A stretch of 64,000 nt of DNA from Fabrea salina (Eukaryota > Ciliophora > Heterotrichea > Heterotrichida > Fabreidae). Positions within the stretch are counted from its first letter, which is position 1, and every line of letters starts with the position of its first letter. Below the pieces are notes generated by a model. It had not been told where the DNA came from, did no database searches, and saw only the letters and a program-made list of their open reading frames with translations. This document shows positions 1 to 64,000 of the stretch, in pieces. The position numbers and the translations under genes were made by a program. The stretch lies in assembly GCA_022984795.1 (NCBI GenBank), contig JALIHJ010000003.1, positions 248,001 through 312,000 on the forward strand, in the 5' to 3' direction.

Positions 1-665
1 TGTGGAGACAACATGAACTACTTGTAACTTACTGCTATTGGAGAAGACTCAGTGTGTATTTCTGAATGCACTTTAGAAGCACAGGACTTAAGTAGTTCTG
101 GGTTGCTTTTATAGGATTCTGTGAGCAAATAAATGTAGTTTTCGAAAGTTCTGCTGGCTTCAGGACAGTTTAGGTCTTCTATGCAAGTTGGGTCTGTGGC
201 TTTGGTTGCTTGTTTTAAGGAGTTCAGGATTTCTTTTTGGATTTCTTCATAAGAAGCAAACAAAGCATAGGGTTTTGCTATAAAAATAGTGTCTGTGTCT
301 TTTTTAGCGTGTTTTTGGAAGAGTTCTAGCGCAGGGTACTTTATCCTCCTGGTGATTTTGTGCCGCATAACTGCGTTTAAGTCAGTGGTTCCAGCAGCTA
401 CTTGCAAGCGGGGGTAGTCTGTAAAAGGACTTTCTAGCCTGAAGTCTAAGCGTTGCTTTGCTGTAAAAAAGGAGTTCCTCAGTAGTTTGTGGTACTGCTG
501 AGGAACGTGTGTGATGCTTTCGTTGAGCAAAAGAAACCTGTAAGAAACAGCTTCGTTGATTTTCTTTACTGTGTTAGGGTCCCTTTCATAGTAGTAAGCT
601 GTGAACAAGGGGTACTCTAGGGTTTTTGCATCTTTTCTTAAAAAGTGAACGGGGTTCTTAAGCAT
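1..665 (-). CDS. Conserved-looking hypothetical protein, 3' end beyond window
   Basis: I do not recognise this protein. The first ATG in the frame is at 665 and is preceded by TTATA on its own strand; the open frame upstream has only a GTG. The frame meets TAG at 18-20, but this stop lies inside a perfect 15-nt GT...AG unit (18-32). Removing that unit keeps the frame open (alanine then Phe-Met-Leu-Ser-Pro) to the window edge, so the gene is probably incomplete here. About 216 residues are visible. It is rich in Lys/Arg and aromatics, with no signal peptide or membrane segment. It is divergent from the next gene, with 17 bp between the starts. If 18-32 is not an intron, the protein ends at 211 residues plus SYK. 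Confidence 0.6.
18..32 (-). other. 15-nt spliceosomal intron (candidate)
   Basis: Minus-strand GTAAGTTACAAGTAG is exactly 15 nt, with an A at position 10 and a terminal AG, like the other introns in this window. It contains the only stop of the frame and lies in phase 0. Support is weaker than for the others because the downstream exon is cut by the window edge. Confidence 0.55.
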
Positions 666-682
666 TATAAGGGGCACTAATT

Positions 683-1225
683 ATGAGGGACACACTTTAT
701 CTGGACAAAAGGCTGTCTGAAATTGCTGGGTGCTTTGACGCCCAGAAACTAAGAGTTGAGTTCCCTGATGAGTTGTTTGAGTTTCCTTGCTTGTTGTTGG
801 AGTCTTCGAGTCTCACTTTGTTTGTAGTGGTTATGGACTCTGCTGAGGGACTTGAAGAGTGGGTTTCTTCAAAAAACAACTGCAGAGTGGTGATCATCAA
901 CCTTTCACCTAACTACTTAAACTCAGCTTCTGACTACTTAGAGTTGGAGTCACTTAGCCAAGTCCCAACTTACATCAACTATTTTGTAGGAGCTGATCAC
1001 TCAGACTCTATGAAAAAACTGCAAGAAAAAAACACTTACTTTCAGGTCTTAAGAAGCATACCTGGACTTTCAGTTTCTAAAATTGCAAAAATAACCCACC
1101 ACTACCCCTGCTTAGCTTCACTTTTGGAAGCCCTTGAGTCTGGGAAGCCTCCTCAACTGCCCGAAGGTGTTTTCCAGAAGCTCTACAAAGTGTTTTTTTC
1201 AAGCGAGCCCTTTTCGCCATTATAA
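683..1225 (+). CDS. ERCC4-fold/helix-hairpin-helix protein (FAAP24/EME1-like)
   Basis: A 180-residue protein. The N-terminal two thirds has alternating hydrophobic strands (LTLFVVVMDS, CRVVIINLS), compatible with an ERCC4-type nuclease fold but without a visible catalytic ERKxxxD motif. The C-terminus has a helix-hairpin-helix signature (RSIPGLSVSKIAKITHHYP followed by SLLEALESG) as seen in XPF-family partners such as FAAP24, EME1 and FANCM. Such proteins act in fork or crosslink repair with a catalytic partner. The start is the ATG at 683, preceded by TAATT. It is divergent from the gene at 1-665, and the NEK-like kinase follows 14 bp later. The family is a by-eye inference; the missing nuclease motif favours a non-catalytic partner. 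Confidence 0.45.
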   Translation: MRDTLYLDKRLSEIAGCFDAQKLRVEFPDELFEFPCLLLESSSLTLFVVVMDSAEGLEEWVSSKNNCRVVIINLSPNYLNSASDYLELESLSQVPTYINYFVGADHSDSMKKLQEKNTYFQVLRSIPGLSVSKIAKITHHYPCLASLLEALESGKPPQLPEGVFQKLYKVFFSSEPFSPL

Positions 1226-1239
1226 GACTAATTGTATAT

Positions 1240-2487
1240 ATGCAGGATCAACTAAGTAACTTCGAAGTTTTGCAGAAACTAGGAGAAGGTGGTTTCGGTA
1301 GTGTTTATAAAGTGAGGAGAAAAGGTACTTTCTAAGCAGCTGATTGTAATATATACGTGATGAAACGGATCCCAGTTTCGCAATTAGACAAATTAACTCT
1401 TAAAGAAACAATAAACGAAGTAAGACTGCTAGCAGCACTGGACAACCCCTACATCACTAGTTACTATGAGTCTTTTATGTCGAAGCAGCACTTGAACATA
1501 GTCATGGAGTACTGCGACAAAGGTGACCTCAGAACCTACATGAAAAGCCAAAAAGGAATAGGCATCCCTGAAGCTAAAATTTGGAAAGTGCTACTTCAGA
1601 TGTGCTTGGCTTTAGAGTACCTCCACTCACGCAACATAATACACGGAGACATCAAACCTATGAACGTGTTCCTCACTCGCGAAGACCTAGCTAAAATAGG
1701 CGACTTCGGAATAGCTAAGTTCGTCCCTCAAAACAAGTACTACCCTTTAGCTGGGACCTTGGCTTACCTAGCACCCGAAGTTATCCAGAACGCTTCTTTC
1801 AACGAAAAAAGAGACGTTTGGGCTTTGGGTTGTGTGCTTTACGAGTTGTGCACGCAGAAACACCCCTTTGACGCAGCTAACGAAACAGCTATAAGTATGA
1901 AAATCGAAAGGGGAACCTACCCACCCCTGACTGGGAGTTACTCTGGAGAGCTCAAAGAGGTCGTTGAAGCTTGTTTAGTAAAAGACCCGTCTGAAAGGCC
2001 TAGTATAAAAACTATTTTACAGAAAACAGTCCTCAAAGACAAAGCCAGGCTCCAAAACATATACGTGCCGCCTAACTCTGAGTTGAAAAACGAAACTAGA
2101 GTCTTTGAGTTCGAAAAACTACAAAAAGTGCCTAGTTTGAAGAAAATCACCACTAAGAACTTAGAAATCAAAGACTTGAAACAAAGGTACTACAAAAAAA
2201 GAACTTCAGTTCCTCAGAAAACCAACCAAAGAATCACCAGGTACAGCAACTATAGATTCACTAAACCAAAAAGCAATCTTCAAACCAAAAGTCAAGAATC
2301 CAAACAAACCCCAAAAGTTTTTTCTCCCTTAGAAGAAATCCAGTCCGTCAGGAACTTACCTGACATTCCCCAGGCCAACTTTTCTTCTAAAACTCCTCAA
2401 AAAACCCTTAAGCCCGGCTCTAAGTCTCCTTACAGGCTGCCTATTCTCCAGAGACTGAGTCCTTCCAAACCCTCACTAATAACTTAA
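1240..2487 (+). CDS. NEK-like serine/threonine protein kinase
   Basis: Encodes about 410 residues after removal of a 15-nt intron (1325-1339). The exon before the intron supplies the glycine loop (LGEGGFGSVYKVRRK); the next exon supplies the VAIK-type lysine (YVMKRIP), the catalytic loop, DFG (IGDFGIAKF) and APE (LAPEVI). The order and spacing match NIMA-related kinases, which are abundant in ciliates and act at basal bodies and cilia. One oddity is the catalytic loop, which reads HGDIKPMN where HRD is usual, so the arginine is glycine. The region after residue about 270 is Lys/Ser/Pro-rich and probably disordered. The start ATG is preceded by TATAT. The complex I gene NDUFA5 begins 12 bp downstream. 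Confidence 0.88.
1325..1339 (+). other. 15-nt intron in kinase gene
   Basis: The unit gtactttctaagcag has GT/AG ends and A at positions 10-11. It carries an in-frame stop between the glycine loop and the lysine strand of the kinase. Joining the flanks in phase 1 restores a normal kinase N-lobe. Confidence 0.92.
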
Positions 2488-2499
2488 CCATTTATAAAA

Positions 2500-3048
2500 A
2501 TGCTCCGTTTGTTCAGAGGCCTCCGCAGTATAAGACCAGTGCGTGCTATGAAAGTCGACCCCAAAAACAGAGAGCGCAAAGCACGTTTGGAAATAGACCC
2601 TTACGACAACCCAATGGCTGAAAGAGAAAGTTCCAAACCTAACACAGGAACCCTAATCCCTGTGGAGCCTTGGCCTAGACGCAAACTCAAAGAACTCTAC
2701 TTGTTTACTTTAGAGTTTTTAAAAGAACTCCCTGAAGACTTTGGCTACAGAGTGCTTGTCGAAGAAATGACCAGGTTCAGACTCAAAGTCGTTGAAGAAA
2801 TCGAAGACATCCCAACTATTGAAAAGAACATAGGCTTCGGCCAAGTTGAAGACCTCATTAAACAAGCCCAAACCGAAATTAAACTTATCGAGTTTATGAA
2901 ACGTAAGTCTTAAGTAGATGACAAGCCTTGGGAAGGCAAACCTATCAACACCGGCTACCTCTTAGAAGACATGCTGCCTAACTTACCTTTTGGACAGTGG
3001 AAAGTTGTCAACCAAGTCGATCCTCCTAACTTCAGGCAAAGAAGGTAA
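2500..3048 (+). CDS. NDUFA5: Mitochondrial complex I subunit NDUFA5 (B13)
   Basis: A 177-residue accessory subunit of NADH:ubiquinone oxidoreductase in the mitochondrial inner membrane. The N-terminus (MLRLFRGLRSIRPVRAM) is Arg-rich without acidic residues, as in a mitochondrial targeting peptide. The core matches the ETC_C1_NDUFA5 family: a helix with LKELPEDFGYR, then EIEDIPTIEKNIGFGQVED and LIKQAQTEIKLI. The family's conserved KPW lies after a 15-nt intron (2903-2917), which otherwise introduces a stop, so the intron is well supported. The stop at 3046-3048 leaves a single base before the stop of the convergent amylase gene, so their 3' UTRs must overlap. The ATG follows TTATAAAA. Confidence 0.87.
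2903..2917 (+). other. 15-nt intron in NDUFA5
   Basis: The unit gtaagtcttaagtag has GT/AG ends, A at position 10, phase 1, and an in-frame TAA. Splicing it out attaches the family's C-terminal HDKPWEG segment. Confidence 0.92.
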
Positions 3049-3049
3049 C

Positions 3050-4435
3050 TTAACTATTTACTACTGAGCTCTTGGGCTTATATAACTTGACTTCTCCCTT
3101 GTTCATGTAGATACGCACTCCGTCACCATCCACAGTTAAACAGTCGCTTTGGTCAAAGATGTTGCAAACCACTTCGCCTTTATTGAAAGGATGGTAACTA
3201 ATGGTGTACTGGATGCTGGAGTCAGTGTTGGTGAAGGCCATGAGGTTCCTGCCTCTGGAGAAGCAGTAGAAGTTGTCAGCGTGGTACCTTTCTATGAAGT
3301 CGTGCTTCCAGAGTTCCTGGTCTTTTCTGAAGTGAGCTACTTTGCTTACGAAGTTGTAAAGGGTTGAGTTAGTAGCGTTCAGTTTGGGCCATAAAGGTTC
3401 GCGGTTTTCAGGAACTGCGCCTCCGTTAAAACCTTGCTCGTCTCCATAGTAAACGATAGGAATCCCAGGCCAGGTCATAATAAAGGCTAAGGCGTTTTGG
3501 AACCTGTTGATCTTAGGAAGTTCATTTAAGAACCTTCTTACGTCTTGGTTGTCTACAAAGTTCCCAAGAACCTCTGGGTCTCTGTAAGCAATTCTGTTGT
3601 CGTGGGCAAACTGTACTGCATGGCTGAACGAGTAGTCTTTTTGGAATAGGTCTCTGATCAAGCGGTACAGTGGGTAGTTCTGCACTGAGTCTACAGTGCC
3701 TTGGTATTCTGAAGTTATTTCGATTTTTTCGTCAGTTACGTCGCACATTGTAAACAGTCCAGCAGCGTCTTTAAATTCTTTCCAGAAAGATATGGGCACT
3801 TCTAAACAAGTGTCGATTCTAAGACCGTCTACGTCAAACTTAGTCATTAAGTCTGATACCCAACTAAGCAGGGTTCTTTTCACGTAAGGGTCAAACTGGT
3901 TAAGATCTGGAAGGTCGTTTAGCCAACAGTTTTCAATGCTGTACTTGCTGTCCCAGTTGATTTTGCAGTAGGGGTGATAGTAACTTTTCTTGTAAAACGG
4001 CTTGATTTCGCCTACGTTTTGCAAGCTAGTTCCAATAGGGCCTACGTTGTTGGCCACTACATCAAACATGACCCACATGTCTCTTCTGTGCATTTCAGCT
4101 ATTAGGTTCTTTAGGTCTTGTTCAGTGCCGAAGTGGGGATTAATTTCATAAAAGTCTTCGGCCCAGTATCCATGGTAACCTCCTGGAGTGTTTCTTATCA
4201 CAGGAGAAATCCAAATGGCGTCGAAGCCCATATTCTGGATGTAGTCAAGGTTGTTCATGAGTCCAACAAACCCACCTCCGCAGTAGTTGCCTAAGTTCGA
4301 ACATTCAGTAGTGGTCCCATTGTTGCGGGCAAAGCGATCAGTCACTACTTGGTAGATAGCTCGGGACTTCCACTCCTCAGCAGAGTGACCGGCCAGGGAA
4401 AGCCCTAACAGAGAAATTGCTAGTATCAATTTCAT
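3050..4435 (-). CDS. Secreted GH13 alpha-amylase-like protein with altered active site (copy 1)
   Basis: A 461-residue paralogue in a three-gene tandem array. The signal peptide is MKLILAISLLGLSLAGHS. The fold and motifs follow fungal Taka-amylase-type GH13 enzymes (IYQVVTDRFARNNG, YCGGGF, GFDAIWISP). Copies 2 and 3 have DVVANH, the Glu general acid in CEV, and FVDNHD. This copy reads DVVANN, MCDVTDE (Glu to Asp) and FVDNQD, while keeping the nucleophile region GLRIDT. Three of four catalytic regions are therefore altered, which suggests weak or absent hydrolysis; a binding or regulatory role is possible. The reading frame is intact with no stops, so it appears maintained. Convergent with NDUFA5; copy 2 is upstream, 58 bp away. 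Confidence 0.9.
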   Translation of the reverse strand: MKLILAISLLGLSLAGHSAEEWKSRAIYQVVTDRFARNNGTTTECSNLGNYCGGGFVGLMNNLDYIQNMGFDAIWISPVIRNTPGGYHGYWAEDFYEINPHFGTEQDLKNLIAEMHRRDMWVMFDVVANNVGPIGTSLQNVGEIKPFYKKSYYHPYCKINWDSKYSIENCWLNDLPDLNQFDPYVKRTLLSWVSDLMTKFDVDGLRIDTCLEVPISFWKEFKDAAGLFTMCDVTDEKIEITSEYQGTVDSVQNYPLYRLIRDLFQKDYSFSHAVQFAHDNRIAYRDPEVLGNFVDNQDVRRFLNELPKINRFQNALAFIMTWPGIPIVYYGDEQGFNGGAVPENREPLWPKLNATNSTLYNFVSKVAHFRKDQELWKHDFIERYHADNFYCFSRGRNLMAFTNTDSSIQYTISYHPFNKGEVVCNIFDQSDCLTVDGDGVRIYMNKGEVKLYKPKSSVVNS

Positions 4436-4493
4436 TTTTTATTTCACCAGTTATAAAGAATTATTCGCCATTTTGTAAGTGATCTGGAATTAT

Positions 4494-5882
4494 TTAAGCC
4501 GAAACTACTGAAGAAGCTTTGGGCTTATAGAGCTTAACTTCTCCCTGGTCTAAGTAGACTGGCACTCCTTCGGTGGTCACAGTCACGCAGTCAGCAGCGT
4601 AGAAAATGTTACAAATAACATCTCCCACTTTGTAGGGGTGGTAACTCACAGTGTAGTGGATGTTGGAGTCAGTGTTGCTGAAGGCCATAAGAGCCTTGCC
4701 CCTGGAGAAGCAGTAGAAGTTGTCAGCGTGGTACCTGTCCACAAAGTCGTACTTCCACAATTCCATTTCCTTCCTGAAATGCACTATTTTACTTACAAAT
4801 TGGTACATTTCTGAACTGGTGTTGTTTAGATTTGTCCAGAGAATTTCTCTGTTGTTAGGAGTCTTTCCTCCATCATAGCCCTGTTCATCTCCATAGTAAA
4901 CAATGGGAATGCCAGGCCAGGTCATTGTAAAGGCTAGTGCGTTCTTAAACCTGTTGTACTTAAGATAATCATACAAAAACCTGTATTGGTCATGATTATC
5001 TACAAAGTTTCCCAGAGTGTTAATGTCTTTGTAAGAGTTTTTGGACTGGTGCATAAAGTTCACCGCGTTGTAAAAAGAGTTGTCTTTCTGGAAAAGATTC
5101 CTTAGCACGTAGAATAACGGGTAGTTCAGTGTAGCGTCAACTGCACTTTGATAGCCTGCGTTTAACTCAACGCTTCCATTGGCCACTTCACAGATTGTAA
5201 AGACTCCGGCTGAACTGTTGAATTGCTTCCAGAACCATTGCGGAACCTCTTCGCAGGTATCAATCCTAATGCCGTCTATGTTGTGCTTAGTGACTATCTC
5301 TGATACCCACTTAAGCAAGTTCTCCCTCACAAAGTTGTTTGACTGGTCTAGGTCTGGAAGGTCTGCCAACCAGCAGTTTTCAATGCTGTACTTGCTGTCC
5401 CAGTTGATTTTGCAGTAGGGGTGATAGTAACTTTTTTGGTTAAAGGGATTTATCTCTCCCACGTTGCTTAGAGAAGTTCCAATTGGACCCACGTGATTAG
5501 CAACTACATCAAGCATCACCCACATGTCCCTTTTGTGCATCTCAGCTATTAGATTAGCCAAATCTTGTTCAGTGCCAAAGTGAGGATTAATTTCATAAAA
5601 GTCCAGTGTCCAGTATCCATGGTAACCTCCTGGAGTGTTTTTGACAATGGGCGAAATCCAGATGGCATCGAAGCCCATATTCTGGATGTAGTCAAGGTTG
5701 TTCATGAGTCCAACAAACCCACCTCCGCAGTAGTTGGCTAAATTGTAGCAAATGCTTGTGTCTCCGTCGTTCCGTGCAAAGCGATCGGTAAGCACTTGGT
5801 AGATAGTTCGGGACTTCCACTCCTCAGCAGAGTGACCAGCCAGAGCAAGTCCTAACAGAGAAATCGCCAGCACCAATTTCAT
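4494..5882 (-). CDS. Secreted GH13 alpha-amylase (copy 2)
   Basis: A 462-residue predicted secreted alpha-amylase (endo-hydrolysis of alpha-1,4-glucan), probably for extracellular or food-vacuole starch digestion. The signal peptide is MKLVLAISLLGLALAGHS. All four GH13 regions look intact: DVVANHVGP, DGIRIDTCEE (nucleophile Asp), FTICEVANG (general acid Glu) and FVDNHD (third carboxylate). The length is that of a minimal catalytic barrel plus domain C, with no starch-binding domain. The last 257 nt of coding sequence (4522-4778) look identical to 5909-6165 of copy 3 while the rest has diverged, suggesting gene conversion. The ATG sits 19 bp from the stop of copy 3, in the same orientation. 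Confidence 0.94.
   Translation of the reverse strand: MKLVLAISLLGLALAGHSAEEWKSRTIYQVLTDRFARNDGDTSICYNLANYCGGGFVGLMNNLDYIQNMGFDAIWISPIVKNTPGGYHGYWTLDFYEINPHFGTEQDLANLIAEMHKRDMWVMLDVVANHVGPIGTSLSNVGEINPFNQKSYYHPYCKINWDSKYSIENCWLADLPDLDQSNNFVRENLLKWVSEIVTKHNIDGIRIDTCEEVPQWFWKQFNSSAGVFTICEVANGSVELNAGYQSAVDATLNYPLFYVLRNLFQKDNSFYNAVNFMHQSKNSYKDINTLGNFVDNHDQYRFLYDYLKYNRFKNALAFTMTWPGIPIVYYGDEQGYDGGKTPNNREILWTNLNNTSSEMYQFVSKIVHFRKEMELWKYDFVDRYHADNFYCFSRGKALMAFSNTDSNIHYTVSYHPYKVGDVICNIFYAADCVTVTTEGVPVYLDQGEVKLYKPKASSVVSA
4522..4778 (-). repeat. 257-bp near-identical tract shared with 5909-6165
   Basis: Read side by side, the 3' coding ends of amylase copies 2 and 3 match without visible difference over 257 nt and then diverge abruptly at the Lys-Glu-Met-Glu-Leu-encoding segment. 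Copy 1 is clearly different over the same stretch. The pattern fits recent gene conversion or a fresh partial duplication. Confidence 0.8.
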
Positions 5883-5901
5883 CTTTATTTCTTCACCTTA
5901 G

Positions 5902-7269
5902 TTATTTAGGCTTATAGAGCTTAACTTCTCCCTGGTCTAAGTAGACTGGCACTCCTTCGGTGGTCACAGTCACGCAGTCAGCAGCGTAGAAAATGTTACA
6001 AATAACATCTCCCACTTTGTAGGGGTGGTAACTCACAGTGTAGTGGATGTTGGAGTCAGTGTTGCTGAAGGCCATAAGAGCCTTGCCCCTGGAGAAGCAG
6101 TAGAAGTTGTCAGCGTGGTACCTGTCCACAAAGTCGTACTTCCACAATTCCATTTCCTTCCTGAAGTGAATTATCTTGCTGACAAATTGGTACATTTCAG
6201 AGTCAGTGTTTCCAAGGTTAGGCCACAAAATCTCACGGTTGTTAGGATCGTTTCCGCCTGCGTAGCCCTGTTCATCTCCATAGTAAACAATAGGAATGCC
6301 AGGCCAAGTCACACTAAAAGCCAAAGCGTTCTTGAACCTGTTGTACTTCACGTAGTTATGTAGGAACCTAGCATTATCGTGATTATCAACGAAGTTTCCT
6401 AGGACAGTGATGTCCTTAAATGAGTTCTTTTCTTGTTGCATAAAGTTTACTGCGTTGTAGAAGGACTGGCCGTTTTGGAATAAGTTCTTTATGAGCCAGA
6501 AAAGAGGGTAGTTCAGTGTGGCATCAACTGAGCCTTGATAGCCTGCATTCAAGTCAATGCTTCCGTTGTCTACTTCACAGATTGTAAAGACTCCAGCAGC
6601 ATCGTTGAACTGACTCCAGAACCACTTAGGAACTTCTTCGCAGGTGTCTATTCTGATACCATCCACGTTGTACTTAGTTACTAAGTTAGATATCCAGTCA
6701 AGAAGGCCTTTCCTCACAAAGTCATTTGACTGGTCTAGGTCTGGAAGGTCTGCCAACCAGCAGTTTTCAATGCTCCACTGGTTGCTCCAGTTAATGGAAC
6801 AGTAAGAGTGATAGTAGCTTTTTTGGTTAAAGGGATTAATTTCTCCAACTTTATCCAAGCTAGTTCCAATAGGGCCTATATGGTTGGCCACTACGTCCAC
6901 CATGACCCACATGTCCCTTTTGTGCATCTCAGTTATTAGGTTTACAAAGTCTTGTTCGGTGCCGAAGTGGGAATTAATTTCATAAAAGTCCTCGGCCCAG
7001 TATCCATGGTAACCTCCTGGAGTGTTTTTGACGATAGGCGAAATCCAGATGGCGTCGAAGCCCATATTCTGGATGTAGTCAAGGTTGTTCATGAGTCCAA
7101 CAAACCCACCTCCGCAGTAGTTGCCTAAGTTCGAACATCCGCTGGTGCTTCCATCGTTCCGTGCAAAGCGATCGGTGAGTAATTGATAAATATTGCGAGA
7201 CTTCCACTCCTCAGCAGAGTGACCAGCCAGAGCAAGTCCTATCAACGAAATCGCCAACAAAAATTTCAT
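5902..7269 (-). CDS. Secreted GH13 alpha-amylase (copy 3)
   Basis: A 455-residue predicted secreted alpha-amylase with signal peptide MKFLLAISLIGLALAGHS. The GH13 motifs are intact: DVVANHIGP, DGIRIDTCEE, FTICEVDNG and FVDNHD. It ends a few residues earlier than the other copies (VKLYKPK then stop). It is the promoter-proximal gene of the array: the 424-bp region upstream (7270-7693), one of the largest gaps in the window, separates it from the striatin gene. Copies 2 and 3 share the C-terminal conversion tract and differ elsewhere, for example in the region around residues 130-170. Confidence 0.94.
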   Translation of the reverse strand: MKFLLAISLIGLALAGHSAEEWKSRNIYQLLTDRFARNDGSTSGCSNLGNYCGGGFVGLMNNLDYIQNMGFDAIWISPIVKNTPGGYHGYWAEDFYEINSHFGTEQDFVNLITEMHKRDMWVMVDVVANHIGPIGTSLDKVGEINPFNQKSYYHSYCSINWSNQWSIENCWLADLPDLDQSNDFVRKGLLDWISNLVTKYNVDGIRIDTCEEVPKWFWSQFNDAAGVFTICEVDNGSIDLNAGYQGSVDATLNYPLFWLIKNLFQNGQSFYNAVNFMQQEKNSFKDITVLGNFVDNHDNARFLHNYVKYNRFKNALAFSVTWPGIPIVYYGDEQGYAGGNDPNNREILWPNLGNTDSEMYQFVSKIIHFRKEMELWKYDFVDRYHADNFYCFSRGKALMAFSNTDSNIHYTVSYHPYKVGDVICNIFYAADCVTVTTEGVPVYLDQGEVKLYKPK

Positions 7270-7693
7270 TTTTATATTTGGTCACCAGCTTTCCGAATTT
7301 GGCTTGAAAATGTGGACGATAATTAACAAAACAGTTAAGCTTATTATAAGGGAATTTACTCGGGTTCTTCTGATTAAACGATTATGACGTCATTAAATCA
7401 GTATGGTATAAAATGATTAATTCTCTCCAGTCAGACTGGTGACTGTTACTAAGTCTGTGTTACTAAGTAGTTGCTCAAACTCTTAGTGAACTCCAAACTC
7501 AGCCAAAACCTCAAGCACCATCCACAAAAACTACAAAAAAACAACTAAAACTCCAAGCGCCAGTTAAAACCCATTAGAGCTTCAAAGAAACTAATTAAAC
7601 TTGGACTAAGAAATTTAACCCGAGTTTGAATAAACAGACTTAGACTGTAACTTAAACCATTTCATTAAGAATTTATAACTTAAAAAGGTAGGT
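7270..7693. promoter_or_regulatory. Divergent promoter region, amylase array / striatin
   Basis: This 424-bp gap contains no convincing ORF or RNA gene. Visible elements are a perfect palindromic CRE-type octamer TGACGTCA (7385-7392), a TATAAAA box (7407-7413) about 20 bp downstream of it, and an inverted repeat CCAGT-cag-ACTGG just after. There is also a direct repeat GTTACTAAGT(ctgt)GTTACTAAGT, followed by a C/A-rich purine-poor stretch without G-rich runs. CRE sites bind bZIP factors in other eukaryotes; regulation here is inference. The region could also hold long 5' UTR sequence for striatin. Confidence 0.5.
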
Positions 7694-9358
7694 ATGAATT
7701 CAGGGAGTTTAAGCAGCAACAACCAATTTCCAGAGTTACAAAACTACACCTGGACAGGAGTACTTACGTTCCTCAACGAACAGTGCAAAAACACTGAACT
7801 AGAAAGGACTCTTTGGCAAGTCGAAAAAAGACAACTCACAGAGCGCATATCGCAACTTGAAGGGGAAGTAAAAGCCCAAGAAAACATCAACCAAGACCTA
7901 ACACGCCGGGTTAAAATGCTTGAGTACTCACTTAGGCAAGAGCGCATTAAGTACGCCAAACTCACTGGCGGCCACCACCGAGTGAATTCGGATATGATTT
8001 CTTCTATTCTTTCCCGCGCAGAAAAAGACGACACTTCTTCTTCAGGACTTCCGCGTCGCAGAAGCCGAGCTCACAGACAACTCCTTTCTAAGTACTTGCA
8101 AGAACTAGGTCTTGACGACATCTTCACAGGAGACATGCCTACTCGCCCAGCCGCACACCACAGACCAAGCAAAAGTTATGGTAGTGCTTTACAGAACCTT
8201 ATGCAGCCTCCCCAGCCTGAAGCCAAAACTGTCCAGAAAGCAGAGCCCACTGCTCTTCCTGCTTCAGAAGAAAAGTCCAAACCCTCTTGGGAATTCAAAA
8301 TATCCCTCAAAAGTCACATGGACGGAGTGCGTTGTATGCACTTCTCCCAAAGAAGCGGAATTTTTGCTAGTGGTTCTGAAGACTGTACAGTGAAGTTGTG
8401 GGATATTTCTGATTACGAAAACTTAAACGAAAACAGCTTTTTTGAGCCTTACTACACCTTGAGAGGACACAGTGGGGCGATCTTTGCGATGGACGGAAGT
8501 TGCTTTGGCTCAGAGCAGATCATATACACTGCAGGTGAAGAAGGCAGCATACGTGTTTGGGAAGCTTACCCCTCAAACGAAATGAACGCTTATGGAGAAG
8601 CCCACGAAAGGGGTTACTGTGCAGGGGTGTGGAGCAGTCATACAGAGCCAGTTTGGGACCTAAAGCACCACCCAGTGGACAACTTGTTGCTTTCTTGCAG
8701 TGCAGACGGAGTAGTTAAGTTGTGGAGGACTCTGGACATAGCAAGTTCGATAGAGAACTGGGAAGCAGGACGCAACAGCTCCAACCTTCTGAAGAACTTT
8801 ACTTTCCCCACTTCAAAAGGGGACACTTACAACACCCCCACTACTTGTGCGTGGCTGACTTCAGAACTGAATTCTTTCTTAGTGGGTTACACTTCTCCTT
8901 ATCTGAACATTTTTGACAAGCAAACTGTAAACTCTACTTAGGGAAAACCTACTATAATCAAGTTCGTCAAGGACTCCGGTGCTCCTTTTAACTACCAGAT
9001 AAACTCTATAGCGCCTTCTAGCTCTTCTGGCTTCGTAGTAACAGCTCACGAAGACAAGCACATTAGGTTCTTCGACATGAACAGCTGTTCCTGCGTCAAA
9101 GACTTAGTTGGGCACACAGAAGGAGTAAGCACTCTGCATATGGAAAGAAATGGCAGGTACGTGATTTCGGGTGGACATGATGGCAGTTTGAGGTTCTGGG
9201 ATGTTAGGAACTACCAGTGCTTGCACGAAATCCCTGCACACAGAAAGAAGTACGACGAAGGAGTGTTTAGTATCGCACAGCATCCCTCTAAGCCTTTACT
9301 GGCCTCTTCTGGGGCTGACTGTCTTGTAAAACTCTACCACTCGCAAGAGCTGGGTTAG
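7694..9358 (+). CDS. STRN: Striatin-family protein (STRIPAK scaffold)
   Basis: A 549-residue protein after splicing a 15-nt intron (8927-8941). The N-terminus carries the striatin domain: YTWTGVLTFLNEQCKNTELE followed by a coiled coil to about residue 90 (RVKMLEYSLRQERIKY), the caveolin-binding/dimerisation segment. A low-complexity linker follows. WD40 repeats start at about residue 205 (LKSHMDGVRCMHFSQRSG, then LRGHSGAIFAMD) and complete a C-terminal propeller. The exon after the intron encodes the last two to three blades (VGHTEGVSTLHM, then SGADCLVKLYHS). Striatins are PP2A B''' subunits that scaffold GCK kinases and MOB proteins. The size is somewhat shorter than animal striatins (about 700-780). 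The start is the ATG at 7694; no upstream in-frame ATG is close. Confidence 0.9.
8927..8941 (+). other. 15-nt intron in striatin gene
   Basis: The unit gtaaactctacttag has GT/AG ends, A at position 10, phase 0, and an in-frame TAG at its 3' end. Joining the flanks continues the WD40 propeller. Confidence 0.92.
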
Positions 9359-9445
9359 AATGCTATAATATAAATTTTTCTGAGTTTGAAACTACTGATT
9401 AAGTGAGTTCTTTGGTTCCTTGTTTACTCATAATTTATCTAAAGT

Positions 9446-10693
9446 TTAAATTAAGTTAACTGACCATACATCACTAGTATGGCCTTTTAGTTCTTGAGTC
9501 TGTTGCCCTGTAGAGAGGTTCCAAACTTTCGGTGAATTATCTCCATCGCCACCTCCAGACACCAAGTACTTGTCATCGCTCGATAAACTGACTGAAAGCA
9601 CTATTCCAGTGTGTCCTTCTAGTAATCTAGTAGTTTCTCCAGAAGCGAGACTCCACACTCTAATGGTTCTGTCTGCACTTCCCGAGACTACAAACTGCTC
9701 GTCACTTGAAATAGCAACTGATCTGATAGCACCACCATGTCCTTGAAGGACTCTAATCAGGTCTCCAGAAGCTAGACTCCACACCATAACAGTGCGGTCA
9801 TAGCTTCCGGAGACAATATACTGATCACTCTTGGAAATAGCTACTGAATTGACAAAATTACTATGGCCTTGAAGGACTCTAATCACTTCTCCAGTAACTA
9901 GACTCCATACTATAATTGTATAGTCACGACTACCAGAGACAATGTATTGGTCCTTGCTAGAAATGGCCACTGACCTAACACAATTGCTATGACCAGTGAG
10001 TACCCGAGTAGTTAGTCCAGAAGCTAGACTCCACACTCTAAGTGTATTGTCTATACTTCCCGAAACAACCCACTCTCCATCACTAGAAATGGCCACAGAT
10101 AATACCCAATTACTATGTCCCTGAAGTACTTGGGTTACTTGCTCAGTAGCTAGACTCCACACTCGAATGGTGCAATCATCACTAGCAGACACTAGTATCC
10201 CTTTCCTCTCAGACACAGCAACTGAATTGACACAATCAGTATGGCCTTTTAATACTCTAGTCTCTCCATCCTCCCAAATCCTGATGGCTTTATCAGCACT
10301 CCCAGAAACCACCATATTACTCTGTTTTCCACACCCAAGGGCTTCTAAAAGCTTATTGAGTTGTTTCAGCTGATATTTAGAAGGCACTACTCCTTCTACT
10401 TCTTGTCTTTCGATTGTTTTATAGTTAAGTGCCTCTTGCTCCAGCTCTTTAAGTCGTTCAAGTTGGTAAGAGGTTATTTTCTCTACCTGAGAGATAATCA
10501 ATTCACTAGCCCTTATAACTTCTTCCTTTCTTTTGGAAATCACTCCAAGCATCCTCTGCACTTCCATCTCCTGGGTAATAGGGTAAATAGTATGGCCTTT
10601 CATAGCATGCTCAGAAAAGTTATGAGCACACAGAAGCTCCCTACACTCACACATAGACACAGCTTGGCATTTCTGAGAGCAATTAGCCTCCAT
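9446..10693 (-). CDS. Cys-rich/coiled-coil protein with 7-blade WD40 propeller
   Basis: A 415-residue protein. Residues 1-35 carry closely spaced Cys/His (CSQKCQAVSMCECRELLCAH) resembling half of a B-box zinc site. A coiled coil follows (about 45-110), then seven WD40 repeats with an interlocking first strand (NMVVSGSADKAIRIW near residue 130). The repeats are strikingly alike, of the form VLQGHSNxVxSVAISxxxxxVVSGSxDxTxxVWSLASG, which suggests recent repeat expansion or homogenisation. Such near-identical WD repeats are seen in STAND/NLR-type and fungal HET proteins. It is divergent from the NACHT-WD40 gene with 82 bp between the starts, so co-regulation is plausible. No enzymatic domain is visible. 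Confidence 0.8.
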   Translation of the reverse strand: MEANCSQKCQAVSMCECRELLCAHNFSEHAMKGHTIYPITQEMEVQRMLGVISKRKEEVIRASELIISQVEKITSYQLERLKELEQEALNYKTIERQEVEGVVPSKYQLKQLNKLLEALGCGKQSNMVVSGSADKAIRIWEDGETRVLKGHTDCVNSVAVSERKGILVSASDDCTIRVWSLATEQVTQVLQGHSNWVLSVAISSDGEWVVSGSIDNTLRVWSLASGLTTRVLTGHSNCVRSVAISSKDQYIVSGSRDYTIIVWSLVTGEVIRVLQGHSNFVNSVAISKSDQYIVSGSYDRTVMVWSLASGDLIRVLQGHGGAIRSVAISSDEQFVVSGSADRTIRVWSLASGETTRLLEGHTGIVLSVSLSSDDKYLVSGGGDGDNSPKVWNLSTGQQTQELKGHTSDVWSVNLI

Positions 10694-10775
10694 TTATACT
10701 TAAGCTTTCTAACCTAGACACTCACTAATTCTTTTTTGTGAATACTTTCCTGCATAGTTTAGATTTCCCATAAAA

Positions 10776-13700
10776 ATGCTTATTCTGCAGTTTTCTGGCA
10801 ACTGCTCGGAGAGTTGCCTGGGGCACTTTAAAAATGCTACTTCTGAGGCTTATTTACATTCGAAGCTGGACTGTGCAGAGTTAAAGGTTTTTGAGAAAGG
10901 AAGAGTGACTCTGTTGAAGAAATTTCCTAAGCCTCCAAACAACTTTACCACCTTAGAAAACTGCAGTTTGGTGTTGACTGAAGGTGAAGCTTTTATCAAG
11001 CCTAAACTTCTAGGCGGAGGTTCTTGTTTTTCTAAGTCAAAAAAAAGCTTTGAAGAGAACCCTAGTAGCAAAGCTGACTTGCCTGCAATAGTGATGCAGA
11101 AACAAGAGCCTATAGTTACTACTAGTCAGAACTACCAAAACTACGAAGTGGCAGAAAGAATGCTTGGTCTTGCTTCACAAGGAAGGAAGTCAGACGTACT
11201 AGAGTGCATACAGGAACTTGAGTTAACTAGCGAAACCCAAGTTGACAATCCTTTTGAAGTAGCTTTGAAAATCATTGAAACTCTTAACTTAGACAACCTA
11301 CAAATCTGGGCAGCTCCTTTGAAGTACTTGATGGTTAAAACACTCAGGCCTTACTTAGGACTTGCTTTGAAGCAACAAAAATCCAGAATTCAAAGAACCA
11401 GACTAGACAACTACCAACAAATCCTTAAAGACTTAGCTTCTAACTCTAACGAAAAAGACATCTTTGAGCTCCACTTCTCTTTTGAAGTCCAAAGGTGCAG
11501 AGACATTTTGATGCTTTTCAGCTCTGAAACTTTTACAAGTGAAGACAAGTCAAGGTTACTAATTGACTGTGGGAAAGTTATTTTGGGAGTCTTTGGAATC
11601 AGTGATGCCTTAGATGCGGTTGAAAGCATTTTGTCTGTGGCTTTTGGTCGCTTGTCCGATGTTTTCAAGCAAAAGAAGGCAAAAGTTCACTGGAAACTAC
11701 TTTTGCTTCAGAGTTACTACATTGAGTCTAAGTTTTCTGAACTGGACAACTTTACTGAGTTCTTGAAGAACACTTCGGACTGGGTAGTTAAGTTTGAAGG
11801 AATTACTCTGTTGTTTGACCTTTTGTGCTTGAATAGCAAACTTGAACTTCTGCAGAACTTTAAGTACTTAGTTTGTGACTCTGAACCTAAAGTAAGGTTC
11901 AAAATGGTCTTTGAAGTTATCATGCTCATGGGAAAACTACCACCAGAGACTGAGCTTTACCAAGAGTTAAACAAAATACTTAATGAACGCACTGGCATCA
12001 ACGGAGAGAAGAAGAGCAACATAGTTGCACTTATCAACAACCCAACTGTGTTATACGAGTTCGAAGCTCTAATAAGTGATTCATGGAAGGTCCAACTAGA
12101 ACAGGTAGAAAACACTTACAACAAGTTTGTCACAGACAAACCTTCTGTTTACGAGAAACTCAAAGAAAGGATCAAGAAGCTTAACCAAGACTTAGAAGAA
12201 AAAGAGTACTACATCTCGCCTGTGGCCTCTGACAGACAACTTGCTAACCCACACCAAACTTTCGACCTAAAGTCCAAAGTCACTGAACTTATATTCAACA
12301 GTGAAGTTAAGTCAATACTTATAATGGGCGAAGCAGGCTCAGGCAAAACTCTGTTCAGCAAACTCCTCACAATAGACCTAGCTTGGGACCCTGAGTGCGA
12401 GTACCTTCCTTTGTATATTTGGTTAGCCAAGATTGAAGACATCGAAAAGAACTTTATAAACGGAGTGCTTAAGTACAACGGCTTAGAAGACTACAAAGAA
12501 GAACTCAAAACAAAAAAGTTACTGTTTGTGTGTGACGGCCACGACGAAATTGAGTACACTGGAAGTTTAATAGAAAAAGGAACTCTTTCAGAGCACTTTC
12601 CTGAGTCCAAGTGGGTGTTTCTGTGCAGAAGTTACCACTCACACAAACTGGGTCTAAGTACTTTTTCGCCAAGAACTGAAAACAAGATTCTAGACCACCT
12701 CAGAAAAGATCTTTACATTCAGCCTTTCAACGGCCAGATGATTGAAAACTTCTTAACTAAGATCTCGAGTTTCAGGCCTAAGTCTTTTGGGCCTTCTGAG
12801 TGCTTGCAGTTTATTTTTTCAAGTCCAAGCATTCTGGAGCTAGTTAAGTTCCCTTTACTGCTGTACTTCATCTACGAAGCGTACCCTTCACTCAAGGAAA
12901 AAAAAGCAGTTAAAAAGTACGAAGTTTACAGGTTCTTTACTTTGGAGTTTTATAAAAACGAACAGAACAAAAGACTGGGAGGCAACGTTCAGGAAGAAGA
13001 CTATGAAAGCTTCGCCAAGGAACTGGCTTATCTTATGACTCTTGAAAAAGTTGAGTTGTTTAGTGTGAGAGAAGAGTCTTCACTGAAAAGACACTTTTTA
13101 AGTGTTGACGAAAAGGTGCAAAGGGGCTGTCTCATTAAAGCTGAAAGTAAGTACATTTTTAAGTTCATCCACAAAACAGTAAAGGAGTTTTACTTCTGTG
13201 AGCACATTTTTGACTTGGTTAACAAAGACCTAGAACAAGCTGTTGAGTGCCTGAACTCTGTGGAGTTCGCGGGCGAAAAGGTGATTCTGGAGTTTTTTAA
13301 AGATGTTTTTACTGGGAACTCTGAAACTTTACTAGAGATTGTTTACAGGTCCAAAGAAAACCCTAACTTAGCAAGGGCTGCTGCCAATGCAATTACTATC
13401 CTTAACTTCTGTAACTACAGCTTCAGTGGTTTGGACCTTAGCTGTGTAAGGATTCCTGGAGCTAACTTGTCGAACTGTGTCATGCAAAGAACTAACTTAT
13501 CAAACTCTAACCTGAAAGGTGTTAACTTCTTAAATGCTGTTTTGGATGAAGCAGTTTTAGATAGCTGTGACCTACAAAACGCAAACTTCGGAGAAAGACC
13601 TAGTCTTTCTGGACATACTGGTGCTGTGAATTCTTTGTGCTTCGCAAGCAACACTGAAGTTGTTTCAGGAAGCAACGACAAAAAACTCAAAGTGTGGAGT

Positions 13701-15365
13701 TTGCCAACCAAAGAAGTGCTTAGAACTATTCCAGCCCACTTAAAAAAAGTAAACTGTGTGTTGGTTTCTAAGGAGTTTATTATTTCTGGGTCACAAGAAG
13801 GCAGAATTAAGGTTTTTAACTACTACACTTGCGAAGCAGTAAGGGTGCTAGAAGGCCATAGTGACAGTGTAAACAGCCTTTCAAGAAGTAAGAACTTTTT
13901 GGTCTCAGGAAGCAGAGATGGGTTGGTGATAGTTTGGAACTGGGAGTTGGGAGAAGTTATTCACAGAATGCAAGGCCACAAAGGGTGGGTTCTAAGCGTT
14001 GGCATTTCAAAGAACTGGGTGGTTTCTGGAGGCCGAGACGAAACAATAAGAGTATGGAGCGAAGGGAACCACTTAAAGACTCTAGAAGGCCACAAAGGCT
14101 GGGTTAAGAGTTTGTGCGTTTCTAAAGACTCTAGGTTTTTGGTTTCAGGAAGCAAAGACTCAACTATTAGAATCTGGGACTTCGAAGAGTGCGTTAAAAC
14201 ACTTATAGGCCACGCTTCTTGCGTAAATGTTGTTTTGCTGACTAGAGACTGCAGATTTGTACTTTCTGGAAGCAAAGATGGCACCATTAGAATCTGGGAG
14301 TTCGAATCTGGGGACACTTTGAAAACTCTGTGTGGCAACAAAGGCGAAGTGTATGCTTTAGCTCTTTCAAAGGACGAAAAAAGCATAGTTTCTGGAGGCA
14401 AGGACAAAAAAGTGACTCTGTGGGACTTTGAAGCCGACGAAGCAGTTAAAACTCTGGAAGCCCACAGAGCTGAAGTAACTTGTATCTCTGTAGAAGGCAA
14501 GTACTTTGCAACCAGTAGCAATGATAAGTCACTGAGAGTTTGGGACTTAGAAAATGGTGAGCTGTTCAGAAAGATTCCTACAACAACAGGGTACATAAGC
14601 TGTGTTTGCCTGCACCAAAACTTTGTGTTGTCTGGAGGCAACGACAAGAAAGTTAGAGTGTGGAACTTAAACACTGGAGAAGCAGTTAAGGTGCTTAGTG
14701 GACACACTGCCAAAGTCAGAAGTGTAGTGTGTACTGAACAGAATGCAGTTTCTGGAGCCAATGATAGAACCATTAGACTGTGGAACCTAGACACAGGTGA
14801 AGCAGTAAGGGTACTCAGGACTGGCGAAGCTGTAAACAAAGTAGCTATTCTCAAGGAAAGGTTTATTGTTGCAAGCCAAGATGTTTCTGTGAAAGTTTGG
14901 GACTTTTACTCAGAGGAAGAAGTAACTACTTTGAGCTTGGAAGAGTCTAGTTGTTTAGAAGTTTGGGGAGACTTGGTAGTTGCAGGGAATCGAGGTTCTT
15001 GTGTCACAGTATGGAATGCAGAAACTTGGGAAGTAGTTAGTAGTTACTCAACTAGCCAAAAAGACATAAATTGTATAGGGGTCTGCAAGGAGTACCTTGT
15101 TTCGGGAAGTAAAGACGGCACTGTAGAGGTGTCCAACTCCCAGACTTTGAAAGGTTCAGGCTCAAGTGTGAGTTGTGTGTTTGTGAGTTCCAATTATTTG
15201 ATATTCGGGGACTCAGAGGGCAGGGTGTTTGTGTTTGGGGAAAGAGATGGAGAGTTCTTGCTTAAGTACAGAATAGGCACAGGGTACCTTTCGCTTAGAA
15301 ACACTTCAGTTGTGAACGTCAAGCCCTCAAATTGCTCCCTTTATGATTTAGTAGCAAGTCTTTAA
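10776..15365 (+). CDS. NACHT STAND NTPase with pentapeptide repeats and about 14 WD40 repeats
   Basis: A 1529-residue NLR-like signal-transduction ATPase. The N-terminal 500 residues are largely helical with no effector I can name. The P-loop is GEAGSGKT (about residue 518), the Walker B/NACHT acidic cluster is LLFVCDGHDEIE (about 583-594), and winged-helix-like sequence follows. Residues about 880-940 form pentapeptide repeats (A/N-L-S/D-N pattern, e.g. GANLSNCVMQRTNLSNSNL). From about 943 to 1505 there are roughly 14 WD repeats (SGHTGAVNSL, EGHSDSVNSL, QGHKGWVLSV and so on), enough for two seven-blade propellers. STAND proteins oligomerise on ligand sensing by the repeat domain. The role here is unknown; self/non-self recognition or stress sensing are possibilities. 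The signal-peptide ORF begins 5 bp downstream. Confidence 0.88.
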   Translation: MLILQFSGNCSESCLGHFKNATSEAYLHSKLDCAELKVFEKGRVTLLKKFPKPPNNFTTLENCSLVLTEGEAFIKPKLLGGGSCFSKSKKSFEENPSSKADLPAIVMQKQEPIVTTSQNYQNYEVAERMLGLASQGRKSDVLECIQELELTSETQVDNPFEVALKIIETLNLDNLQIWAAPLKYLMVKTLRPYLGLALKQQKSRIQRTRLDNYQQILKDLASNSNEKDIFELHFSFEVQRCRDILMLFSSETFTSEDKSRLLIDCGKVILGVFGISDALDAVESILSVAFGRLSDVFKQKKAKVHWKLLLLQSYYIESKFSELDNFTEFLKNTSDWVVKFEGITLLFDLLCLNSKLELLQNFKYLVCDSEPKVRFKMVFEVIMLMGKLPPETELYQELNKILNERTGINGEKKSNIVALINNPTVLYEFEALISDSWKVQLEQVENTYNKFVTDKPSVYEKLKERIKKLNQDLEEKEYYISPVASDRQLANPHQTFDLKSKVTELIFNSEVKSILIMGEAGSGKTLFSKLLTIDLAWDPECEYLPLYIWLAKIEDIEKNFINGVLKYNGLEDYKEELKTKKLLFVCDGHDEIEYTGSLIEKGTLSEHFPESKWVFLCRSYHSHKLGLSTFSPRTENKILDHLRKDLYIQPFNGQMIENFLTKISSFRPKSFGPSECLQFIFSSPSILELVKFPLLLYFIYEAYPSLKEKKAVKKYEVYRFFTLEFYKNEQNKRLGGNVQEEDYESFAKELAYLMTLEKVELFSVREESSLKRHFLSVDEKVQRGCLIKAESKYIFKFIHKTVKEFYFCEHIFDLVNKDLEQAVECLNSVEFAGEKVILEFFKDVFTGNSETLLEIVYRSKENPNLARAAANAITILNFCNYSFSGLDLSCVRIPGANLSNCVMQRTNLSNSNLKGVNFLNAVLDEAVLDSCDLQNANFGERPSLSGHTGAVNSLCFASNTEVVSGSNDKKLKVWSLPTKEVLRTIPAHLKKVNCVLVSKEFIISGSQEGRIKVFNYYTCEAVRVLEGHSDSVNSLSRSKNFLVSGSRDGLVIVWNWELGEVIHRMQGHKGWVLSVGISKNWVVSGGRDETIRVWSEGNHLKTLEGHKGWVKSLCVSKDSRFLVSGSKDSTIRIWDFEECVKTLIGHASCVNVVLLTRDCRFVLSGSKDGTIRIWEFESGDTLKTLCGNKGEVYALALSKDEKSIVSGGKDKKVTLWDFEADEAVKTLEAHRAEVTCISVEGKYFATSSNDKSLRVWDLENGELFRKIPTTTGYISCVCLHQNFVLSGGNDKKVRVWNLNTGEAVKVLSGHTAKVRSVVCTEQNAVSGANDRTIRLWNLDTGEAVRVLRTGEAVNKVAILKERFIVASQDVSVKVWDFYSEEEVTTLSLEESSCLEVWGDLVVAGNRGSCVTVWNAETWEVVSSYSTSQKDINCIGVCKEYLVSGSKDGTVEVSNSQTLKGSGSSVSCVFVSSNYLIFGDSEGRVFVFGERDGEFLLKYRIGTGYLSLRNTSVVNVKPSNCSLYDLVASL

Positions 15366-15370
15366 TAAAT

Positions 15371-15631
15371 ATGATAGTTCTACTGCTACTTGGACTGTGT
15401 CAAGCTGATTACCAAATGGACAAGGTTCGCCAGCAACCTGATGGAGCAGTTGTTATCTATGGAAACGGCTACTCAGTGGATCTTGATTTGATGGTAATCA
15501 AAATTGGGCCTTATGATTGCAAACCACTTAAAAGCTCAATAACTTCTATAGAGTGTAAAATAAGTGAATACCAAGAAGGAAGCTTTGATGTGCGCCTATA
15601 TGTAGATTCCTGGGGAGGAAACAAAAGCTAA
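15371..15631 (+). CDS. Signal peptide + IPT/TIG-like ectodomain, probable N-terminus of the next ORF
   Basis: An 86-residue ORF starting MIVLLLLGLCQADYQMDKV, a good signal peptide. Its remainder alternates strands (GAVVIYGNGYSVDLDLMVIKIG, SSITSIECKI, FDVRLYVDSWGG) in the manner of an IPT/TIG immunoglobulin-like domain. It ends at TAA only 31 bp before the following large ORF, which has no ATG near its own 5' end. In the +1 frame the sequence between the two reads on as KTENLTC, a motif echoed shortly afterwards (TANLTC). I infer that this is the first part of the 15.7-18.2 kb gene, interrupted by a frame break near the G/T homopolymer block. The alternative is an independent small secreted protein. 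Confidence 0.5.
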   Translation: MIVLLLLGLCQADYQMDKVRQQPDGAVVIYGNGYSVDLDLMVIKIGPYDCKPLKSSITSIECKISEYQEGSFDVRLYVDSWGGNKS

Positions 15632-15662
15632 AACCTAAAACTGAAAACTTAACCTGTCCTCT

Positions 15663-18248
15663 TTGATTAGGGGGGGTTTTTTTTTTGTGGTTTTTTTTTG
15701 GGGGTTTTTTGATCCGTGCAGCTTATGTCATGGAATCATAACATACGTTGAAGATTGTAAAACAGAAAACTCTAGTTTGTGCTTATACATACATAGCTGC
15801 TCAGGACCAACCCCTTCCTACAGAACTGCTAACTTAACCTGCCCAGACCACTGTGATGTCTGCAACTCTCCAGGTAACTGCCTAGAGTGTTCGGGTGATT
15901 TCTATGTTGAGTCTGGAACTTGCAAATCAAGATCTTCCTTGATAACACCCATTGCAATACTTACTCTACTTGCCATTCCTCAGATTCTGTATATGGAAAA
16001 GTACCAAAAACTATTCAAAATTCTGGAAGTAAGTGGACTGAGTGTTTTTAAAGTCCTGAACTTAGTTGTTTTTGCTCTGAACTACGATAACTGGGTATTG
16101 TCTGTGGCTTTTTGTCTGAGTTTTTTGTACGAGATATTTATTTATTCATCCTACCTTTTTTGCGGAGGCATTGAAGAGATTGATACTCACAAAGGAGCTT
16201 ACCGCTTTATGAGCCCTTTTGTGATTCCAGGTTGGTACTTAAACATATTTCCTTTGTTTCCTTACTTCAAGAAAAAAGATCAGCAGTCACTTTTCATCAA
16301 CACAATTCTGACAGCCAACATACACTCTGCTGTATCAGTGGCTATGTGCATCACAGTAATCTACAACTTCGATAGTACTGCTTCGGTGGTTCTAAGTTGC
16401 GTTTCAGTTTACTTATACCTACTTACTCCTAAAGTCTCAGTGCACTCTTTGGAAGAAACCAACAGAGGCAAACTACTGAACTACTTAAGACATCTCGGAG
16501 ACATTTTTACACTTAGTGTTACTTTCACTCGCTTTTCTGATCTTTTTGGGTGCCTTATCTTGTTTTTAGTGTACCGTATTTTTAACTCTGTGTTTTGCTT
16601 AGCACACAACAGAGACCTTGAAGTAGCTATAATGAACGGACAGTTCAAACTCAACAAAAGAATGAAGGTTTCTGTTTTGATTGCAAACTACGTTGGAAGA
16701 CTGACTCTGAAGCACAAGTGGGTATACTTAGTAGTAACTCTTGGCTACTACTGTGTGTTGATAAGTCTTAAGATCTGGTTGACCAACTACATTATGCCTG
16801 TGGACTACTTTAGTTTAGGCATTGACTTTTTGTTACTGCTACTTACTTGCATGCAGTTAGGGGTGTTTATAGCTTACGAGTGCTCTGTGTTTGAAGAAGC
16901 CTTTAGCACGCAAATTCAGTTCAGAGGCAGATTCAAAGGTTGGAAGAGTTACTTGAAGATAGCAGTTCCTTTGGTTTCTCTGATTGACGAAGTTACTGAC
17001 ATAATCTACTACTTTACTACTGACTTCAACAGTCAAGAACTAGAAGAAGCATCACTGGTCTTTCTTGTAATTCTTCCTTTAGTTCACTTTGCTTCAACAG
17101 TAGTGGTAGGGCTTGTGATTTGTAAATTCCAAAGAAGAAAAGGACTAGCCGTAATCATGTGTGCAGTTCCAATAACAGTATTGTGGGAGTTAAAAGTCAT
17201 AGGCATTGCAGTGCTTTTTCTGCAAGGAATCAAACAGGACTTTTATAACTGGATTTGGATCTTTTTGATAGTCTCTGAACTGGTTTTTGAGTCTGTGCCT
17301 CAAACAATCATCCAAATCATTAACAATGAGTTAACAAAGTGGACCGCCATTGCAGTGCTGAGTGTTATCTTTTCAGTTCTCAATAACTTAAAGAACTGGT
17401 TCACAACTGGGTACTACCTGTACACCAAGTCCCCACTGGTTCAAATCCGAGAGCCAGGAGAAGTGTCAGAAGATGAGTTGGTTGCAGAATCCCAAACCCT
17501 TCCAGAAGCTTTTGTGTTTTGCTTTGACAACTCAGAGTATGGTCGAGCCCAGGACTACCTACCTGACAGGTGGCAAGCCCAACAAGAAGCTGCTTTTATG
17601 ATTGCTACTAACAAGGTTGAATCTAAACCAGAAAGCAAATTAGGAGTCGTATCAATGGGAGGAAACAAGTCTAGAAGTGATCTCACTAGTAGTATTACCC
17701 AAGCTTTCTCTATTTTGCGCTATGTTAGCGTTTTGGAGGGTAAAATTGACTTAGAGTACGGCTTGGAAACAGCTAAAGCTATACTCAAAAAGAAACCCCA
17801 AAAAGAGCACCTACAAAGAATCATTGCTTTTGTGTGCAGTCCTGTTGGAACTAGATCTGGGAAACTCCTGAAACTAGGCAAAACTCTCAGAAAGAACAAA
17901 ATAGCTCTGGACTTAGTGTGCTTTGGAAACAGAGACGATGTTGACAAACTCCAACAACTTGTAGAACAAACTAACTTCCAAGAAAACTCCCACCTTGTTC
18001 TAGTGTCACGTGACGAAAGAATGCTGTCTGACTCTCTTCTAAACACTCCAGTAATCCACGGCTACACTCAACCCCAAACCAACGTTTTAGAAAACAGAGA
18101 AGACTCCGAATACACCAAAGCTATCAAAGAAAGCTTAGAACAAGCCAAAAAGCACCAAGAACTTTTTGAGTTAGACGAAGAACAACTAGTCCACCAAGCT
18201 ATTCAACTGAGCATCAAAGAAAACTTTCAAGAAGAAAACAATTTTTAA
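15663..18248 (+). CDS. Multi-pass XK-like membrane protein fused to Rpn10-like VWA + UIM
   Basis: A continuous 861-codon frame. Its first codon is TTG, so the true N-terminus is probably the upstream signal-peptide ORF. Order: Cys-rich furin-like segment (CDVCNSPGNCLECSGDFY, about residue 65-90); about ten hydrophobic segments from about 95 to 590, ending in an XK/XKR-like stretch (LIDEVTDIIYYFTTDF, FESVPQTIIQIINNEL); then, from about 614, a module matching 26S proteasome subunit Rpn10/PSMD4. The Rpn10 signatures are FCFDNSEYGRAQDYLPDRWQ, AQQEAAFMI, RIIAFVCSPV, LDLVCFGN and NSHLVLVS. Two UIM-like helices close the protein (EYTKAIKESLEQAKK; EEQLVHQAIQLSIKE). A cytosolic ubiquitin receptor tethered to a polytopic membrane protein is implied. 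No stop or tiny intron separates the halves. Convergent with GSTZ1 (3 bp apart). Confidence 0.8.
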   Translation: MIRGGFFFVVFFWGFFDPCSLCHGIITYVEDCKTENSSLCLYIHSCSGPTPSYRTANLTCPDHCDVCNSPGNCLECSGDFYVESGTCKSRSSLITPIAILTLLAIPQILYMEKYQKLFKILEVSGLSVFKVLNLVVFALNYDNWVLSVAFCLSFLYEIFIYSSYLFCGGIEEIDTHKGAYRFMSPFVIPGWYLNIFPLFPYFKKKDQQSLFINTILTANIHSAVSVAMCITVIYNFDSTASVVLSCVSVYLYLLTPKVSVHSLEETNRGKLLNYLRHLGDIFTLSVTFTRFSDLFGCLILFLVYRIFNSVFCLAHNRDLEVAIMNGQFKLNKRMKVSVLIANYVGRLTLKHKWVYLVVTLGYYCVLISLKIWLTNYIMPVDYFSLGIDFLLLLLTCMQLGVFIAYECSVFEEAFSTQIQFRGRFKGWKSYLKIAVPLVSLIDEVTDIIYYFTTDFNSQELEEASLVFLVILPLVHFASTVVVGLVICKFQRRKGLAVIMCAVPITVLWELKVIGIAVLFLQGIKQDFYNWIWIFLIVSELVFESVPQTIIQIINNELTKWTAIAVLSVIFSVLNNLKNWFTTGYYLYTKSPLVQIREPGEVSEDELVAESQTLPEAFVFCFDNSEYGRAQDYLPDRWQAQQEAAFMIATNKVESKPESKLGVVSMGGNKSRSDLTSSITQAFSILRYVSVLEGKIDLEYGLETAKAILKKKPQKEHLQRIIAFVCSPVGTRSGKLLKLGKTLRKNKIALDLVCFGNRDDVDKLQQLVEQTNFQENSHLVLVSRDERMLSDSLLNTPVIHGYTQPQTNVLENREDSEYTKAIKESLEQAKKHQELFELDEEQLVHQAIQLSIKENFQEENNF
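15670..15710 (+). repeat. G/T homopolymer block
   Basis: Runs of G7, T10, GTGG, T9, G5 and T6 occur in succession, unlike anything else in the window. The block sits at the junction between the IPT-like ORF and the membrane ORF. A 15-nt GT...AG unit (15656-15670) abuts it but does not by itself restore the frame. It may be a homopolymer-length error in the assembly, a slippage-prone tract, or telomere-like G/T sequence. Confidence 0.7.
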
Positions 18249-18251
18249 GTA

Positions 18252-18887
18252 CTAATATTCAGGGTAGTCAGGTTGGTTCTCGGGAAAAGAACTTTGGATT
18301 TGTGGAAGAAGAACTAGTTTTTCACAGACTCTTTGGATATGAGGAAACTCACTCATATCTAAGTTGTAGTGCTTGACTGCAGCATAATACTGAGGAAGCA
18401 AACAAGCGTCTGCAAGAGTCATGTGGTTTCCTATACAGAACTCTTCTGAAAAGTGCTTCATAATCTTTTCTATTGCTCGGAAGCCTTTTGTGATGTTGTC
18501 AGAGATCCACTGGTTTTTGTCGCCTCCTAGTTGTTCGATTCTTTCAGTGACAGACATGTTCTGGAGGGGCTGGATTCCTGAGTTAACTATTTCACAGATC
18601 TCCCACATCTTAGCAGCAAGGTCAGACTGAGTGGGGACAAGAGAGGGCTGTGGGTGTTTGGCTTCTAAAAAGCGCAAAATAGCCATGCTTTGGCTTAACT
18701 TGACTTCTGGAGTGACTAGGACAGGAACCTGTTTGAGGGGGTTCCTTTGGATGTGTTCTTCTAGTTGGCTTTCTCCTTCAGCTAGGTTGACTGACCTGTA
18801 GTTGTAAGGTATGTTTTTGTAGCTAAGCACTATGCGCACACGCCAAGAACTTGAACTCCGCCAATAGTTGTGAAGAGTGTAGTCCAT
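18252..18887 (-). CDS. GSTZ1: Maleylacetoacetate isomerase / glutathione S-transferase zeta
   Basis: A 211-residue enzyme that isomerises maleylacetoacetate to fumarylacetoacetate in tyrosine catabolism using glutathione. The diagnostic zeta motif SSSSWRVRI is at residues 11-19; the thioredoxin-like domain continues with NPLKQVPVLVTPE and QSMAI. The all-helical domain carries IGNHMTLADACLLPQ, the N-capping box of GSTs. Length is normal for the family (about 215). The ATG lies 53 bp from the divergent small ORF at 18941. Confidence 0.93.
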   Translation of the reverse strand: MDYTLHNYWRSSSSWRVRIVLSYKNIPYNYRSVNLAEGESQLEEHIQRNPLKQVPVLVTPEVKLSQSMAILRFLEAKHPQPSLVPTQSDLAAKMWEICEIVNSGIQPLQNMSVTERIEQLGGDKNQWISDNITKGFRAIEKIMKHFSEEFCIGNHMTLADACLLPQYYAAVKHYNLDMSEFPHIQRVCEKLVLLPQIQSSFPENQPDYPEY

Positions 18888-18940
18888 TTTATCAGTATCA
18901 AAGTGATTTAGAGTTTAAACTTCTGTAGGATAAAACCATA

Positions 18941-19162
18941 ATGCAGGGCTCCAACCTCAAAAACACACCCGAATCAATGCAAGAAGCCACTCAAGCTGTA
19001 GACAAAGGCTCCAGAGGCGGCTTTGTAAAGGAAAAACAAGCTGTCAAAGGCCCCACAGAAGAAGTCACTGGGGGAAAGCGCTCTGAACCTGTAAATACTG
19101 TGGAAGAAATACCTCCTGAGGTAAAGACCCACCAACACACCTACGCCAGAAAAGACCTTTAA
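18941..19162 (+). CDS. Small hydrophilic hypothetical protein (73 aa)
   Basis: An ORF from ATG (18941, preceded by ATAAAACCATA) to TAA. The product is Lys/Glu/Thr-rich with no hydrophobic core, ending HQHTYARKDL. It resembles a disordered protein and I recognise no family. Its placement in an otherwise unusually long gap between GSTZ1 and VAC14 supports a real gene. The opposite strand also has an open frame, but that lacks a host-like start context. Confidence 0.5.
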   Translation: MQGSNLKNTPESMQEATQAVDKGSRGGFVKEKQAVKGPTEEVTGGKRSEPVNTVEEIPPEVKTHQHTYARKDL

Positions 19163-19172
19163 TAATGCATAA

Positions 19173-19271
19173 ATGATGAACAGGCACTGCAAAGCCAAAT
19201 TGGGACAAAAAGACAGAAGCAGGAGACGCTTCTGGAAAGGCATCCCGCACAGGCTGATGCGCTATCTTTAG
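19173..19271 (+). CDS. Possible micro-ORF, 32-residue basic peptide
   Basis: ATGATG at 19173 opens 32 codons ending in TAG. The product has a basic core (KDRSRRRFWKG) and could be a very small ribosomal or nucleic-acid-binding protein; it does not match eL39, eL41 or bL34 as I know them. It would fill the 117-bp gap before VAC14 with 10-bp and 8-bp margins, in keeping with the local packing, but length alone gives little coding evidence. Confidence 0.25.
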   Translation: MMNRHCKAKLGQKDRSRRRFWKGIPHRLMRYL

Positions 19272-19279
19272 TAACCTGA

Positions 19280-21334
19280 TTACACAAACTCGCCAAAGGC
19301 TTTTAAGTTCTTGATTCTTTCTTTGGGAAGGTTGATTTGGATGAACCTAGTGATGAGTTCGTCGTAGTGCACTAAGTTCATTTTGGTGAGTTGGTCCTCG
19401 CTTTGCTGGGGGTAGTTCTTGTGCAGAGTTGATATGTCTTTAAGACGCAGCTGCAGAATCTGGTAAGCCCTTGAAGGCGGCAAAAACATCAGAATAGCAT
19501 ACAGAGACCTCAGCAAAAAGGGGTGTCTGTGGTGCTCCAGCATCTGCAGACGAAGGTGTACAAAGATGTGGGAGTCCAGCAAGTCTACTAGTCTCGAAAA
19601 CTGCTTAAGCAACTCTACACCAATGTGGCACCTGGACAGTATGTGAAGCGCTTCGTAGGCAAGTTTGTAGGCTTGGATTAAGTAGGTAAGGCTTAAAGCT
19701 GCTCCAGCGTTGTAAGACCAAGTTTTAAACAAGGCTTCGAAAAACTCAATGGCTTCTTGATCTTCGTTTTCTAAACAGTACTTCAGTCGCTCTCTTAATT
19801 CGTCTAAAGTTTCGTCAGTCAGCAACAATTCACAAAGAATTTCTATGATTTTCCGAGTAAACTCCAAGTTAGGTTCGTTGTACAGGAGTTTTGCAAAGCC
19901 TATGTACACAGGCTTGCTGCCTAGTTCTGTGCATAGAGCTTTGACTATTTTGATGCCTGAATTTTCTAGTAGTGTTTTGTTCTTCAGAAACAAGTTAAGG
20001 ATGTTATGGAGTACTTTTTCAAAGAAGCCTTTGTAGTTAGCAATGCTGCAAAGTACATACAAGGCTTGGTCCGACACATCAGTTACTGGGTCGTTCAGTC
20101 TAGCGGTAAGGGTTTCCATGAGCTTTTCGATAGAAGGCTGTATAGTTTGGGGACAGTAAATCTGCAAGTTGATGATCCACTCTATCACAGCAAACCTTGT
20201 CTTCATTGACTCGTGGTTAATGTTGGCTATAAGGATTTCTACTAACGAAGAAGAGTCGAAGAATTCTTTGTTGTGAGAAAACTTCTTCACCAAGCTCAGC
20301 ATGTAGGCGTTGCACTCCTCTGCTATCTCTGCAATTCCGTTTTCAGTGTCAGACAAGCATTCAAGAACTGACCTAAGGCAGTCGTCGTACCTAGAAGTCA
20401 AAGACTTGCCTCCTCTCATAAGCAGCTCAAGCATCCAGATGCAAGCTTCTTTCCTCACAATGCCTTTTTCAGTCCTAATTAAAGTAACCAAGACTTCCAG
20501 TAAAAACTCCAAGTCGATTTCAACGTTGTCGAAGTTCTCAGAAATCTCCTGCAGAATGTCGTTTAAGAACTTGTACACAGTGTTGTTGATTTCTTTTCTA
20601 GAACTTCTGAGCATAATGAAGAACCCTTCTAAGAACTTGTGGAGGTACTTTATCAAGTCAAAGTCAGGAATCGAGTCCAGCACCATAAACCAAGACACTA
20701 TGGTTTGTTGGATGTTTGTGTCTTCCACACTGGGCAAGTACTCATTGATGTAGTCCATAAACTTTTCAGAGTCAAAGTAGTTTTCGTCAGCTTCGCACTC
20801 TACTAAAATAGTTTTTAGCAGGCTGTCAAGTTTCTCAGCAGCTTTTCTGACTTCTTCGTCCGAGTCAACCATCAACCCAACCATTGCGTTGAAAGTTTCG
20901 GTAAATCTTTGGAGTGAGTGCTTTCTGCCTACTTTGGCAATGTTGTAAACAGTTTCTACTGCGTAAAACTTCACTCTAGAGTCTGCTTGGTTCAAAGCAC
21001 CCAGCACAGGGTCTATTAAAGCACTTATGAGTTTCAGGCCTTCTTCGTTTTCTATTAAAGAAGAAGCCAAGGCTGAGTAAGCCATCAGTCCTCCTTTTTT
21101 GAGTTGGTCGTTTTTGGACTCTAAGTACTCGACTCTGAAGTAGTCTGCTGAAGTCTTAAAAGCACTTAAGTTCTTTTTGTCCAGGTGAGTTTTTATTACT
21201 TTCTGCAACTCCACTCCTGCGAGTTTCCGCCTTTCGTAGTTCTTGTCCTGGAGTTGCTTAAAAATAGCTCCAGAGATTTCTTTCTTGATGTTGAAAGGCC
21301 TGTTATTGCTAAGTGCTTTTTGTGTAGTTTCCAT
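19280..21334 (-). CDS. VAC14: VAC14-like HEAT-repeat scaffold of the PIKfyve/Fab1 complex
   Basis: A 684-residue helical-repeat protein. VAC14 oligomers hold the PtdIns3P 5-kinase PIKfyve/Fab1 and the phosphatase FIG4 on endolysosomal membranes. The N-terminus shows the VAC14 Fab1-binding HEAT signature: KNYERRKLAGVELQKVI, a run around KKGGLMAYSALASSLI, then SRVKFYAVETVYNIAKVGRK and DSDEEVRKAAEKLDSLLK. The C-terminal VAC14_Fig4 region has SLTYLIQAYKLAYEALHILS, then VHLRLQMLEHHRHPFLLRSL and LPPSRAYQILQLRL. I start at ATG 21334; frame upstream of it runs into the divergent channel gene and reads as non-homologous sequence. Only 6 bp separate the two ATGs. Confidence 0.88.
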   Translation of the reverse strand: METTQKALSNNRPFNIKKEISGAIFKQLQDKNYERRKLAGVELQKVIKTHLDKKNLSAFKTSADYFRVEYLESKNDQLKKGGLMAYSALASSLIENEEGLKLISALIDPVLGALNQADSRVKFYAVETVYNIAKVGRKHSLQRFTETFNAMVGLMVDSDEEVRKAAEKLDSLLKTILVECEADENYFDSEKFMDYINEYLPSVEDTNIQQTIVSWFMVLDSIPDFDLIKYLHKFLEGFFIMLRSSRKEINNTVYKFLNDILQEISENFDNVEIDLEFLLEVLVTLIRTEKGIVRKEACIWMLELLMRGGKSLTSRYDDCLRSVLECLSDTENGIAEIAEECNAYMLSLVKKFSHNKEFFDSSSLVEILIANINHESMKTRFAVIEWIINLQIYCPQTIQPSIEKLMETLTARLNDPVTDVSDQALYVLCSIANYKGFFEKVLHNILNLFLKNKTLLENSGIKIVKALCTELGSKPVYIGFAKLLYNEPNLEFTRKIIEILCELLLTDETLDELRERLKYCLENEDQEAIEFFEALFKTWSYNAGAALSLTYLIQAYKLAYEALHILSRCHIGVELLKQFSRLVDLLDSHIFVHLRLQMLEHHRHPFLLRSLYAILMFLPPSRAYQILQLRLKDISTLHKNYPQQSEDQLTKMNLVHYDELITRFIQINLPKERIKNLKAFGEFV

Positions 21335-21340
21335 ATTAAA

Positions 21341-23533
21341 ATGGTAATTCTTACATAGTTCAGAAATATTCTGAAGTCCAGCGGAACAACTCGTGAGGAG
21401 CAGTATGCTTTGAAAGGCAGCGATACAGAAGAAGAAAGGGAAGAACCTCCTCAACCCTCTGGAAAAGACTTAAAGTTAGTTATTCCTGGCGTGCCTCTAA
21501 GTCCTTTGAGTGAAGACATGTCTTCAACTGCTCGGAAAAGACTAGACATCAGGAACACACCTGTGGAGGGTTCTAAGTACGCAGAGGTGTGGAGGCGCGC
21601 CTTAAACAAAATCAAAACTAAACTAATGATGAAGCATCTGCTCAAAGACCTCAAAGTGTACGGAGTCGACTCAGTGCACATAACTAACTTTGAGTTGCCA
21701 GAAGAGTTCAAAGGACCTACTAATTCTGAAAAGTTCTACTTGAAGCCCAAAACTTACAACTCTGGAGTGGTTAAGTCTTCTACTCCCCGGTTTGTAATTA
21801 TGCCCAACAGCAAGTTCAAGATACTTTGGAACGTAGTTGTTGGAGTTTTGTTGATATACACAGCAATAGTGATGCCTTTCACAATAGCTTTTGTGGAGTC
21901 TGAGGGCTACGACAAATGGTTTTGGATAGACGTTGTTATAGACTGCTTGTTTTTTACAGACGTTATTATTAATTGCCTGAGTGCTTACTACAACTCTGAA
22001 GGTGAAATAGAAAGTAACCACAAAACTATATTCCTTAGCTACTTAAAAACTTGGATGTTATTTGATATCCTAGCTTGCGTTCCTTTTGGACTCATTGAAG
22101 ACTCTTCTGGAACTCAAAACAACAAAGGTGACTATAAAGGTTTAATTAGGTTACTGAGAATTCCTAGACTCTACAGAATGTTCCGAATCACCCGGTTCCT
22201 TAAAATCTTCAAGCACTACCAAAAGGCAGAAATCATTGAGAAGCTTCAAGACTTCTTTAGTCTTAAGCAAACAGTAGTGCGGTTCTTCACTACTATGATT
22301 ACCATGCTTCTGTGTGTGCACATAGCAGCTTGTTTTTGGTACTTTTCTTCTAAGATAGAAGGACTCCATCCTGACACTTGGGTGGTTAGAGGCAACTACC
22401 AAGACGAAGCTGCAGGGAACTTGTACATTACTTCAGTTTACTGGGCAATCACAACACTGTCTACAGTGGGTTACGGAGACATTTCTGCGTCTACGCCCTT
22501 TGAAAAGCTTCTTTCGATAACTTGGATGCTGTTTGGGCTTTACTTCTTTAGCTTTGTGGTGGGCAGTTTGTCTTCGATGCTGTCAAACATCGAAACCAAA
22601 GAAAACACACTCAACAAAAAGATGGCTATTCTAGACGAGTTTTCGAGGGACGCAAGCCTCAACAAAGAACTTAAAAGGAAACTAAGGTACGCCCTTAGGT
22701 ACAGCTGCGAACAAACAGGGTTTAGTTTCAACGACAAACACCAAATCTTTGACGAACTCCCCAGAAACCTTAGACACGAAGTTGCTATGGCAATGCACAA
22801 AGGCGCTGTTAAAGAACTGGCATTTTTTGACAACAGAGACTCTACGTTTATATCAGAAATCGTTCCTTTCCTAAACCACGAGTACGCAGAAAAGGACCAG
22901 TTGGTCTACCAAGAAAGCGAGCACGCAGGAGAAATCTACTTCTTGCTGCAAGGCAGAGTTCACTTCAGCAGAAAGGCCCAAGTCTTCAAAAGCGTCATGG
23001 AAGGTTCTTACTTCGGAGACATAGAAGCCATCAAAAGAACTCCTAGAAGGTTCAACGCAGTCGCTGCCAAAGACTGTGCTTTGTTAGTCATGAAAAAAGA
23101 CTTAATTCAACTCATATCAGAAGAGTTTCCTTTAGTTTACGAAGAAATGGAGTCTGTTGCCCAGAAAAAAGAAATCCTCGACGAAAAAGCTTTCATCGAA
23201 GTAAATGAAGTCTCTAAGATGCAAAACGAACCCCAAGACATGCACAAGTTAAAAACCAGAATCAAAAACAAACTCAAAAAGTTCATGACTGACCTCGAAA
23301 ACCAAAGAAGCACAGCTACTGAAAGGAACACACAGAAACTCAGTCACTTAGAAGGGCAAATCGAAGAACTCAACAACTTAGTTTTCAAACTTGACCAAAA
23401 ACTCTCTAAAGTGGCTGAGAAGCTAAACGTGAAAACTCAAGAAACTAAAAAGCAGACTCATCTTCCTAAGCTTCCTAGGCGCTCAATTGCTCCCTACTAC
23501 GATACTACTTTGTCGTACCTGTGTAAAGACTAA
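21341..23533 (+). CDS. Voltage-gated K+ channel with cyclic-nucleotide-binding domain (CNG/HCN/KCNH type)
   Basis: A 725-residue ciliate-type K+ channel. Cytosolic N-terminus about 1-130; S1 begins near FKILWNVVVGVLLIYTAIV; S4 is arginine-rich (RLLRIPRLYRMFRITRF); the pore has the K+ selectivity filter STVGYGD; then a C-linker and a cNMP-binding domain (AGEIYFLLQGRVHF, GSYFGDIEAI). The C-terminus is a coiled coil (SHLEGQIEELNNLVFKLDQK). The start is unusual: ATG at 21341-21343 is immediately followed by a 15-nt intron carrying TAG, so the first coding exon is the start codon alone. Splicing yields MFRNILKSSGTTREEQYALK joined to the long frame. Without that intron the first in-frame ATG would lie far downstream. 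Confidence 0.9.
21344..21358 (+). other. 15-nt intron directly after the start codon
   Basis: The unit gtaattcttacatag has GT/AG ends, A at position 10, and carries an in-frame TAG. It follows ATG with zero coding bases between, and splicing puts the ATG in frame with the 724-codon remainder. Confidence 0.85.
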
Positions 23534-23565
23534 TAACTTTCTTACAGTCCATTTACTATAATTCT

Positions 23566-25416
23566 ATGCAGAGTAACTCCTTAAAACTAGTTGAAGCAGC
23601 TAAACAAGATAGCCTCGAAGAAGTCCAAACACTGCTTTCTTCAGGCTTTTTCCATAAAAAAACGTTGACTGAAGCACTTTTTGCCTGGCTACAGTCCGAA
23701 GTATGCAAAAAGTCCCAAATTTGCAAATGCTTGATTTCAGCGGGAGCTCAACTCCAACTCCCTGAAGGCCAAGTAACAGCTCTCATGCTTGCAGCTCAAC
23801 TGCACCCTGAGTTGGTTCCTTACTTCATACAGATTCACTGTAGTACTCGGGCACAAGACTCCCAAGGACGCAATGCAATTATGTACGCTTTGAATGGCTC
23901 CCAAGACCCCCACTCTATCATTTCGTTACTTCTGAGCAAAGGAGCTGACCCCCGCAACACAGACAACAAAGGCAACACTCCTCTGCACCTTGCAGCCCAA
24001 AGGAACTTTACTAACTCTTTAAAGTTACTACTTAAGAACGGAGCCAATCCCAAAGCAACCAACAAACACAACAGAAGCCCCTTAGAACTAGCCAGGGGCG
24101 AGTGCTTAGAAGTGCTGCAAACGCGACTCAACAAAAACTTCAAAAAATCTAAGTACAAAAAAGTCCAGGACTCAAAGGACTTAGTTGCCCAAAACAAAGC
24201 CCTTGAAGAACAACTTGAGAAGTTAAAAACTGAACTTGAAAACGAAAAAAGAAACAAGCGCAAAATATTCGAAACCAAACAAGGCAGGATCAAAGAACTT
24301 GAAAAACAACTAAGCCAAATGCAGGACTGCACCCAACAAATATCTTACTTGGAAAAGAAACTCACTGAAGTCACTGAAGAACGGAACAAACTCTACAGCA
24401 AAACCCAGAACGGAAGAGCCAAACACTTCCCTCAAAACAGCCCTGTGTTGTTTGTTAAGTACTCTCAGACCTCGCTTAACTTATTAACTCTTCAAAAAAA
24501 CATAGAAGACTTCATTCTTCAGTTACGAGAGTGGCAGCAAACAACCTTTCCAGTCTACCAAGAACTCGTCTCAGAAATCATTTCCAAAATGAAGCAGTGC
24601 TACCCGCTTTGCTCAGTAGAAACTTACGGGTCCTACGCTACTGGCCTCTTGCTGCCCTACTCAGACATAGACTTAGTAGTCGGAGGAGTCCAAGAAAACC
24701 CAGCAGTGCTTTTGCAAAGCCTAGTTCCTAGCTTCAAAAGCCTGCCCCAAGTCAGCAAAGTCCACTCTATTCTTAAAGCCAGCATTCCTTTGGTCAAAGT
24801 GTACTGCGAAGTTTCCAGTAAGTGCGTGAGTGTTGATATCACTGCTGCTGAAGAAAAGCACAAAGGAGTCAGCGCCGTAGGACTAGTTCAGAAGTTCACT
24901 AACAGGTACAGCACCCTCAGCTCCATTTACTTAGTAATCAAGCAGCTGATGTACTTCAATAACTTCCACGAAGCTTTCCGTGGAGGAATTAGTTCTTACT
25001 GCTTGTTCTTGCTGATGGTGTTTTACTACCAAGAACAAGGCGCTTATTGGGAAGCTTCAGTAGCTAACGACAACTCCCGCCTTTCAGAAATCCTGGCTAA
25101 AGTGCTTTACTTCTTTGCTTGGGAGTTCGACTATATGAGGTTCATACTTGTGCACGACCCCGATGAACCAGAACCTCCCCAGCAAAACGTATTTTGTATT
25201 TAGAACCCTTCTCCTGTTCTGGTAGTGCTGGACCCTATTAACCCGCGACTCAACTTAGCGCACAACCTTGACTTCGAGCGGTTTCTGGTGAGGTTTACTT
25301 AGTTGATCATTAGGAACGCCTACAGTGCTTTAACGAAACCCCCCTTGTGTTCTTGTCCTGAAGAAAACAATTTTTTGCTTCGTCTACTTTACGACACAAG
25401 GTTCTCTTCTGTGTAA
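23566..25416 (+). CDS. Ankyrin-repeat noncanonical poly(A) polymerase (TENT/TRF4-like)
   Basis: About 606 residues after two 15-nt introns. Residues about 5-190 are ankyrin repeats (NTPLHLAAQRNFTNSLKLLL; PHSIISLLLSKGADPRNTD). Residues about 205-285 are a coiled coil. The nucleotidyltransferase core follows: GSYATGLLLPYSDIDLVVGG has the GS plus DxD metal ligands, and the third carboxylate is in CVSVDIT. The PAP-associated domain (RGGISSYCLFLLMVFYYQ) ends in the nucleotide-recognition-like VLDPINPRLNLAHNL encoded after intron 1. The family adds A or U tails to RNAs. The fusion to ankyrin repeats is unusual. The poly(A)-binding protein gene PABPN1 lies 107 bp downstream on the same strand. Confidence 0.85.
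25189..25203 (+). other. 15-nt intron 1 in poly(A) polymerase gene
   Basis: The unit gtattttgtatttag has GT/AG ends, A at position 10, phase 0, and an in-frame TAG. Splicing extends the frame into the conserved DPINPRLNLA segment. Confidence 0.9.
25288..25302 (+). other. 15-nt intron 2 in poly(A) polymerase gene
   Basis: The unit gtgaggtttacttag has GTG rather than GTA at its 5' end, but length 15, A at position 10, phase 0, and an in-frame TAG all fit. Splicing adds 37 codons that look like the end of a PAP-associated domain (IIRNAYSALTK). Confidence 0.78.
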
Positions 25417-25523
25417 TCTAGTTGGAGTTGTTCTGTTTGCTGATTAAATTAGTGTAAAATGTTGTTTTAATCTATCCGACATTTATATTCCCGCAAAAGC
25501 GTCCAAGTCCTTAGCAAATTATA

Positions 25524-25943
25524 ATGGAAGAAGACCAAAAAGAAGGCAGCCAGACAAGCCAAGAAAAGACCGACGAAGCTGTTTCCACAGAAGACAAGAA
25601 ATCTGAAATTGAAGAGGTGGATAATAGGTCAATTTACGTAGGGAACGTAGACTACTCAGCCAGCACAGAAGAACTAAGAGCTTTTTTCAAAGACTGTGGA
25701 GATATAGAACGAGTCACAATTCCCAGAAACCCTATGTCAAAACAACCAAAGGGCTTTGCTTACATAGAGTTCGCAGACCCCACTGCTGTGCTCAAAGCCC
25801 AAAGCTACAACGACAAGACCTTCAAAGGCCGCAAACTCAAAGTCATGCCCAAACGCACCAACATACCAGGAAAGTCGCATAATTTCCGTGCCCAGCGCTT
25901 TCACCCACGGCGACGCTTCAGATTCCGTCCTTACTATTATTAA
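25524..25943 (+). CDS. PABPN1: Nuclear poly(A)-binding protein, PABPN1/PABP2 type
   Basis: A 139-residue RRM protein that binds poly(A) tails and stimulates polyadenylation. It has an acidic N-terminal segment of about 33 residues followed by the strongly conserved start of the RRM (EEVDNRSIYVGNVDY). RNP1 is KGFAYIEF, RNP2 is IYVGNV, and the PABPN1-specific exit is GRKLKVMPKRTNIPG. An Arg/Phe/His-rich tail (RRRFRFRPYYY) is typical. It is shorter than the human protein (306), lacking the alanine tract and coiled coil, like plant and yeast forms. Its stop directly abuts the stop of the convergent TRAPPC11 gene (0 bp between). Confidence 0.93.
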   Translation: MEEDQKEGSQTSQEKTDEAVSTEDKKSEIEEVDNRSIYVGNVDYSASTEELRAFFKDCGDIERVTIPRNPMSKQPKGFAYIEFADPTAVLKAQSYNDKTFKGRKLKVMPKRTNIPGKSHNFRAQRFHPRRRFRFRPYYY

Positions 25944-28900
25944 CTAAGGCAACACTAGAACACGTCCTTTCCAAGTTTTCTGGAACTCTCCACTTTGCAC
26001 TGAAATGTCAGGTAGTTGCTGGATCCCAGCTTCTATTCCTATCAATCGGTACTCCACTTGTTCTTGGACTTCCTCAGACACTTCAAGTCTTAGGTTTTCA
26101 AGCCCTCCTAACAAGAACCCGTTTGAGTTGCTGAGTTTTATTGTCAGTTCTTGTTTTTCTTCTGTGTTGTTTTTGATGTACAAAAACACTGAAAACAAAG
26201 ATTTGTGGTGCACCTGTGAAGGGGCAACAACTTCTAAGTCTATAGGCGAGGACTTAACTGGAATGTAGGGGAGAGGCAGTCTGCACACACTCACCTCTCC
26301 TTCTTTCCTCGACCACTTCACCACTAGGTCCCCTGAGAGCTGGTCCTTGGTTTGCTTCACCCAAATCTGAAACACTTCGCTTAAAATGTCTCCTTCTGAA
26401 AGAGTTTGGGGTGAGTAACATGCTTCTCCAGAGCTTTCCCAGTCTTCTTTGCTCGAAAGTTCTATGGCATGGACAACTATTTGTTGGGAGCGTAAAGTCC
26501 AAACAGAAACTTTGAGCAGTCCTGGAGAATTAGTGTGGAGGGGTTTGGGGCACTTTATGTGTGACTGAAAAGGAGGTTTGACTTCAAGTTCTAAGCTGTG
26601 GTCTTGTTCGGACTCGTAAGTAATGTCTTTGCTTTCTTTAACAGTGTACTTGAGTTTGACTTTTAAGGTGTACAAACCTTCTTCAAAAAAGTAAAACTGG
26701 AGTGGAATACTAACTTCAGAATCAGTGTGTGGAATAGTTATTCCAGACTCAGTGTACTCCACAGGCTGAGGGTCCAGGTGGTAAATCACGTACTGGTTAA
26801 GGGTAGCTCGGTCAATGCTGGCACGCTTAACATTGCCAGTTTCCTGGGCTTCTTCTCGGTAAATAAACAGTTTGCCCTCCAAGATTTCGGCGTTGGGACT
26901 AAGTTCTACAGTTATTGGGTAGTTTTCGGCAAAGAACACAGGAGGTTTCTGTGAAAAAGACAGGTTGAGTTTGGGAAGAGGAGGCAGTACTTTTAGCTTA
27001 GCAGAGGTATTGATTTCCAGAGTCAGGCAACTAGCTCCTACTTCGTAGTTAAGAATTATTTGTTTAAGTTCTAGTTCTGAGATTTCGTGCTTAACTAATA
27101 GTTCTTGGCGGATGACTGCTGGGTGTTCAGAGTTCAGAGTTATTAGTTCATGGTGTTCTAGATTGAAAGAGTTATCTGAAAACATCAGTGCTATTCTTAC
27201 ATTCTCCATCACCACTGGAATAAACGACTGGATTTTAACTTCCAAAGTGCTCTGTTCGTATTTGTGGATTTTTTGGGGAGAGTAACTAATATGCGGAGTT
27301 AGGAGTTCTCTAGGGCACTCCACTTGGACTTGTAAGAACTCTTCGTTGAGTGTTTGGAAGGTGTTTTCTAAGAGTTCTTTTCTTTTCTCTTGATTGAGTG
27401 CAGCCATTTGCACCTTGGACTCTAGGTTTTTGGAGGTGTTTCCTAGAATGCTCGAGTCCTGAATCATCCTGTCAAGAATGTTTGCTGAGATGCCTTTCCA
27501 ATTACTCATTCTTTGAATCAGTTCTTCTTCTAAGCTAAAGCTCATTTGGGTTTCGCCTTTTTTAGAGTAAAGTCCAACTAAGAAGTAGTTGAGTTGATCT
27601 ACAACCCTAGGCATAGGTATTGTTAACTGGTAAAACCTTGCTGCACTCAAAGCCAAGTCTACTGATACTTGCAAGTGCTGGAAGTCAGCTTCTTCTATAG
27701 TTTTGATGATTTTGACTTGGTCGTTTGTGCTGATGCCTTCAATCATTTCAGACTGAAGGGGGTGTGAAACTAGGGTCTTGGACTTGCCTACGTAGTCCGG
27801 GTCCTTGACTCTGAACCCTGCGTTCTTAATGAACTCTTGCCAGTTAGACACTGACTTTATAAAGTCTTCGTCGTGAGTAGTGATTTCCATCCTTCTGTAA
27901 ACAAAGTTAGAAGCAGTCATGTAGTAAAACCCTGGGTGAGTCCACAGGTTGTTAACTTCATAGGCATTTCTAGGAACACTTTCTAGCAGTCTGCCGAAAC
28001 GCACGAACTGGTCAGTTAACCACTTCCACCTTTCAAACAACAAAACGTCTTTGTGCTTAAGGTTCCTGTACTTGGCTATGTGGGACTTGAACAAAGTCAC
28101 TGCTTCTTTTAACTTAGTCACTAAATAAGGAGCACTCAAGTGAATGCACCAGATTCTGTAAATGGTCCAGTCAGCCACAGTTCTAATTTCTTCGTAGTGG
28201 GCTAAGTTCACAGGACTCGTTTTGACTAAACCAGAGTAAGCTTTTTTATAGCAGTTGAGAGCAGAGTCTTTTTCTTGTCTGAGTTCGTTTAAGTAGCCTT
28301 GCTTGAAGTCAAGTCTCACTTCTATAGTTTTGGTGTTGCCCATAAGTTCTTTCTGGACTTTAGACTTCAGTTTTTTGATTCTTTCGATTTCGTCGCGGTA
28401 ATGTGCAAGTGCACTGTCCCACAAGTACTTTTTGAGTTTAGGCAAACTCTGAGGACTGTCGTCAATCCGCGACTTGACTACAAATATAGCTTTGCTTTCT
28501 AAGTCAGTAGCTTTTTTCACAGAGTTAGTTCTTTCTTCAACAGTTGCTTCTTCGTTGTGACTGATGTACACTAGCACAGCTATCTTCACAAAGCGGTTCC
28601 GAAACTCCTCTCTGAACTTCCTCACGTAACTAAAAATAGTTCTTTCTTTACTTTTCCAGTCAGGTGAACTCACAGGTGGCGAGTCAAACCTTGCTCCGCT
28701 CCAGTCAAACACCAACAAGGCCACTGCAGGAATGAACTTTTTCCTCTTAGTTGTCCAGCCTAGTTTCAAAAAGCCTTCTGAAGACTGCCTTTCTACCCTG
28801 GCTTCTCGCCTGACTTCGAATTCGTGCGAGAACTCTAAACTTTCGAAGTCCAGTTTCTCTTCTTGCGAGTAACTTGAAATCGAACCAATTATAGACTCGT

Positions 28901-28976
28901 GCAAGTGAGTACTCCCTATGATGCTCACTACTGGTCTTAGTGTTTGGACTCTTAGACTGTCAGGCAGTTCTCCCAT
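25944..28976 (-). CDS. TRAPPC11: TRAPPC11 (foie gras/Gryzun) trafficking complex subunit
   Basis: A 1010-residue subunit of the TRAPPIII vesicle-tethering complex (ER-Golgi traffic and autophagy). The N-terminal region shows ALLVFDWSGARFDSPP and the NRFVKIAVLVYISHNE strand preceding the foie-gras domain. Next come helical repeats (CYKKAYSGL, AARFYQLTIPMPRVVD). The C-terminal half is beta-rich Ig-like sandwiches (SFIPVVMENVRIALMFSDNS, VEYTESGITIPHT) as in Gryzun domains. The length is close to the human protein (1133). The ATG follows GTAATAA; WDR12 lies 9 bp upstream on the same strand. Family assignment rests on architecture and a few motifs, not alignment. Confidence 0.78.
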   Translation of the reverse strand: MGELPDSLRVQTLRPVVSIIGSTHLHESIIGSISSYSQEEKLDFESLEFSHEFEVRREARVERQSSEGFLKLGWTTKRKKFIPAVALLVFDWSGARFDSPPVSSPDWKSKERTIFSYVRKFREEFRNRFVKIAVLVYISHNEEATVEERTNSVKKATDLESKAIFVVKSRIDDSPQSLPKLKKYLWDSALAHYRDEIERIKKLKSKVQKELMGNTKTIEVRLDFKQGYLNELRQEKDSALNCYKKAYSGLVKTSPVNLAHYEEIRTVADWTIYRIWCIHLSAPYLVTKLKEAVTLFKSHIAKYRNLKHKDVLLFERWKWLTDQFVRFGRLLESVPRNAYEVNNLWTHPGFYYMTASNFVYRRMEITTHDEDFIKSVSNWQEFIKNAGFRVKDPDYVGKSKTLVSHPLQSEMIEGISTNDQVKIIKTIEEADFQHLQVSVDLALSAARFYQLTIPMPRVVDQLNYFLVGLYSKKGETQMSFSLEEELIQRMSNWKGISANILDRMIQDSSILGNTSKNLESKVQMAALNQEKRKELLENTFQTLNEEFLQVQVECPRELLTPHISYSPQKIHKYEQSTLEVKIQSFIPVVMENVRIALMFSDNSFNLEHHELITLNSEHPAVIRQELLVKHEISELELKQIILNYEVGASCLTLEINTSAKLKVLPPLPKLNLSFSQKPPVFFAENYPITVELSPNAEILEGKLFIYREEAQETGNVKRASIDRATLNQYVIYHLDPQPVEYTESGITIPHTDSEVSIPLQFYFFEEGLYTLKVKLKYTVKESKDITYESEQDHSLELEVKPPFQSHIKCPKPLHTNSPGLLKVSVWTLRSQQIVVHAIELSSKEDWESSGEACYSPQTLSEGDILSEVFQIWVKQTKDQLSGDLVVKWSRKEGEVSVCRLPLPYIPVKSSPIDLEVVAPSQVHHKSLFSVFLYIKNNTEEKQELTIKLSNSNGFLLGGLENLRLEVSEEVQEQVEYRLIGIEAGIQQLPDISVQSGEFQKTWKGRVLVLP

Positions 28977-28985
28977 TTATTACAA

Positions 28986-30125
28986 CTAGTTAGAATAGAA
29001 CTTAATAACTGCGTCTGCTCCTCCAGAAACTATCAAGCTGTCTTCCCAGTCCACTGCCAAAACTTTGTTGCTGTGTGAGTGCACTTCGTGCAAATAGGTG
29101 TTAGGTTTCCTTGTGTCGAATATCTGGACTTTGCCTTCTTCGTTTCCTGCAACAAGGAGTCCTTGCTTCATCACTAAACTCCTAATCCACCTTTCTCCGT
29201 TCCAACTCAGAGTTTTTTGCCAGTTCCTTGTGTCGTAAACTTGCAAGTGTCCGTTTTCGTGGCCACTCACAAGTAAGTTCGAAGAGTAAGCAATAGCTTG
29301 CACTGAGCGAGGAGCTAGTAAGCTCTGGCCTATTCTTTGAGTTTCAAAGTCGTAACTCGTAATTGTGCGGTCCTGTGAACTCGAGTACAGAGTGTCTAGG
29401 GTTGGCCACACAAGTCCAGTAACTGTGTCTGTGTGCTTTAGGTCCATTTGTTGTGTGTTTATTCCAAGGCCAGTTATCTTTTGCTTTTTAGTGCCGTTAG
29501 TAGGGACATAATCTTGCTTTCCAAGGCGGCACAGGTGGACTTCTCCCTGGGAGCCTCCTACTACCCAGTACTCTCCGTTGATACTGCTGCATAGATACTC
29601 TGAGTTAGGCACCTTTCCATAAGCTACCTGAGTAAAGTCCGCGTCAAAAACTTTAAGTTCTCCTGTTTTGCTAGAAGTCATTAAGTGTTTTGTTTCTGGG
29701 TTAAAGTCTAGTCCTTTCAAAGCGAACTCGTGGACTTTGGATTTGAGTTTTTCTTGGTCCTGGTTGTATAGAATTAAGTTTCCTGAGAAGTCCCCCACAA
29801 AGCACCCCTGTTCAGTAATCTTTAGTCTAGAGACCCAGTCTGGAGTTTCAAACACGCTTTGGGGTTCAGGAGGTGGGAGTTCTTTGGCAAACTCTATAGT
29901 GATAGCATTTTCCAAAGAAAGTTGTTGTTTATCCATGTGTTCTTGGAGTGACTGTGTGATTACCTCTCCGTTAAGTAAAAACATAAGTTTGGCTTCTTTG
30001 CCCAGTAAATGGCAAATAAGGCTTTGGAGCTCTTCACTAGTGCTGTTTGTGTGCATGTGGTAAGTTCCTTGTACTTTCCAGGTGTCTCCTAAGTCACTCT
30101 TGAACTCTACTTCTACTTCACCCAT
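28986..30125 (-). CDS. WDR12: WDR12/Ytm1 ribosome biogenesis protein
   Basis: A 379-residue member of the PeBoW complex (Nop7-Erb1-Ytm1) needed for 60S subunit maturation in the nucleolus. The N-terminal NLE ubiquitin-like domain (about 1-85) shows VEFKSDLGDTWKVQGT, then FLLNGEVITQSLQEHM and NAITIEFAKELPPPEP. Seven WD blades follow, including the Ytm1-typical DTVTGLVWPTLDTLYSSSQD, RTITSYD, and a final KVLAVDWEDSLIVSGGADA. Length is slightly shorter than human (423). Co-directional with TRAPPC11 downstream and the PB1 gene upstream, each about 10 bp away. Confidence 0.92.
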   Translation of the reverse strand: MGEVEVEFKSDLGDTWKVQGTYHMHTNSTSEELQSLICHLLGKEAKLMFLLNGEVITQSLQEHMDKQQLSLENAITIEFAKELPPPEPQSVFETPDWVSRLKITEQGCFVGDFSGNLILYNQDQEKLKSKVHEFALKGLDFNPETKHLMTSSKTGELKVFDADFTQVAYGKVPNSEYLCSSINGEYWVVGGSQGEVHLCRLGKQDYVPTNGTKKQKITGLGINTQQMDLKHTDTVTGLVWPTLDTLYSSSQDRTITSYDFETQRIGQSLLAPRSVQAIAYSSNLLVSGHENGHLQVYDTRNWQKTLSWNGERWIRSLVMKQGLLVAGNEEGKVQIFDTRKPNTYLHEVHSHSNKVLAVDWEDSLIVSGGADAVIKFYSN

Positions 30126-30135
30126 TTATTATTGC

Positions 30136-31824
30136 TTATACACTTATGACTAAAGGCTTTTTGGTTTTAGTAACTACTTTGTTTGAGTAGAAGTACTGCA
30201 CTAGTTCTCCTTCTTGGTTGTACACAGAAACCTTTTCGGAAGAGTAAAGTGGAGAGCAAGTACTCAAAATGCCTAGTTTGCAGTCTGCAGTGGACTCCAA
30301 TGTGCTTTCTGTGTCTAGTTTGACCCAGTAGAGTTGAGTGTTGCTTTTGCTTGTTTGGAACCTTCCTCCACAGATTAGTAGTTCGTTGTAGTTAGTTTGT
30401 ATAGTTCCAGCACCATACAGCGCAAAGGGCATCTTTAGTTGTAACTCAGTCCAAATTACTCCGTCAAACCTTTCAATAGAGTCTAGTTCCTGGCTAGAGT
30501 CTAAACCGCCCAAAACATATATGTGGTTTTCGACTTGACACACACTAGGCCAGGACCTTTTTTTGTTGAGTTTAGGCATTGTTTCCCAGCTTTGAGTTGG
30601 CAAATCCAGACTCAGCACATCAGCTTTTTCTATCCCAAGTTTTTTGCCTCCGATTAAGAAGACCTTTTGGGCAAGGCAAATAGAAGCATGGCAGTAGAAC
30701 TCTTGGGGTATTTCAAGTCCGAAACACTGAGTGCTTGAAAAGAAAATCCAGGCTTTGCAAGGTGAAGTTTTGCCTCCAGAGATGCAGACTCCTACTTCTA
30801 TGCTTGCTAAAGAGTAGCCTTCACCTAACTTTTCTGGGAGTTTTGTGAAGTTTATGTTTTGGTCTTGATGTGTTATCATGTGGTCTTTTGAAGCAGTTAC
30901 TCCGTAAATGCAGTTTTTGGGTTGGGAGTTTCTAAGTGCTTCTAAGTAAACTTGGAGTTCTCCAGGGGGCTTTTGCGGGCAGATTTGGGACAAGAAACTG
31001 GTGAGGTTAGGAGCTTTTTTAAAGATATCATACATGCTTGAACACCTAACTGCTTCATTCTGCATTTGGCATTCTGAAAGCTGAACTCCAACTAGTTCCC
31101 AGTTAGAGTCAAACACAGGTGACCCAGCTGGTCCACAAGGAGAGCTGCTGTCATAGTAAAGTTTAGAACCAGAGACTTCCTTGACTTGCAATGCTTTAAT
31201 GCAGGCTTTAGGATTGTTATCTTCAGGGGCTCCTAAAGTATAGATAGCATCTCCTTGTTTAAGTTCAGTTCTAGTATTTAAACTCACAGGCTTAATGTCC
31301 CCCAATGCAAAAGGAGCTTCAAAACTTAGTAGACTCAGTTCCTTTCCACTTACAAGTAACTTTTCAAAGTTATACTGAAAAGTTTGGCCTCCAAAAAGAC
31401 CAAAAGCAAGTGTAGCTGTGTTTTGGTTAGGAATGACTTTTGAAGAAGTGACTGCAAAACGGTCGTTAATTACAGTCCCCATGCCAACTACTCTGGTTCC
31501 TACAACCACACTAAAGACAGCTTGGATTTTTTCAAAGCACTGTTTGATTCCAAAAGTTCTGTCTTCAAGTTGGACTTGAGGAGACTCAGTTACCTGTTTG
31601 TCCTTGGCAAAAAGCTTCAAAGGCCCTGTCTGGAGACTTGCGGCTTCTTTTAAAGCTTCAGTAGTAGTGACTTGCACAAGGTCTTCTTCGGAGTCTTTGT
31701 AAAACAGTCCAAGCTGCTGGTTGCTAGGCAGTGTTTGTTTCACCAAGGCTTCAAGGGCTTCGAAGCTTTGAGGAAGCACCCCTAAACCGTAAACGTCTCC
31801 TTTGTAACACACTTTGGCCTGCAT
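30136..31824 (-). CDS. PB1 - trypsin-fold pseudoprotease - Kelch protein
   Basis: A 562-residue three-module protein. Residues 1-75 form a PB1-like domain (AKVCYKGDVYGLGVLP; FYKDSEEDLVQVTTTEALKE). About 85-270 resemble a chymotrypsin-fold protease (VVGMGTVINDRFAVTSSKVI; SPCGPAGSPVFDSNWELVGV). The triad positions look lost: the usual His segment (TxxHVI) reads TSSKVI, the DIALL-like segment reads ELSLL, and GxSGSP reads GPAGSP. About 330-560 are Kelch repeats (IYVLGGLDSSQELDSIERFD, then LLICGGRFQTS). A scaffold role is likelier than proteolysis. I start at ATG 31824, just before the PB1 domain; an upstream in-frame ATG would overlap the PKA regulatory gene. Confidence 0.72.
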   Translation of the reverse strand: MQAKVCYKGDVYGLGVLPQSFEALEALVKQTLPSNQQLGLFYKDSEEDLVQVTTTEALKEAASLQTGPLKLFAKDKQVTESPQVQLEDRTFGIKQCFEKIQAVFSVVVGTRVVGMGTVINDRFAVTSSKVIPNQNTATLAFGLFGGQTFQYNFEKLLVSGKELSLLSFEAPFALGDIKPVSLNTRTELKQGDAIYTLGAPEDNNPKACIKALQVKEVSGSKLYYDSSSPCGPAGSPVFDSNWELVGVQLSECQMQNEAVRCSSMYDIFKKAPNLTSFLSQICPQKPPGELQVYLEALRNSQPKNCIYGVTASKDHMITHQDQNINFTKLPEKLGEGYSLASIEVGVCISGGKTSPCKAWIFFSSTQCFGLEIPQEFYCHASICLAQKVFLIGGKKLGIEKADVLSLDLPTQSWETMPKLNKKRSWPSVCQVENHIYVLGGLDSSQELDSIERFDGVIWTELQLKMPFALYGAGTIQTNYNELLICGGRFQTSKSNTQLYWVKLDTESTLESTADCKLGILSTCSPLYSSEKVSVYNQEGELVQYFYSNKVVTKTKKPLVISV

Positions 31825-31840
31825 AAATTTAGCCCCATTA

Positions 31841-33016
31841 TTAAGACTTAAGTATTTCTTCATACTTCTCAGCGTTCCTTCGAAGGATGTCTTCAAGAGG
31901 CCCTAAAAGTCTCGAAAAAGCTTGCCTGTCAAGCGTAGCGCACTTAAGCTGTGAAGTAGCAATGATGTTAGCAGCTCTGGGTTCTCCTCTCAAAAGCGCT
32001 AGTTCTCCAAAGTAGTCTCCAGCTCCGTAAGTCTTAACTTCCTCTGCAGGCAGTCCTGGCTTGGTGGTTTTAGTGGCTTTGGCAGTTCCTTCTTCTATCA
32101 AGTAAAACACGTCTCCCCACTCTCCTTCACTAATCACGTACTCGCCCTGGTTGTAAGAAGCACTCTTCAAAACCTCAGCTATAAGTGACCTTTCGTAAGG
32201 CTCTATAGTTTCTAGCAAACTCACAGTTGATAAAAACTCCTCATGCTTTTCTCTGCGCTTAATAGCAGCGTCTTTCACTATGTGGCTGAAAGTTCCTCTG
32301 TCAAGCACCCAGCAAACTGACTCCTCTACAGCCTCAATAGAAGCTGCTCTCGGCGCATTGTAAAGCAAAGCTAACTCCCCAAAAGCTTCTCCTTCTAAGT
32401 AGTTCTTCAAGAAGGTAGGTTCTTCTTTGCCAGGAAAAACTTTGTAACACTTGAAATTGCCACTGTCTACTAAAAACAACTCGTTTCCGTCGTCCCCTTG
32501 GTTGATGACCATTTCTCCAGGGGCAAACTTCTTTTCTTCCATAGCACCTACCACAGTGCCCCGATCCTTTTCGTGCAAAGCTGAGAACAAAAAGGACTTG
32601 CTCAGAATAGCTTCAATACGAGCTTTTTGCTCCAAAGACTTTTCAATAAACCTAGGCTCGAAGTCTTGCTTCTTGTTCCACTCTCCAAAAGCCTCTGCGC
32701 TCACAGACCTTCTTGAGGTCTTCAACTTGGCCTCCGAAATTTGTGGGAGTTCGTCTATAAAGTCATCTTCGTCCTCTGAAGTCTCAGTTTGTTCAGGGCT
32801 TTCTCCAGTTCTAAGTTTTTTAACGTTGCTTCTCAGAGTAGCTAGTTCTTCCTTTTCAGCTTCAGACAATTTCTCTCCGTTTAGTTCCTGAAGCCAGTCT
32901 AGCATGTACCTTAGTGGGTGTTTGGGTTTCACCATAACCAACGACTGAACCATTCGTTCTAGGGTCTTGTGTACATGTTCTTCTAAGTACTCTTTGTGCT
33001 GCATGCTTTGCTTCAT
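31841..33016 (-). CDS. cAMP-dependent protein kinase regulatory subunit
   Basis: A 391-residue regulatory subunit that inhibits the PKA catalytic subunit until cAMP binds. The N-terminal dimerisation/docking helix includes KHPLRYMLDWLQEL. The inhibitor site RRSVSA (near residue 100) carries Ser at the phospho-acceptor position, as in RII-type subunits. Two tandem cNMP-binding domains have phosphate-binding cassettes FGELALLYNAPRAASI and FGELALLRGEPRAANI, with Glu and Arg ligands present in both. Length is normal. The ATG follows AAATAA. The PB1-Kelch gene begins 16 bp downstream. Confidence 0.96.
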   Translation of the reverse strand: MKQSMQHKEYLEEHVHKTLERMVQSLVMVKPKHPLRYMLDWLQELNGEKLSEAEKEELATLRSNVKKLRTGESPEQTETSEDEDDFIDELPQISEAKLKTSRRSVSAEAFGEWNKKQDFEPRFIEKSLEQKARIEAILSKSFLFSALHEKDRGTVVGAMEEKKFAPGEMVINQGDDGNELFLVDSGNFKCYKVFPGKEEPTFLKNYLEGEAFGELALLYNAPRAASIEAVEESVCWVLDRGTFSHIVKDAAIKRREKHEEFLSTVSLLETIEPYERSLIAEVLKSASYNQGEYVISEGEWGDVFYLIEEGTAKATKTTKPGLPAEEVKTYGAGDYFGELALLRGEPRAANIIATSQLKCATLDRQAFSRLLGPLEDILRRNAEKYEEILKS

Positions 33017-33066
33017 TTATTTTAACTGATTAAGTAGCAATATATTACTCCAAAACACAAAAAAAC

Positions 33067-33139
33067 CGCTTCCACCTGGGATCGAACCAGGGACCTTTTG
33101 GTTAACAGCCAAACGCTCTGCCGGCTGAGCTATAGAAGC
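33067..33139 (-). tRNA. tRNA-Asn (GTT)
   Basis: A cloverleaf reads on the minus strand. Acceptor GCTTCTA/TGGAAGC (with one T-G pair), D arm GCTC...GAGC, anticodon arm TTTGG-CTGTTAA-CCAAA with anticodon GTT, and T arm CCTGG-TTCGATC-CCAGG. The B-box GGTTCGATCC is perfect. There is no intron and no encoded CCA. A T5 run (33061-33065 read as TTTTT on the minus strand) directly downstream fits a Pol III terminator. It sits in the 161-bp gap between the PKA-R and SF3B2 genes. Confidence 0.97.
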
Positions 33140-33177
33140 TAGTTAACATTTGACTTACTAAACTCTATATAAACGGT

Positions 33178-34392
33178 TTACTTCCTTAGTTCTACAGGTG
33201 AAGGCGTTTGGTACCCAACTACGCTTTCCACTCCCTTCACCATAGGCACTGACCCACCTAGCAAAGGAGTTAAGTCAGAGAACCCAGCAAAAGCGGTGCC
33301 TCTGATGAATTCACTAGGGTCTTCTTCTTCGCTTTCAGTTTCTTCTTCAGGTTCTTCTTCCACTAGTTCTCCCCAGTGAGGTCTGCTGTACTCTTCTTCT
33401 TCCACAAACCTTGAGTTCACTTCTGAAGTAGCTCCGTAAACACCTTCCATTCCAGGCTTGCCCCAGCCTAAGTAGTAAGTTCCTTCAGGAACTGGAGCGT
33501 TGAGTCCAGGAATTCTTAGGTGAGGGTAAGCAGGGGGAGGACCGAACCTTTGCATGTTGATCAACCAAGGAGGCGGACACCCCTCAGGCATGCCTAAAGC
33601 CATCTTGAGTTCTTCGCTGAGTGCTCCGGGTTTGTGTATTCGCATTTTGAGTTCGTTTTCCTTTCCTTCATGGTAAGTGTCCCCTATAATAGTCATTTTA
33701 GGTCTTTTTTGGTACTTGAAAAAGGCGTCGTGCAGCACCTGATAGTCAATGTCTAGTTTTCCTAGTTTGGGGTTCATTCTTTCGCGCATTCTTTGTTTAA
33801 GCAGTTTGCCAGCTTCTCTTTCGCGCATTTGTGCTCGGATTTTGCCGATTCCAGTGGCTTCAATGAAGTCAGGTAGGGCAAAAGGCATTTTCTCAGTGGC
33901 TCGTTTGAGCTGGAGGAACTTGCGTTTGTGTGACCAGTGCTTAGGCACAGTAACTGCGTTGCGATAAGACTTGAGGTAAACCAAGAAGTAAGGGTCTTGG
34001 GCAGTGGTGTCTACCCACTCAACTACTTCGGGTTTCTTGACAGTCTGTTTTAGTTGGAAAATAGAAGGCCGGCTGAGCTTTTTGAGTTTTTTCCTGGAAA
34101 TTAAGGGCTGGAAAGGCGGTTGGGTTTCTAAAGAAGGCTCCCAGTCTGCAAAGTCTTGAGGAGGAGGTTTGGTTTCTCCGTTGAACCTACGGAAAGCAGC
34201 TTCTATGTCAGGGGGTAAAGAGTTAGCTTGCAAGAACTCTTCTAAGTCTTCTTTGATCACTTCTACTTGGTCTCCTTTGACTTGGGCCTGCCTAACTTCT
34301 ATCTCACCTCTTTGTTTGCGCCGGAGTTTCTTCTGTTTGCGTTTGAGTGCTTTGAACTTCTTGGATCTTTCTTCTTGCCTTTTAGATACCAT
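33178..34392 (-). CDS. SF3B2: Splicing factor SF3B subunit 2 (SAP145/Cus1)
   Basis: A 404-residue U2 snRNP component, central to branch-site recognition. Diagnostic segments are VVEWVDTTAQDPYFLVYLKS, RNAVTVPKHWSHKRKFLQ, FALPDFIEATGIGKIR, and the PSP domain GALSEELKMALGMPEGCPPP with WLINMQRFGPPPAYP. Human SF3B2 is 895 residues; this compact form keeps the conserved core with a short Lys/Arg-rich N-terminus and an acidic tail. In a genome with 15-nt introns, branch-site machinery is of special interest, but nothing atypical is obvious in the core. Divergent from the next gene, with 23 bp between the starts. Confidence 0.95.
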   Translation of the reverse strand: MVSKRQEERSKKFKALKRKQKKLRRKQRGEIEVRQAQVKGDQVEVIKEDLEEFLQANSLPPDIEAAFRRFNGETKPPPQDFADWEPSLETQPPFQPLISRKKLKKLSRPSIFQLKQTVKKPEVVEWVDTTAQDPYFLVYLKSYRNAVTVPKHWSHKRKFLQLKRATEKMPFALPDFIEATGIGKIRAQMREREAGKLLKQRMRERMNPKLGKLDIDYQVLHDAFFKYQKRPKMTIIGDTYHEGKENELKMRIHKPGALSEELKMALGMPEGCPPPWLINMQRFGPPPAYPHLRIPGLNAPVPEGTYYLGWGKPGMEGVYGATSEVNSRFVEEEEYSRPHWGELVEEEPEEETESEEEDPSEFIRGTAFAGFSDLTPLLGGSVPMVKGVESVVGYQTPSPVELRK

Positions 34393-34415
34393 TTATAATT
34401 ACTTCTGCATTTAGA

Positions 34416-36406
<1,991 letters not shown>

Positions 36407-36412
36407 CTGGAT

Positions 36413-38374
36413 TTACTCATTAATGTACATTTTTTCACCAATAGTTACGAACTTTTTGGTTCTCCTGCGAAGGTTGGACTTTTTGGTGTTGACTCCTCTT
36501 AAGTTCATAAGCTGCACTACGATGTTGGAGTCTAAACAGGGAATTCCTTGTTCAACTGTTTGGGCAACAGTTTGTCTGTCGTAGCCCATTTCAACGACCT
36601 CTTCGATTACTTTGGCTTTCATGGTTTCAACCAGTGAAAGGTTCTTGTGGAGTGATCGAGAGATAAGGGCCTGTCTGGTAGGAAGCATGTTTCCTATGTA
36701 GTTGGAGTTGGTACAGTTTTCGTACTCGAACTTTTTAGGTTTGATGTTTTTAGACTTCATGTAACTCACTAACTGGTGAGGTACTTCGTAAAGGACTTCT
36801 CTAGCTAGTTCTCTGGGGTCACTTTTGAAGTTGGCAAAGGGCACGAATTGCACAATGTCCCTGGTCATGTGTTTATTGTACTTCTTCGAAAAAAGAGGAT
36901 TCACGTCGGCGTCAAGGAGTTTCATCATGCTAAAGTCTTCATTGCCCACGCCTACTATGATGATGCTCAAAGGAAGTTCACTAGCTTTCACTATCTCGTC
37001 AATGGTTCTTTCCATGTCGTTAATCATGCCGTCTGTAAGAATCAACAAAATAGAGTACTGTTGGCTTTCTTGGGAGTTCTGGCAAGACTCAGCAAACGCA
37101 GAGGCGTTTTGGATCAACTCGTGGAATATAGTTGGACCATGGAACTTCACTGAGTAAATTGCGTTTCTGTAGACTTCAAGGGCTTCGTCAATGCCTGTAA
37201 CTTCTGGAGTGAAGATGTTTCCGTTCAGTGCAAAACAGTGAGAGACCACATCAAACTTGGGAGGAAGTTTAGCACCGAACCCGTAAATAGGTATTTTTTT
37301 GTCAGAGTCATAGTACTGAAGGATTTCACCGACTGCGTTGATTGCTTGTATGTACTCGTTGTCTGGGTCCTGCTCGTAGTAGTAGTGCAGAGAGTTGTAG
37401 TCAGTGGGGACTCCGTTGCTCTTAGTAAAGTCGATTCCTACTATTAAAGAAATTTCGCAGCCTCCCAAAACGTAGTCCAAAAAACTAGTACTTTCTACGA
37501 TCTCCAAACTCACTAGTTGGAGAATTGCAACTTGCTTGCCTGTGTTTTCTACTGTGAAACTTGAGGAGTCTTTTAGGTCTGCTAGTGAAAACTCAGAAAC
37601 TCCTATTAGCTTGTGGATGTGGCTGCGTTGGAACTGGTACAGTTCTGCCCTAATGGGGTTTTGAAAGTCACCTTTGCAAAGCCGGTTGAGAGAGACTTCA
37701 AAAGGTTCCCATATGCAAACAGAACTTGACTTAGCTTCAGTTTGGTAGACAGGAATCAAGTTTTGGGAGGACCTGTTGAGCTTCAAAAACAAGTGTCCCT
37801 TGAAGTTCCTGCGTTCGACTTGCCACTGCATTTTGGCAAAGCTTTTGAGGTGCTTGATTTCTTCAGAAAAAACAGTGATACTTCCTAGGTAGTTTTGGTG
37901 GAACCTAGGGTTGCGGATACTCAGACCTAAAGAGTGCGAAGGAGAGCACACTAGTTCGTGGATGCTGAAGTAAGCTGACCCTAGGTAAATTTGTCTTTTG
38001 ACTTCTCCAGAAGAGCACTCTGCGTTGTACACATCCACTCTAAACTGCATTTGCTTTTCAAAGGAGTAAGTTACCTTAAAACAAGACACAAAAGCAGGGT
38101 TCAAAGTGCCCATTTGGATTTCAGTTGTGCCAGTTTCTTTCCAAGACTTGTCGAGTTGTTCTGAGTACAGAATGCACAAAGGGTTCCGGTTGGGTTCAGG
38201 CAAGTCACTGCACTTAAAACTTAGTTCTACTGCTGAAAGCAGTTCGTGTTCGTCATCTTTCAGAGTAAAAGGCAGTCTTGCTATTTCGTCTATTTCGTCG
38301 TGGTCTTTGAGTTTGGCTGAGTGGACTTCGCTTTCGTAAACTTTGTTTTTATTCTTACTTGAAATGCAACCCAT
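36413..38374 (-). CDS. Copine with N-terminal lipid-anchor motif and UBA-like tail
   Basis: A 653-residue protein. It begins MGCISSKNKN, a strong N-myristoylation (Gly2) and palmitoylation (Cys3) motif, as in plant copines and RGLG proteins. Two C2-type domains lie in about 35-300 (SDLPEPNRNPLCILYSEQ; GHLFLKLNRSSQNLIPVYQ). The copine VWA domain spans about 310-540, with the MIDAS-like VGIDFTKSNG, then YGFGAKLPPKFDVVSHCFAL and LLILTDGMINDME. After about 590 a short segment (VVEMGYDRQTVAQTVEQGI) resembles a UBA helix. Copines bind phospholipid in response to Ca2+. The small gene upstream on the same strand ends 3 bp away. Confidence 0.93.
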   Translation of the reverse strand: MGCISSKNKNKVYESEVHSAKLKDHDEIDEIARLPFTLKDDEHELLSAVELSFKCSDLPEPNRNPLCILYSEQLDKSWKETGTTEIQMGTLNPAFVSCFKVTYSFEKQMQFRVDVYNAECSSGEVKRQIYLGSAYFSIHELVCSPSHSLGLSIRNPRFHQNYLGSITVFSEEIKHLKSFAKMQWQVERRNFKGHLFLKLNRSSQNLIPVYQTEAKSSSVCIWEPFEVSLNRLCKGDFQNPIRAELYQFQRSHIHKLIGVSEFSLADLKDSSSFTVENTGKQVAILQLVSLEIVESTSFLDYVLGGCEISLIVGIDFTKSNGVPTDYNSLHYYYEQDPDNEYIQAINAVGEILQYYDSDKKIPIYGFGAKLPPKFDVVSHCFALNGNIFTPEVTGIDEALEVYRNAIYSVKFHGPTIFHELIQNASAFAESCQNSQESQQYSILLILTDGMINDMERTIDEIVKASELPLSIIIVGVGNEDFSMMKLLDADVNPLFSKKYNKHMTRDIVQFVPFANFKSDPRELAREVLYEVPHQLVSYMKSKNIKPKKFEYENCTNSNYIGNMLPTRQALISRSLHKNLSLVETMKAKVIEEVVEMGYDRQTVAQTVEQGIPCLDSNIVVQLMNLRGVNTKKSNLRRRTKKFVTIGEKMYINE

Positions 38375-38377
38375 GTT

Positions 38378-38725
38378 TTACAATTTACTCCAAAAACTTA
38401 TATAGCGTCTGGGGCTGAGTTTGGACTTGAGGTTGCGTTTGTAGGACTTGGAGATTTGGGGAGTTCTTATGATCTCAGGCGAAGGCTTTAGAAGTTTACG
38501 TATGTTGGGGAAGTTACCTGTTTCGAAGGTTTTGCTTTTAGACAGAGAAGAGTTGAAGTAGGTCCTACTTAACACGTTTGAAGAAGGAGGTAGTGACCTT
38601 TTTTTTAGTTGTTTAGTTCTAGACGACTTGTTGGCAGTGCTTGGGAGGAATTTACTAAGGGCAGTTTCAATGTCCCTTTTAGTTCTTGGAAAAGTAGTTT
38701 GATTGTGGTATGTTTTAAATATCAT
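38378..38725 (-). CDS. Small basic hypothetical protein (115 aa)
   Basis: A 115-residue Lys/Arg/Ser-rich protein (e.g. KSSRTKQLKKRSLPPSSNVL), with no recognised domain and likely disordered. The start is ATG 38725; the frame upstream lacks an ATG near and overlaps the divergent coiled-coil gene. Only 14 bp separate the two divergent ATGs. It may be a ciliary or nuclear basic protein; function unknown. Confidence 0.6.
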   Translation of the reverse strand: MIFKTYHNQTTFPRTKRDIETALSKFLPSTANKSSRTKQLKKRSLPPSSNVLSRTYFNSSLSKSKTFETGNFPNIRKLLKPSPEIIRTPQISKSYKRNLKSKLSPRRYISFWSKL

Positions 38726-38739
38726 TGGTCTTCTTAAAA

Positions 38740-39864
38740 ATGAGCATCCAAGAAATATGCGGCAGTCTTCTAGACGTTCCTTCCACAGAACAAATAGGCA
38801 CACGTCGCGAACTCAAAAACAAGTTCGTGAGTTCAGAACGCAACCAACTCCAAGAGTACGAAATATTTGTAAGAACTAGAGTCTCCTTGTACAAAAGCAT
38901 GCTGGCAGAACTCACTAAACGCTCTGACGAGTCTTTTTGCCAAAGCTCCATACAAGACATGCTTGCCCAGGACAAACTCCTCCTAAGTCGCATAATCTCC
39001 CACGTGGTGAGTGAACTGGACTTTTGCAGAAAGCGTTTAGAAGAGGCTGAAAAAGCACTTGGACGCACTGAAGAAGAAACTGAGAAACAACTTAGACAAG
39101 AACAAGAAGACCTGCTCAGACAGTCAGCCACCAAAGAAAAAAAGATTTCTGAACTAGAAAGCGAAAAAGCCTGGCTCGAAGCTGAACTTGAAGAGTACAA
39201 AAAGTACTCCGACTCAGACATGAGCTTAGAAAAACAAATAGCTCTTTTGAACAAAAAAGCAGGAGTCATAGAAAGCATCATTTCCAAACTGCAAACCAAA
39301 AACAACAGAGTAATCAAAAACACCAAAGACCTCAAAAAAAAAATCACCCAACTCCACGAGTGGTACCAAAACGCCAAAAAAAACTCCAGAAGCCACTTTC
39401 CAGACTTGGACCTCAAGGAACTCCTCAAAGTTCCTACTTCGGGTTTAGCTTACTCAGACACCCAACAGTACAACAAAGTCCACCCCGAACCAAGTTTTTC
39501 CTTTGACGAACTAGACCAAGATGCACTTGAATCCGAAAACCAGTCCCAGGGACTCTACAACGCTTACATGAACAAACTAGAAGAAGGCGAAGTGCTTTTA
39601 GAAGGCATTACCCAAGAAACCCAAGAAGCAGAGTCCTTTAAACTGCAGCTACAGAACGAACAGAGGATTTTAAGTGGGTCGCTGGAAAAGGCCAGGCAAC
39701 AAGAACAAGAGCTACTCGAAAGAATCAGAAGCTTGCAAGGCGAAGAACCCCAAGAGCCCCTTGACAGTCCAGTGTGCTTGGACACTTCAGTGGTGTCCTC
39801 GATTGTAAATAGCCAAGAAAACGAAATGGTTGACGACAGCGTTTTGCTCGATGCCTTTTTGTAA
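38740..39864 (+). CDS. Coiled-coil protein (374 aa)
   Basis: A 374-residue protein starting MSIQEICGSLLDVP. Extended coiled coils cover about 95-225 (EEETEKQLRQEQEDLLRQ; EKKISELESEKAWLEAELE) and about 285-345 (LQNEQRILSGSLEKARQQEQ). The C-terminus is acidic (DDSVLLDAF). There are no catalytic or membrane features. I cannot assign a family; a cytoskeletal or basal-body role is possible for a ciliate but unproven. Convergent with the next minus-strand gene (6 bp apart). Confidence 0.75.
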   Translation: MSIQEICGSLLDVPSTEQIGTRRELKNKFVSSERNQLQEYEIFVRTRVSLYKSMLAELTKRSDESFCQSSIQDMLAQDKLLLSRIISHVVSELDFCRKRLEEAEKALGRTEEETEKQLRQEQEDLLRQSATKEKKISELESEKAWLEAELEEYKKYSDSDMSLEKQIALLNKKAGVIESIISKLQTKNNRVIKNTKDLKKKITQLHEWYQNAKKNSRSHFPDLDLKELLKVPTSGLAYSDTQQYNKVHPEPSFSFDELDQDALESENQSQGLYNAYMNKLEEGEVLLEGITQETQEAESFKLQLQNEQRILSGSLEKARQQEQELLERIRSLQGEEPQEPLDSPVCLDTSVVSSIVNSQENEMVDDSVLLDAFL

Positions 39865-39870
39865 TTTAAA

Positions 39871-40248
39871 TTATTTTTTAGGGAAAATGTCGAGAAGCAA
39901 GTTCTGGGAAATTATTCTATTGTTGACATAAACAGCTTTACAGTGGGGCCGCTTTATGGACTTCGAAGTTTTGGACTTAAATAACTGCGAAAAATGCAGG
40001 TCGTGGCTTGCCCGCACTACGCGGGGAGTTGAGAAGGAGTCGTTGCTGAAGGACATTTCACAGCTTCTTAGGGTAGGGATTTCTCTGATCCGCGGGGTGA
40101 GAAAAGAAACTTGGGAGTTTCTAGATGAAAAAGGAACTTTTAGTTTTTTGGATCTAGGCGAACTGCACTGCTCAGGCTTGAACTCGCGTTCTGTGTCCAT
40201 AGTGCCTTCTAAGTCCAGTTTGACAACTGACTTTTTGAGGGAATCCAT
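39871..40248 (-). CDS. Small Ser/Lys-rich hypothetical protein (125 aa)
   Basis: A 125-residue basic protein starting MDSLKKSVVKLDLEG, with SxP-type sites (SSPRSKKLKVPFSS; DSFSTPRVV) suggestive of phosphorylation. No domain is recognised. The ATG is preceded by AATAATAATAA, the local start context. Co-directional with SPEF1, which lies 6 bp upstream. The plus strand across 39956-40600 is also open but overlaps two minus genes and has poor composition. Confidence 0.6.
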   Translation of the reverse strand: MDSLKKSVVKLDLEGTMDTEREFKPEQCSSPRSKKLKVPFSSRNSQVSFLTPRIREIPTLRSCEMSFSNDSFSTPRVVRASHDLHFSQLFKSKTSKSIKRPHCKAVYVNNRIISQNLLLDIFPKK

Positions 40249-40254
40249 TTATTA

Positions 40255-40857
40255 TTATTCTAAGTCAATTCCATATTCTTCGGCTTCCCTCCTTAGTTTT
40301 TCAAGTTTGGCATCTTTGAACTTAACGTTGTTTTCGAGTTTCTGTACTTTTTCTTCTAGGATTTCAACGGTTTCTCTGAGTTCTTCAATAGTTCTTTCTT
40401 TCAGTTCTAAAGCACTTAAAGGTCTATCTTCAGAAGTACTTATGTTGAGTTTCAAACCTTCTTTTGAAGGGGTGCTTTTGCTAGGACTTATTTGTCTTTT
40501 CTTTTCAATAACTACTTCTTTCACTTTCTTCAAAACTGACTCTAAAGCCCCCGGTTCGCAACTAATCACGCTTTGGATGTCTTGGTCTTTTACTTGGTAG
40601 CCTAGTTTGTTGAGTACTTTTTCGTTCAAAGTGTTCCAGTTAGTTTGCTTTTGTTTGGTAGAGTGTGCTTTGGGGTAGTTGTGCAGCTCAACTAAATTGG
40701 GGTAGTAGTGCTTCAGAACCTCAGCCATCATCACCCCGTCCGAAAAGTCCCTCGCAATATTCCTTTTAGGTCTGGACAGAGGGATTTCGTCCACCCACTC
40801 ATAAAGTCCTTGCAGGTCGTCTTCGTTAACCGGGTCTGTTTTTAGTAACTTTACCAT
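40255..40857 (-). CDS. SPEF1: SPEF1/CLAMP calponin-homology microtubule protein
   Basis: A 200-residue protein of the ciliary central apparatus that binds and bundles microtubules. The CH domain (about 10-115) carries the family signature IPLSRPKRNIARDFSDGVMM, AEVLKHYYPNLVELHNYPKA and LNEKVLNKLGYQV. A C-terminal coiled coil (LREAVEILEEK-like: LRETVEILEEKVQKLEN) follows. I take the ATG at 40857 because it precedes the conserved region and earlier codons in frame are not ATG. Divergent from the membrane-protein gene, with 22 bp between the ATGs. Confidence 0.92.
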   Translation of the reverse strand: MVKLLKTDPVNEDDLQGLYEWVDEIPLSRPKRNIARDFSDGVMMAEVLKHYYPNLVELHNYPKAHSTKQKQTNWNTLNEKVLNKLGYQVKDQDIQSVISCEPGALESVLKKVKEVVIEKKRQISPSKSTPSKEGLKLNISTSEDRPLSALELKERTIEELRETVEILEEKVQKLENNVKFKDAKLEKLRREAEEYGIDLE

Positions 40858-40879
40858 ATGTTTGTGCAAGTGCTTATAA

Positions 40880-41554
40880 ATGGGAATTAAAAAATATATC
40901 TGGGAAACACCCGAAGTTTCTGTGTACTCAGGAAAGCACCCAAAGGCACTTAAGGTAGTTCGAGCTGTTTCTTTGGTTCTGATGGCTTTAGTTTTCCTAA
41001 TAACCTTTCCATTCGAACCTGAAACCTACTTCATTGTTTTGACTTGTTGGGGAATTACTATTTGCTTGGTCTACTACTTCTTAGTCATTGTTGCTTTGTT
41101 TTGGAAGCCCCTTGACCGTTACTCTTACGTGCTCTTTGAAATATCCTGGGGTATAGAGTGGGTCATAACCCTTTACTACTGGTGTATCACTGTTGGAATC
41201 AGAGAAGATGGCCTAGAAGATAAATTTATTGACTTCCTTATACACACCTTGCCAATGGTGCTTTTGATAGTCGACTACTCATTCAACAACATCCTTATAC
41301 TCAGAGCTCACTACTTCATAGTCACTATGGTTTTCTTAGCATATTCTGTTCTAGTTAACATGCCGTACACTCTGGCTCAGGATGAAGAAATATACCCGGG
41401 GATCAACTATGAAAATGTCTATACTTATATTTCCTTTTTGGTCGGTTTAGTTATTTTGGCAGCGTCTCTAGAACTCGGAAGGTACATTAAAAAAAGGTCC
41501 AAAACTTTATGCAGACGCCGAATTGAAGACGAAGGCGAAATTGAAAAGGCTTAA
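40880..41554 (+). CDS. Multi-pass membrane protein, tandem copy A (FAR-17a/AIG1-like?)
   Basis: A 224-residue protein with about six membrane segments (e.g. LVLMALVFLITFPF; YFLVIVALFW; TLPMVLLIVDYSFNNILIL; YISFLVGLVILAASLELG) and a basic cytosolic tail (KKRSKTLCRRR). The His-Thr-Leu-Pro segment followed by an Asp in the next helix recalls FAR-17a/AIG1 hydrolase-like proteins, but this is a weak match. It is nearly identical to copy B at 42046 over most of its length. The stop is TAA at 41552-41554. A 377-bp insertion begins just after the stop, within an 8-bp direct repeat. Confidence 0.8.
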   Translation: MGIKKYIWETPEVSVYSGKHPKALKVVRAVSLVLMALVFLITFPFEPETYFIVLTCWGITICLVYYFLVIVALFWKPLDRYSYVLFEISWGIEWVITLYYWCITVGIREDGLEDKFIDFLIHTLPMVLLIVDYSFNNILILRAHYFIVTMVFLAYSVLVNMPYTLAQDEEIYPGINYENVYTYISFLVGLVILAASLELGRYIKKRSKTLCRRRIEDEGEIEKA

Positions 41555-41941
41555 TTTAAATATAATAGCCCAAATACTAGAAACCTTTAAAATGGTCTCA
41601 GTTTTACTGAGTTTTTAAAAGAGACTTAATTCTAATTTAATTAAATGTCTCATGGATACCCCAATAGCTCTTAAGCCTTCACCATGGGTCGCATTAATGC
41701 TATGCATACGAGATAAAGGTCGGGCTTGACGGTTTTTATGGACTTGCGCCGCTATGAAATCGATCTACAAGTACCTCAGCACTTTTTCAAGTCCTCATAT
41801 TGCAGCCACCTAGGAAGCCTTCGTCTACATTAGTCGACTGACATATTTTACCGCGTCCTTTCTGATCAGAAATTCGTTGAATTTCTTCTCATCTAAACGA
41901 GTTCCTGCGAAGTCTACAGGACTGAGAAAAAAAGCTTAATT
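41549..41941. mobile_element. 377-bp insertion flanked by 8-bp direct repeats (SINE/MITE-like)
   Basis: GCTTAATT occurs at 41549-41556 and 41934-41941. Between them lies 377 bp absent from the otherwise matching duplicate, where 42725-42732 has a single GCTTAATT followed by the same downstream sequence (AACATTAA). The insert ends in A7 just before the second repeat. It has no ORF and no clear terminal inverted repeats. Inside are a CTCAG-tttta-CTGAG hairpin, the palindrome TTCTGATCAGAA (41860-41871) and a strong hairpin AGAAATTC-gtt-GAATTTCT (41868-41886). An A-tail plus target-site duplication fits a short retroposon or retroposed RNA; an 8-bp duplication also fits a hAT-type MITE. Plus-strand orientation is suggested by the A-tail. 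Confidence 0.65.
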
Positions 41942-42010
41942 AACATTAAATTTCTCGGTTGACTTTGAGAAACTGAGTTGTAACTTCTCAAAGCTGGTTT
42001 ACAAGATTAT
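41942..42010 (-). pseudogene. Relic of the 3' end of the 42737-43990 gene
   Basis: The sequence after the insertion aligns with 42733-42801, the last codons of the downstream minus-strand gene (for example TTTCTCGGTTGACTTTGAG against TTTCTCCGTTAACTTTGAG). It has drifted and covers only the terminal ~20 codons, so it is a non-functional by-product of the tandem duplication. The next ~25 bp resemble the start region of SPEF1, the other edge of the duplicated unit. Confidence 0.7.
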
Positions 42011-42045
42011 TAACTCATTACCACATTTTAGGCAAGTGCTTATAA

Positions 42046-42702
42046 ATGGGAATTAAAAAATATATCTGGGAAACACCCGAAGTTTCTGTGTACTCAGGAA
42101 AGCACCCAAAGGCACTTAAGGTAGTCCGAGCTGTTTCTTTGGTTCTGATGGCTTTAGTTTTCTTAATAACCTTTCCATTCGAACCTGAAACCTACTTCCT
42201 TTTTTTGACTTGTTGGGGAATTACTATTTGCTTGGTCTACTACTTCTTAGTCATTGTTGCTTTGTTTTGGAAACCTGTTGACCCTTATTCTTACGTGCTC
42301 TTTGAAATATCCTGGGGTATAGAGTGGGTCATAACCCTTTACTACTGGTGCTTCATTGCTGGACTCAACGGAGTAGGAGATATATTCGCTGACTTGACTC
42401 AGCACACCTTACCAATGGTGCTTTTGATAGTCGACTACTCATTCAACAACATCCTTATACTCAGAGCTCACTACTTCATAGTCACTATGGTTTTCTTAGC
42501 ATACATTCTTCTAGTTAACATGCCGTACACTCTGGCTCAGGATGAAGAAATATACCCGGGGATCAACTATGAAAATGCCTTTACTTACATTTCCTTTTTG
42601 ATCTGTTTGGTCATTGCGTTCGTGTCTCTAGAACTCGGAAGGTACATTAAAAAAAGGTCCAAAACCTCAGACGAACGTCAAATTGAGGAATCCCGAAGTT
42701 GA
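42046..42702 (+). CDS. Multi-pass membrane protein, tandem copy B
   Basis: A 218-residue near-copy of the gene at 40880. The N-terminal ~48 residues and the TLPMVLLIVDYSFNNILIL block are the same. Differences cluster in the loop after segment four (CFIAGLNGVGDIFADLTQ) and at the C-terminus (TSDERQIEESRS). The stop is TGA (42700-42702), an uncommon stop in this window; the shared upstream region TGCTTATAAATGGG is retained. The convergent gene's stop is 34 bp away. Both copies look intact, so they may be diverging in function. Confidence 0.8.
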   Translation: MGIKKYIWETPEVSVYSGKHPKALKVVRAVSLVLMALVFLITFPFEPETYFLFLTCWGITICLVYYFLVIVALFWKPVDPYSYVLFEISWGIEWVITLYYWCFIAGLNGVGDIFADLTQHTLPMVLLIVDYSFNNILILRAHYFIVTMVFLAYILLVNMPYTLAQDEEIYPGINYENAFTYISFLICLVIAFVSLELGRYIKKRSKTSDERQIEESRS

Positions 42703-42736
42703 AAGAACTCCAGATGTTGGAAAGGCTTAATTAACA

Positions 42737-43990
42737 TTAATTTTCTCCGTTAACTTTGAGAAGCTGAGTCATGAGTTCCCAGAGTTGGTTTGTAAGGTTC
42801 TTTAAGTTCTGGGGGTCTTTGGCTTTTTTGACTTGTGTCCACAAATCCCTCACTGTAACTACTCCGTCTTCATCGTAGTCTAGTCTTTGCCAAACTTTGG
42901 CTCTAAAGAAGTTAAGCACTCCGTCAGCTCCCATATCTACAAGCAAAATGTCCATTTTCTCCCTCAAGTCTTGAGGCCAAGTTTTGTCTAGAATTTGGTC
43001 ACTACTGAAGTTCCTCACACTTGAATAGAAGCCACTCGCCATAAGTAGTTTTTCCTTCAAGTAAAGTTTTTCGTCTAGGTACTTGAACGACTTGGAACTC
43101 TCCACTTGTCCCTGGACTTGAGTGAAGTAGTTATTTAGCTGGCTGCCTAAACGCCTCTGCATATCCCAAATCCGCGCGGAGCCCTTCAAAGAGGGTTCGG
43201 GTGGAATTTCTGAGAAGTAAGCAACTACTCTTTGGTCGAGAGTGGCCAGGGACCAGTCATAGAGTTCGTCTGCAGTTGCGAAGATGAGTACAGAAGTTCT
43301 GTTTGCAGTTTCTTGGACTTGCACAAGCCAGTTTTTAGCTAGGCCTTTGGTTTTGTCCAGTTCTTGACGCATTTTAGTCAGTGAGTAAAAAATCTTTGTT
43401 TTTTCTTTGACTTTGGAGTCCCAAGTTTGACCCAAGTAGCCTTTGACGGACTTGGCAAACAACTTGTAGTCGAAACTAGACAGGTTGTCCCAAGAAAGGA
43501 ACAAGGCTGCACAGAGGTTGTCGCACCCCTCACTTAGCAAGTCAGCGGCTAAGTTAAGCATTTCTTTGGGGTCCTTGTAACTTAGAGACCTGGTGTAGAA
43601 CCACTGGGAGTAGTCTTTGAGAGTGTCTGTCCAGGGGTAAGAGTAGTACTCTTTGACCTTTTCAAGGAAACTCCCGAATTCTTTGTGGTCCTGCATCCAA
43701 GCCTGGATTGCAGCTTTGTAGAACTCCTTTTTTTCTTTCAGGGAGAGTTTCTGTGTTTCAAGTTTGTGTTGGCCTCTTTGGATCCATGTGTCGAGTTGGG
43801 AGTCGAGTTCTTTGACCACAGGAGTTCCGTAAGTCTGTAAGCGGGAAGTGATTGGAGTGAACAGGGGTTCTACAGAAGACAGTGAAGAGTTAAGCAGGGG
43901 GTACTTCTGTTTGCTAGAATTGTAGAACTTGTGTGCTTGTTCGGCCAAGTGCATTAAGTGTTGGTTTTCTTTGTCGGATTCTAGGTTCAT
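42737..43990 (-). CDS. Perilipin-like/EF-hand hypothetical protein
   Basis: A 417-residue soluble protein. The N-terminal segment SSLSSVEPLFTPITSRLQTY, then GTPVVKELDSQLDTWI, resembles perilipin or rubber-elongation-factor lipid-droplet proteins (a Pro-Val-containing repeat followed by LDSQ). This is suggestive only. The middle is helical and Lys/Trp-rich. Near the C-terminus DYDEDGVVTVRD is a good EF-hand calcium loop, apparently single. No membrane segments. The last codons are duplicated as a relic at 41942-42010. The ATG follows CATAATAAAAT. Confidence 0.65.
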   Translation of the reverse strand: MNLESDKENQHLMHLAEQAHKFYNSSKQKYPLLNSSLSSVEPLFTPITSRLQTYGTPVVKELDSQLDTWIQRGQHKLETQKLSLKEKKEFYKAAIQAWMQDHKEFGSFLEKVKEYYSYPWTDTLKDYSQWFYTRSLSYKDPKEMLNLAADLLSEGCDNLCAALFLSWDNLSSFDYKLFAKSVKGYLGQTWDSKVKEKTKIFYSLTKMRQELDKTKGLAKNWLVQVQETANRTSVLIFATADELYDWSLATLDQRVVAYFSEIPPEPSLKGSARIWDMQRRLGSQLNNYFTQVQGQVESSKSFKYLDEKLYLKEKLLMASGFYSSVRNFSSDQILDKTWPQDLREKMDILLVDMGADGVLNFFRAKVWQRLDYDEDGVVTVRDLWTQVKKAKDPQNLKNLTNQLWELMTQLLKVNGEN

Positions 43991-44015
43991 ATTTTATTAT
44001 GAAGAGATGTAAGCA

Positions 44016-44023
44016 TGACGTCA
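44016..44023. promoter_or_regulatory. CRE-type palindrome TGACGTCA
   Basis: A perfect TGACGTCA lies 26 bp upstream of the start of the 42737-43990 gene and in the short gap before 44065. The only other copy I noticed is in the amylase/striatin promoter. bZIP binding is inference. Confidence 0.35.
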
Positions 44024-44064
44024 TTACAAATATGGAATTAGTTTTATGGAGGGCGATTACTTCT

Positions 44065-44637
44065 TCATTTTAACTGTTTTAAGATTTTGGAGTTCTTCTT
44101 TGCAAAGGAAGAATTGTATCTGTGGACTTTTTCAAGTAGTTCTGGACACTTCAAGCAGTGGTCTTTTATGACTTGGAAAATTCCTTGGACGTAGTGTTTG
44201 TTTTGGGAAAAGCGGTCTATTCTGATAAGGTCCAAGTCAGCGTTTTCTTTGGAAAAACTTTGTCGGCAGTTTCTGCTGTGCTTTCTTTTGGGCTTCCAAG
44301 TGTTGACGCTGTGGCACCTTCTTTTCTTTTCGAAGTTCTGATTTTGAATTTCGAAGTTTTCTGAACAGGTGTTTTCGAGCATCTTGCGTTTGAGTTTGTG
44401 GATTCTGCTTTCGAGTTCTCGCCAGTTGTAGTTTTCTTTGTCTTCTGTGTTGTTTTGGTCCCTAAAAGTAACCCAGTCTTGGGACTCAGGTACTTGGAAC
44501 TGAGTTATTTTGGGCTGAGTTACCTCTTCAAGACGAGTTACTTCTGAAGACTCATTGAAAGAAGGCAGGTCTGAGTAGATGTAGCTATTGTGCTGGAGGT
44601 GCGGAATAGGGTACAAGTTGTAAGCACCGTTTTGCAT
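44065..44637 (-). CDS. Hypothetical basic protein (190 aa)
   Basis: A 190-residue protein with an acidic/Asn-rich N-terminal half and a basic middle (ELESRIHKLKRKMLEN; KPKRKHSRNCRQSF) that contains likely nuclear-localisation clusters. The tail is helical with a CxxC-like pair (DHCLKCPELLEKVHRY). No family recognised. The ATG follows ATTTAAAATG. The ORC1/CDC6 gene lies 21 bp upstream on the same strand, so a nuclear role would fit its context. Confidence 0.65.
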   Translation of the reverse strand: MQNGAYNLYPIPHLQHNSYIYSDLPSFNESSEVTRLEEVTQPKITQFQVPESQDWVTFRDQNNTEDKENYNWRELESRIHKLKRKMLENTCSENFEIQNQNFEKKRRCHSVNTWKPKRKHSRNCRQSFSKENADLDLIRIDRFSQNKHYVQGIFQVIKDHCLKCPELLEKVHRYNSSFAKKNSKILKQLK

Positions 44638-44658
44638 TTTAAATTTAAATACCTGTTA

Positions 44659-45786
44659 TTAGATGTTAGTTTTCCAGGAGTTCTCTGAACAAACTGAAAC
44701 TTCAAAGTAGTCGTTGAACTCCGAAAAAGCTTTTTGAAGGTCCTGGTCAGTGACTTGGATAGCAACTCGTTTCTTGCGGACGTCAGTTGAGTTCCCGTAA
44801 AACACAAGCAAGTCTAGAGAACAAAACTGCTGGAGCATTTCAATGAACTCCGAAAGGGGGAGTGCTTCTCCCCCGTTGCGAACACAAGTGGTTGAGTAAG
44901 CTGAGTGCAGTTGTGTAGTGGTGAGGGGCCGACTAAGTAACTTCTTGCAAATAGAAAGAGCAGTTTTCTGCATTTGAGGAAGTTGCTCAAGGACTTTGGT
45001 GGTGGGATTCCAAGAATTTACGGTCTTTGCAGTGCTGGCAAAGGTGAGTTCTCCTTTGTGAACTGAGTTTTTGCAGATTTCAAGTGCTCTTCTGATGTCT
45101 CCTACTTTTTCAACTTGGCGGGCACAGTACTCAAGTGCTACTTGGTCGCCTTTTTGGAAGTTTTCTTGAAGGATGCCTAGGATTTCTGGTTTGGTGTAAG
45201 CAGGGAACAGAACGATTTCAGGGATGCAGTTTCTTCGTTCTAATTTAGGCATGATTAGATCTGGAAGATCAATTAAGTTGGAAATAGTAACTAAAAAAAT
45301 GTTGGTTGTTTTAAAGGGCAAGTAAAGCAAAGTAGTAACGAACTCAAAGTTCTGACAACTGATTAAGTTCTCAAACTCGTCAATCACCAGGATCACGGGT
45401 TTCTTTTTCTTACTTAAACTTTTGACAAGGGAGTTGAGGAAGTTCTTTTTCAAACTCTTTTTAGATACTTCGAAGTCCAGTAGTTTCCACAACTCAGAAG
45501 GAGAAGCTACGCACATACCGTTCACTTCAATTATCTCTCCAAAGAGGTTTTTGAGGTTCTTGCGCTTCCTCACTTCACTGAGCACTTTAGAAACAGTAAA
45601 GGTCTTCCCTGTACCGGGTTTCCCGCACACATACAAACTGCACACTTCTTTGCTCCGGGCTTTACTAGTGAGTTTCTCTAGCAAGTCCAAGTAAAAACTC
45701 TCCCTTCCTACAAGGACTTCTTCCTTTTCGCGCTCTCTTGTCTCTGTATTTTCTAGTTTTCGCTTTTTAGTGGTTTTTCCCGCCAT
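44659..45786 (-). CDS. ORC1/CDC6-family AAA+ ATPase
   Basis: A 375-residue replication-initiation ATPase. Walker A is CGKPGTGKTFTV, Walker B is PVILVIDEFENL (DEFE in place of the usual DEMD/DELD), sensor 1 is FLVTISNLIDLPD, and the Orc1/Cdc6-specific block is ERRNCIPEIVLFPAYTKPEI. A C-terminal winged helix follows (about 280-370; LPQMQKTALSICKKLL). It lacks a BAH domain, so CDC6 or a short ORC1 is possible; I cannot separate the two. Start at ATG 45786 after ATTATAATAAGTT. Confidence 0.9.
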   Translation of the reverse strand: MAGKTTKKRKLENTETREREKEEVLVGRESFYLDLLEKLTSKARSKEVCSLYVCGKPGTGKTFTVSKVLSEVRKRKNLKNLFGEIIEVNGMCVASPSELWKLLDFEVSKKSLKKNFLNSLVKSLSKKKKPVILVIDEFENLISCQNFEFVTTLLYLPFKTTNIFLVTISNLIDLPDLIMPKLERRNCIPEIVLFPAYTKPEILGILQENFQKGDQVALEYCARQVEKVGDIRRALEICKNSVHKGELTFASTAKTVNSWNPTTKVLEQLPQMQKTALSICKKLLSRPLTTTQLHSAYSTTCVRNGGEALPLSEFIEMLQQFCSLDLLVFYGNSTDVRKKRVAIQVTDQDLQKAFSEFNDYFEVSVCSENSWKTNI

Positions 45787-45800
45787 AACTTATTATAATG

Positions 45801-47343
45801 TTAAGTAGAACCGTTTCCTGAAGACTTGTTTTCTTGGAACAAAAAGTGCAGGATGGAGTAAGTCTCTGAGTGGGGGTGTCTTTGCTCTTCAAACAACCTT
45901 ACACAGTCACTGAAAGTCACTGACCCTATAGCGTGTGGGTCTACCAAGTCCAAAAAGCTTTCAGCTTCTTCCAACAAGTTCAAGCTAGCCATGAGTTCTT
46001 TGAACTGCTCTTCGTCAACTATTCCGTCCTTGTCTGAGTCAATTAGTTGGAACTTTTCTTGGAAAGGACCTAGCAAAGTTTCTCTGGCAAACAAGTCGTA
46101 AAAAAGAACTGCGTTCAGAACTTCAGTGTAACTTGGAAGGGTTCTGAACTTAGCAACTCCTCTTTTCTTAGTAACTACTTCTGCTGACTTTTTGTCTACT
46201 AAGTCTTCTATTTGCTGGGCAATGTACTCAGCCTCTTCGTCAGTGTAAATAGCAGTTAAGATTCCTTTCCACTCGTCTTCTTCTAAGCCCCCAGCTATTT
46301 TTTCTTTCACTATGTTGTTGATTTGGGCTTCTCCCATGTAAGGGAACTTAGACTGGATCTTCAGTTTGAGTATTTGTTTAACTGTGTCTTTAAGTTTAGA
46401 AACAACAGTTTTGAACTCTTCGTCTAGTTCGTGTCTGAGGATCTTGGCAAACAAAGCTACGTCAGGTTCAGTTGCTTCGTGCTTTTCAATGCACTTGAGA
46501 ATGCCGTTCGCCCACTCATTGATAAGACTTTTCAAGCCGTACTTGTGGTTCAAGTAAGTGAGGAGGTACTGGTCCATAGTTTCTCTAGGCTGTTTGCTTT
46601 CAGTACACTTTTCATCAAACTTAGCTTTGCAGAGGTAAATGTCTTCAATGCAGTCTTTTAGTTGTTTAAGACTAATTTCTCTTTCAGCTTGTTTTTTAGG
46701 CAGTAGTTTTTTGGACCCTCGAGGAGTTATGTCCTTTTTAGGAGGGAGAGGTGCTGGGAGTCTTAACTGACTTGTCTGCAGCTTGCTTCGACAAAGAAAT
46801 GATTTTGTCCAGGTAAGACTTGTTTTCTTCCTGGAGAGCACGCATTTGCTCCATGACGTCTTCGTCAACAGGGGGTCTTTGGGAGTTTTCGCGTTTCAGA
46901 TGCTGGACTTGCTTCTCAAGTTCCTCTGCAGCAGAAAGGACTTGATCTAGTTCTTTGTTTTTTTGAAGTAGTTCTTGCCTGGCGTTGTCTAATTGGGTCT
47001 GTATTGACTCTTGGGTAGTAATGGACTGCTTGAAGTTTTCCGTCAAAGCTTTCAAGACTTGGTTAAGCACGCTTCCACACTTAGAGTCTGACTTTTGGAG
47101 GTAAGTGAGGAGTTGTACAGCGCAGTGCTCCCACAACTCGTTCTTGGACTTAAGTATTTGTGGAGGAGTTGGCGAAGCTTCTTGCGACAAAGACTTAACT
47201 GTTCCTACTATTTTTTGTTGGAAGTTGTTTAGTAAGTCTTTGTCGCCGTTAGGATTGTACTGTTTATGTAGATTGCGAATAGAGTCAAAAACTTTAGCAA
47301 CTTGCTGGATTTCTTCTTTGGAAATTGCCCTTTGTTGTTCCAT
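45801..47343 (-). CDS. Coiled-coil + EF-hand protein, frame break at 46738
   Basis: Two minus-strand frames appear to form one gene. The first (46738-47343) starts at ATG 47343 (MEQQRAISKEEIQQ...) and encodes about 200 residues of coiled coil. It stops at TAA (46738-46740) while the +1 frame, open across the junction, continues with LPPKKDITPRG and then LKQLKDCIEDIYLCKAKFDE. The latter resembles a conserved protist family with PRETMDQYLLTYLNHKYGLK and a C-terminal EF-hand-like loop (DSDKDGIVDEEQ). No ATG exists at the beginning of the second frame. No canonical 15- or 16-nt GT...AG unit bridges the frames. A one-base assembly error, an unusual intron or a +1 frameshift at TCC-TAA-A are the options. 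Confidence 0.6.
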
Positions 47344-47371
47344 TTATTACAAAAAACAACTAATTAGATTA

Positions 47372-49111
47372 ATGTACTTATTCGTTTTAGGAATACTAGG
47401 AGTTTTGGGAGCTCCAATTTATGAGTGGCAGCAAGTGAAGGACTCTAGGGGACTCTTGCCCAACCAAAGAGGAGGTCACTCAGCAGTAGTCATAGGAAGA
47501 CTCCTTTACATCTTTGGGGGCTGCAATGAGTACATGCAGTGCTTTAATGACTTGCACTCTTTTGACACAAGCACTAAGACTTGGGCCAGACTCAACTCAA
47601 CTGGAACTCCTCCTAGTCCACGCGGAGGCCACTCTGCTGTTTTAGTTGGCACTCGCATGTTGGTCTTTGGAGGGAGTTCCCAGTCCTTCCACTACAATGA
47701 CTTGCATGAGTACGATGCTGTGAATGACCACTGGCAAATTTTGTTTCCTGAAGGACAGAAACCTTTAGGTCGCTCAAACCACGCTGCTGATCTAGACGAA
47801 GAAACCCACATGGTTGTTTTTGGAGGCTACAGTCAAAAAGGCTACTTAAACGATGTTTGGATTTACACTCCTTATTTAAACAAGTGGAGTAAGTATGAAG
47901 CCTCGGGAGAGCTGCCTTCTCCTAGAGAACTTTCTTCAATGAACATAGTGGGCAGACAAGCTTATGTTTACGGTGGCTTCCACGAAGGCGGAGTAAGCAC
48001 TGAGCTTTATTCGTTAAACCTTGAATTGATGGTCTGGAAAATAGTCCAAGACGGTGGGTTTTTGCCTGAGGGCAGAGAAGGTCACTTGAGTTTAAGGATA
48101 GGGGACTTCCTTTTTGTGTACGGAGGTTGTGATTTTGGACTTGATACTTGCTATAACCGACTTTATGTTTTGGACTTAGTTACTATGTGGTGGACCAAGC
48201 TAGAAAACAACCCTCCCCTTCCCCACCCTTTAGAACGTTTGGCTGGAGGAAACGTTGCTGGGCACATTTATATATTTGGTGGCTGCTTTCTTAACTCTCC
48301 TTGCTACAACAGTATGTATTTAATCAACACTGGTGTGGTCTGCCCTTACAATTGCTCAGACACAGGGGCTTGTCTTGGGGACCTTTGTGTCTGCCAGCAA
48401 GGTTACATAGGTAACGAGTGCGAAATCAAAACAAAGTGTCAAGAAGACTGCTTGGGTAGAGGACTGTGCACTTGGTCAGCTAAGTGCGACTGCTATCCAG
48501 GCTACAAAGGTGAGTACTGCCAGTACACTGTGGGTTGTCCAAATAACTGCACCAGCCAAACTGCAGGGGTTTGCCAGGTCAACGGAGAGTGCTTGTGCAA
48601 TAAAGGCTACTCAGGGCCCTCTTGTGAATGCGAGTGTGTCCACGGGTACTGTTACTCAGAGGGGTGTTACTGCGAGTATGGTTGGAAAGGAGACAAGTGC
48701 GACATTCCAGAGACTCAAGAAAAACCAGTTTCCCAAAAAGTTTCCTCAGGAGCCAGAAGTTACACACAACAAAGTTCCCCTTGTTCCAAGAAGTGCGTCC
48801 ATGGAACTTGTGTAAGTGGTAAGTGCGAGTGCTATCAAGGATTCGAAGGTCAGTTTTGCAATACTACTCAAAAGGTCAAGGAGTCCAAGCAAGCCTGTGA
48901 GTGCTATAATGGAGTCTGCGAAAATAATATTTGTTACTGTTGGCCAGGCTACACAGACAATGCCTGCAGCACTAAAGTAAGTGGAGTGAGTTGGACTTGG
49001 ACTGCAGTTCTGGGAGCACTGTCCCTGGGAGTTGGGCTGGTTCTGGGAGTTCTGTTTTATTACTCGCAAAATAAAAGAAAAGAGTCAGAAGAACTTCCTC
49101 TGATTCAATAA
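47372..49111 (+). CDS. Kelch-repeat/EGF-like type I membrane protein
   Basis: A 579-residue surface or vacuolar protein. The signal peptide is MYLFVLGILGVLGAPIYEW. Six Kelch repeats form a propeller (about 20-320; RGGHSAVVIGRLLYIFGG, HMVVFGGYSQKGYLNDVWIY). Cys-rich EGF-like modules follow (about 325-530; CVCQQGYIGNECE, CDCYPGYKGEYCQ, CECYQGFEGQFC). One transmembrane helix (TAVLGALSLGVGLVLGVLFY) and a short cytosolic tail ending in LPLIQ close the protein. The architecture recalls attractin/MEGF8-like adhesion proteins. Upstream in-frame codons lack a good start. Divergent from the coiled-coil/EF-hand gene by 28 bp. Confidence 0.88.
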   Translation: MYLFVLGILGVLGAPIYEWQQVKDSRGLLPNQRGGHSAVVIGRLLYIFGGCNEYMQCFNDLHSFDTSTKTWARLNSTGTPPSPRGGHSAVLVGTRMLVFGGSSQSFHYNDLHEYDAVNDHWQILFPEGQKPLGRSNHAADLDEETHMVVFGGYSQKGYLNDVWIYTPYLNKWSKYEASGELPSPRELSSMNIVGRQAYVYGGFHEGGVSTELYSLNLELMVWKIVQDGGFLPEGREGHLSLRIGDFLFVYGGCDFGLDTCYNRLYVLDLVTMWWTKLENNPPLPHPLERLAGGNVAGHIYIFGGCFLNSPCYNSMYLINTGVVCPYNCSDTGACLGDLCVCQQGYIGNECEIKTKCQEDCLGRGLCTWSAKCDCYPGYKGEYCQYTVGCPNNCTSQTAGVCQVNGECLCNKGYSGPSCECECVHGYCYSEGCYCEYGWKGDKCDIPETQEKPVSQKVSSGARSYTQQSSPCSKKCVHGTCVSGKCECYQGFEGQFCNTTQKVKESKQACECYNGVCENNICYCWPGYTDNACSTKVSGVSWTWTAVLGALSLGVGLVLGVLFYYSQNKRKESEELPLIQ

Positions 49112-49125
49112 TTAAATTACTGGGT

Positions 49126-49533
49126 TTAAGATGTTTTTGGTCCGTGTTTCTCGCAGTCACTGTTTCCAGTACTGCCTTCAAGTTTCTGATTTAATTCATT
49201 TTGGGGACTTAGGTTACTCTGGGCTTTGCTTCGGTTTTTTTTATACTTGAACCTTACAAATTGAGCTACTTCATTATCAGAAGGGGAAGGGTCTGAATAT
49301 AAAAGGGCAGAGGGACTCAGTGGCTCTGTGAAGTTAAGTGGAATAGGGGGAGGCTTCTTTACCTTCTTTTCTTCTGTGCCACTTGGTGCTCTTTCGGATA
49401 AACTTATTTTGTCTAACTTATACTTAGTTTCATCTAGTTCCTGTTTGCTCTCTAGGTCACTAGAGCACCCTGCATTGTATTTCTCTGAAATTTCTTTAAC
49501 GCAAGGCAGACACTTTAAAATAAAGTTTTTCAT
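49126..49533 (-). CDS. Hypothetical Ser/Pro-rich protein (135 aa)
   Basis: A 135-residue protein from ATG 49533 (MKNFILKCLPCVKEISEKYN), with a hydrophobic Cys-containing start that could be lipid-modified. The rest is disordered, Pro/Ser/Lys-rich (EKKVKKPPPIPLNF; ALLYSDPSPSDNE). No family recognised. A longer upstream reading overlaps the divergent RCL1 gene and is rejected. 31 bp separate the two ATGs. Confidence 0.5.
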   Translation of the reverse strand: MKNFILKCLPCVKEISEKYNAGCSSDLESKQELDETKYKLDKISLSERAPSGTEEKKVKKPPPIPLNFTEPLSPSALLYSDPSPSDNEVAQFVRFKYKKNRSKAQSNLSPQNELNQKLEGSTGNSDCEKHGPKTS

Positions 49534-49564
49534 TTGTAACAATATCTGGATACTAATTATTGAA

Positions 49565-50698
49565 ATGGAACTAAAAGGAAGTGCTAACCTCAGATACCGA
49601 GTGGTGCTGTCTGCTTTAACAGGGAGTCCTTTAACAATAACACACATTAGACACAAAGACGACTACCCAGGACTGCAGAACTCAGAAGTGAACTTTCTCG
49701 AACTAGTGTCCAAAATCACAAACGGGACCCAAGTTACTATTAACCAGACAGGGACAGAACTTAGGTTTGTGCCTGGAATCATCACTAACAACTCTTCCCT
49801 AGACACTATTTCTCACAACTGCGACAAACACAGAGGACTTGCTTACTACTTAGAACCAGTGATCCTTATTGCTCTTTTTGGCAAGCATTCCTTGAACCTC
49901 CAACTAAGAGGAGTTTCTAACCTGCCCAACGACTTGAGCTTAGATTATATCCAGTTAGTTGTAGTTCCACTGCTCAAAAGCATCGGGATCGACAATGTGG
50001 ACCTTAAAATCAGTTCAAGAGGCGAAAACGCCCTTGTGACCCTTAAAGTCAAACCCCTCCGCAAAATAGAAACCCCCATTCAACTCACAGACACTGGAAA
50101 GATCAAGCGAGTCAGAGGAATAGCTTACTCGTCTAGAATCAACGTCCAAATGGCCAACAGAGTAGCCTATGCAGCCAAAGGCCAACTACTGCACTTTTTG
50201 CCAGACGTGTGGATCCAAACAGACCACCAGAAGTCAGAAACTCCCTTACTTGGAGTCACTCTGGTTGCAGAAACAACCACTAAGAGTCTTTTGAGCGGAG
50301 AGTTTTTAAGAGGTGAAGAAAGCAGCTTTGAGTACTTGGAAAGTGAAGTTCCTGAAGACCTAGGCACTCTGAGTGTACTGTCTTTGTTGGAAGAACTCAC
50401 TCAAGGAGCTTCGATTGACACAGGAGTGCAGTGCTTGGTTTTGCTGCTGATGGCACTTAGTACTTCCCAGAGTTCAGTTAGGTGCGCTAGACTTACTCCC
50501 CAAGCTATAGACTTAATGCGTTTGATTAAACAAGTACTTAAAGTAGAGTTCAAGTTCGAAGACTTGCCTAATCCAGGTGAAGACGAAGTAGAGGAAGACC
50601 AGTACTTAGAAGAACCCCTGAGAGAAAACCTCCCCAGAAACGTTATTTTGTCTTGCACAGGAATTGCTTATGAAAACATGGCAAGAATAGCATTTTAA
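49565..50698 (+). CDS. RCL1: RCL1, RNA 3'-phosphate-cyclase-like rRNA processing protein
   Basis: A 377-residue nucleolar protein of the 90S processome involved in 18S rRNA maturation (A2 cleavage). RTC/RCL1 family features are the start FKGSxxxR-like LKGSANLRYRVVLSALTGSP, then FLELVSKITNGTQVTINQTG, RGLAYYLEPVILIALFGKHS, VRGIAYSSRINVQMANR and a C-terminal IDTGVQCLVLLLMALS. The catalytic His of true cyclases is not evident, which favours RCL1 over RTCA. The stop codon is immediately followed by the stop of the convergent sphingomyelinase-like gene (0 bp). Confidence 0.9.
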   Translation: MELKGSANLRYRVVLSALTGSPLTITHIRHKDDYPGLQNSEVNFLELVSKITNGTQVTINQTGTELRFVPGIITNNSSLDTISHNCDKHRGLAYYLEPVILIALFGKHSLNLQLRGVSNLPNDLSLDYIQLVVVPLLKSIGIDNVDLKISSRGENALVTLKVKPLRKIETPIQLTDTGKIKRVRGIAYSSRINVQMANRVAYAAKGQLLHFLPDVWIQTDHQKSETPLLGVTLVAETTTKSLLSGEFLRGEESSFEYLESEVPEDLGTLSVLSLLEELTQGASIDTGVQCLVLLLMALSTSQSSVRCARLTPQAIDLMRLIKQVLKVEFKFEDLPNPGEDEVEEDQYLEEPLRENLPRNVILSCTGIAYENMARIAF

Positions 50699-51658
50699 TT
50701 ACCAATAAAAAAGAGCTTGCAAACCAGCATGGTCACTCATTTGGGTGAAGGGTTCATTTTCTACGTAAAAAGGCACCACTTCCGTTTGCTCGAAGTCAAT
50801 CTTAGTCTCTTCTTCTATTTCTCCAAACAACAAAACGTAGTCAATGCTTTCGTCGGAGTTCTGCACCCTTGGAGCTGTAAGCACTCTTTCGAGCGGCTGT
50901 CCTTTCTCATCAACTCTTCCGTAAGTGCTAGGACTTTCTCCGTACCTTTCACGCATGATGTCCCTGACTTTAACTCTGCCTTCTCCTGAAAGTATACTCA
51001 TGCACTCTGCGTACTCGTCTTGGTAGTCAATGTCCTCTGAAAACACTCTAGGTTTGCTTTCTGCTCTCGCGTCAATGTTTAAGTCACCTAGGAGCAACAC
51101 AGTTCCTTTTTCGGGGGCTTTGTGGTCCATGAACCTTCTGATTTCTTGGAGTTGAGTCCTTCTAACATTGCGGTAGCTTCTGTACTTTTGGAAGTTAGAA
51201 GTGCTGTATGAAGCTTGCATGTGTGTGGAAAACACATGGAAGGTCTTGGTGTCCACAGCTACTTGGGTGTAGAGACAGCCTTTCTGGCTCAAGCTGTCAG
51301 TGTCCATGGAGTCGCTGTACGTTTCAAAGTCAGTTTGCACAATAGGGTACTTACTCAGAACTAAAAGACCGCCATCTACTAAACTGCCTTCGAGCCAGCC
51401 TGGGTTGGGGCTTTCAGCCATATAGAAGAAACCCATTTCTCTAGCTGCCCTTTTGAGTTTTTCTTTTCGCGAAGAAAAGCTAGCAAACATTTCTTGCAGA
51501 CAAATTAAGTCGTAGCTTTGCATGCAGTTCTGAATGAAGTAGTTAAGTCTGGCGTTTTTATGGTCGCTTGAGTTAGTTTTGACGAAAGGAGGCCTTAAGA
51601 AGATGTTTAGAGTCAGTACTTTTAAACTGAAACGATGCTTAGCAATAGCCTTTTCCAT
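50699..51658 (-). CDS. Neutral sphingomyelinase-like EEP-family phosphodiesterase
   Basis: A 319-residue Mg2+-dependent phosphodiesterase of the endonuclease/exonuclease/phosphatase fold. Active-site segments are LKVLTLNIFLRPP (Asn), LICLQEMF (metal-binding Glu), FHVFSTHMQAS, LLLGDLNIDARAESKP (Asp/Asn) and the terminal MSDHAGLQALF (catalytic Asp-His). Substrate is inferred: similarity to nSMase2/bacterial SMase suggests sphingomyelin, but other phosphodiester substrates are possible. No membrane segment is visible. The next minus gene ends 3 bp upstream of its ATG. Confidence 0.75.
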   Translation of the reverse strand: MEKAIAKHRFSLKVLTLNIFLRPPFVKTNSSDHKNARLNYFIQNCMQSYDLICLQEMFASFSSRKEKLKRAAREMGFFYMAESPNPGWLEGSLVDGGLLVLSKYPIVQTDFETYSDSMDTDSLSQKGCLYTQVAVDTKTFHVFSTHMQASYSTSNFQKYRSYRNVRRTQLQEIRRFMDHKAPEKGTVLLLGDLNIDARAESKPRVFSEDIDYQDEYAECMSILSGEGRVKVRDIMRERYGESPSTYGRVDEKGQPLERVLTAPRVQNSDESIDYVLLFGEIEEETKIDFEQTEVVPFYVENEPFTQMSDHAGLQALFYW

Positions 51659-51661
51659 TTA

Positions 51662-52225
51662 TTAAACCCACTGCCACTTTGAAAGGTCAGGCACTTTTTG
51701 GACCTTTTCATTGATGTCTTCAACGTGGCTCCAAATGAGCTGTGTGTGTTCTTGTCCCAAGTTGTTTTCTGCCTCGTACACCACTTGCTCTATGAACTCT
51801 TGGGAGTCCTCTCTCCCCTCCAAACAGTCTAAAGTAAGTTCCCTAACTTCTTTCCAACTCCTTTGTAACTCCTTAAACACCTTCCAGTTCATTTCAGTCT
51901 CAAACAAAAAGTGTGCCCAGTGCAAGTTAAAGAACTCCATTTCCTGAGCAAACACCTTGGCGTTCTTTCTAGACAGTTGCCAGTAAAGAGGTGAAAGCTG
52001 CAGGTAAATAATGTTTAAGTAAGTAACTACTTTTTGAGGACTGCAGTAAACTTCAGGAAAGGAATCCGAAAACACGTAGTCCCTGGTGTGCAGAATTAAT
52101 GGTGTGTAGAGTTGCTTGCTAAACTCCAGTTTAAAGTTTCTGTAAAGGTTAACGCTTCTGTAGTTTTCAAAAGGAAGTTTAGTGCCTAGTTCAGGGGTCT
52201 TTTTGAAGAAGTTAAGTAACTTCAT
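51662..52225 (-). CDS. Hypothetical protein (187 aa)
   Basis: A 187-residue soluble, Trp/Glu-rich helical protein (LHWAHFLFETEMNWKVFKEL; SWKEVRELTLDCLEG). No family recognised. It starts MKLLNFFKKTPELG; its start codon lies inside an 18-bp sequence that is repeated at 53118-53135, at the far side of an insertion. The original divergent partner was probably the EF-hand gene at 53139. Confidence 0.65.
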   Translation of the reverse strand: MKLLNFFKKTPELGTKLPFENYRSVNLYRNFKLEFSKQLYTPLILHTRDYVFSDSFPEVYCSPQKVVTYLNIIYLQLSPLYWQLSRKNAKVFAQEMEFFNLHWAHFLFETEMNWKVFKELQRSWKEVRELTLDCLEGREDSQEFIEQVVYEAENNLGQEHTQLIWSHVEDINEKVQKVPDLSKWQWV

Positions 52226-52229
52226 CTTA
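52212..52229. repeat. 18-bp direct repeat, left copy
   Basis: TTAAGTAACTTCATCTTA, repeated exactly at 53118-53135. This copy contains the start codon (reverse complement CAT at 52223-52225) of the gene on its left. It behaves like a target-site duplication around the 888-bp body 52230-53117. Confidence 0.75.
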
Positions 52230-52237
52230 TTTATTTG

Positions 52238-53113
52238 TTATGTTATCAAGCCCTTGGGCCTTTTTAAAGTTACAGTGAGAGGGGTTTGCTTCGCGGGTCC
52301 TTTGTTTCGCTTGCATTTCCTCTTCTTCCGAGCACAGTCGTTTGGGTTTTTTGTGTTTGTTGTTTGTCTGGTGTCCATTTTTGTGCTTCTGGGTAGTTGA
52401 GGTTCTTTCTGTTTTTGTGAGAGATTCCTTCTTTGTTTTCTTGTGTCCAGTCTTGTTTCTTCGAAAGTTGTTTGGGCTTTGTCCCGTTTTGTCTTTTCTT
52501 CAACCATAATTGGTTCTTCATCGTCCAGGTTTCTCGTGATTGCATCGAACAATTTGTCTTCTTTGCTTTTTTCAGTGAGAGTTTCCTTGGTCTTTCTTTG
52601 TGGATTTTTTGTTGCGAGCTCCATGTCTTCATCCGGGTTCTCTTCCGTATTTAGCTCTAGGAGTACTTCCAGGTCCGAGTCTTCTTCTGAGTCTAGGTCT
52701 GTGTCTTCTTTCCAGCTTAGGTAAGAATCTATATCTGAGTCTGAGTTCTCCTCGAAGTCTGAGTCTTCGCTCCATTGGTCGTCTGAGTATTGCTCCTCTT
52801 CAGTTAAGGTCACAGAGCCCCGGAGGCTCCTGTGCTTTCTTAAGGTGTCTAGGAAGTTAGCGAAGTAATCGCAGCCTTTTGGCCTTTCTGTGCTTTCGTC
52901 ATCTGATGATTCTGAGTACATCATTTGATCCGTTATTTTTTTGATGTGATACTTCAGTGTTGACTTGTCTATTGTTAGGAAATTCGGGTCCCCTATCAAG
53001 TGTCTACCTTCGGGGGCCACATAAGCCATGTCTTGGACTAAATCCAGGACTTGGGTCTTCGAATCAGCATTCTCGATAACGCTTGTATTCGAAATTGTTT
53101 CCCGATTTTCCAT
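52238..53113 (-). CDS. Acidic/basic low-complexity protein within the insertion
   Basis: A 291-residue ORF from ATG 53113 (MENRETISNTSVIEN). An upstream in-frame ATG (53131) lies in the flanking repeat and belongs to the target sequence. Residues about 20-100 could be folded (YHIKKITDQMMYSESSDDES, then CDYFANFLDTLRKHRS). Residues 100-180 are very acidic (SDFEENSDSDIDSYLSWKED), and the rest is Lys/Arg/Thr-rich with a CARKKRKCKRNK cluster. The T/C-rich sense-complement and codon choice look unlike neighbouring genes. The protein resembles charged chromatin-associated or element-encoded proteins but matches no family I know. Confidence 0.55.
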   Translation of the reverse strand: MENRETISNTSVIENADSKTQVLDLVQDMAYVAPEGRHLIGDPNFLTIDKSTLKYHIKKITDQMMYSESSDDESTERPKGCDYFANFLDTLRKHRSLRGSVTLTEEEQYSDDQWSEDSDFEENSDSDIDSYLSWKEDTDLDSEEDSDLEVLLELNTEENPDEDMELATKNPQRKTKETLTEKSKEDKLFDAITRNLDDEEPIMVEEKTKRDKAQTTFEETRLDTRKQRRNLSQKQKEPQLPRSTKMDTRQTTNTKNPNDCARKKRKCKRNKGPAKQTPLTVTLKRPKGLIT

Positions 53114-53117
53114 TTTT

Positions 53118-53135
53118 TTAAGTAACTTCATCTTA
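53118..53135. repeat. 18-bp direct repeat, right copy
   Basis: TTAAGTAACTTCATCTTA, identical to 52212-52229 and followed by ATA and the ATG of the EF-hand gene. Confidence 0.75.
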
Positions 53136-53138
53136 ATA

Positions 53139-53888
53139 ATGAAAAAAAGCAAAGAACTTAACAGTCGGAGTCCTGAACCGAAAAGAAACGAAACCAGTTC
53201 TACCAGCAAAAACATCAAAAACATCTCCATCAACTCTAAAGAAAGATTCAAACCTAGCAACCTCGAAACCAAAAACTTACTTAAAAAAGAAGAACCTGAA
53301 AACTTGTATAGAACCAACCCCAGTGCTTCCGAAGGACCTCCTGAAGTCTACCTCCACAGGAACTCCAAAGGTGGAGTTTACATCCACGAAAAAGACATTG
53401 AAGGCCTTTTCAGGTTCATCGACCCGCAAGGATTCGGAACCATCACAATGCAAGACATCAAAAAAAGAGTCTCTAGTTTTGCCAGAGAAATGACTACAAG
53501 GGACTACAAGTTCCTCATGTCTGGCAAAAACACCATAACTATCAGGGAACTTATGGAAATACTTGAGTACAACGAACTCGAAGACTTCGACCCAGTAGCT
53601 GAGGCTTTTAAGTTTTTCGACCCTGAAGAAACGGGTTACGTGGACCTCAGGAAACTCAAAGAAATATTCAAACAACTAGGCTACGAAGAACTAACCCAAG
53701 GCGACCTACAAATCTTGGTGGAGTGTGCAGACGCAGACTTAGACGGCAAAATTTGTCTCGAAGACTTCCGAAGACTCATTCCTATCCACGAACCCGAAGA
53801 GCAGCACTCTAAAAACGTGAACTTAGTTTATGATCCCCAAGTGCACGAGCAGTTTAAGTCCAACATTCTTAACTTAGGCAATAACTAA
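53139..53888 (+). CDS. EF-hand calcium-binding protein (centrin/calmodulin-like core)
   Basis: A 249-residue protein. A basic disordered N-terminus of about 85 residues precedes four EF-hand-like units. The last has a proper loop (DADLDGKICLED); the third (DPEETGYVDLRK) and first (DPQGFGTITMQD) are degenerate; the second (MSGKNTITIREL) is poor. The helix-loop-helix spacing and IFKQLGYEELTQGDLQILVE resemble centrins of the ciliate infraciliary lattice, but the long N-terminus is extra. I start at ATG 53139; the upstream open frame lies in the insertion. Confidence 0.8.
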   Translation: MKKSKELNSRSPEPKRNETSSTSKNIKNISINSKERFKPSNLETKNLLKKEEPENLYRTNPSASEGPPEVYLHRNSKGGVYIHEKDIEGLFRFIDPQGFGTITMQDIKKRVSSFAREMTTRDYKFLMSGKNTITIRELMEILEYNELEDFDPVAEAFKFFDPEETGYVDLRKLKEIFKQLGYEELTQGDLQILVECADADLDGKICLEDFRRLIPIHEPEEQHSKNVNLVYDPQVHEQFKSNILNLGNN

Positions 53889-53914
53889 GTGTTCTGGTGA
53901 TTGTCAACTTAAAA

Positions 53915-54301
53915 ATGTCGAAAGCCTGGGAACTATACAAAAGGCCAACAGAGAAGCAAGGAGAACTTCTGGACTTAAGGGGAATGGGAGAAGTTAGGTA
54001 CTACGACGAAAACCAGTTCTTCGACCTAGAAAACACTCGGAGTCCTATGTTTTGGCTCAAAATGGGGTTCTTCTACGCTATAGGGTTGTCGAGTTACTTC
54101 TACTGCGGAAAGCACTCTAAAGCACAGAGGTGGTGTTCTACAGCTATTTTGACTGCAGTGCCTATGTGCATTCTTATGTGCAGGAAAGGAGACGACTCTG
54201 CCATTGGGCATCTGCGCAACCGCAGTTTGGAAGAGCGTTTGGAGTTCTACCCAGCCACTAGAAGGGCCCTTGAAAGAGCTATCCAGGACGTTTCTTCCTA
54301 A
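53915..54301 (+). CDS. Small membrane protein (128 aa)
   Basis: A 128-residue protein from ATG 53915 (MSKAWELYKRPTEKQG) after ACTTAAAA. Two hydrophobic helices (FWLKMGFFYAIGLSSYFYCG; CSTAILTAVPMCILMC) are separated by a short basic loop, then a charged C-terminus (RNRSLEERLEFYPATRRA). It could be a mitochondrial inner-membrane or respiratory accessory protein, but I recognise no family. 26 bp after the EF-hand gene, same strand. Confidence 0.65.
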   Translation: MSKAWELYKRPTEKQGELLDLRGMGEVRYYDENQFFDLENTRSPMFWLKMGFFYAIGLSSYFYCGKHSKAQRWCSTAILTAVPMCILMCRKGDDSAIGHLRNRSLEERLEFYPATRRALERAIQDVSS

Positions 54302-54356
54302 GCAGTAACCAACTTAATATTAGAAAATATGTTGCTGGCACTTATAATTAGAAGAA

Positions 54357-55133
54357 ATGAATCCTTTTTGCGGAATTAACAGTAACTACCTGGAAAAATA
54401 TGACTACTACCATGTAGAAGGAGATATTTGGTTAATTCCTTGTAAATTCAACAGTCAAAGTAACAACTTCAGCGCACTTTTAAGACCCTCGGAAGTAGGC
54501 ACAGAATACTTAGGAAATAATAAAAGGTTTCCTTGGAGCGAACAAGAAGACAAACTCCTGCAGAACTTAGTTGACCAATTAGGAAGCAGACAGTGGACCC
54601 AAATTGCTAAGCAAATCAACTCCATCATGTACAATGAAAAACCCATTCGACAAGGCCGACAATGTCGTGAAAGGTGGATCAATCACCTCAACCCCGGACT
54701 CAAAAAAGGCAGTTGGACTCGCGAAGAAGACATCACCATCCTCCAAACCCAACTTGAAATTGGCAACAAGTGGAGCGAAATTGCCAAACTACTACCTGGC
54801 CGCAACGAAAACAGTGTGAAAAACAGGTTTAAAAGCATGATTTCTAGAGCAGAGAAACAGTGGCCTTCAGACACAGACATTGTGTCTGCCTTGCTGGCCA
54901 GCATAAAAGGCCAAGAAATCGAGGTCCAGGAAGGCAACTCTATCCAACTGTACTCCCCAGTTATAGGCAAAAGAGACTCTTTGCAATCGCACAAGCCCAG
55001 AAGTCCACCTTCTAACTCAGAAGTGGCTCAAGTCAGAAACACCCTTAGCTACATTACCTCTATGGACTTGCCTGAAGACGACCTTATGGATGTTGAAGAA
55101 GCTTTTTCTCCTTCATCCTTTTTGTCTAAGTAA
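54357..55133 (+). CDS. R2R3-type MYB DNA-binding protein
   Basis: A 258-residue putative transcription factor. Repeat 1 (about 60-115): RFPWSEQEDKLLQNLV with regularly spaced Trp, then QWTQIAKQIN and RQCRERWINHLNPGL. Repeat 2 (about 116-165): GSWTREEDITILQTQLEIGN, then KWSEIAKLLPGRNENSVKNR. This is the c-MYB/R2R3 arrangement with the RxxRQCRERWxNHL core intact. A short N-terminal domain contains CKFNSQSNNF, and the C-terminus is Ser/Pro-rich and acidic. The ATG follows a TATAATTAGAAGAA leader. Confidence 0.93.
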   Translation: MNPFCGINSNYLEKYDYYHVEGDIWLIPCKFNSQSNNFSALLRPSEVGTEYLGNNKRFPWSEQEDKLLQNLVDQLGSRQWTQIAKQINSIMYNEKPIRQGRQCRERWINHLNPGLKKGSWTREEDITILQTQLEIGNKWSEIAKLLPGRNENSVKNRFKSMISRAEKQWPSDTDIVSALLASIKGQEIEVQEGNSIQLYSPVIGKRDSLQSHKPRSPPSNSEVAQVRNTLSYITSMDLPEDDLMDVEEAFSPSSFLSK

Positions 55134-55138
55134 TAAAG

Positions 55139-55693
55139 ATGATTGAAGATAGAGTAGCAGGTAACTCTTGCATTTTTTGTTTGTTCCGCACAGCAACTCT
55201 GTGTTTGCTTTTTGCAGGGCTGGGCAGTTTGGCTGCAGGAATCGCTGTTTGTGCAGATGCGGAGAACTTCACTTGGTACAACGGAAGCTACATAGGTCTT
55301 GGAGTGTTTGTAGTTGTCCTAGCCGGTGTAGGGCACAAAACTAAGTATTCAGTTGCAGGACTGACTTGTTACTTACTAACTCTTATACTGGTGTTCCTTG
55401 CAGAGCTAGGGTTTACTCTCGGGATTATTTTTTACACTGACTACTCAAACATCCTTGGAGAAGAAAAGGCAAACGCAGTCAGGTACTCGCTTTTAGGGGG
55501 TTGTGGAATCATTCTGTTCTGCATTGTGGTGGGCTACTGCTACAGGAACAGCCTCAAAGACAGGGAGTTTTACGTCTACAACCAACCCCTTAAAAACACC
55601 ACCACTAACTACGAAACTCCCAAAACCAATGCGAAAAGACAGGAAATGGCTTCTAAGTACGACCAGCTAAAGTCCAAGTGGGCTAGTCAGTGA
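55139..55693 (+). CDS. Four-pass membrane protein (tetraspanin/claudin-like topology)
   Basis: A 184-residue protein with four hydrophobic helices (LCLLFAGLGSLAAGIAVC; IGLGVFVVVLAGVG; LTCYLLTLILVFLAELGFTL; GCGIILFCIVVGYCY). The loop between helices 1 and 2 contains NGSY (possible N-glycosylation). The cytosolic tail is Lys/Thr-rich. The topology resembles tetraspanins, but the CCG motif and large loop are absent. It ends with TGA. First of three closely packed plus-strand genes whose stops are all TGA. Confidence 0.7.
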   Translation: MIEDRVAGNSCIFCLFRTATLCLLFAGLGSLAAGIAVCADAENFTWYNGSYIGLGVFVVVLAGVGHKTKYSVAGLTCYLLTLILVFLAELGFTLGIIFYTDYSNILGEEKANAVRYSLLGGCGIILFCIVVGYCYRNSLKDREFYVYNQPLKNTTTNYETPKTNAKRQEMASKYDQLKSKWASQ

Positions 55694-55701
55694 TGTAATA
55701 A

Positions 55702-56409
55702 ATGGAAAAACGAACTTTGATTTGCTGCCTGTTGGTGAGTTTCTTTTCGGTGCTTCTGAACTTAGTTATGAAAGTCCAGTACTTCAGGGTAAGTTGGGTG
55801 TACTGGTTTATTGGAGCAGGAGTTTGTTTGAACCTTAACCTGGCCTACCAGTCCACTCGTAAAGAAGCTGTGAGACAAAACTTTGCTTTGTTTGACGAAG
55901 CAGACAGAGACAGAGCTATGCTTTCCCCAATTCGAACTAGGTTTTTGCTGGTCTCAGCTGTGGTGATGGGGAGTTATGTAGGGTACAACCTTTCAATTTG
56001 CTACGAAGCAGTTGGAGTGCTTCCTTGGAGACTAGGGATTTCCTACGCAGTGCACACAATCGCTTCTAGTCTTTGTGGAGTAGGTTTGTTTTTGCTTGAA
56101 AACGTAACTCCTTTGCAAGCAAGACTGCCTTTTATTTACAAAGAAGAGCAAAAGTGGACTATAGGCAGTTTCTTGGTGTCCTTGTTTTGTTGTATGGGAA
56201 CAGCTGAAGGAGTGGCACTTACTGCAACTCTGTACTTAGCCTTTTTTGAGCTTATTTACTATGGAATTTACTACGCTTTTATGTACTTTGGGTGGATGTA
56301 CTTTCTGGGCGGTTGTTTGTTGTATGCAGCAATAAACTTTTTGACAGGGAACTTGAGGAGATACCTAAGAAGAAGACCTTACCAAGAAGCTGTAATAAAT
56401 AAAGTGTGA
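55702..56409 (+). CDS. Six-pass membrane protein (235 aa)
   Basis: A 235-residue protein with about six hydrophobic helices (LICCLLVSFFSVLLNLVM; WVYWFIGAGVCLNLNLAY; FLLVSAVVMGSYVGYNLSI; and three more) and a basic tail (LRRYLRRRPYQEA). No family recognised. It starts 8 bp after the previous TGA and ends TGA TAA. The middle loop (FDEADRDRAMLSP) is charged and probably cytosolic. Confidence 0.7.
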   Translation: MEKRTLICCLLVSFFSVLLNLVMKVQYFRVSWVYWFIGAGVCLNLNLAYQSTRKEAVRQNFALFDEADRDRAMLSPIRTRFLLVSAVVMGSYVGYNLSICYEAVGVLPWRLGISYAVHTIASSLCGVGLFLLENVTPLQARLPFIYKEEQKWTIGSFLVSLFCCMGTAEGVALTATLYLAFFELIYYGIYYAFMYFGWMYFLGGCLLYAAINFLTGNLRRYLRRRPYQEAVINKV

Positions 56410-56412
56410 TAA

Positions 56413-56901
56413 ATGTCTGTTTACAGCGGGTTTGCCACTAGGCAGTTAGAGTCTGCTTACAACCAAAGTCTTTACAAAGTACTGCAGCTTATGCAGAAAC
56501 AGTTACTGGAACTCTTGAAACTCGTAGAAGTGGACTTGAGCAACTGGGGGTTTGCCTTTTCGAGACAACACAAAGTACTCAAGAGTTTAGAAAAACAAAA
56601 ATACTTAAAACCTAATTTTTCACAGGCAGTCTCAGACCTTGACAACTACATAAAAACTAACTGCGACTTTAAGTCGACCAAGAACTCTTTCGAATCAATA
56701 AACCACAGCTATGTTGACTTGCATTTTTTTGATGAAGCTTTGGCTTACGACAGTTCTCGGGGACCCAATATTGGTCAACCCAAAATAGGCAGAACTATCA
56801 GTAAAAGCTTCAAACCTGCACCAGTCAAAGCTGGGAAGTCTGTTTCTCCTCCCAAAAAAAGATCTACTATTCGCTATAAAGAGGTTCGGAAGAGTTTCTG
56901 A
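56413..56901 (+). CDS. Hypothetical helical protein (162 aa)
   Basis: A 162-residue protein starting MSVYSGFATRQLESAYNQ. The first 90 residues are amphipathic helix (LLELLKLVEVDLSNWGFAF). The C-terminus is basic and Pro-rich (SKSFKPAPVKAGKSVSPPKK) and may be disordered. No family recognised. The ATG lies 3 bp after the previous stop; it ends with TGA. Confidence 0.65.
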   Translation: MSVYSGFATRQLESAYNQSLYKVLQLMQKQLLELLKLVEVDLSNWGFAFSRQHKVLKSLEKQKYLKPNFSQAVSDLDNYIKTNCDFKSTKNSFESINHSYVDLHFFDEALAYDSSRGPNIGQPKIGRTISKSFKPAPVKAGKSVSPPKKRSTIRYKEVRKSF

Positions 56902-56959
56902 CTTTTACCAAAAACGAGCTTATGAACAATTAATGACTAATAACAGTAATAAAACTTAG

Positions 56960-59900
56960 TTAAAGTTCTGTAGGCAGCAAGCAAGGGAAGTAGATTATAA
57001 GGGTCCTAGCAATCTCTCCAAGCAGCTCTGCTTTGAACCCACAAAACTCTTTAGCCGTAGTTAAGTAAACGAACCAAGCCTTGAACACAGCACCTAAACC
57101 TTCTCCCACCAAAAAACTCCAAATCAGGGAAGTAACGTAACAGAATAGGAAGTCATTGGCTTCTTCTTCGGTAAAAGGCTCCAAAAAGCAAAGCGAAATC
57201 ACCCCTGACACACAAAGCACCATGAAAGAAAACACCAACAAACTCCCAAGAACTTCTCTGCAGTGCTTGTTTTGGTAAGCTTGGGTCTTCCAGGCCTGAG
57301 AAGCCGTGTACTCAACCATGTTCCGAGAAAACAGGTACTTAGTGAGGTAGTGGACAGGCCAAGGCAAACACGCACACACAATCCCTGCTAAGATCTGGGC
57401 TTCTTTGTTACAGCCCCAAACACACAGTCCAGTTTCGTCGAACTCCTTGTCAAAGTTCCAGTTGAAAAAAGCTATGTAAGCCTGGCACGCCAGCAACTGC
57501 AAAAAGCAAAACTGAGCTAGCAGCGTAAGCATTTGTTTTTTGGAGTACTCGATGTGCAGGTTGAAGAACAGCGACAGGAACTTGTGCTCTTTCTTAACAT
57601 ACAGTTTCAGCAAACTGCAGTAAGAAAGTTGGATGGCTGTGCGGAACTCCTTAACTTCACCCACTACTTTGGAAGCGTAGTTGTTTCCTGTGAGGGCTTT
57701 GGGGTTGGGAATTAACCTGCGGTCGTCTCCTACAGTTAAAGCACTGAAGTCCCTGATGTCGTAGCCTAGCGACTTAAGGTGAGTGCCTTTCAGAGGCCGC
57801 TGCAGCATAGACCTGACTTCTTCAGGAAGGCCTTTAGAGTCGTCATGGGTTTCTAAAAACTTCTCTACAGGACTAGGGGCGTAGGTGTTGTTTTCCATGT
57901 TGTGCATGTGGTGCTGGAGTTGCTCAATAGTAGCTTCAATGTCAGCTCTAGGAGGAGGCTGCATGCTTTGGCGACTTCCTTCGTCACTTACCATGGAGGG
58001 GTAGTGACGAGGGTCGATTTCTTTTTTCAAGTGCTGTTTGATTTTGGACAGAATGGAATCTCCTCTGATGCTTTTTTGGTCGAAGTCCAAACTTTCTTCA
58101 AAAGAGTTATTTGCCAGCAAACTTTCTATGGGGTGATCGGGTTGGGTTGCTTCTTGGTGCCAGTAAGTAAGTCTTTGCCGAGGTGTAGTGTTGGTTTCTA
58201 GTCTTTGCATGAAACTTGACCCTAAAACTTTAGACATGTAGATAGAAGGGTCGTCTTTTTTCTGACTTGAGTTTTCTCTTAGTTGGAGTAGGAGTTCTTT
58301 CTCGAACTGTGAAAGGACTGCTTCTACTTTTTCGGGGTCAATGTACCTGTAAGTTTTTTCAGTTTCAACAGTTGGGTTTGAAAGGCCAGGGTGGAAGTTG
58401 TCCCAGTAGTAAGCAAGACTAAGTCCTATGATATAACTAATCATTCCGGACAAAAGCAAGTAAAACACTAAAGAACACTCCCAGTACACAAAGGAAAACA
58501 CTGGTGTTTGCTTTGAATTTATGATTTGTGAAGAAACTTGGAGCTGCTGCAAAGCGTTAAAAGTAACAGTGAAGTCAGACAAGTGGTTGCAAGAACACAC
58601 CAGCTGCACGTAGTCTGAAATGTTGCTTTTGAACTCAAAAAAGGAGTAAACTGAACCAATGTTGTAAAGACTGCACCCGTCAGAAGACCAGTCTTCGTCT
58701 TTCCAGTAACTGCAAGTAGGCCAAATCTGAACGTACTTTCCTCTTTGCTGACTTACTCTTTGCTGCATGGCCTCAATAGTGCTTTTTGAAATGTTGTAAG
58801 TAAACAAGAACGACTGGTCTAAGTCTTTGAATTCAAGCTTCTCAGAACTCAAGGAATCGTAAAACTCCACACTTAAGTACTCGTCCAGAGCTACTCTTTC
58901 ACCTTCAAAAGGGTTGTTTCTTATGTATGAAGCAAACACACTGACTTCTTCGTCGGTAGCACTTAAGTCAGGTACTTGAATGGACTTTCCCTGTCCTAAG
59001 TCTATAGTAGTGTTTTGGATGTTTAAGAGCAAGTCTCTTCTGGACTTAGTGGTTATTCTAGGCAAAGATACTTTTCTAGGGAACTCAGTCACTTGGGAGT
59101 TGAGTGTAAGGGCTTTGTCAGTGTTTCTAATGAGCTCTGAAATCTCTGGAAGGAGCTTAGAACTGAATTTGTTGTCTGTGAGGTAAACGATTATTTTTGA
59201 CATCATCTGAGAAAGGTTGTAAAGGTCTTTTGTGCTGATAACGTTTTGCACACTTTCTTCGATTAAGTCGGCTTCTTTGAAGTAAAGTTTTTGTTTGCTG
59301 AGGAGTCTGTTGTAGTCAACTGAGTTCAGAATCTGCAAAATGTTTTCAGCAATGTCTTGACTAAGTGGGTACCTTGAAATAGGCTCAAGGGCTATTAAGC
59401 AGGTGTAGTACAGAAGCGAAGCTTTTTGAGGGTCAGACCCGTACAAAGAGTCAGCAAGTCTAGTTCCCTGCTCAACTACTTTGACGAGTCTGTTCTTTAT
59501 ATCAAACACAGGCTGGTTTTCTTCGAAGGTTTTGTTGAGTTCAAGTCCCACGTTTGCAGCAAGGGCCACATTGGCAAACACGTTTTCTTCACTAAGCACG
59601 TAGTCGATGTTTTCGGAACTTTCTCTGATTTTAATGATATCAGTGAGTTCCTGGACGTTAACTTTAGCTGCAAAAGAAGACCTTGAACCCAAACTGTCGT
59701 AGCAGTGCCCTACCACCGATAGTCTGCCTCCAGGCAAAAATATCGACAAAATAGAAGAAGACTGCGGGCCTGCCAGCCAGTGCTCAGCAATTTCTTTGCC
59801 TTCGGAGAGTTCTTGCAGACTAGGTTCTTGGTAGTCCCCAAACACAAACGAAAACGAGTAAGTCAAAGGCAAGTCCTCGTCAGCCCAGTTAAGCATTTGT

Positions 59901-62900
59901 CCTCTGAATATTGAAATCAAAGCTGTGCCTGAAGACTCTTCTAAGTAAAAAAGTCCGTCTTGGGGCGGAGTGTTGGTAAAGAAAGTCAACACAGCTGAGG
60001 TCCTAGTTTCAAAGTCAGTGTAAGTAAGACTAAAGGTATAGGAAGAGTCTGGAGCAAGAGACCCCTCCCCAATAGTAATGACCCAAGACCCCGACAATGG
60101 AGTCAAGAAGTAGGGACTTGAACTTTGGGAACTCTTCCAGGTCCACCTTAGTCCTGAAGGGTTGTTTTTATAAGACTTTTTGCTGTATAGCTGGAGGGGC
60201 TTGTCGGTGTTTACTCTAAAACGAGGTTTGCCTTCGAAGGAAAGTGTTTCAACGTCCTGGGAAACTATCCTTACGTATATTTCGGCTTCACTTCTTCGCT
60301 GGTTTTCATCTTCAATTACAAACACGAACCTGTACACACTGTTAGACTTAAGGTCTTCGTTGATTGTTATTTCCTTGTCAGTGAAGTTTTGCGAGTAGTC
60401 CCAGAACCCACAAAGTTCCTGAAGTGGGTCTTTACTGTCAACGTTTTCAACGTAGTCTGCCCAAGAAGTTGCTATGCCAGTTTTGTAGTCCAAGTAACTC
60501 TGAGTGAAGTCAGAACAACTCCAGGAGTAACTCAAACTTCCGTTTCGGTTAAGTGCACTCGGGTCGTAAGAGGCAGTTGCGTCCAACTCTATTCTTTGCG
60601 AACGCCTAACTTCCACTCCTTTCAGACCTCCGTTAATCAGTGCTACCAGAGGTTTGAGTTGGTAGTCTTCAATTGAAAAAGACCAGATTTCAGAAGGAAT
60701 CTCTACTGAAGGCGACCCGTCTAGTCCATTAATTGCTCCTCTGCTGATTTCTACTTGGTAAGAAGCCCCGTAATCAAAGTCTTCCGAAGACACTGAAACT
60801 GAAAAGGTTTTTTCGTAGGCAATCACATTGTTACTTGAAGCAGGCAGCGAAAGAGCAGCTTCCCTCGTTGAGCCAGTAACTTTGTAAATAGTTATACTGC
60901 CACTTCCCTTTTTAACTCTAATGGGGTAGTCAACCTGAATGCGGGTCATGTTGATCAAGCTCACTGTTCCTAGGGGGAACAAAGCACTAAACTTAACGCA
61001 GCTCCTGGAAGAGGCATCTTCTATCTCCCCCACTTCACACTGCTCTACACACTTTCCTTCCATACTAAGACTCATGAAGGCTCCCTCTGCACACTTTTCA
61101 CAGATGCTTTCGTCTATGCAGAGTTCACACAATTCACTCGGGCACTTAATGCAGTCAGTTCCTTGTCTGTAAGTTCCATCGGGGCAATTGTTCACACAGA
61201 ATCCCTTTCCGTCTTCGTTTTTGTAAAGCGCTTTGTTGTTTTTGCAAAGCGTGCAGTTAAAAAGCTCAGGTCCTGAGCAAATCTGGCACTCAGGGTGGCA
61301 GTTTTCGCAAACTCTAGTTTCATTGTTCCCAAAGTAAAGTTGGGGACAACTTTCTTTGCACTCTGTTCCCTGCAAAAAGGTCCCCTCGTTGCAAGAAAGG
61401 CACTCTTCACTTCCAGCTCCAAAACAGTTCTCACAGGCACCTGAACACCTCTGGCATTGCTTAGAAGGAGTTTCCACTTCGAAGAACTTGTTGGGACAGT
61501 TAGTGTAGCAGGTTTGGTCCAGCAAGTAAGTATCTTGAGGGCAGGAGTTCAAACAGGACTGGTCTTTTGTGTTGAAAAAGGGAAAGCTTCCTCCACAGCT
61601 AGTGCACATGTTAGGGCCAGCTCCTTTGCACTCTAAACAACTCGAGTCACACATTGCACACACACCCTCTGAAACAAAGTACCCAGTTGGACACGAGTCC
61701 TGACACACTGTGCCAAACAAAAACTTCTCTTCCTTACAGGCTGTGCAGGAACTTGCCGACCCTTCGCAATCAGCACAGGAATCACTGCACTCCTCACAAG
61801 TTCTTCCAGAGCCAAAGTAGCCTTCAGGACAGGACTTCACACAGGAATTCTCCACTTGGAAGTAATCCTCATTGCAAGAGTTCAGGCAAATGTTGGTGTC
61901 TTCTTCTCTAAGGGGGAACTGATCGCTGCAGGCTGTGCACTGGTCAGGATCTGGCCCTTGGCATTCTTTGCACCTTTCATTGCAGTCTTGACAAGTGTTT
62001 CCGTTTCTAAAGGTTCCACTTGGGCATTCTTCAAAGCACTCTCCGTTGTATATGAGTTCTTCGCATTCCGTGCAGTCAGAAGCAGAGGGACCATTGCACT
62101 CTCTGCAGTTTTCATCGCATCCTCTACAGATGTTGTTGTTCACATAGTACTTTTCGGGACATTCATCTACACAAAGATTCTGATCAAAAACTAAAAGGTT
62201 CTCACACGAACTAACGCAACGCCCAGAGTTGTCACGGTAGGGGTAAATGCTTCTGCAAGTCAAGCAGTCAGTTTCTTCAGGTCCGTTGCAGGTTTCACAG
62301 GTGTTGTTGCAACTCAGACAAACACTTCCTTGGGGGTAAGTCCTTGTGGGACACTCTTCGTAGCACTGCTTTTCATACAAAAACTCGTTGCCTTCACAAG
62401 AGGTGCAGCTAGTTTCTCCGGGTCCGTCACAAGTTCTGCAGGCTTCGTTGCATTCTTGGCACTTGTTTGAATCGTCTACGTACTGGCCACTAGGACAAAT
62501 TTGACGGCACTGGGCATCTAGTAACTCAAAGTCTTCAAAACAACTTGCACACTGGTCGTTTTCTGGGCCTGAGCAAGTTTTGCAGTCTTCAAAGCACTCT
62601 TGACACAGTCCGTTTTCTAAGTAGTAGTTTGAAGGACACTCAGTGACACACTCTTGGCCTAGTTGCACGTAGTTATTGGGGCAAGCAGAGTAGCACCTAG
62701 GGTTGTTTTTGATTTGCAAAGAGTAAGTTTCAGCGCACTCCAAGCATTGGGTTTCACCAGGACCTGAACAAATATTGCAACTCACATCGCAGGCCTGGCA
62801 TACACTTGAGTTGTCTTTATATTTCTTAGTTTCACACTGAACTATGCACTCCTCAGTTAAGCAATTGAGTTTACGCCACATGTTGCTGATGGTTTGCAGG

Positions 62901-64000
62901 AACTTAGACTGGTTATTCACCAAGTCCTTAATTCCTGTTCCAGAGCCCTCGTCGAGCCGCCAGTACTCTTTTAAGTCACTTGGGTAGGGACTAGTGAACT
63001 TATAGTCTTTAAAGTTGTTAATTTGTTCACTTGTTCTAAGAGTGTCCCAAAAGCGCAAGTCGTGAATGATTCCGTTGAAGTTAGTGCTTTCTGAGTTGGA
63101 GCGTCCTAAGTAGACTCTTGAGATTTGTTGACTTACTGAGTACCACTGGCCTTCGAACCTTTTCTGTCCGTTTATGTAAATGACTGCACTTGTAATATCT
63201 ATCACAAAAGCTATGTGCATAAACTTCTTAGTTGGGGCATCTACTGTTAGTTTTTCTTGCGAGTTAGCATTCAAAAATATTATGCTTTGGGTCGAAGCCT
63301 TGCGTCGAATTTTAAGCAAAGGTGCAAAGTCAATAACAGGTTGTGAAGCACTATTCCAAGAATTAGGCATTATCCAGAATTCGATGGTTTTAGGCCGCGA
63401 AACTGTAGGAATAAAGTCCAGGCCTTGAGTGCCGTCCTTTCCTCTGTCTAAGTAAGAAGTTAAGGTGGCTTCGCAGTTAGAGAGTCCTCCTCCTACGCAC
63501 TCTTCACACTCAGGGTGGCAGTCAATACAGTTGCCGTTTTCTAGGTACTGTGAAGTGCTGCATATAAACTCTTCAACGTTTTCCTGGACCCAAATTTGGT
63601 TTTGGACAAAGCTGTTGGGAATGGTGGTGTCTCTGTTTCCAATGTATTCCTCAATAACATCTAACTCGGTAGGTTCGACTAGTCTCCAGTACAAGTTGAG
63701 GTTGCTAGGATAAGGTTCCTCAAAGTACTTGTTAAGGAATTCTCTAAAAGAGTCCTCAGTTCTGACTTCGCGCAGCCAAAACCGCATTTCAGCAATGTTT
63801 CCGTGGAAGTTGTTGCCTAAGTAAATGTTGTCTGGGTACTGGTCTTCTGGAGATTGGTTCCCGAATCTAGTGACCTGGTCTCTCCTGGCGTCTTTGTAGC
63901 AGTTAAAAATCAAAGAACTGTAGGGTCTGCTGATTGCAATGTGAGTCCAAACTCCACTTATCACGTTTGAAAAAGTGCAGTACTGGAGACCTGAGTCTTT
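56960..64000 (-). CDS. Giant LamG/furin-repeat/GPS multi-pass receptor (PKD1/adhesion-GPCR-like), 5' end beyond window
   Basis: At least 2346 residues; the frame is open to the right edge (12 codons upstream of 63964), so the N-terminus is missing. From the N-terminal side: two LamG/ConA-like domains (about 63.6-64.0 kb and 62.9-63.5 kb; YINGQKRFEGQWYSVSQQIS), a long array of furin-like Cys-rich repeats (about 61.0-62.85 kb; CQECNEACRTCDGPGETSC), an SbsA-like Ig domain, and a PKD/REJ-like region (about 59.6-60.7 kb). A GPS motif follows (LVCSCNHLSDFTVTFNAL, near 58.6 kb), then about six membrane helices (e.g. CSLVFYLLLSGMISYIIGLS). GPS-bearing proteins self-cleave in their GAIN domain. A surface receptor or adhesion role is inferred. 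No PLAT domain was noticed. Confidence 0.85.
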   Translation of the reverse strand, partial: KDSGLQYCTFSNVISGVWTHIAISRPYSSLIFNCYKDARRDQVTRFGNQSPEDQYPDNIYLGNNFHGNIAEMRFWLREVRTEDSFREFLNKYFEEPYPSNLNLYWRLVEPTELDVIEEYIGNRDTTIPNSFVQNQIWVQENVEEFICSTSQYLENGNCIDCHPECEECVGGGLSNCEATLTSYLDRGKDGTQGLDFIPTVSRPKTIEFWIMPNSWNSASQPVIDFAPLLKIRRKASTQSIIFLNANSQEKLTVDAPTKKFMHIAFVIDITSAVIYINGQKRFEGQWYSVSQQISRVYLGRSNSESTNFNGIIHDLRFWDTLRTSEQINNFKDYKFTSPYPSDLKEYWRLDEGSGTGIKDLVNNQSKFLQTISNMWRKLNCLTEECIVQCETKKYKDNSSVCQACDVSCNICSGPGETQCLECAETYSLQIKNNPRCYSACPNNYVQLGQECVTECPSNYYLENGLCQECFEDCKTCSGPENDQCASCFEDFELLDAQCRQICPSGQYVDDSNKCQECNEACRTCDGPGETSCTSCEGNEFLYEKQCYEECPTRTYPQGSVCLSCNNTCETCNGPEETDCLTCRSIYPYRDNSGRCVSSCENLLVFDQNLCVDECPEKYYVNNNICRGCDENCRECNGPSASDCTECEELIYNGECFEECPSGTFRNGNTCQDCNERCKECQGPDPDQCTACSDQFPLREEDTNICLNSCNEDYFQVENSCVKSCPEGYFGSGRTCEECSDSCADCEGSASSCTACKEEKFLFGTVCQDSCPTGYFVSEGVCAMCDSSCLECKGAGPNMCTSCGGSFPFFNTKDQSCLNSCPQDTYLLDQTCYTNCPNKFFEVETPSKQCQRCSGACENCFGAGSEECLSCNEGTFLQGTECKESCPQLYFGNNETRVCENCHPECQICSGPELFNCTLCKNNKALYKNEDGKGFCVNNCPDGTYRQGTDCIKCPSELCELCIDESICEKCAEGAFMSLSMEGKCVEQCEVGEIEDASSRSCVKFSALFPLGTVSLINMTRIQVDYPIRVKKGSGSITIYKVTGSTREAALSLPASSNNVIAYEKTFSVSVSSEDFDYGASYQVEISRGAINGLDGSPSVEIPSEIWSFSIEDYQLKPLVALINGGLKGVEVRRSQRIELDATASYDPSALNRNGSLSYSWSCSDFTQSYLDYKTGIATSWADYVENVDSKDPLQELCGFWDYSQNFTDKEITINEDLKSNSVYRFVFVIEDENQRRSEAEIYVRIVSQDVETLSFEGKPRFRVNTDKPLQLYSKKSYKNNPSGLRWTWKSSQSSSPYFLTPLSGSWVITIGEGSLAPDSSYTFSLTYTDFETRTSAVLTFFTNTPPQDGLFYLEESSGTALISIFRGQMLNWADEDLPLTYSFSFVFGDYQEPSLQELSEGKEIAEHWLAGPQSSSILSIFLPGGRLSVVGHCYDSLGSRSSFAAKVNVQELTDIIKIRESSENIDYVLSEENVFANVALAANVGLELNKTFEENQPVFDIKNRLVKVVEQGTRLADSLYGSDPQKASLLYYTCLIALEPISRYPLSQDIAENILQILNSVDYNRLLSKQKLYFKEADLIEESVQNVISTKDLYNLSQMMSKIIVYLTDNKFSSKLLPEISELIRNTDKALTLNSQVTEFPRKVSLPRITTKSRRDLLLNIQNTTIDLGQGKSIQVPDLSATDEEVSVFASYIRNNPFEGERVALDEYLSVEFYDSLSSEKLEFKDLDQSFLFTYNISKSTIEAMQQRVSQQRGKYVQIWPTCSYWKDEDWSSDGCSLYNIGSVYSFFEFKSNISDYVQLVCSCNHLSDFTVTFNALQQLQVSSQIINSKQTPVFSFVYWECSLVFYLLLSGMISYIIGLSLAYYWDNFHPGLSNPTVETEKTYRYIDPEKVEAVLSQFEKELLLQLRENSSQKKDDPSIYMSKVLGSSFMQRLETNTTPRQRLTYWHQEATQPDHPIESLLANNSFEESLDFDQKSIRGDSILSKIKQHLKKEIDPRHYPSMVSDEGSRQSMQPPPRADIEATIEQLQHHMHNMENNTYAPSPVEKFLETHDDSKGLPEEVRSMLQRPLKGTHLKSLGYDIRDFSALTVGDDRRLIPNPKALTGNNYASKVVGEVKEFRTAIQLSYCSLLKLYVKKEHKFLSLFFNLHIEYSKKQMLTLLAQFCFLQLLACQAYIAFFNWNFDKEFDETGLCVWGCNKEAQILAGIVCACLPWPVHYLTKYLFSRNMVEYTASQAWKTQAYQNKHCREVLGSLLVFSFMVLCVSGVISLCFLEPFTEEEANDFLFCYVTSLIWSFLVGEGLGAVFKAWFVYLTTAKEFCGFKAELLGEIARTLIIYFPCLLPTEL

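Follow-up and report, generated by a model that had tools for sequence, protein, structure and literature searches.

Rpn10 is, to our knowledge, otherwise known as a soluble proteasome subunit, and the locus described here raises the question of whether it can also exist as the tail of a polytopic membrane protein and, if so, what such a protein would do. The open frame concerned is listed at positions 15663..18248 (+) and comprises 861 codons of the window, i.e. the whole 64,000-nucleotide stretch of Fabrea salina DNA that was analysed (C26:248001-312000). An initial annotation had read it as a single uninterrupted frame from the membrane part into Rpn10, and this reading was borne out, since the junction between the two recurs in a paralog (on contig C44), in two database proteins (P0001 and P0002) and in a transcriptome protein (P0003). 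The membrane protein-Rpn10 fusion is thus real: in one frame, a polytopic membrane region is followed by a linker, an Rpn10 VWA domain and a pair of UIM-like helices. The features of the gene are as follows.

15371..15631 (+): N-terminal piece with a signal-peptide-like start, MIVLLLLGLCQAD, and an IPT/TIG domain (Pfam TIG, E 1.3e-5); P0001, P0002 and C44 begin alike and continue unbroken
15632..15797 (+): disordered joint containing a G/T-rich tract at about 15670-15710 (three-frame translation, DNA alignment to C44, sequence)
15840..15923 (+): cysteine-rich repeat of furin-like type, directly before the first membrane segment (sequence)
15939..17423 (+): polytopic membrane region in which 10 to 15 hydrophobic segments are counted, according to threshold and rows (hydropathy scans; six further genome matches)
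17424..17504 (+): linker of 27 codons from the last membrane segment to the VWA domain, coding and conserved (Ka/Ks 0.29 over 17430-17510; contained in P0003)
17505..18062 (+): Rpn10-type VWA domain
18099..18146 (+): UIM1-like helix, EDSEYTKAIKESLEQA (motif scan; core motif in all five fusion sequences, i.e. window, C44, P0001, P0002 and P0003)
18174..18221 (+): UIM2-like helix, DEEQLVHQAIQLSIKE (motif scan and sequences; core present in window and P0001)
18246..18248 (+): stop codon TAA (sequence)

Copies of the fusion and continuity of its reading frame

When the genome (18.33 Mb in 103 contigs) was searched in six frames with the Rpn10 part, three places were found, namely the window, C44 and C29. 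The C44 place holds a second fusion, in a 999-aa frame (L004:4778-7777), whose identity to the window protein is 73% over the Rpn10 part and 72% over the membrane part; the two paralogs lie on separate contigs and have different neighbour genes. The database protein P0001 (895 aa) is 91% identical to the window protein and P0002 (1006 aa) is 89.5% identical to the C44 protein, both carrying the fusion, and because they are unlike every genome copy found, their source is a different strain, allele or species. P0003 covers the junction at the level of the transcriptome, with five differences in 538 residues (99% identity to the window protein), and its label, MMETSP1345, is assigned to Fabrea salina in PMC6859813, fsalina being the prefix in PMC4967479. 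All five sequences have the same in-frame junction.

Between the two paralogs, Ka/Ks values calculated by a simple Nei-Gojobori procedure are 0.38 for the membrane part, 0.29 for the linker (a figure derived from only 27 codons), 0.38 for the VWA domain and 0.38 for the UIM tail. The linker evolves as protein, and linker, VWA domain and UIM tail are constrained like the membrane part. By eye, removal of a GT..AG stretch could connect an out-of-frame ATG at 17473 with the VWA domain; a gene boundary or intron near 17480 is nevertheless rejected, as the paralog does not have the sequence needed for it and P0003, an RNA-derived protein, includes the linker.

The start of the gene and its ectodomain

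The initial annotation had placed the start at 15663, and here it went astray: the gene begins upstream, and a signal-peptide-like start, a TIG domain and a cysteine-rich ectodomain had been missed. P0001, P0002 and C44 all start with MIVLLLLGLCQA, the same sequence being encoded in the window from ATG 15371, where the gene starts, TTG 15663 probably being no start. The latter adjoins the G/T-rich tract, the translation of which is unmatched in P0001 or C44, and most of the joint at 15632..15797 is missing from P0001. The TIG domain is in one frame with the membrane part in P0001, P0002 and C44 but in another frame in the window, where the N-terminal piece closes at an in-frame stop (15631) and is discontinuous with the rest in this assembly. 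Neither three-frame translation nor DNA alignment to C44 yielded a frame joining the two in the window, and among five candidates for an intron of 14-17 nt at this joint, none of those inspected removes the stops. The break is either an assembly error or the mark of an allele that has lost its ectodomain, which would make the window allele a misassembled or a truncated one. Local degeneration of the 5' part is, besides faulty assembly, a possible source of the G/T-rich tract and frame break within window 15632-15797. As for the cysteine-rich repeat, Furin-like_2 stays below the Pfam cut-off in P0001, P0002 and C44.

The ectodomain has many relatives in the same genome. The TIG piece matches 59 places at E<=1, itself and two on C44 counted, and the start-peptide pattern is found 18 times, those in the window, C44 and C29 among them, versus none in a reversed control. 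The longest frames of ten TIG-matching regions were read and three of these proteins were scanned with Pfam: TIG exceeded the cut-off in all three, a laminin-G-like domain exceeded it in one and fell below it in two, and in one of the three PA14 was over the cut-off with a sub-threshold TRP match. Such TIG-ectodomain proteins, for instance the gene L018 on C29, resemble the fusion in their TIG domains and near-identical signal-peptide-like start, but differ in having another membrane part (by eye) and, in the three that were scanned, no VWA match. L018:133-4596 (+) (C29:175132-179595) encodes a TIG/PA14 protein with a TRP-like, sub-threshold membrane part (TIG and PA14 exceed the cut-off, laminin-G and TRP remain under it) and is convergent to the canonical Rpn10 gene, sharing the start-peptide motif of the fusion. 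That the ectodomain arose next to canonical Rpn10, by way of this C29 neighbour, was considered and rejected, because the start pattern at 18 places leaves no special link between the two.

The membrane part and its orientation

Six further genome matches to the membrane part were found, on C44, C59, C46, C42, C9 and C36, the last with an E value of only 0.02; the C42 match reads through three stops and contains a 502-aa frame. The C59 relative (45% identity, 665 aa) ends right after the membrane region, without Rpn10, which is also missing from those on C46, C42 and C36, and the C9 relative (L011:1234-3705, +) continues into leucine-rich repeats in the place of Rpn10, a second domain swap. 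The differing C-termini indicate that related membrane parts have been joined to different C-terminal modules. A profile search of the protein database with the membrane part returned only P0001, P0002 and P0003 among the best-sharing candidates, an absence elsewhere that counts as weak evidence, as the same search missed the genome's own C59, C46, C42 and C9 relatives although these were in the profile, being either absent from the database or overlooked by the word filter. Against PDB sequences, the membrane-part profile gave no match and the C36 relative (L012) a single chance-level one.

The XK-likeness proposed initially survives in part only. The 210-aa C36 relative matches the XK-related family at E 9e-4, below the cut-off (18.7 bits versus 24.8), and aligns to the XK family profile with a probability of 97%, but the fusions themselves have no Pfam XK match. 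Over the whole genome, PF09815 gave nothing above the cut-off and one place, on C51, at E 0.12. A conserved E-x-x-P-Q/E-x-x-I-Q-x-x-N-N block is common to the fusion and the C36 relative and constitutes the likeness to XK-related proteins (PF09815), from which the fusion differs in lacking the Pfam match and in bearing an ectodomain and an Rpn10 tail. Taken together, a weak and indirect XK kinship of the membrane part is suggested.

The polytopic character is evident from the hydrophobic N-terminal two thirds, but the count of about ten segments given at first was not stable: six hydropathy scans gave 10, 13 or 14, and another scan of P0001 gave 15. The structural model of the membrane part is of no use for the fold, with pLDDT <50 over nearly all of residues 1-645. 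The C-terminal tail falls into the more positively charged loop class in five of the six scans (four of five distinct segmentations), which favours the cytosolic side for the Rpn10 part. An outside ectodomain combined with 10 or 14 segments would place that part outside, and the charge distribution agrees with an outside N-terminus, as implied by the signal peptide, in only two of the six scans. Ubiquitin and the partners of UIMs are located in the cytosol and nucleus, and we infer a cytosolic position for the Rpn10 part.

The Rpn10 part: ancestry and residues kept and lost

The C-terminal half had been taken for an Rpn10-type VWA domain, an identification that held. Its last 251 residues match Rpn10 chains (ten distinct PDB sequences, E 2.5e-30 to 1.9e-25) as well as PF13519 (E 6.6e-14). 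Assignment to another VWA family was rejected: Ssl1 remained under the cut-off, at E 0.038 with the whole frame and 0.003 with the C-terminal part, and TFIIH chains ranked below most Rpn10 chains. A separate canonical Rpn10 is also present in the genome, on C29, with 319 aa from its MALEAT start, and P0004 is its database counterpart (99% identical). In the tree, the four fusion VWA domains form one clade (100/100), sister to canonical Rpn10 (99/98), P0001 pairing with the window and P0002 with C44. This topology points to a lineage-specific Rpn10 duplicate that was fused and then duplicated.

The two UIM-like helices expected behind the VWA domain were recovered by a motif scan. The core motif occurs twice in the window and P0001 and once each in C44, P0002 and P0003, the UIM2 of P0003 having A at the first hydrophobic position and that of C44 and P0002 a Ser to Asn change. 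When the 75-residue tail of the window protein was shuffled, 7 of 10,000 permutations yielded at least two core motifs. Pfam UIM (PF02809) was not called in the fusions, and UIM_2 appeared once, at E 0.35.

Within the VWA domain, D11 (D12 of the aligned window piece) is an invariant column, kept in nine of nine rows; both the stability of the VWA domain and assembly are reported to depend critically on this residue (PMC11546751). Among the residues described as facing Rpn9, namely E14, Y15, R17, N18 and G19 (PMC5059453), the fusions keep E14 and R17 and have Y or F at position 15, with N18 replaced by A and G19 by Q in all five sequences; G19 is invariant in the 32 canonical rows. The site of K84, ubiquitylation of which is reported to release yeast Rpn10 (PMC5059453), is kept in the fusions as judged by eye from the alignments. 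All four fusion rows (P0001, window, P0002 and P0003) retain 39 of 69 near-invariant Rpn10 columns, and the conserved C-terminal segment around LPGV is lost, with gaps at G290, V291 and P296 in each of them, positions kept in 31, 32 and 30 of the 32 canonical rows, respectively. C44 also stops short of this segment.

The fusion therefore resembles Rpn10/PSMD4/S5a, the ubiquitin receptor of the 26S proteasome, in VWA fold, D11, K84, UIM order and ancestry, but differs in sitting behind a polytopic membrane protein, in coexisting with a canonical Rpn10, and in its altered N18-G19 loop, short UIM tail and missing C-terminal segment. As ancestry and fold are clear but the Rpn9-facing loop is changed and the C-terminal segment absent, the protein is best filed as an Rpn10-derived variant, and not as a proteasome subunit.

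Putative function and competing explanations

With moderate confidence, and judging from sequence features, the most likely role of this lineage-specific Rpn10 duplicate behind a polytopic membrane protein is that of a membrane-anchored ubiquitin receptor. Anchorage in the cell membrane or an endomembrane would be provided by the membrane part, which in intact relatives bears a TIG/cysteine-rich ectodomain, and the presumably cytosolic Rpn10 part would bind ubiquitylated proteins, probably those of the membrane. Contact with ubiquitin would be made by UIM1, joined in the window copy by UIM2, and the VWA domain would serve as a diverged scaffold. Against such a receptor speak the varying segment counts, the missing Pfam UIM call, the damaged UIM2 of C44 and P0002, the out-of-frame ectodomain of the window allele and the poor model of the membrane part.

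The next-best explanation, although rather unlikely, is that the fusion docks whole 26S proteasomes at a membrane: the VWA domain would occupy the Rpn10 site of the regulatory particle and hold proteasomes near ubiquitylated membrane proteins. It gains from the preserved fold and D11, from the retention of the K84 site and, among the Rpn9-facing residues, of E14 and R17 (PMC5059453; by eye), and from the precedent of proteasomes held at membranes via Rpt2 myristoylation (PMC10686573). Nevertheless, the substitution of N18 and of the otherwise invariant G19 in every fusion sequence, the modest retention of near-invariant columns and the loss of the C-terminal segment all count against docking, and a canonical Rpn10 is available for the site. 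Also unlikely, and somewhat more so, is an elaboration in which an outer TIG/cysteine-rich sensor is coupled to an inner ubiquitin receptor, so that outside or luminal signals would gate local, membrane-bound ubiquitin-dependent degradation through a built-in, genetically encoded proteasome dock.

UIM proteins are frequently monoubiquitylated and sorted, which counts in favour of a further, still less probable alternative: without acting as a general receptor, the Rpn10 part might serve its own receptor- or transporter-like membrane protein, in sorting through the UIMs, in coupled monoubiquitylation or in turnover. The kept K84, the release site of yeast Rpn10 on ubiquitylation (PMC5059453), and the recurrence of the TIG ectodomain in many proteins of the genome fit this idea; against it, sorting alone would need no full VWA domain, yet this domain is constrained as strongly as the membrane part. 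Lastly, a merger of two neighbouring genes through loss of a stop codon or faulty assembly, which the close spacing of open frames in the window and the disturbed 5' part of the gene might suggest, can be practically discounted, as it is already contradicted by the coding-type evolution of the linker and by a junction shared with the paralog, P0001, P0002 and P0003, five sequences that would all have to carry one error.

Relation to known systems and significance

Like the membrane-anchored receptor proposed here, N-myristoylation of Rpt2 places ubiquitin-proteasome function at membranes, but by a lipid anchor on that subunit, with no transmembrane fusion described in the abstract (PMC10686573). 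In Giardia, GlRpn10 is another protist Rpn10 whose VWA domain is non-canonical and whose location is special, at the flagellar pores, but it is found in the nucleus and cytosol too, and its abstract speaks of no membrane fusion (PMC4352536). The view that no family with this architecture has been described stands, as protein searches of the best word-sharing candidates (7995 and 7999) found none outside the lineage. Among these candidates sharing most words, no fusion was found in other heterotrichs; the database searched does contain canonical Rpn10 proteins from Stentor coeruleus and Blepharisma stoltei. Among the literature matches listed, none describes such a fusion by title or start of the abstract.

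A maintained and duplicated membrane-integral Rpn10 beside an intact canonical one would represent a natural test of separating ubiquitin reception from the proteasome and moving it to a membrane, and also of the Rpn10 surface that docking requires, with N18-G19 changed and D11 kept. It would also illustrate how three modules can be joined into a new receptor in a compact ciliate genome.

Other genes of the window

Window 10776-15365 (+) encodes a 1529-aa protein with an NTPase-like middle, GEAGSGKTLFSK, and a pentapeptide-like stretch (both by eye), as well as many WD40 repeats; 25 of its 59 matching Pfam families were displayed, every one of beta-propeller/WD40 type. Window 25944-28976 (-) encodes a Gryzun/Foie-gras-type trafficking (TRAPP-like) protein, barely above the Pfam cut-offs. 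Finally, window 56960-63964 (-) encodes a 2334-aa protein with REJ and laminin-G domains and cysteine-rich stretches of growth-factor-receptor type, probably a large surface protein.
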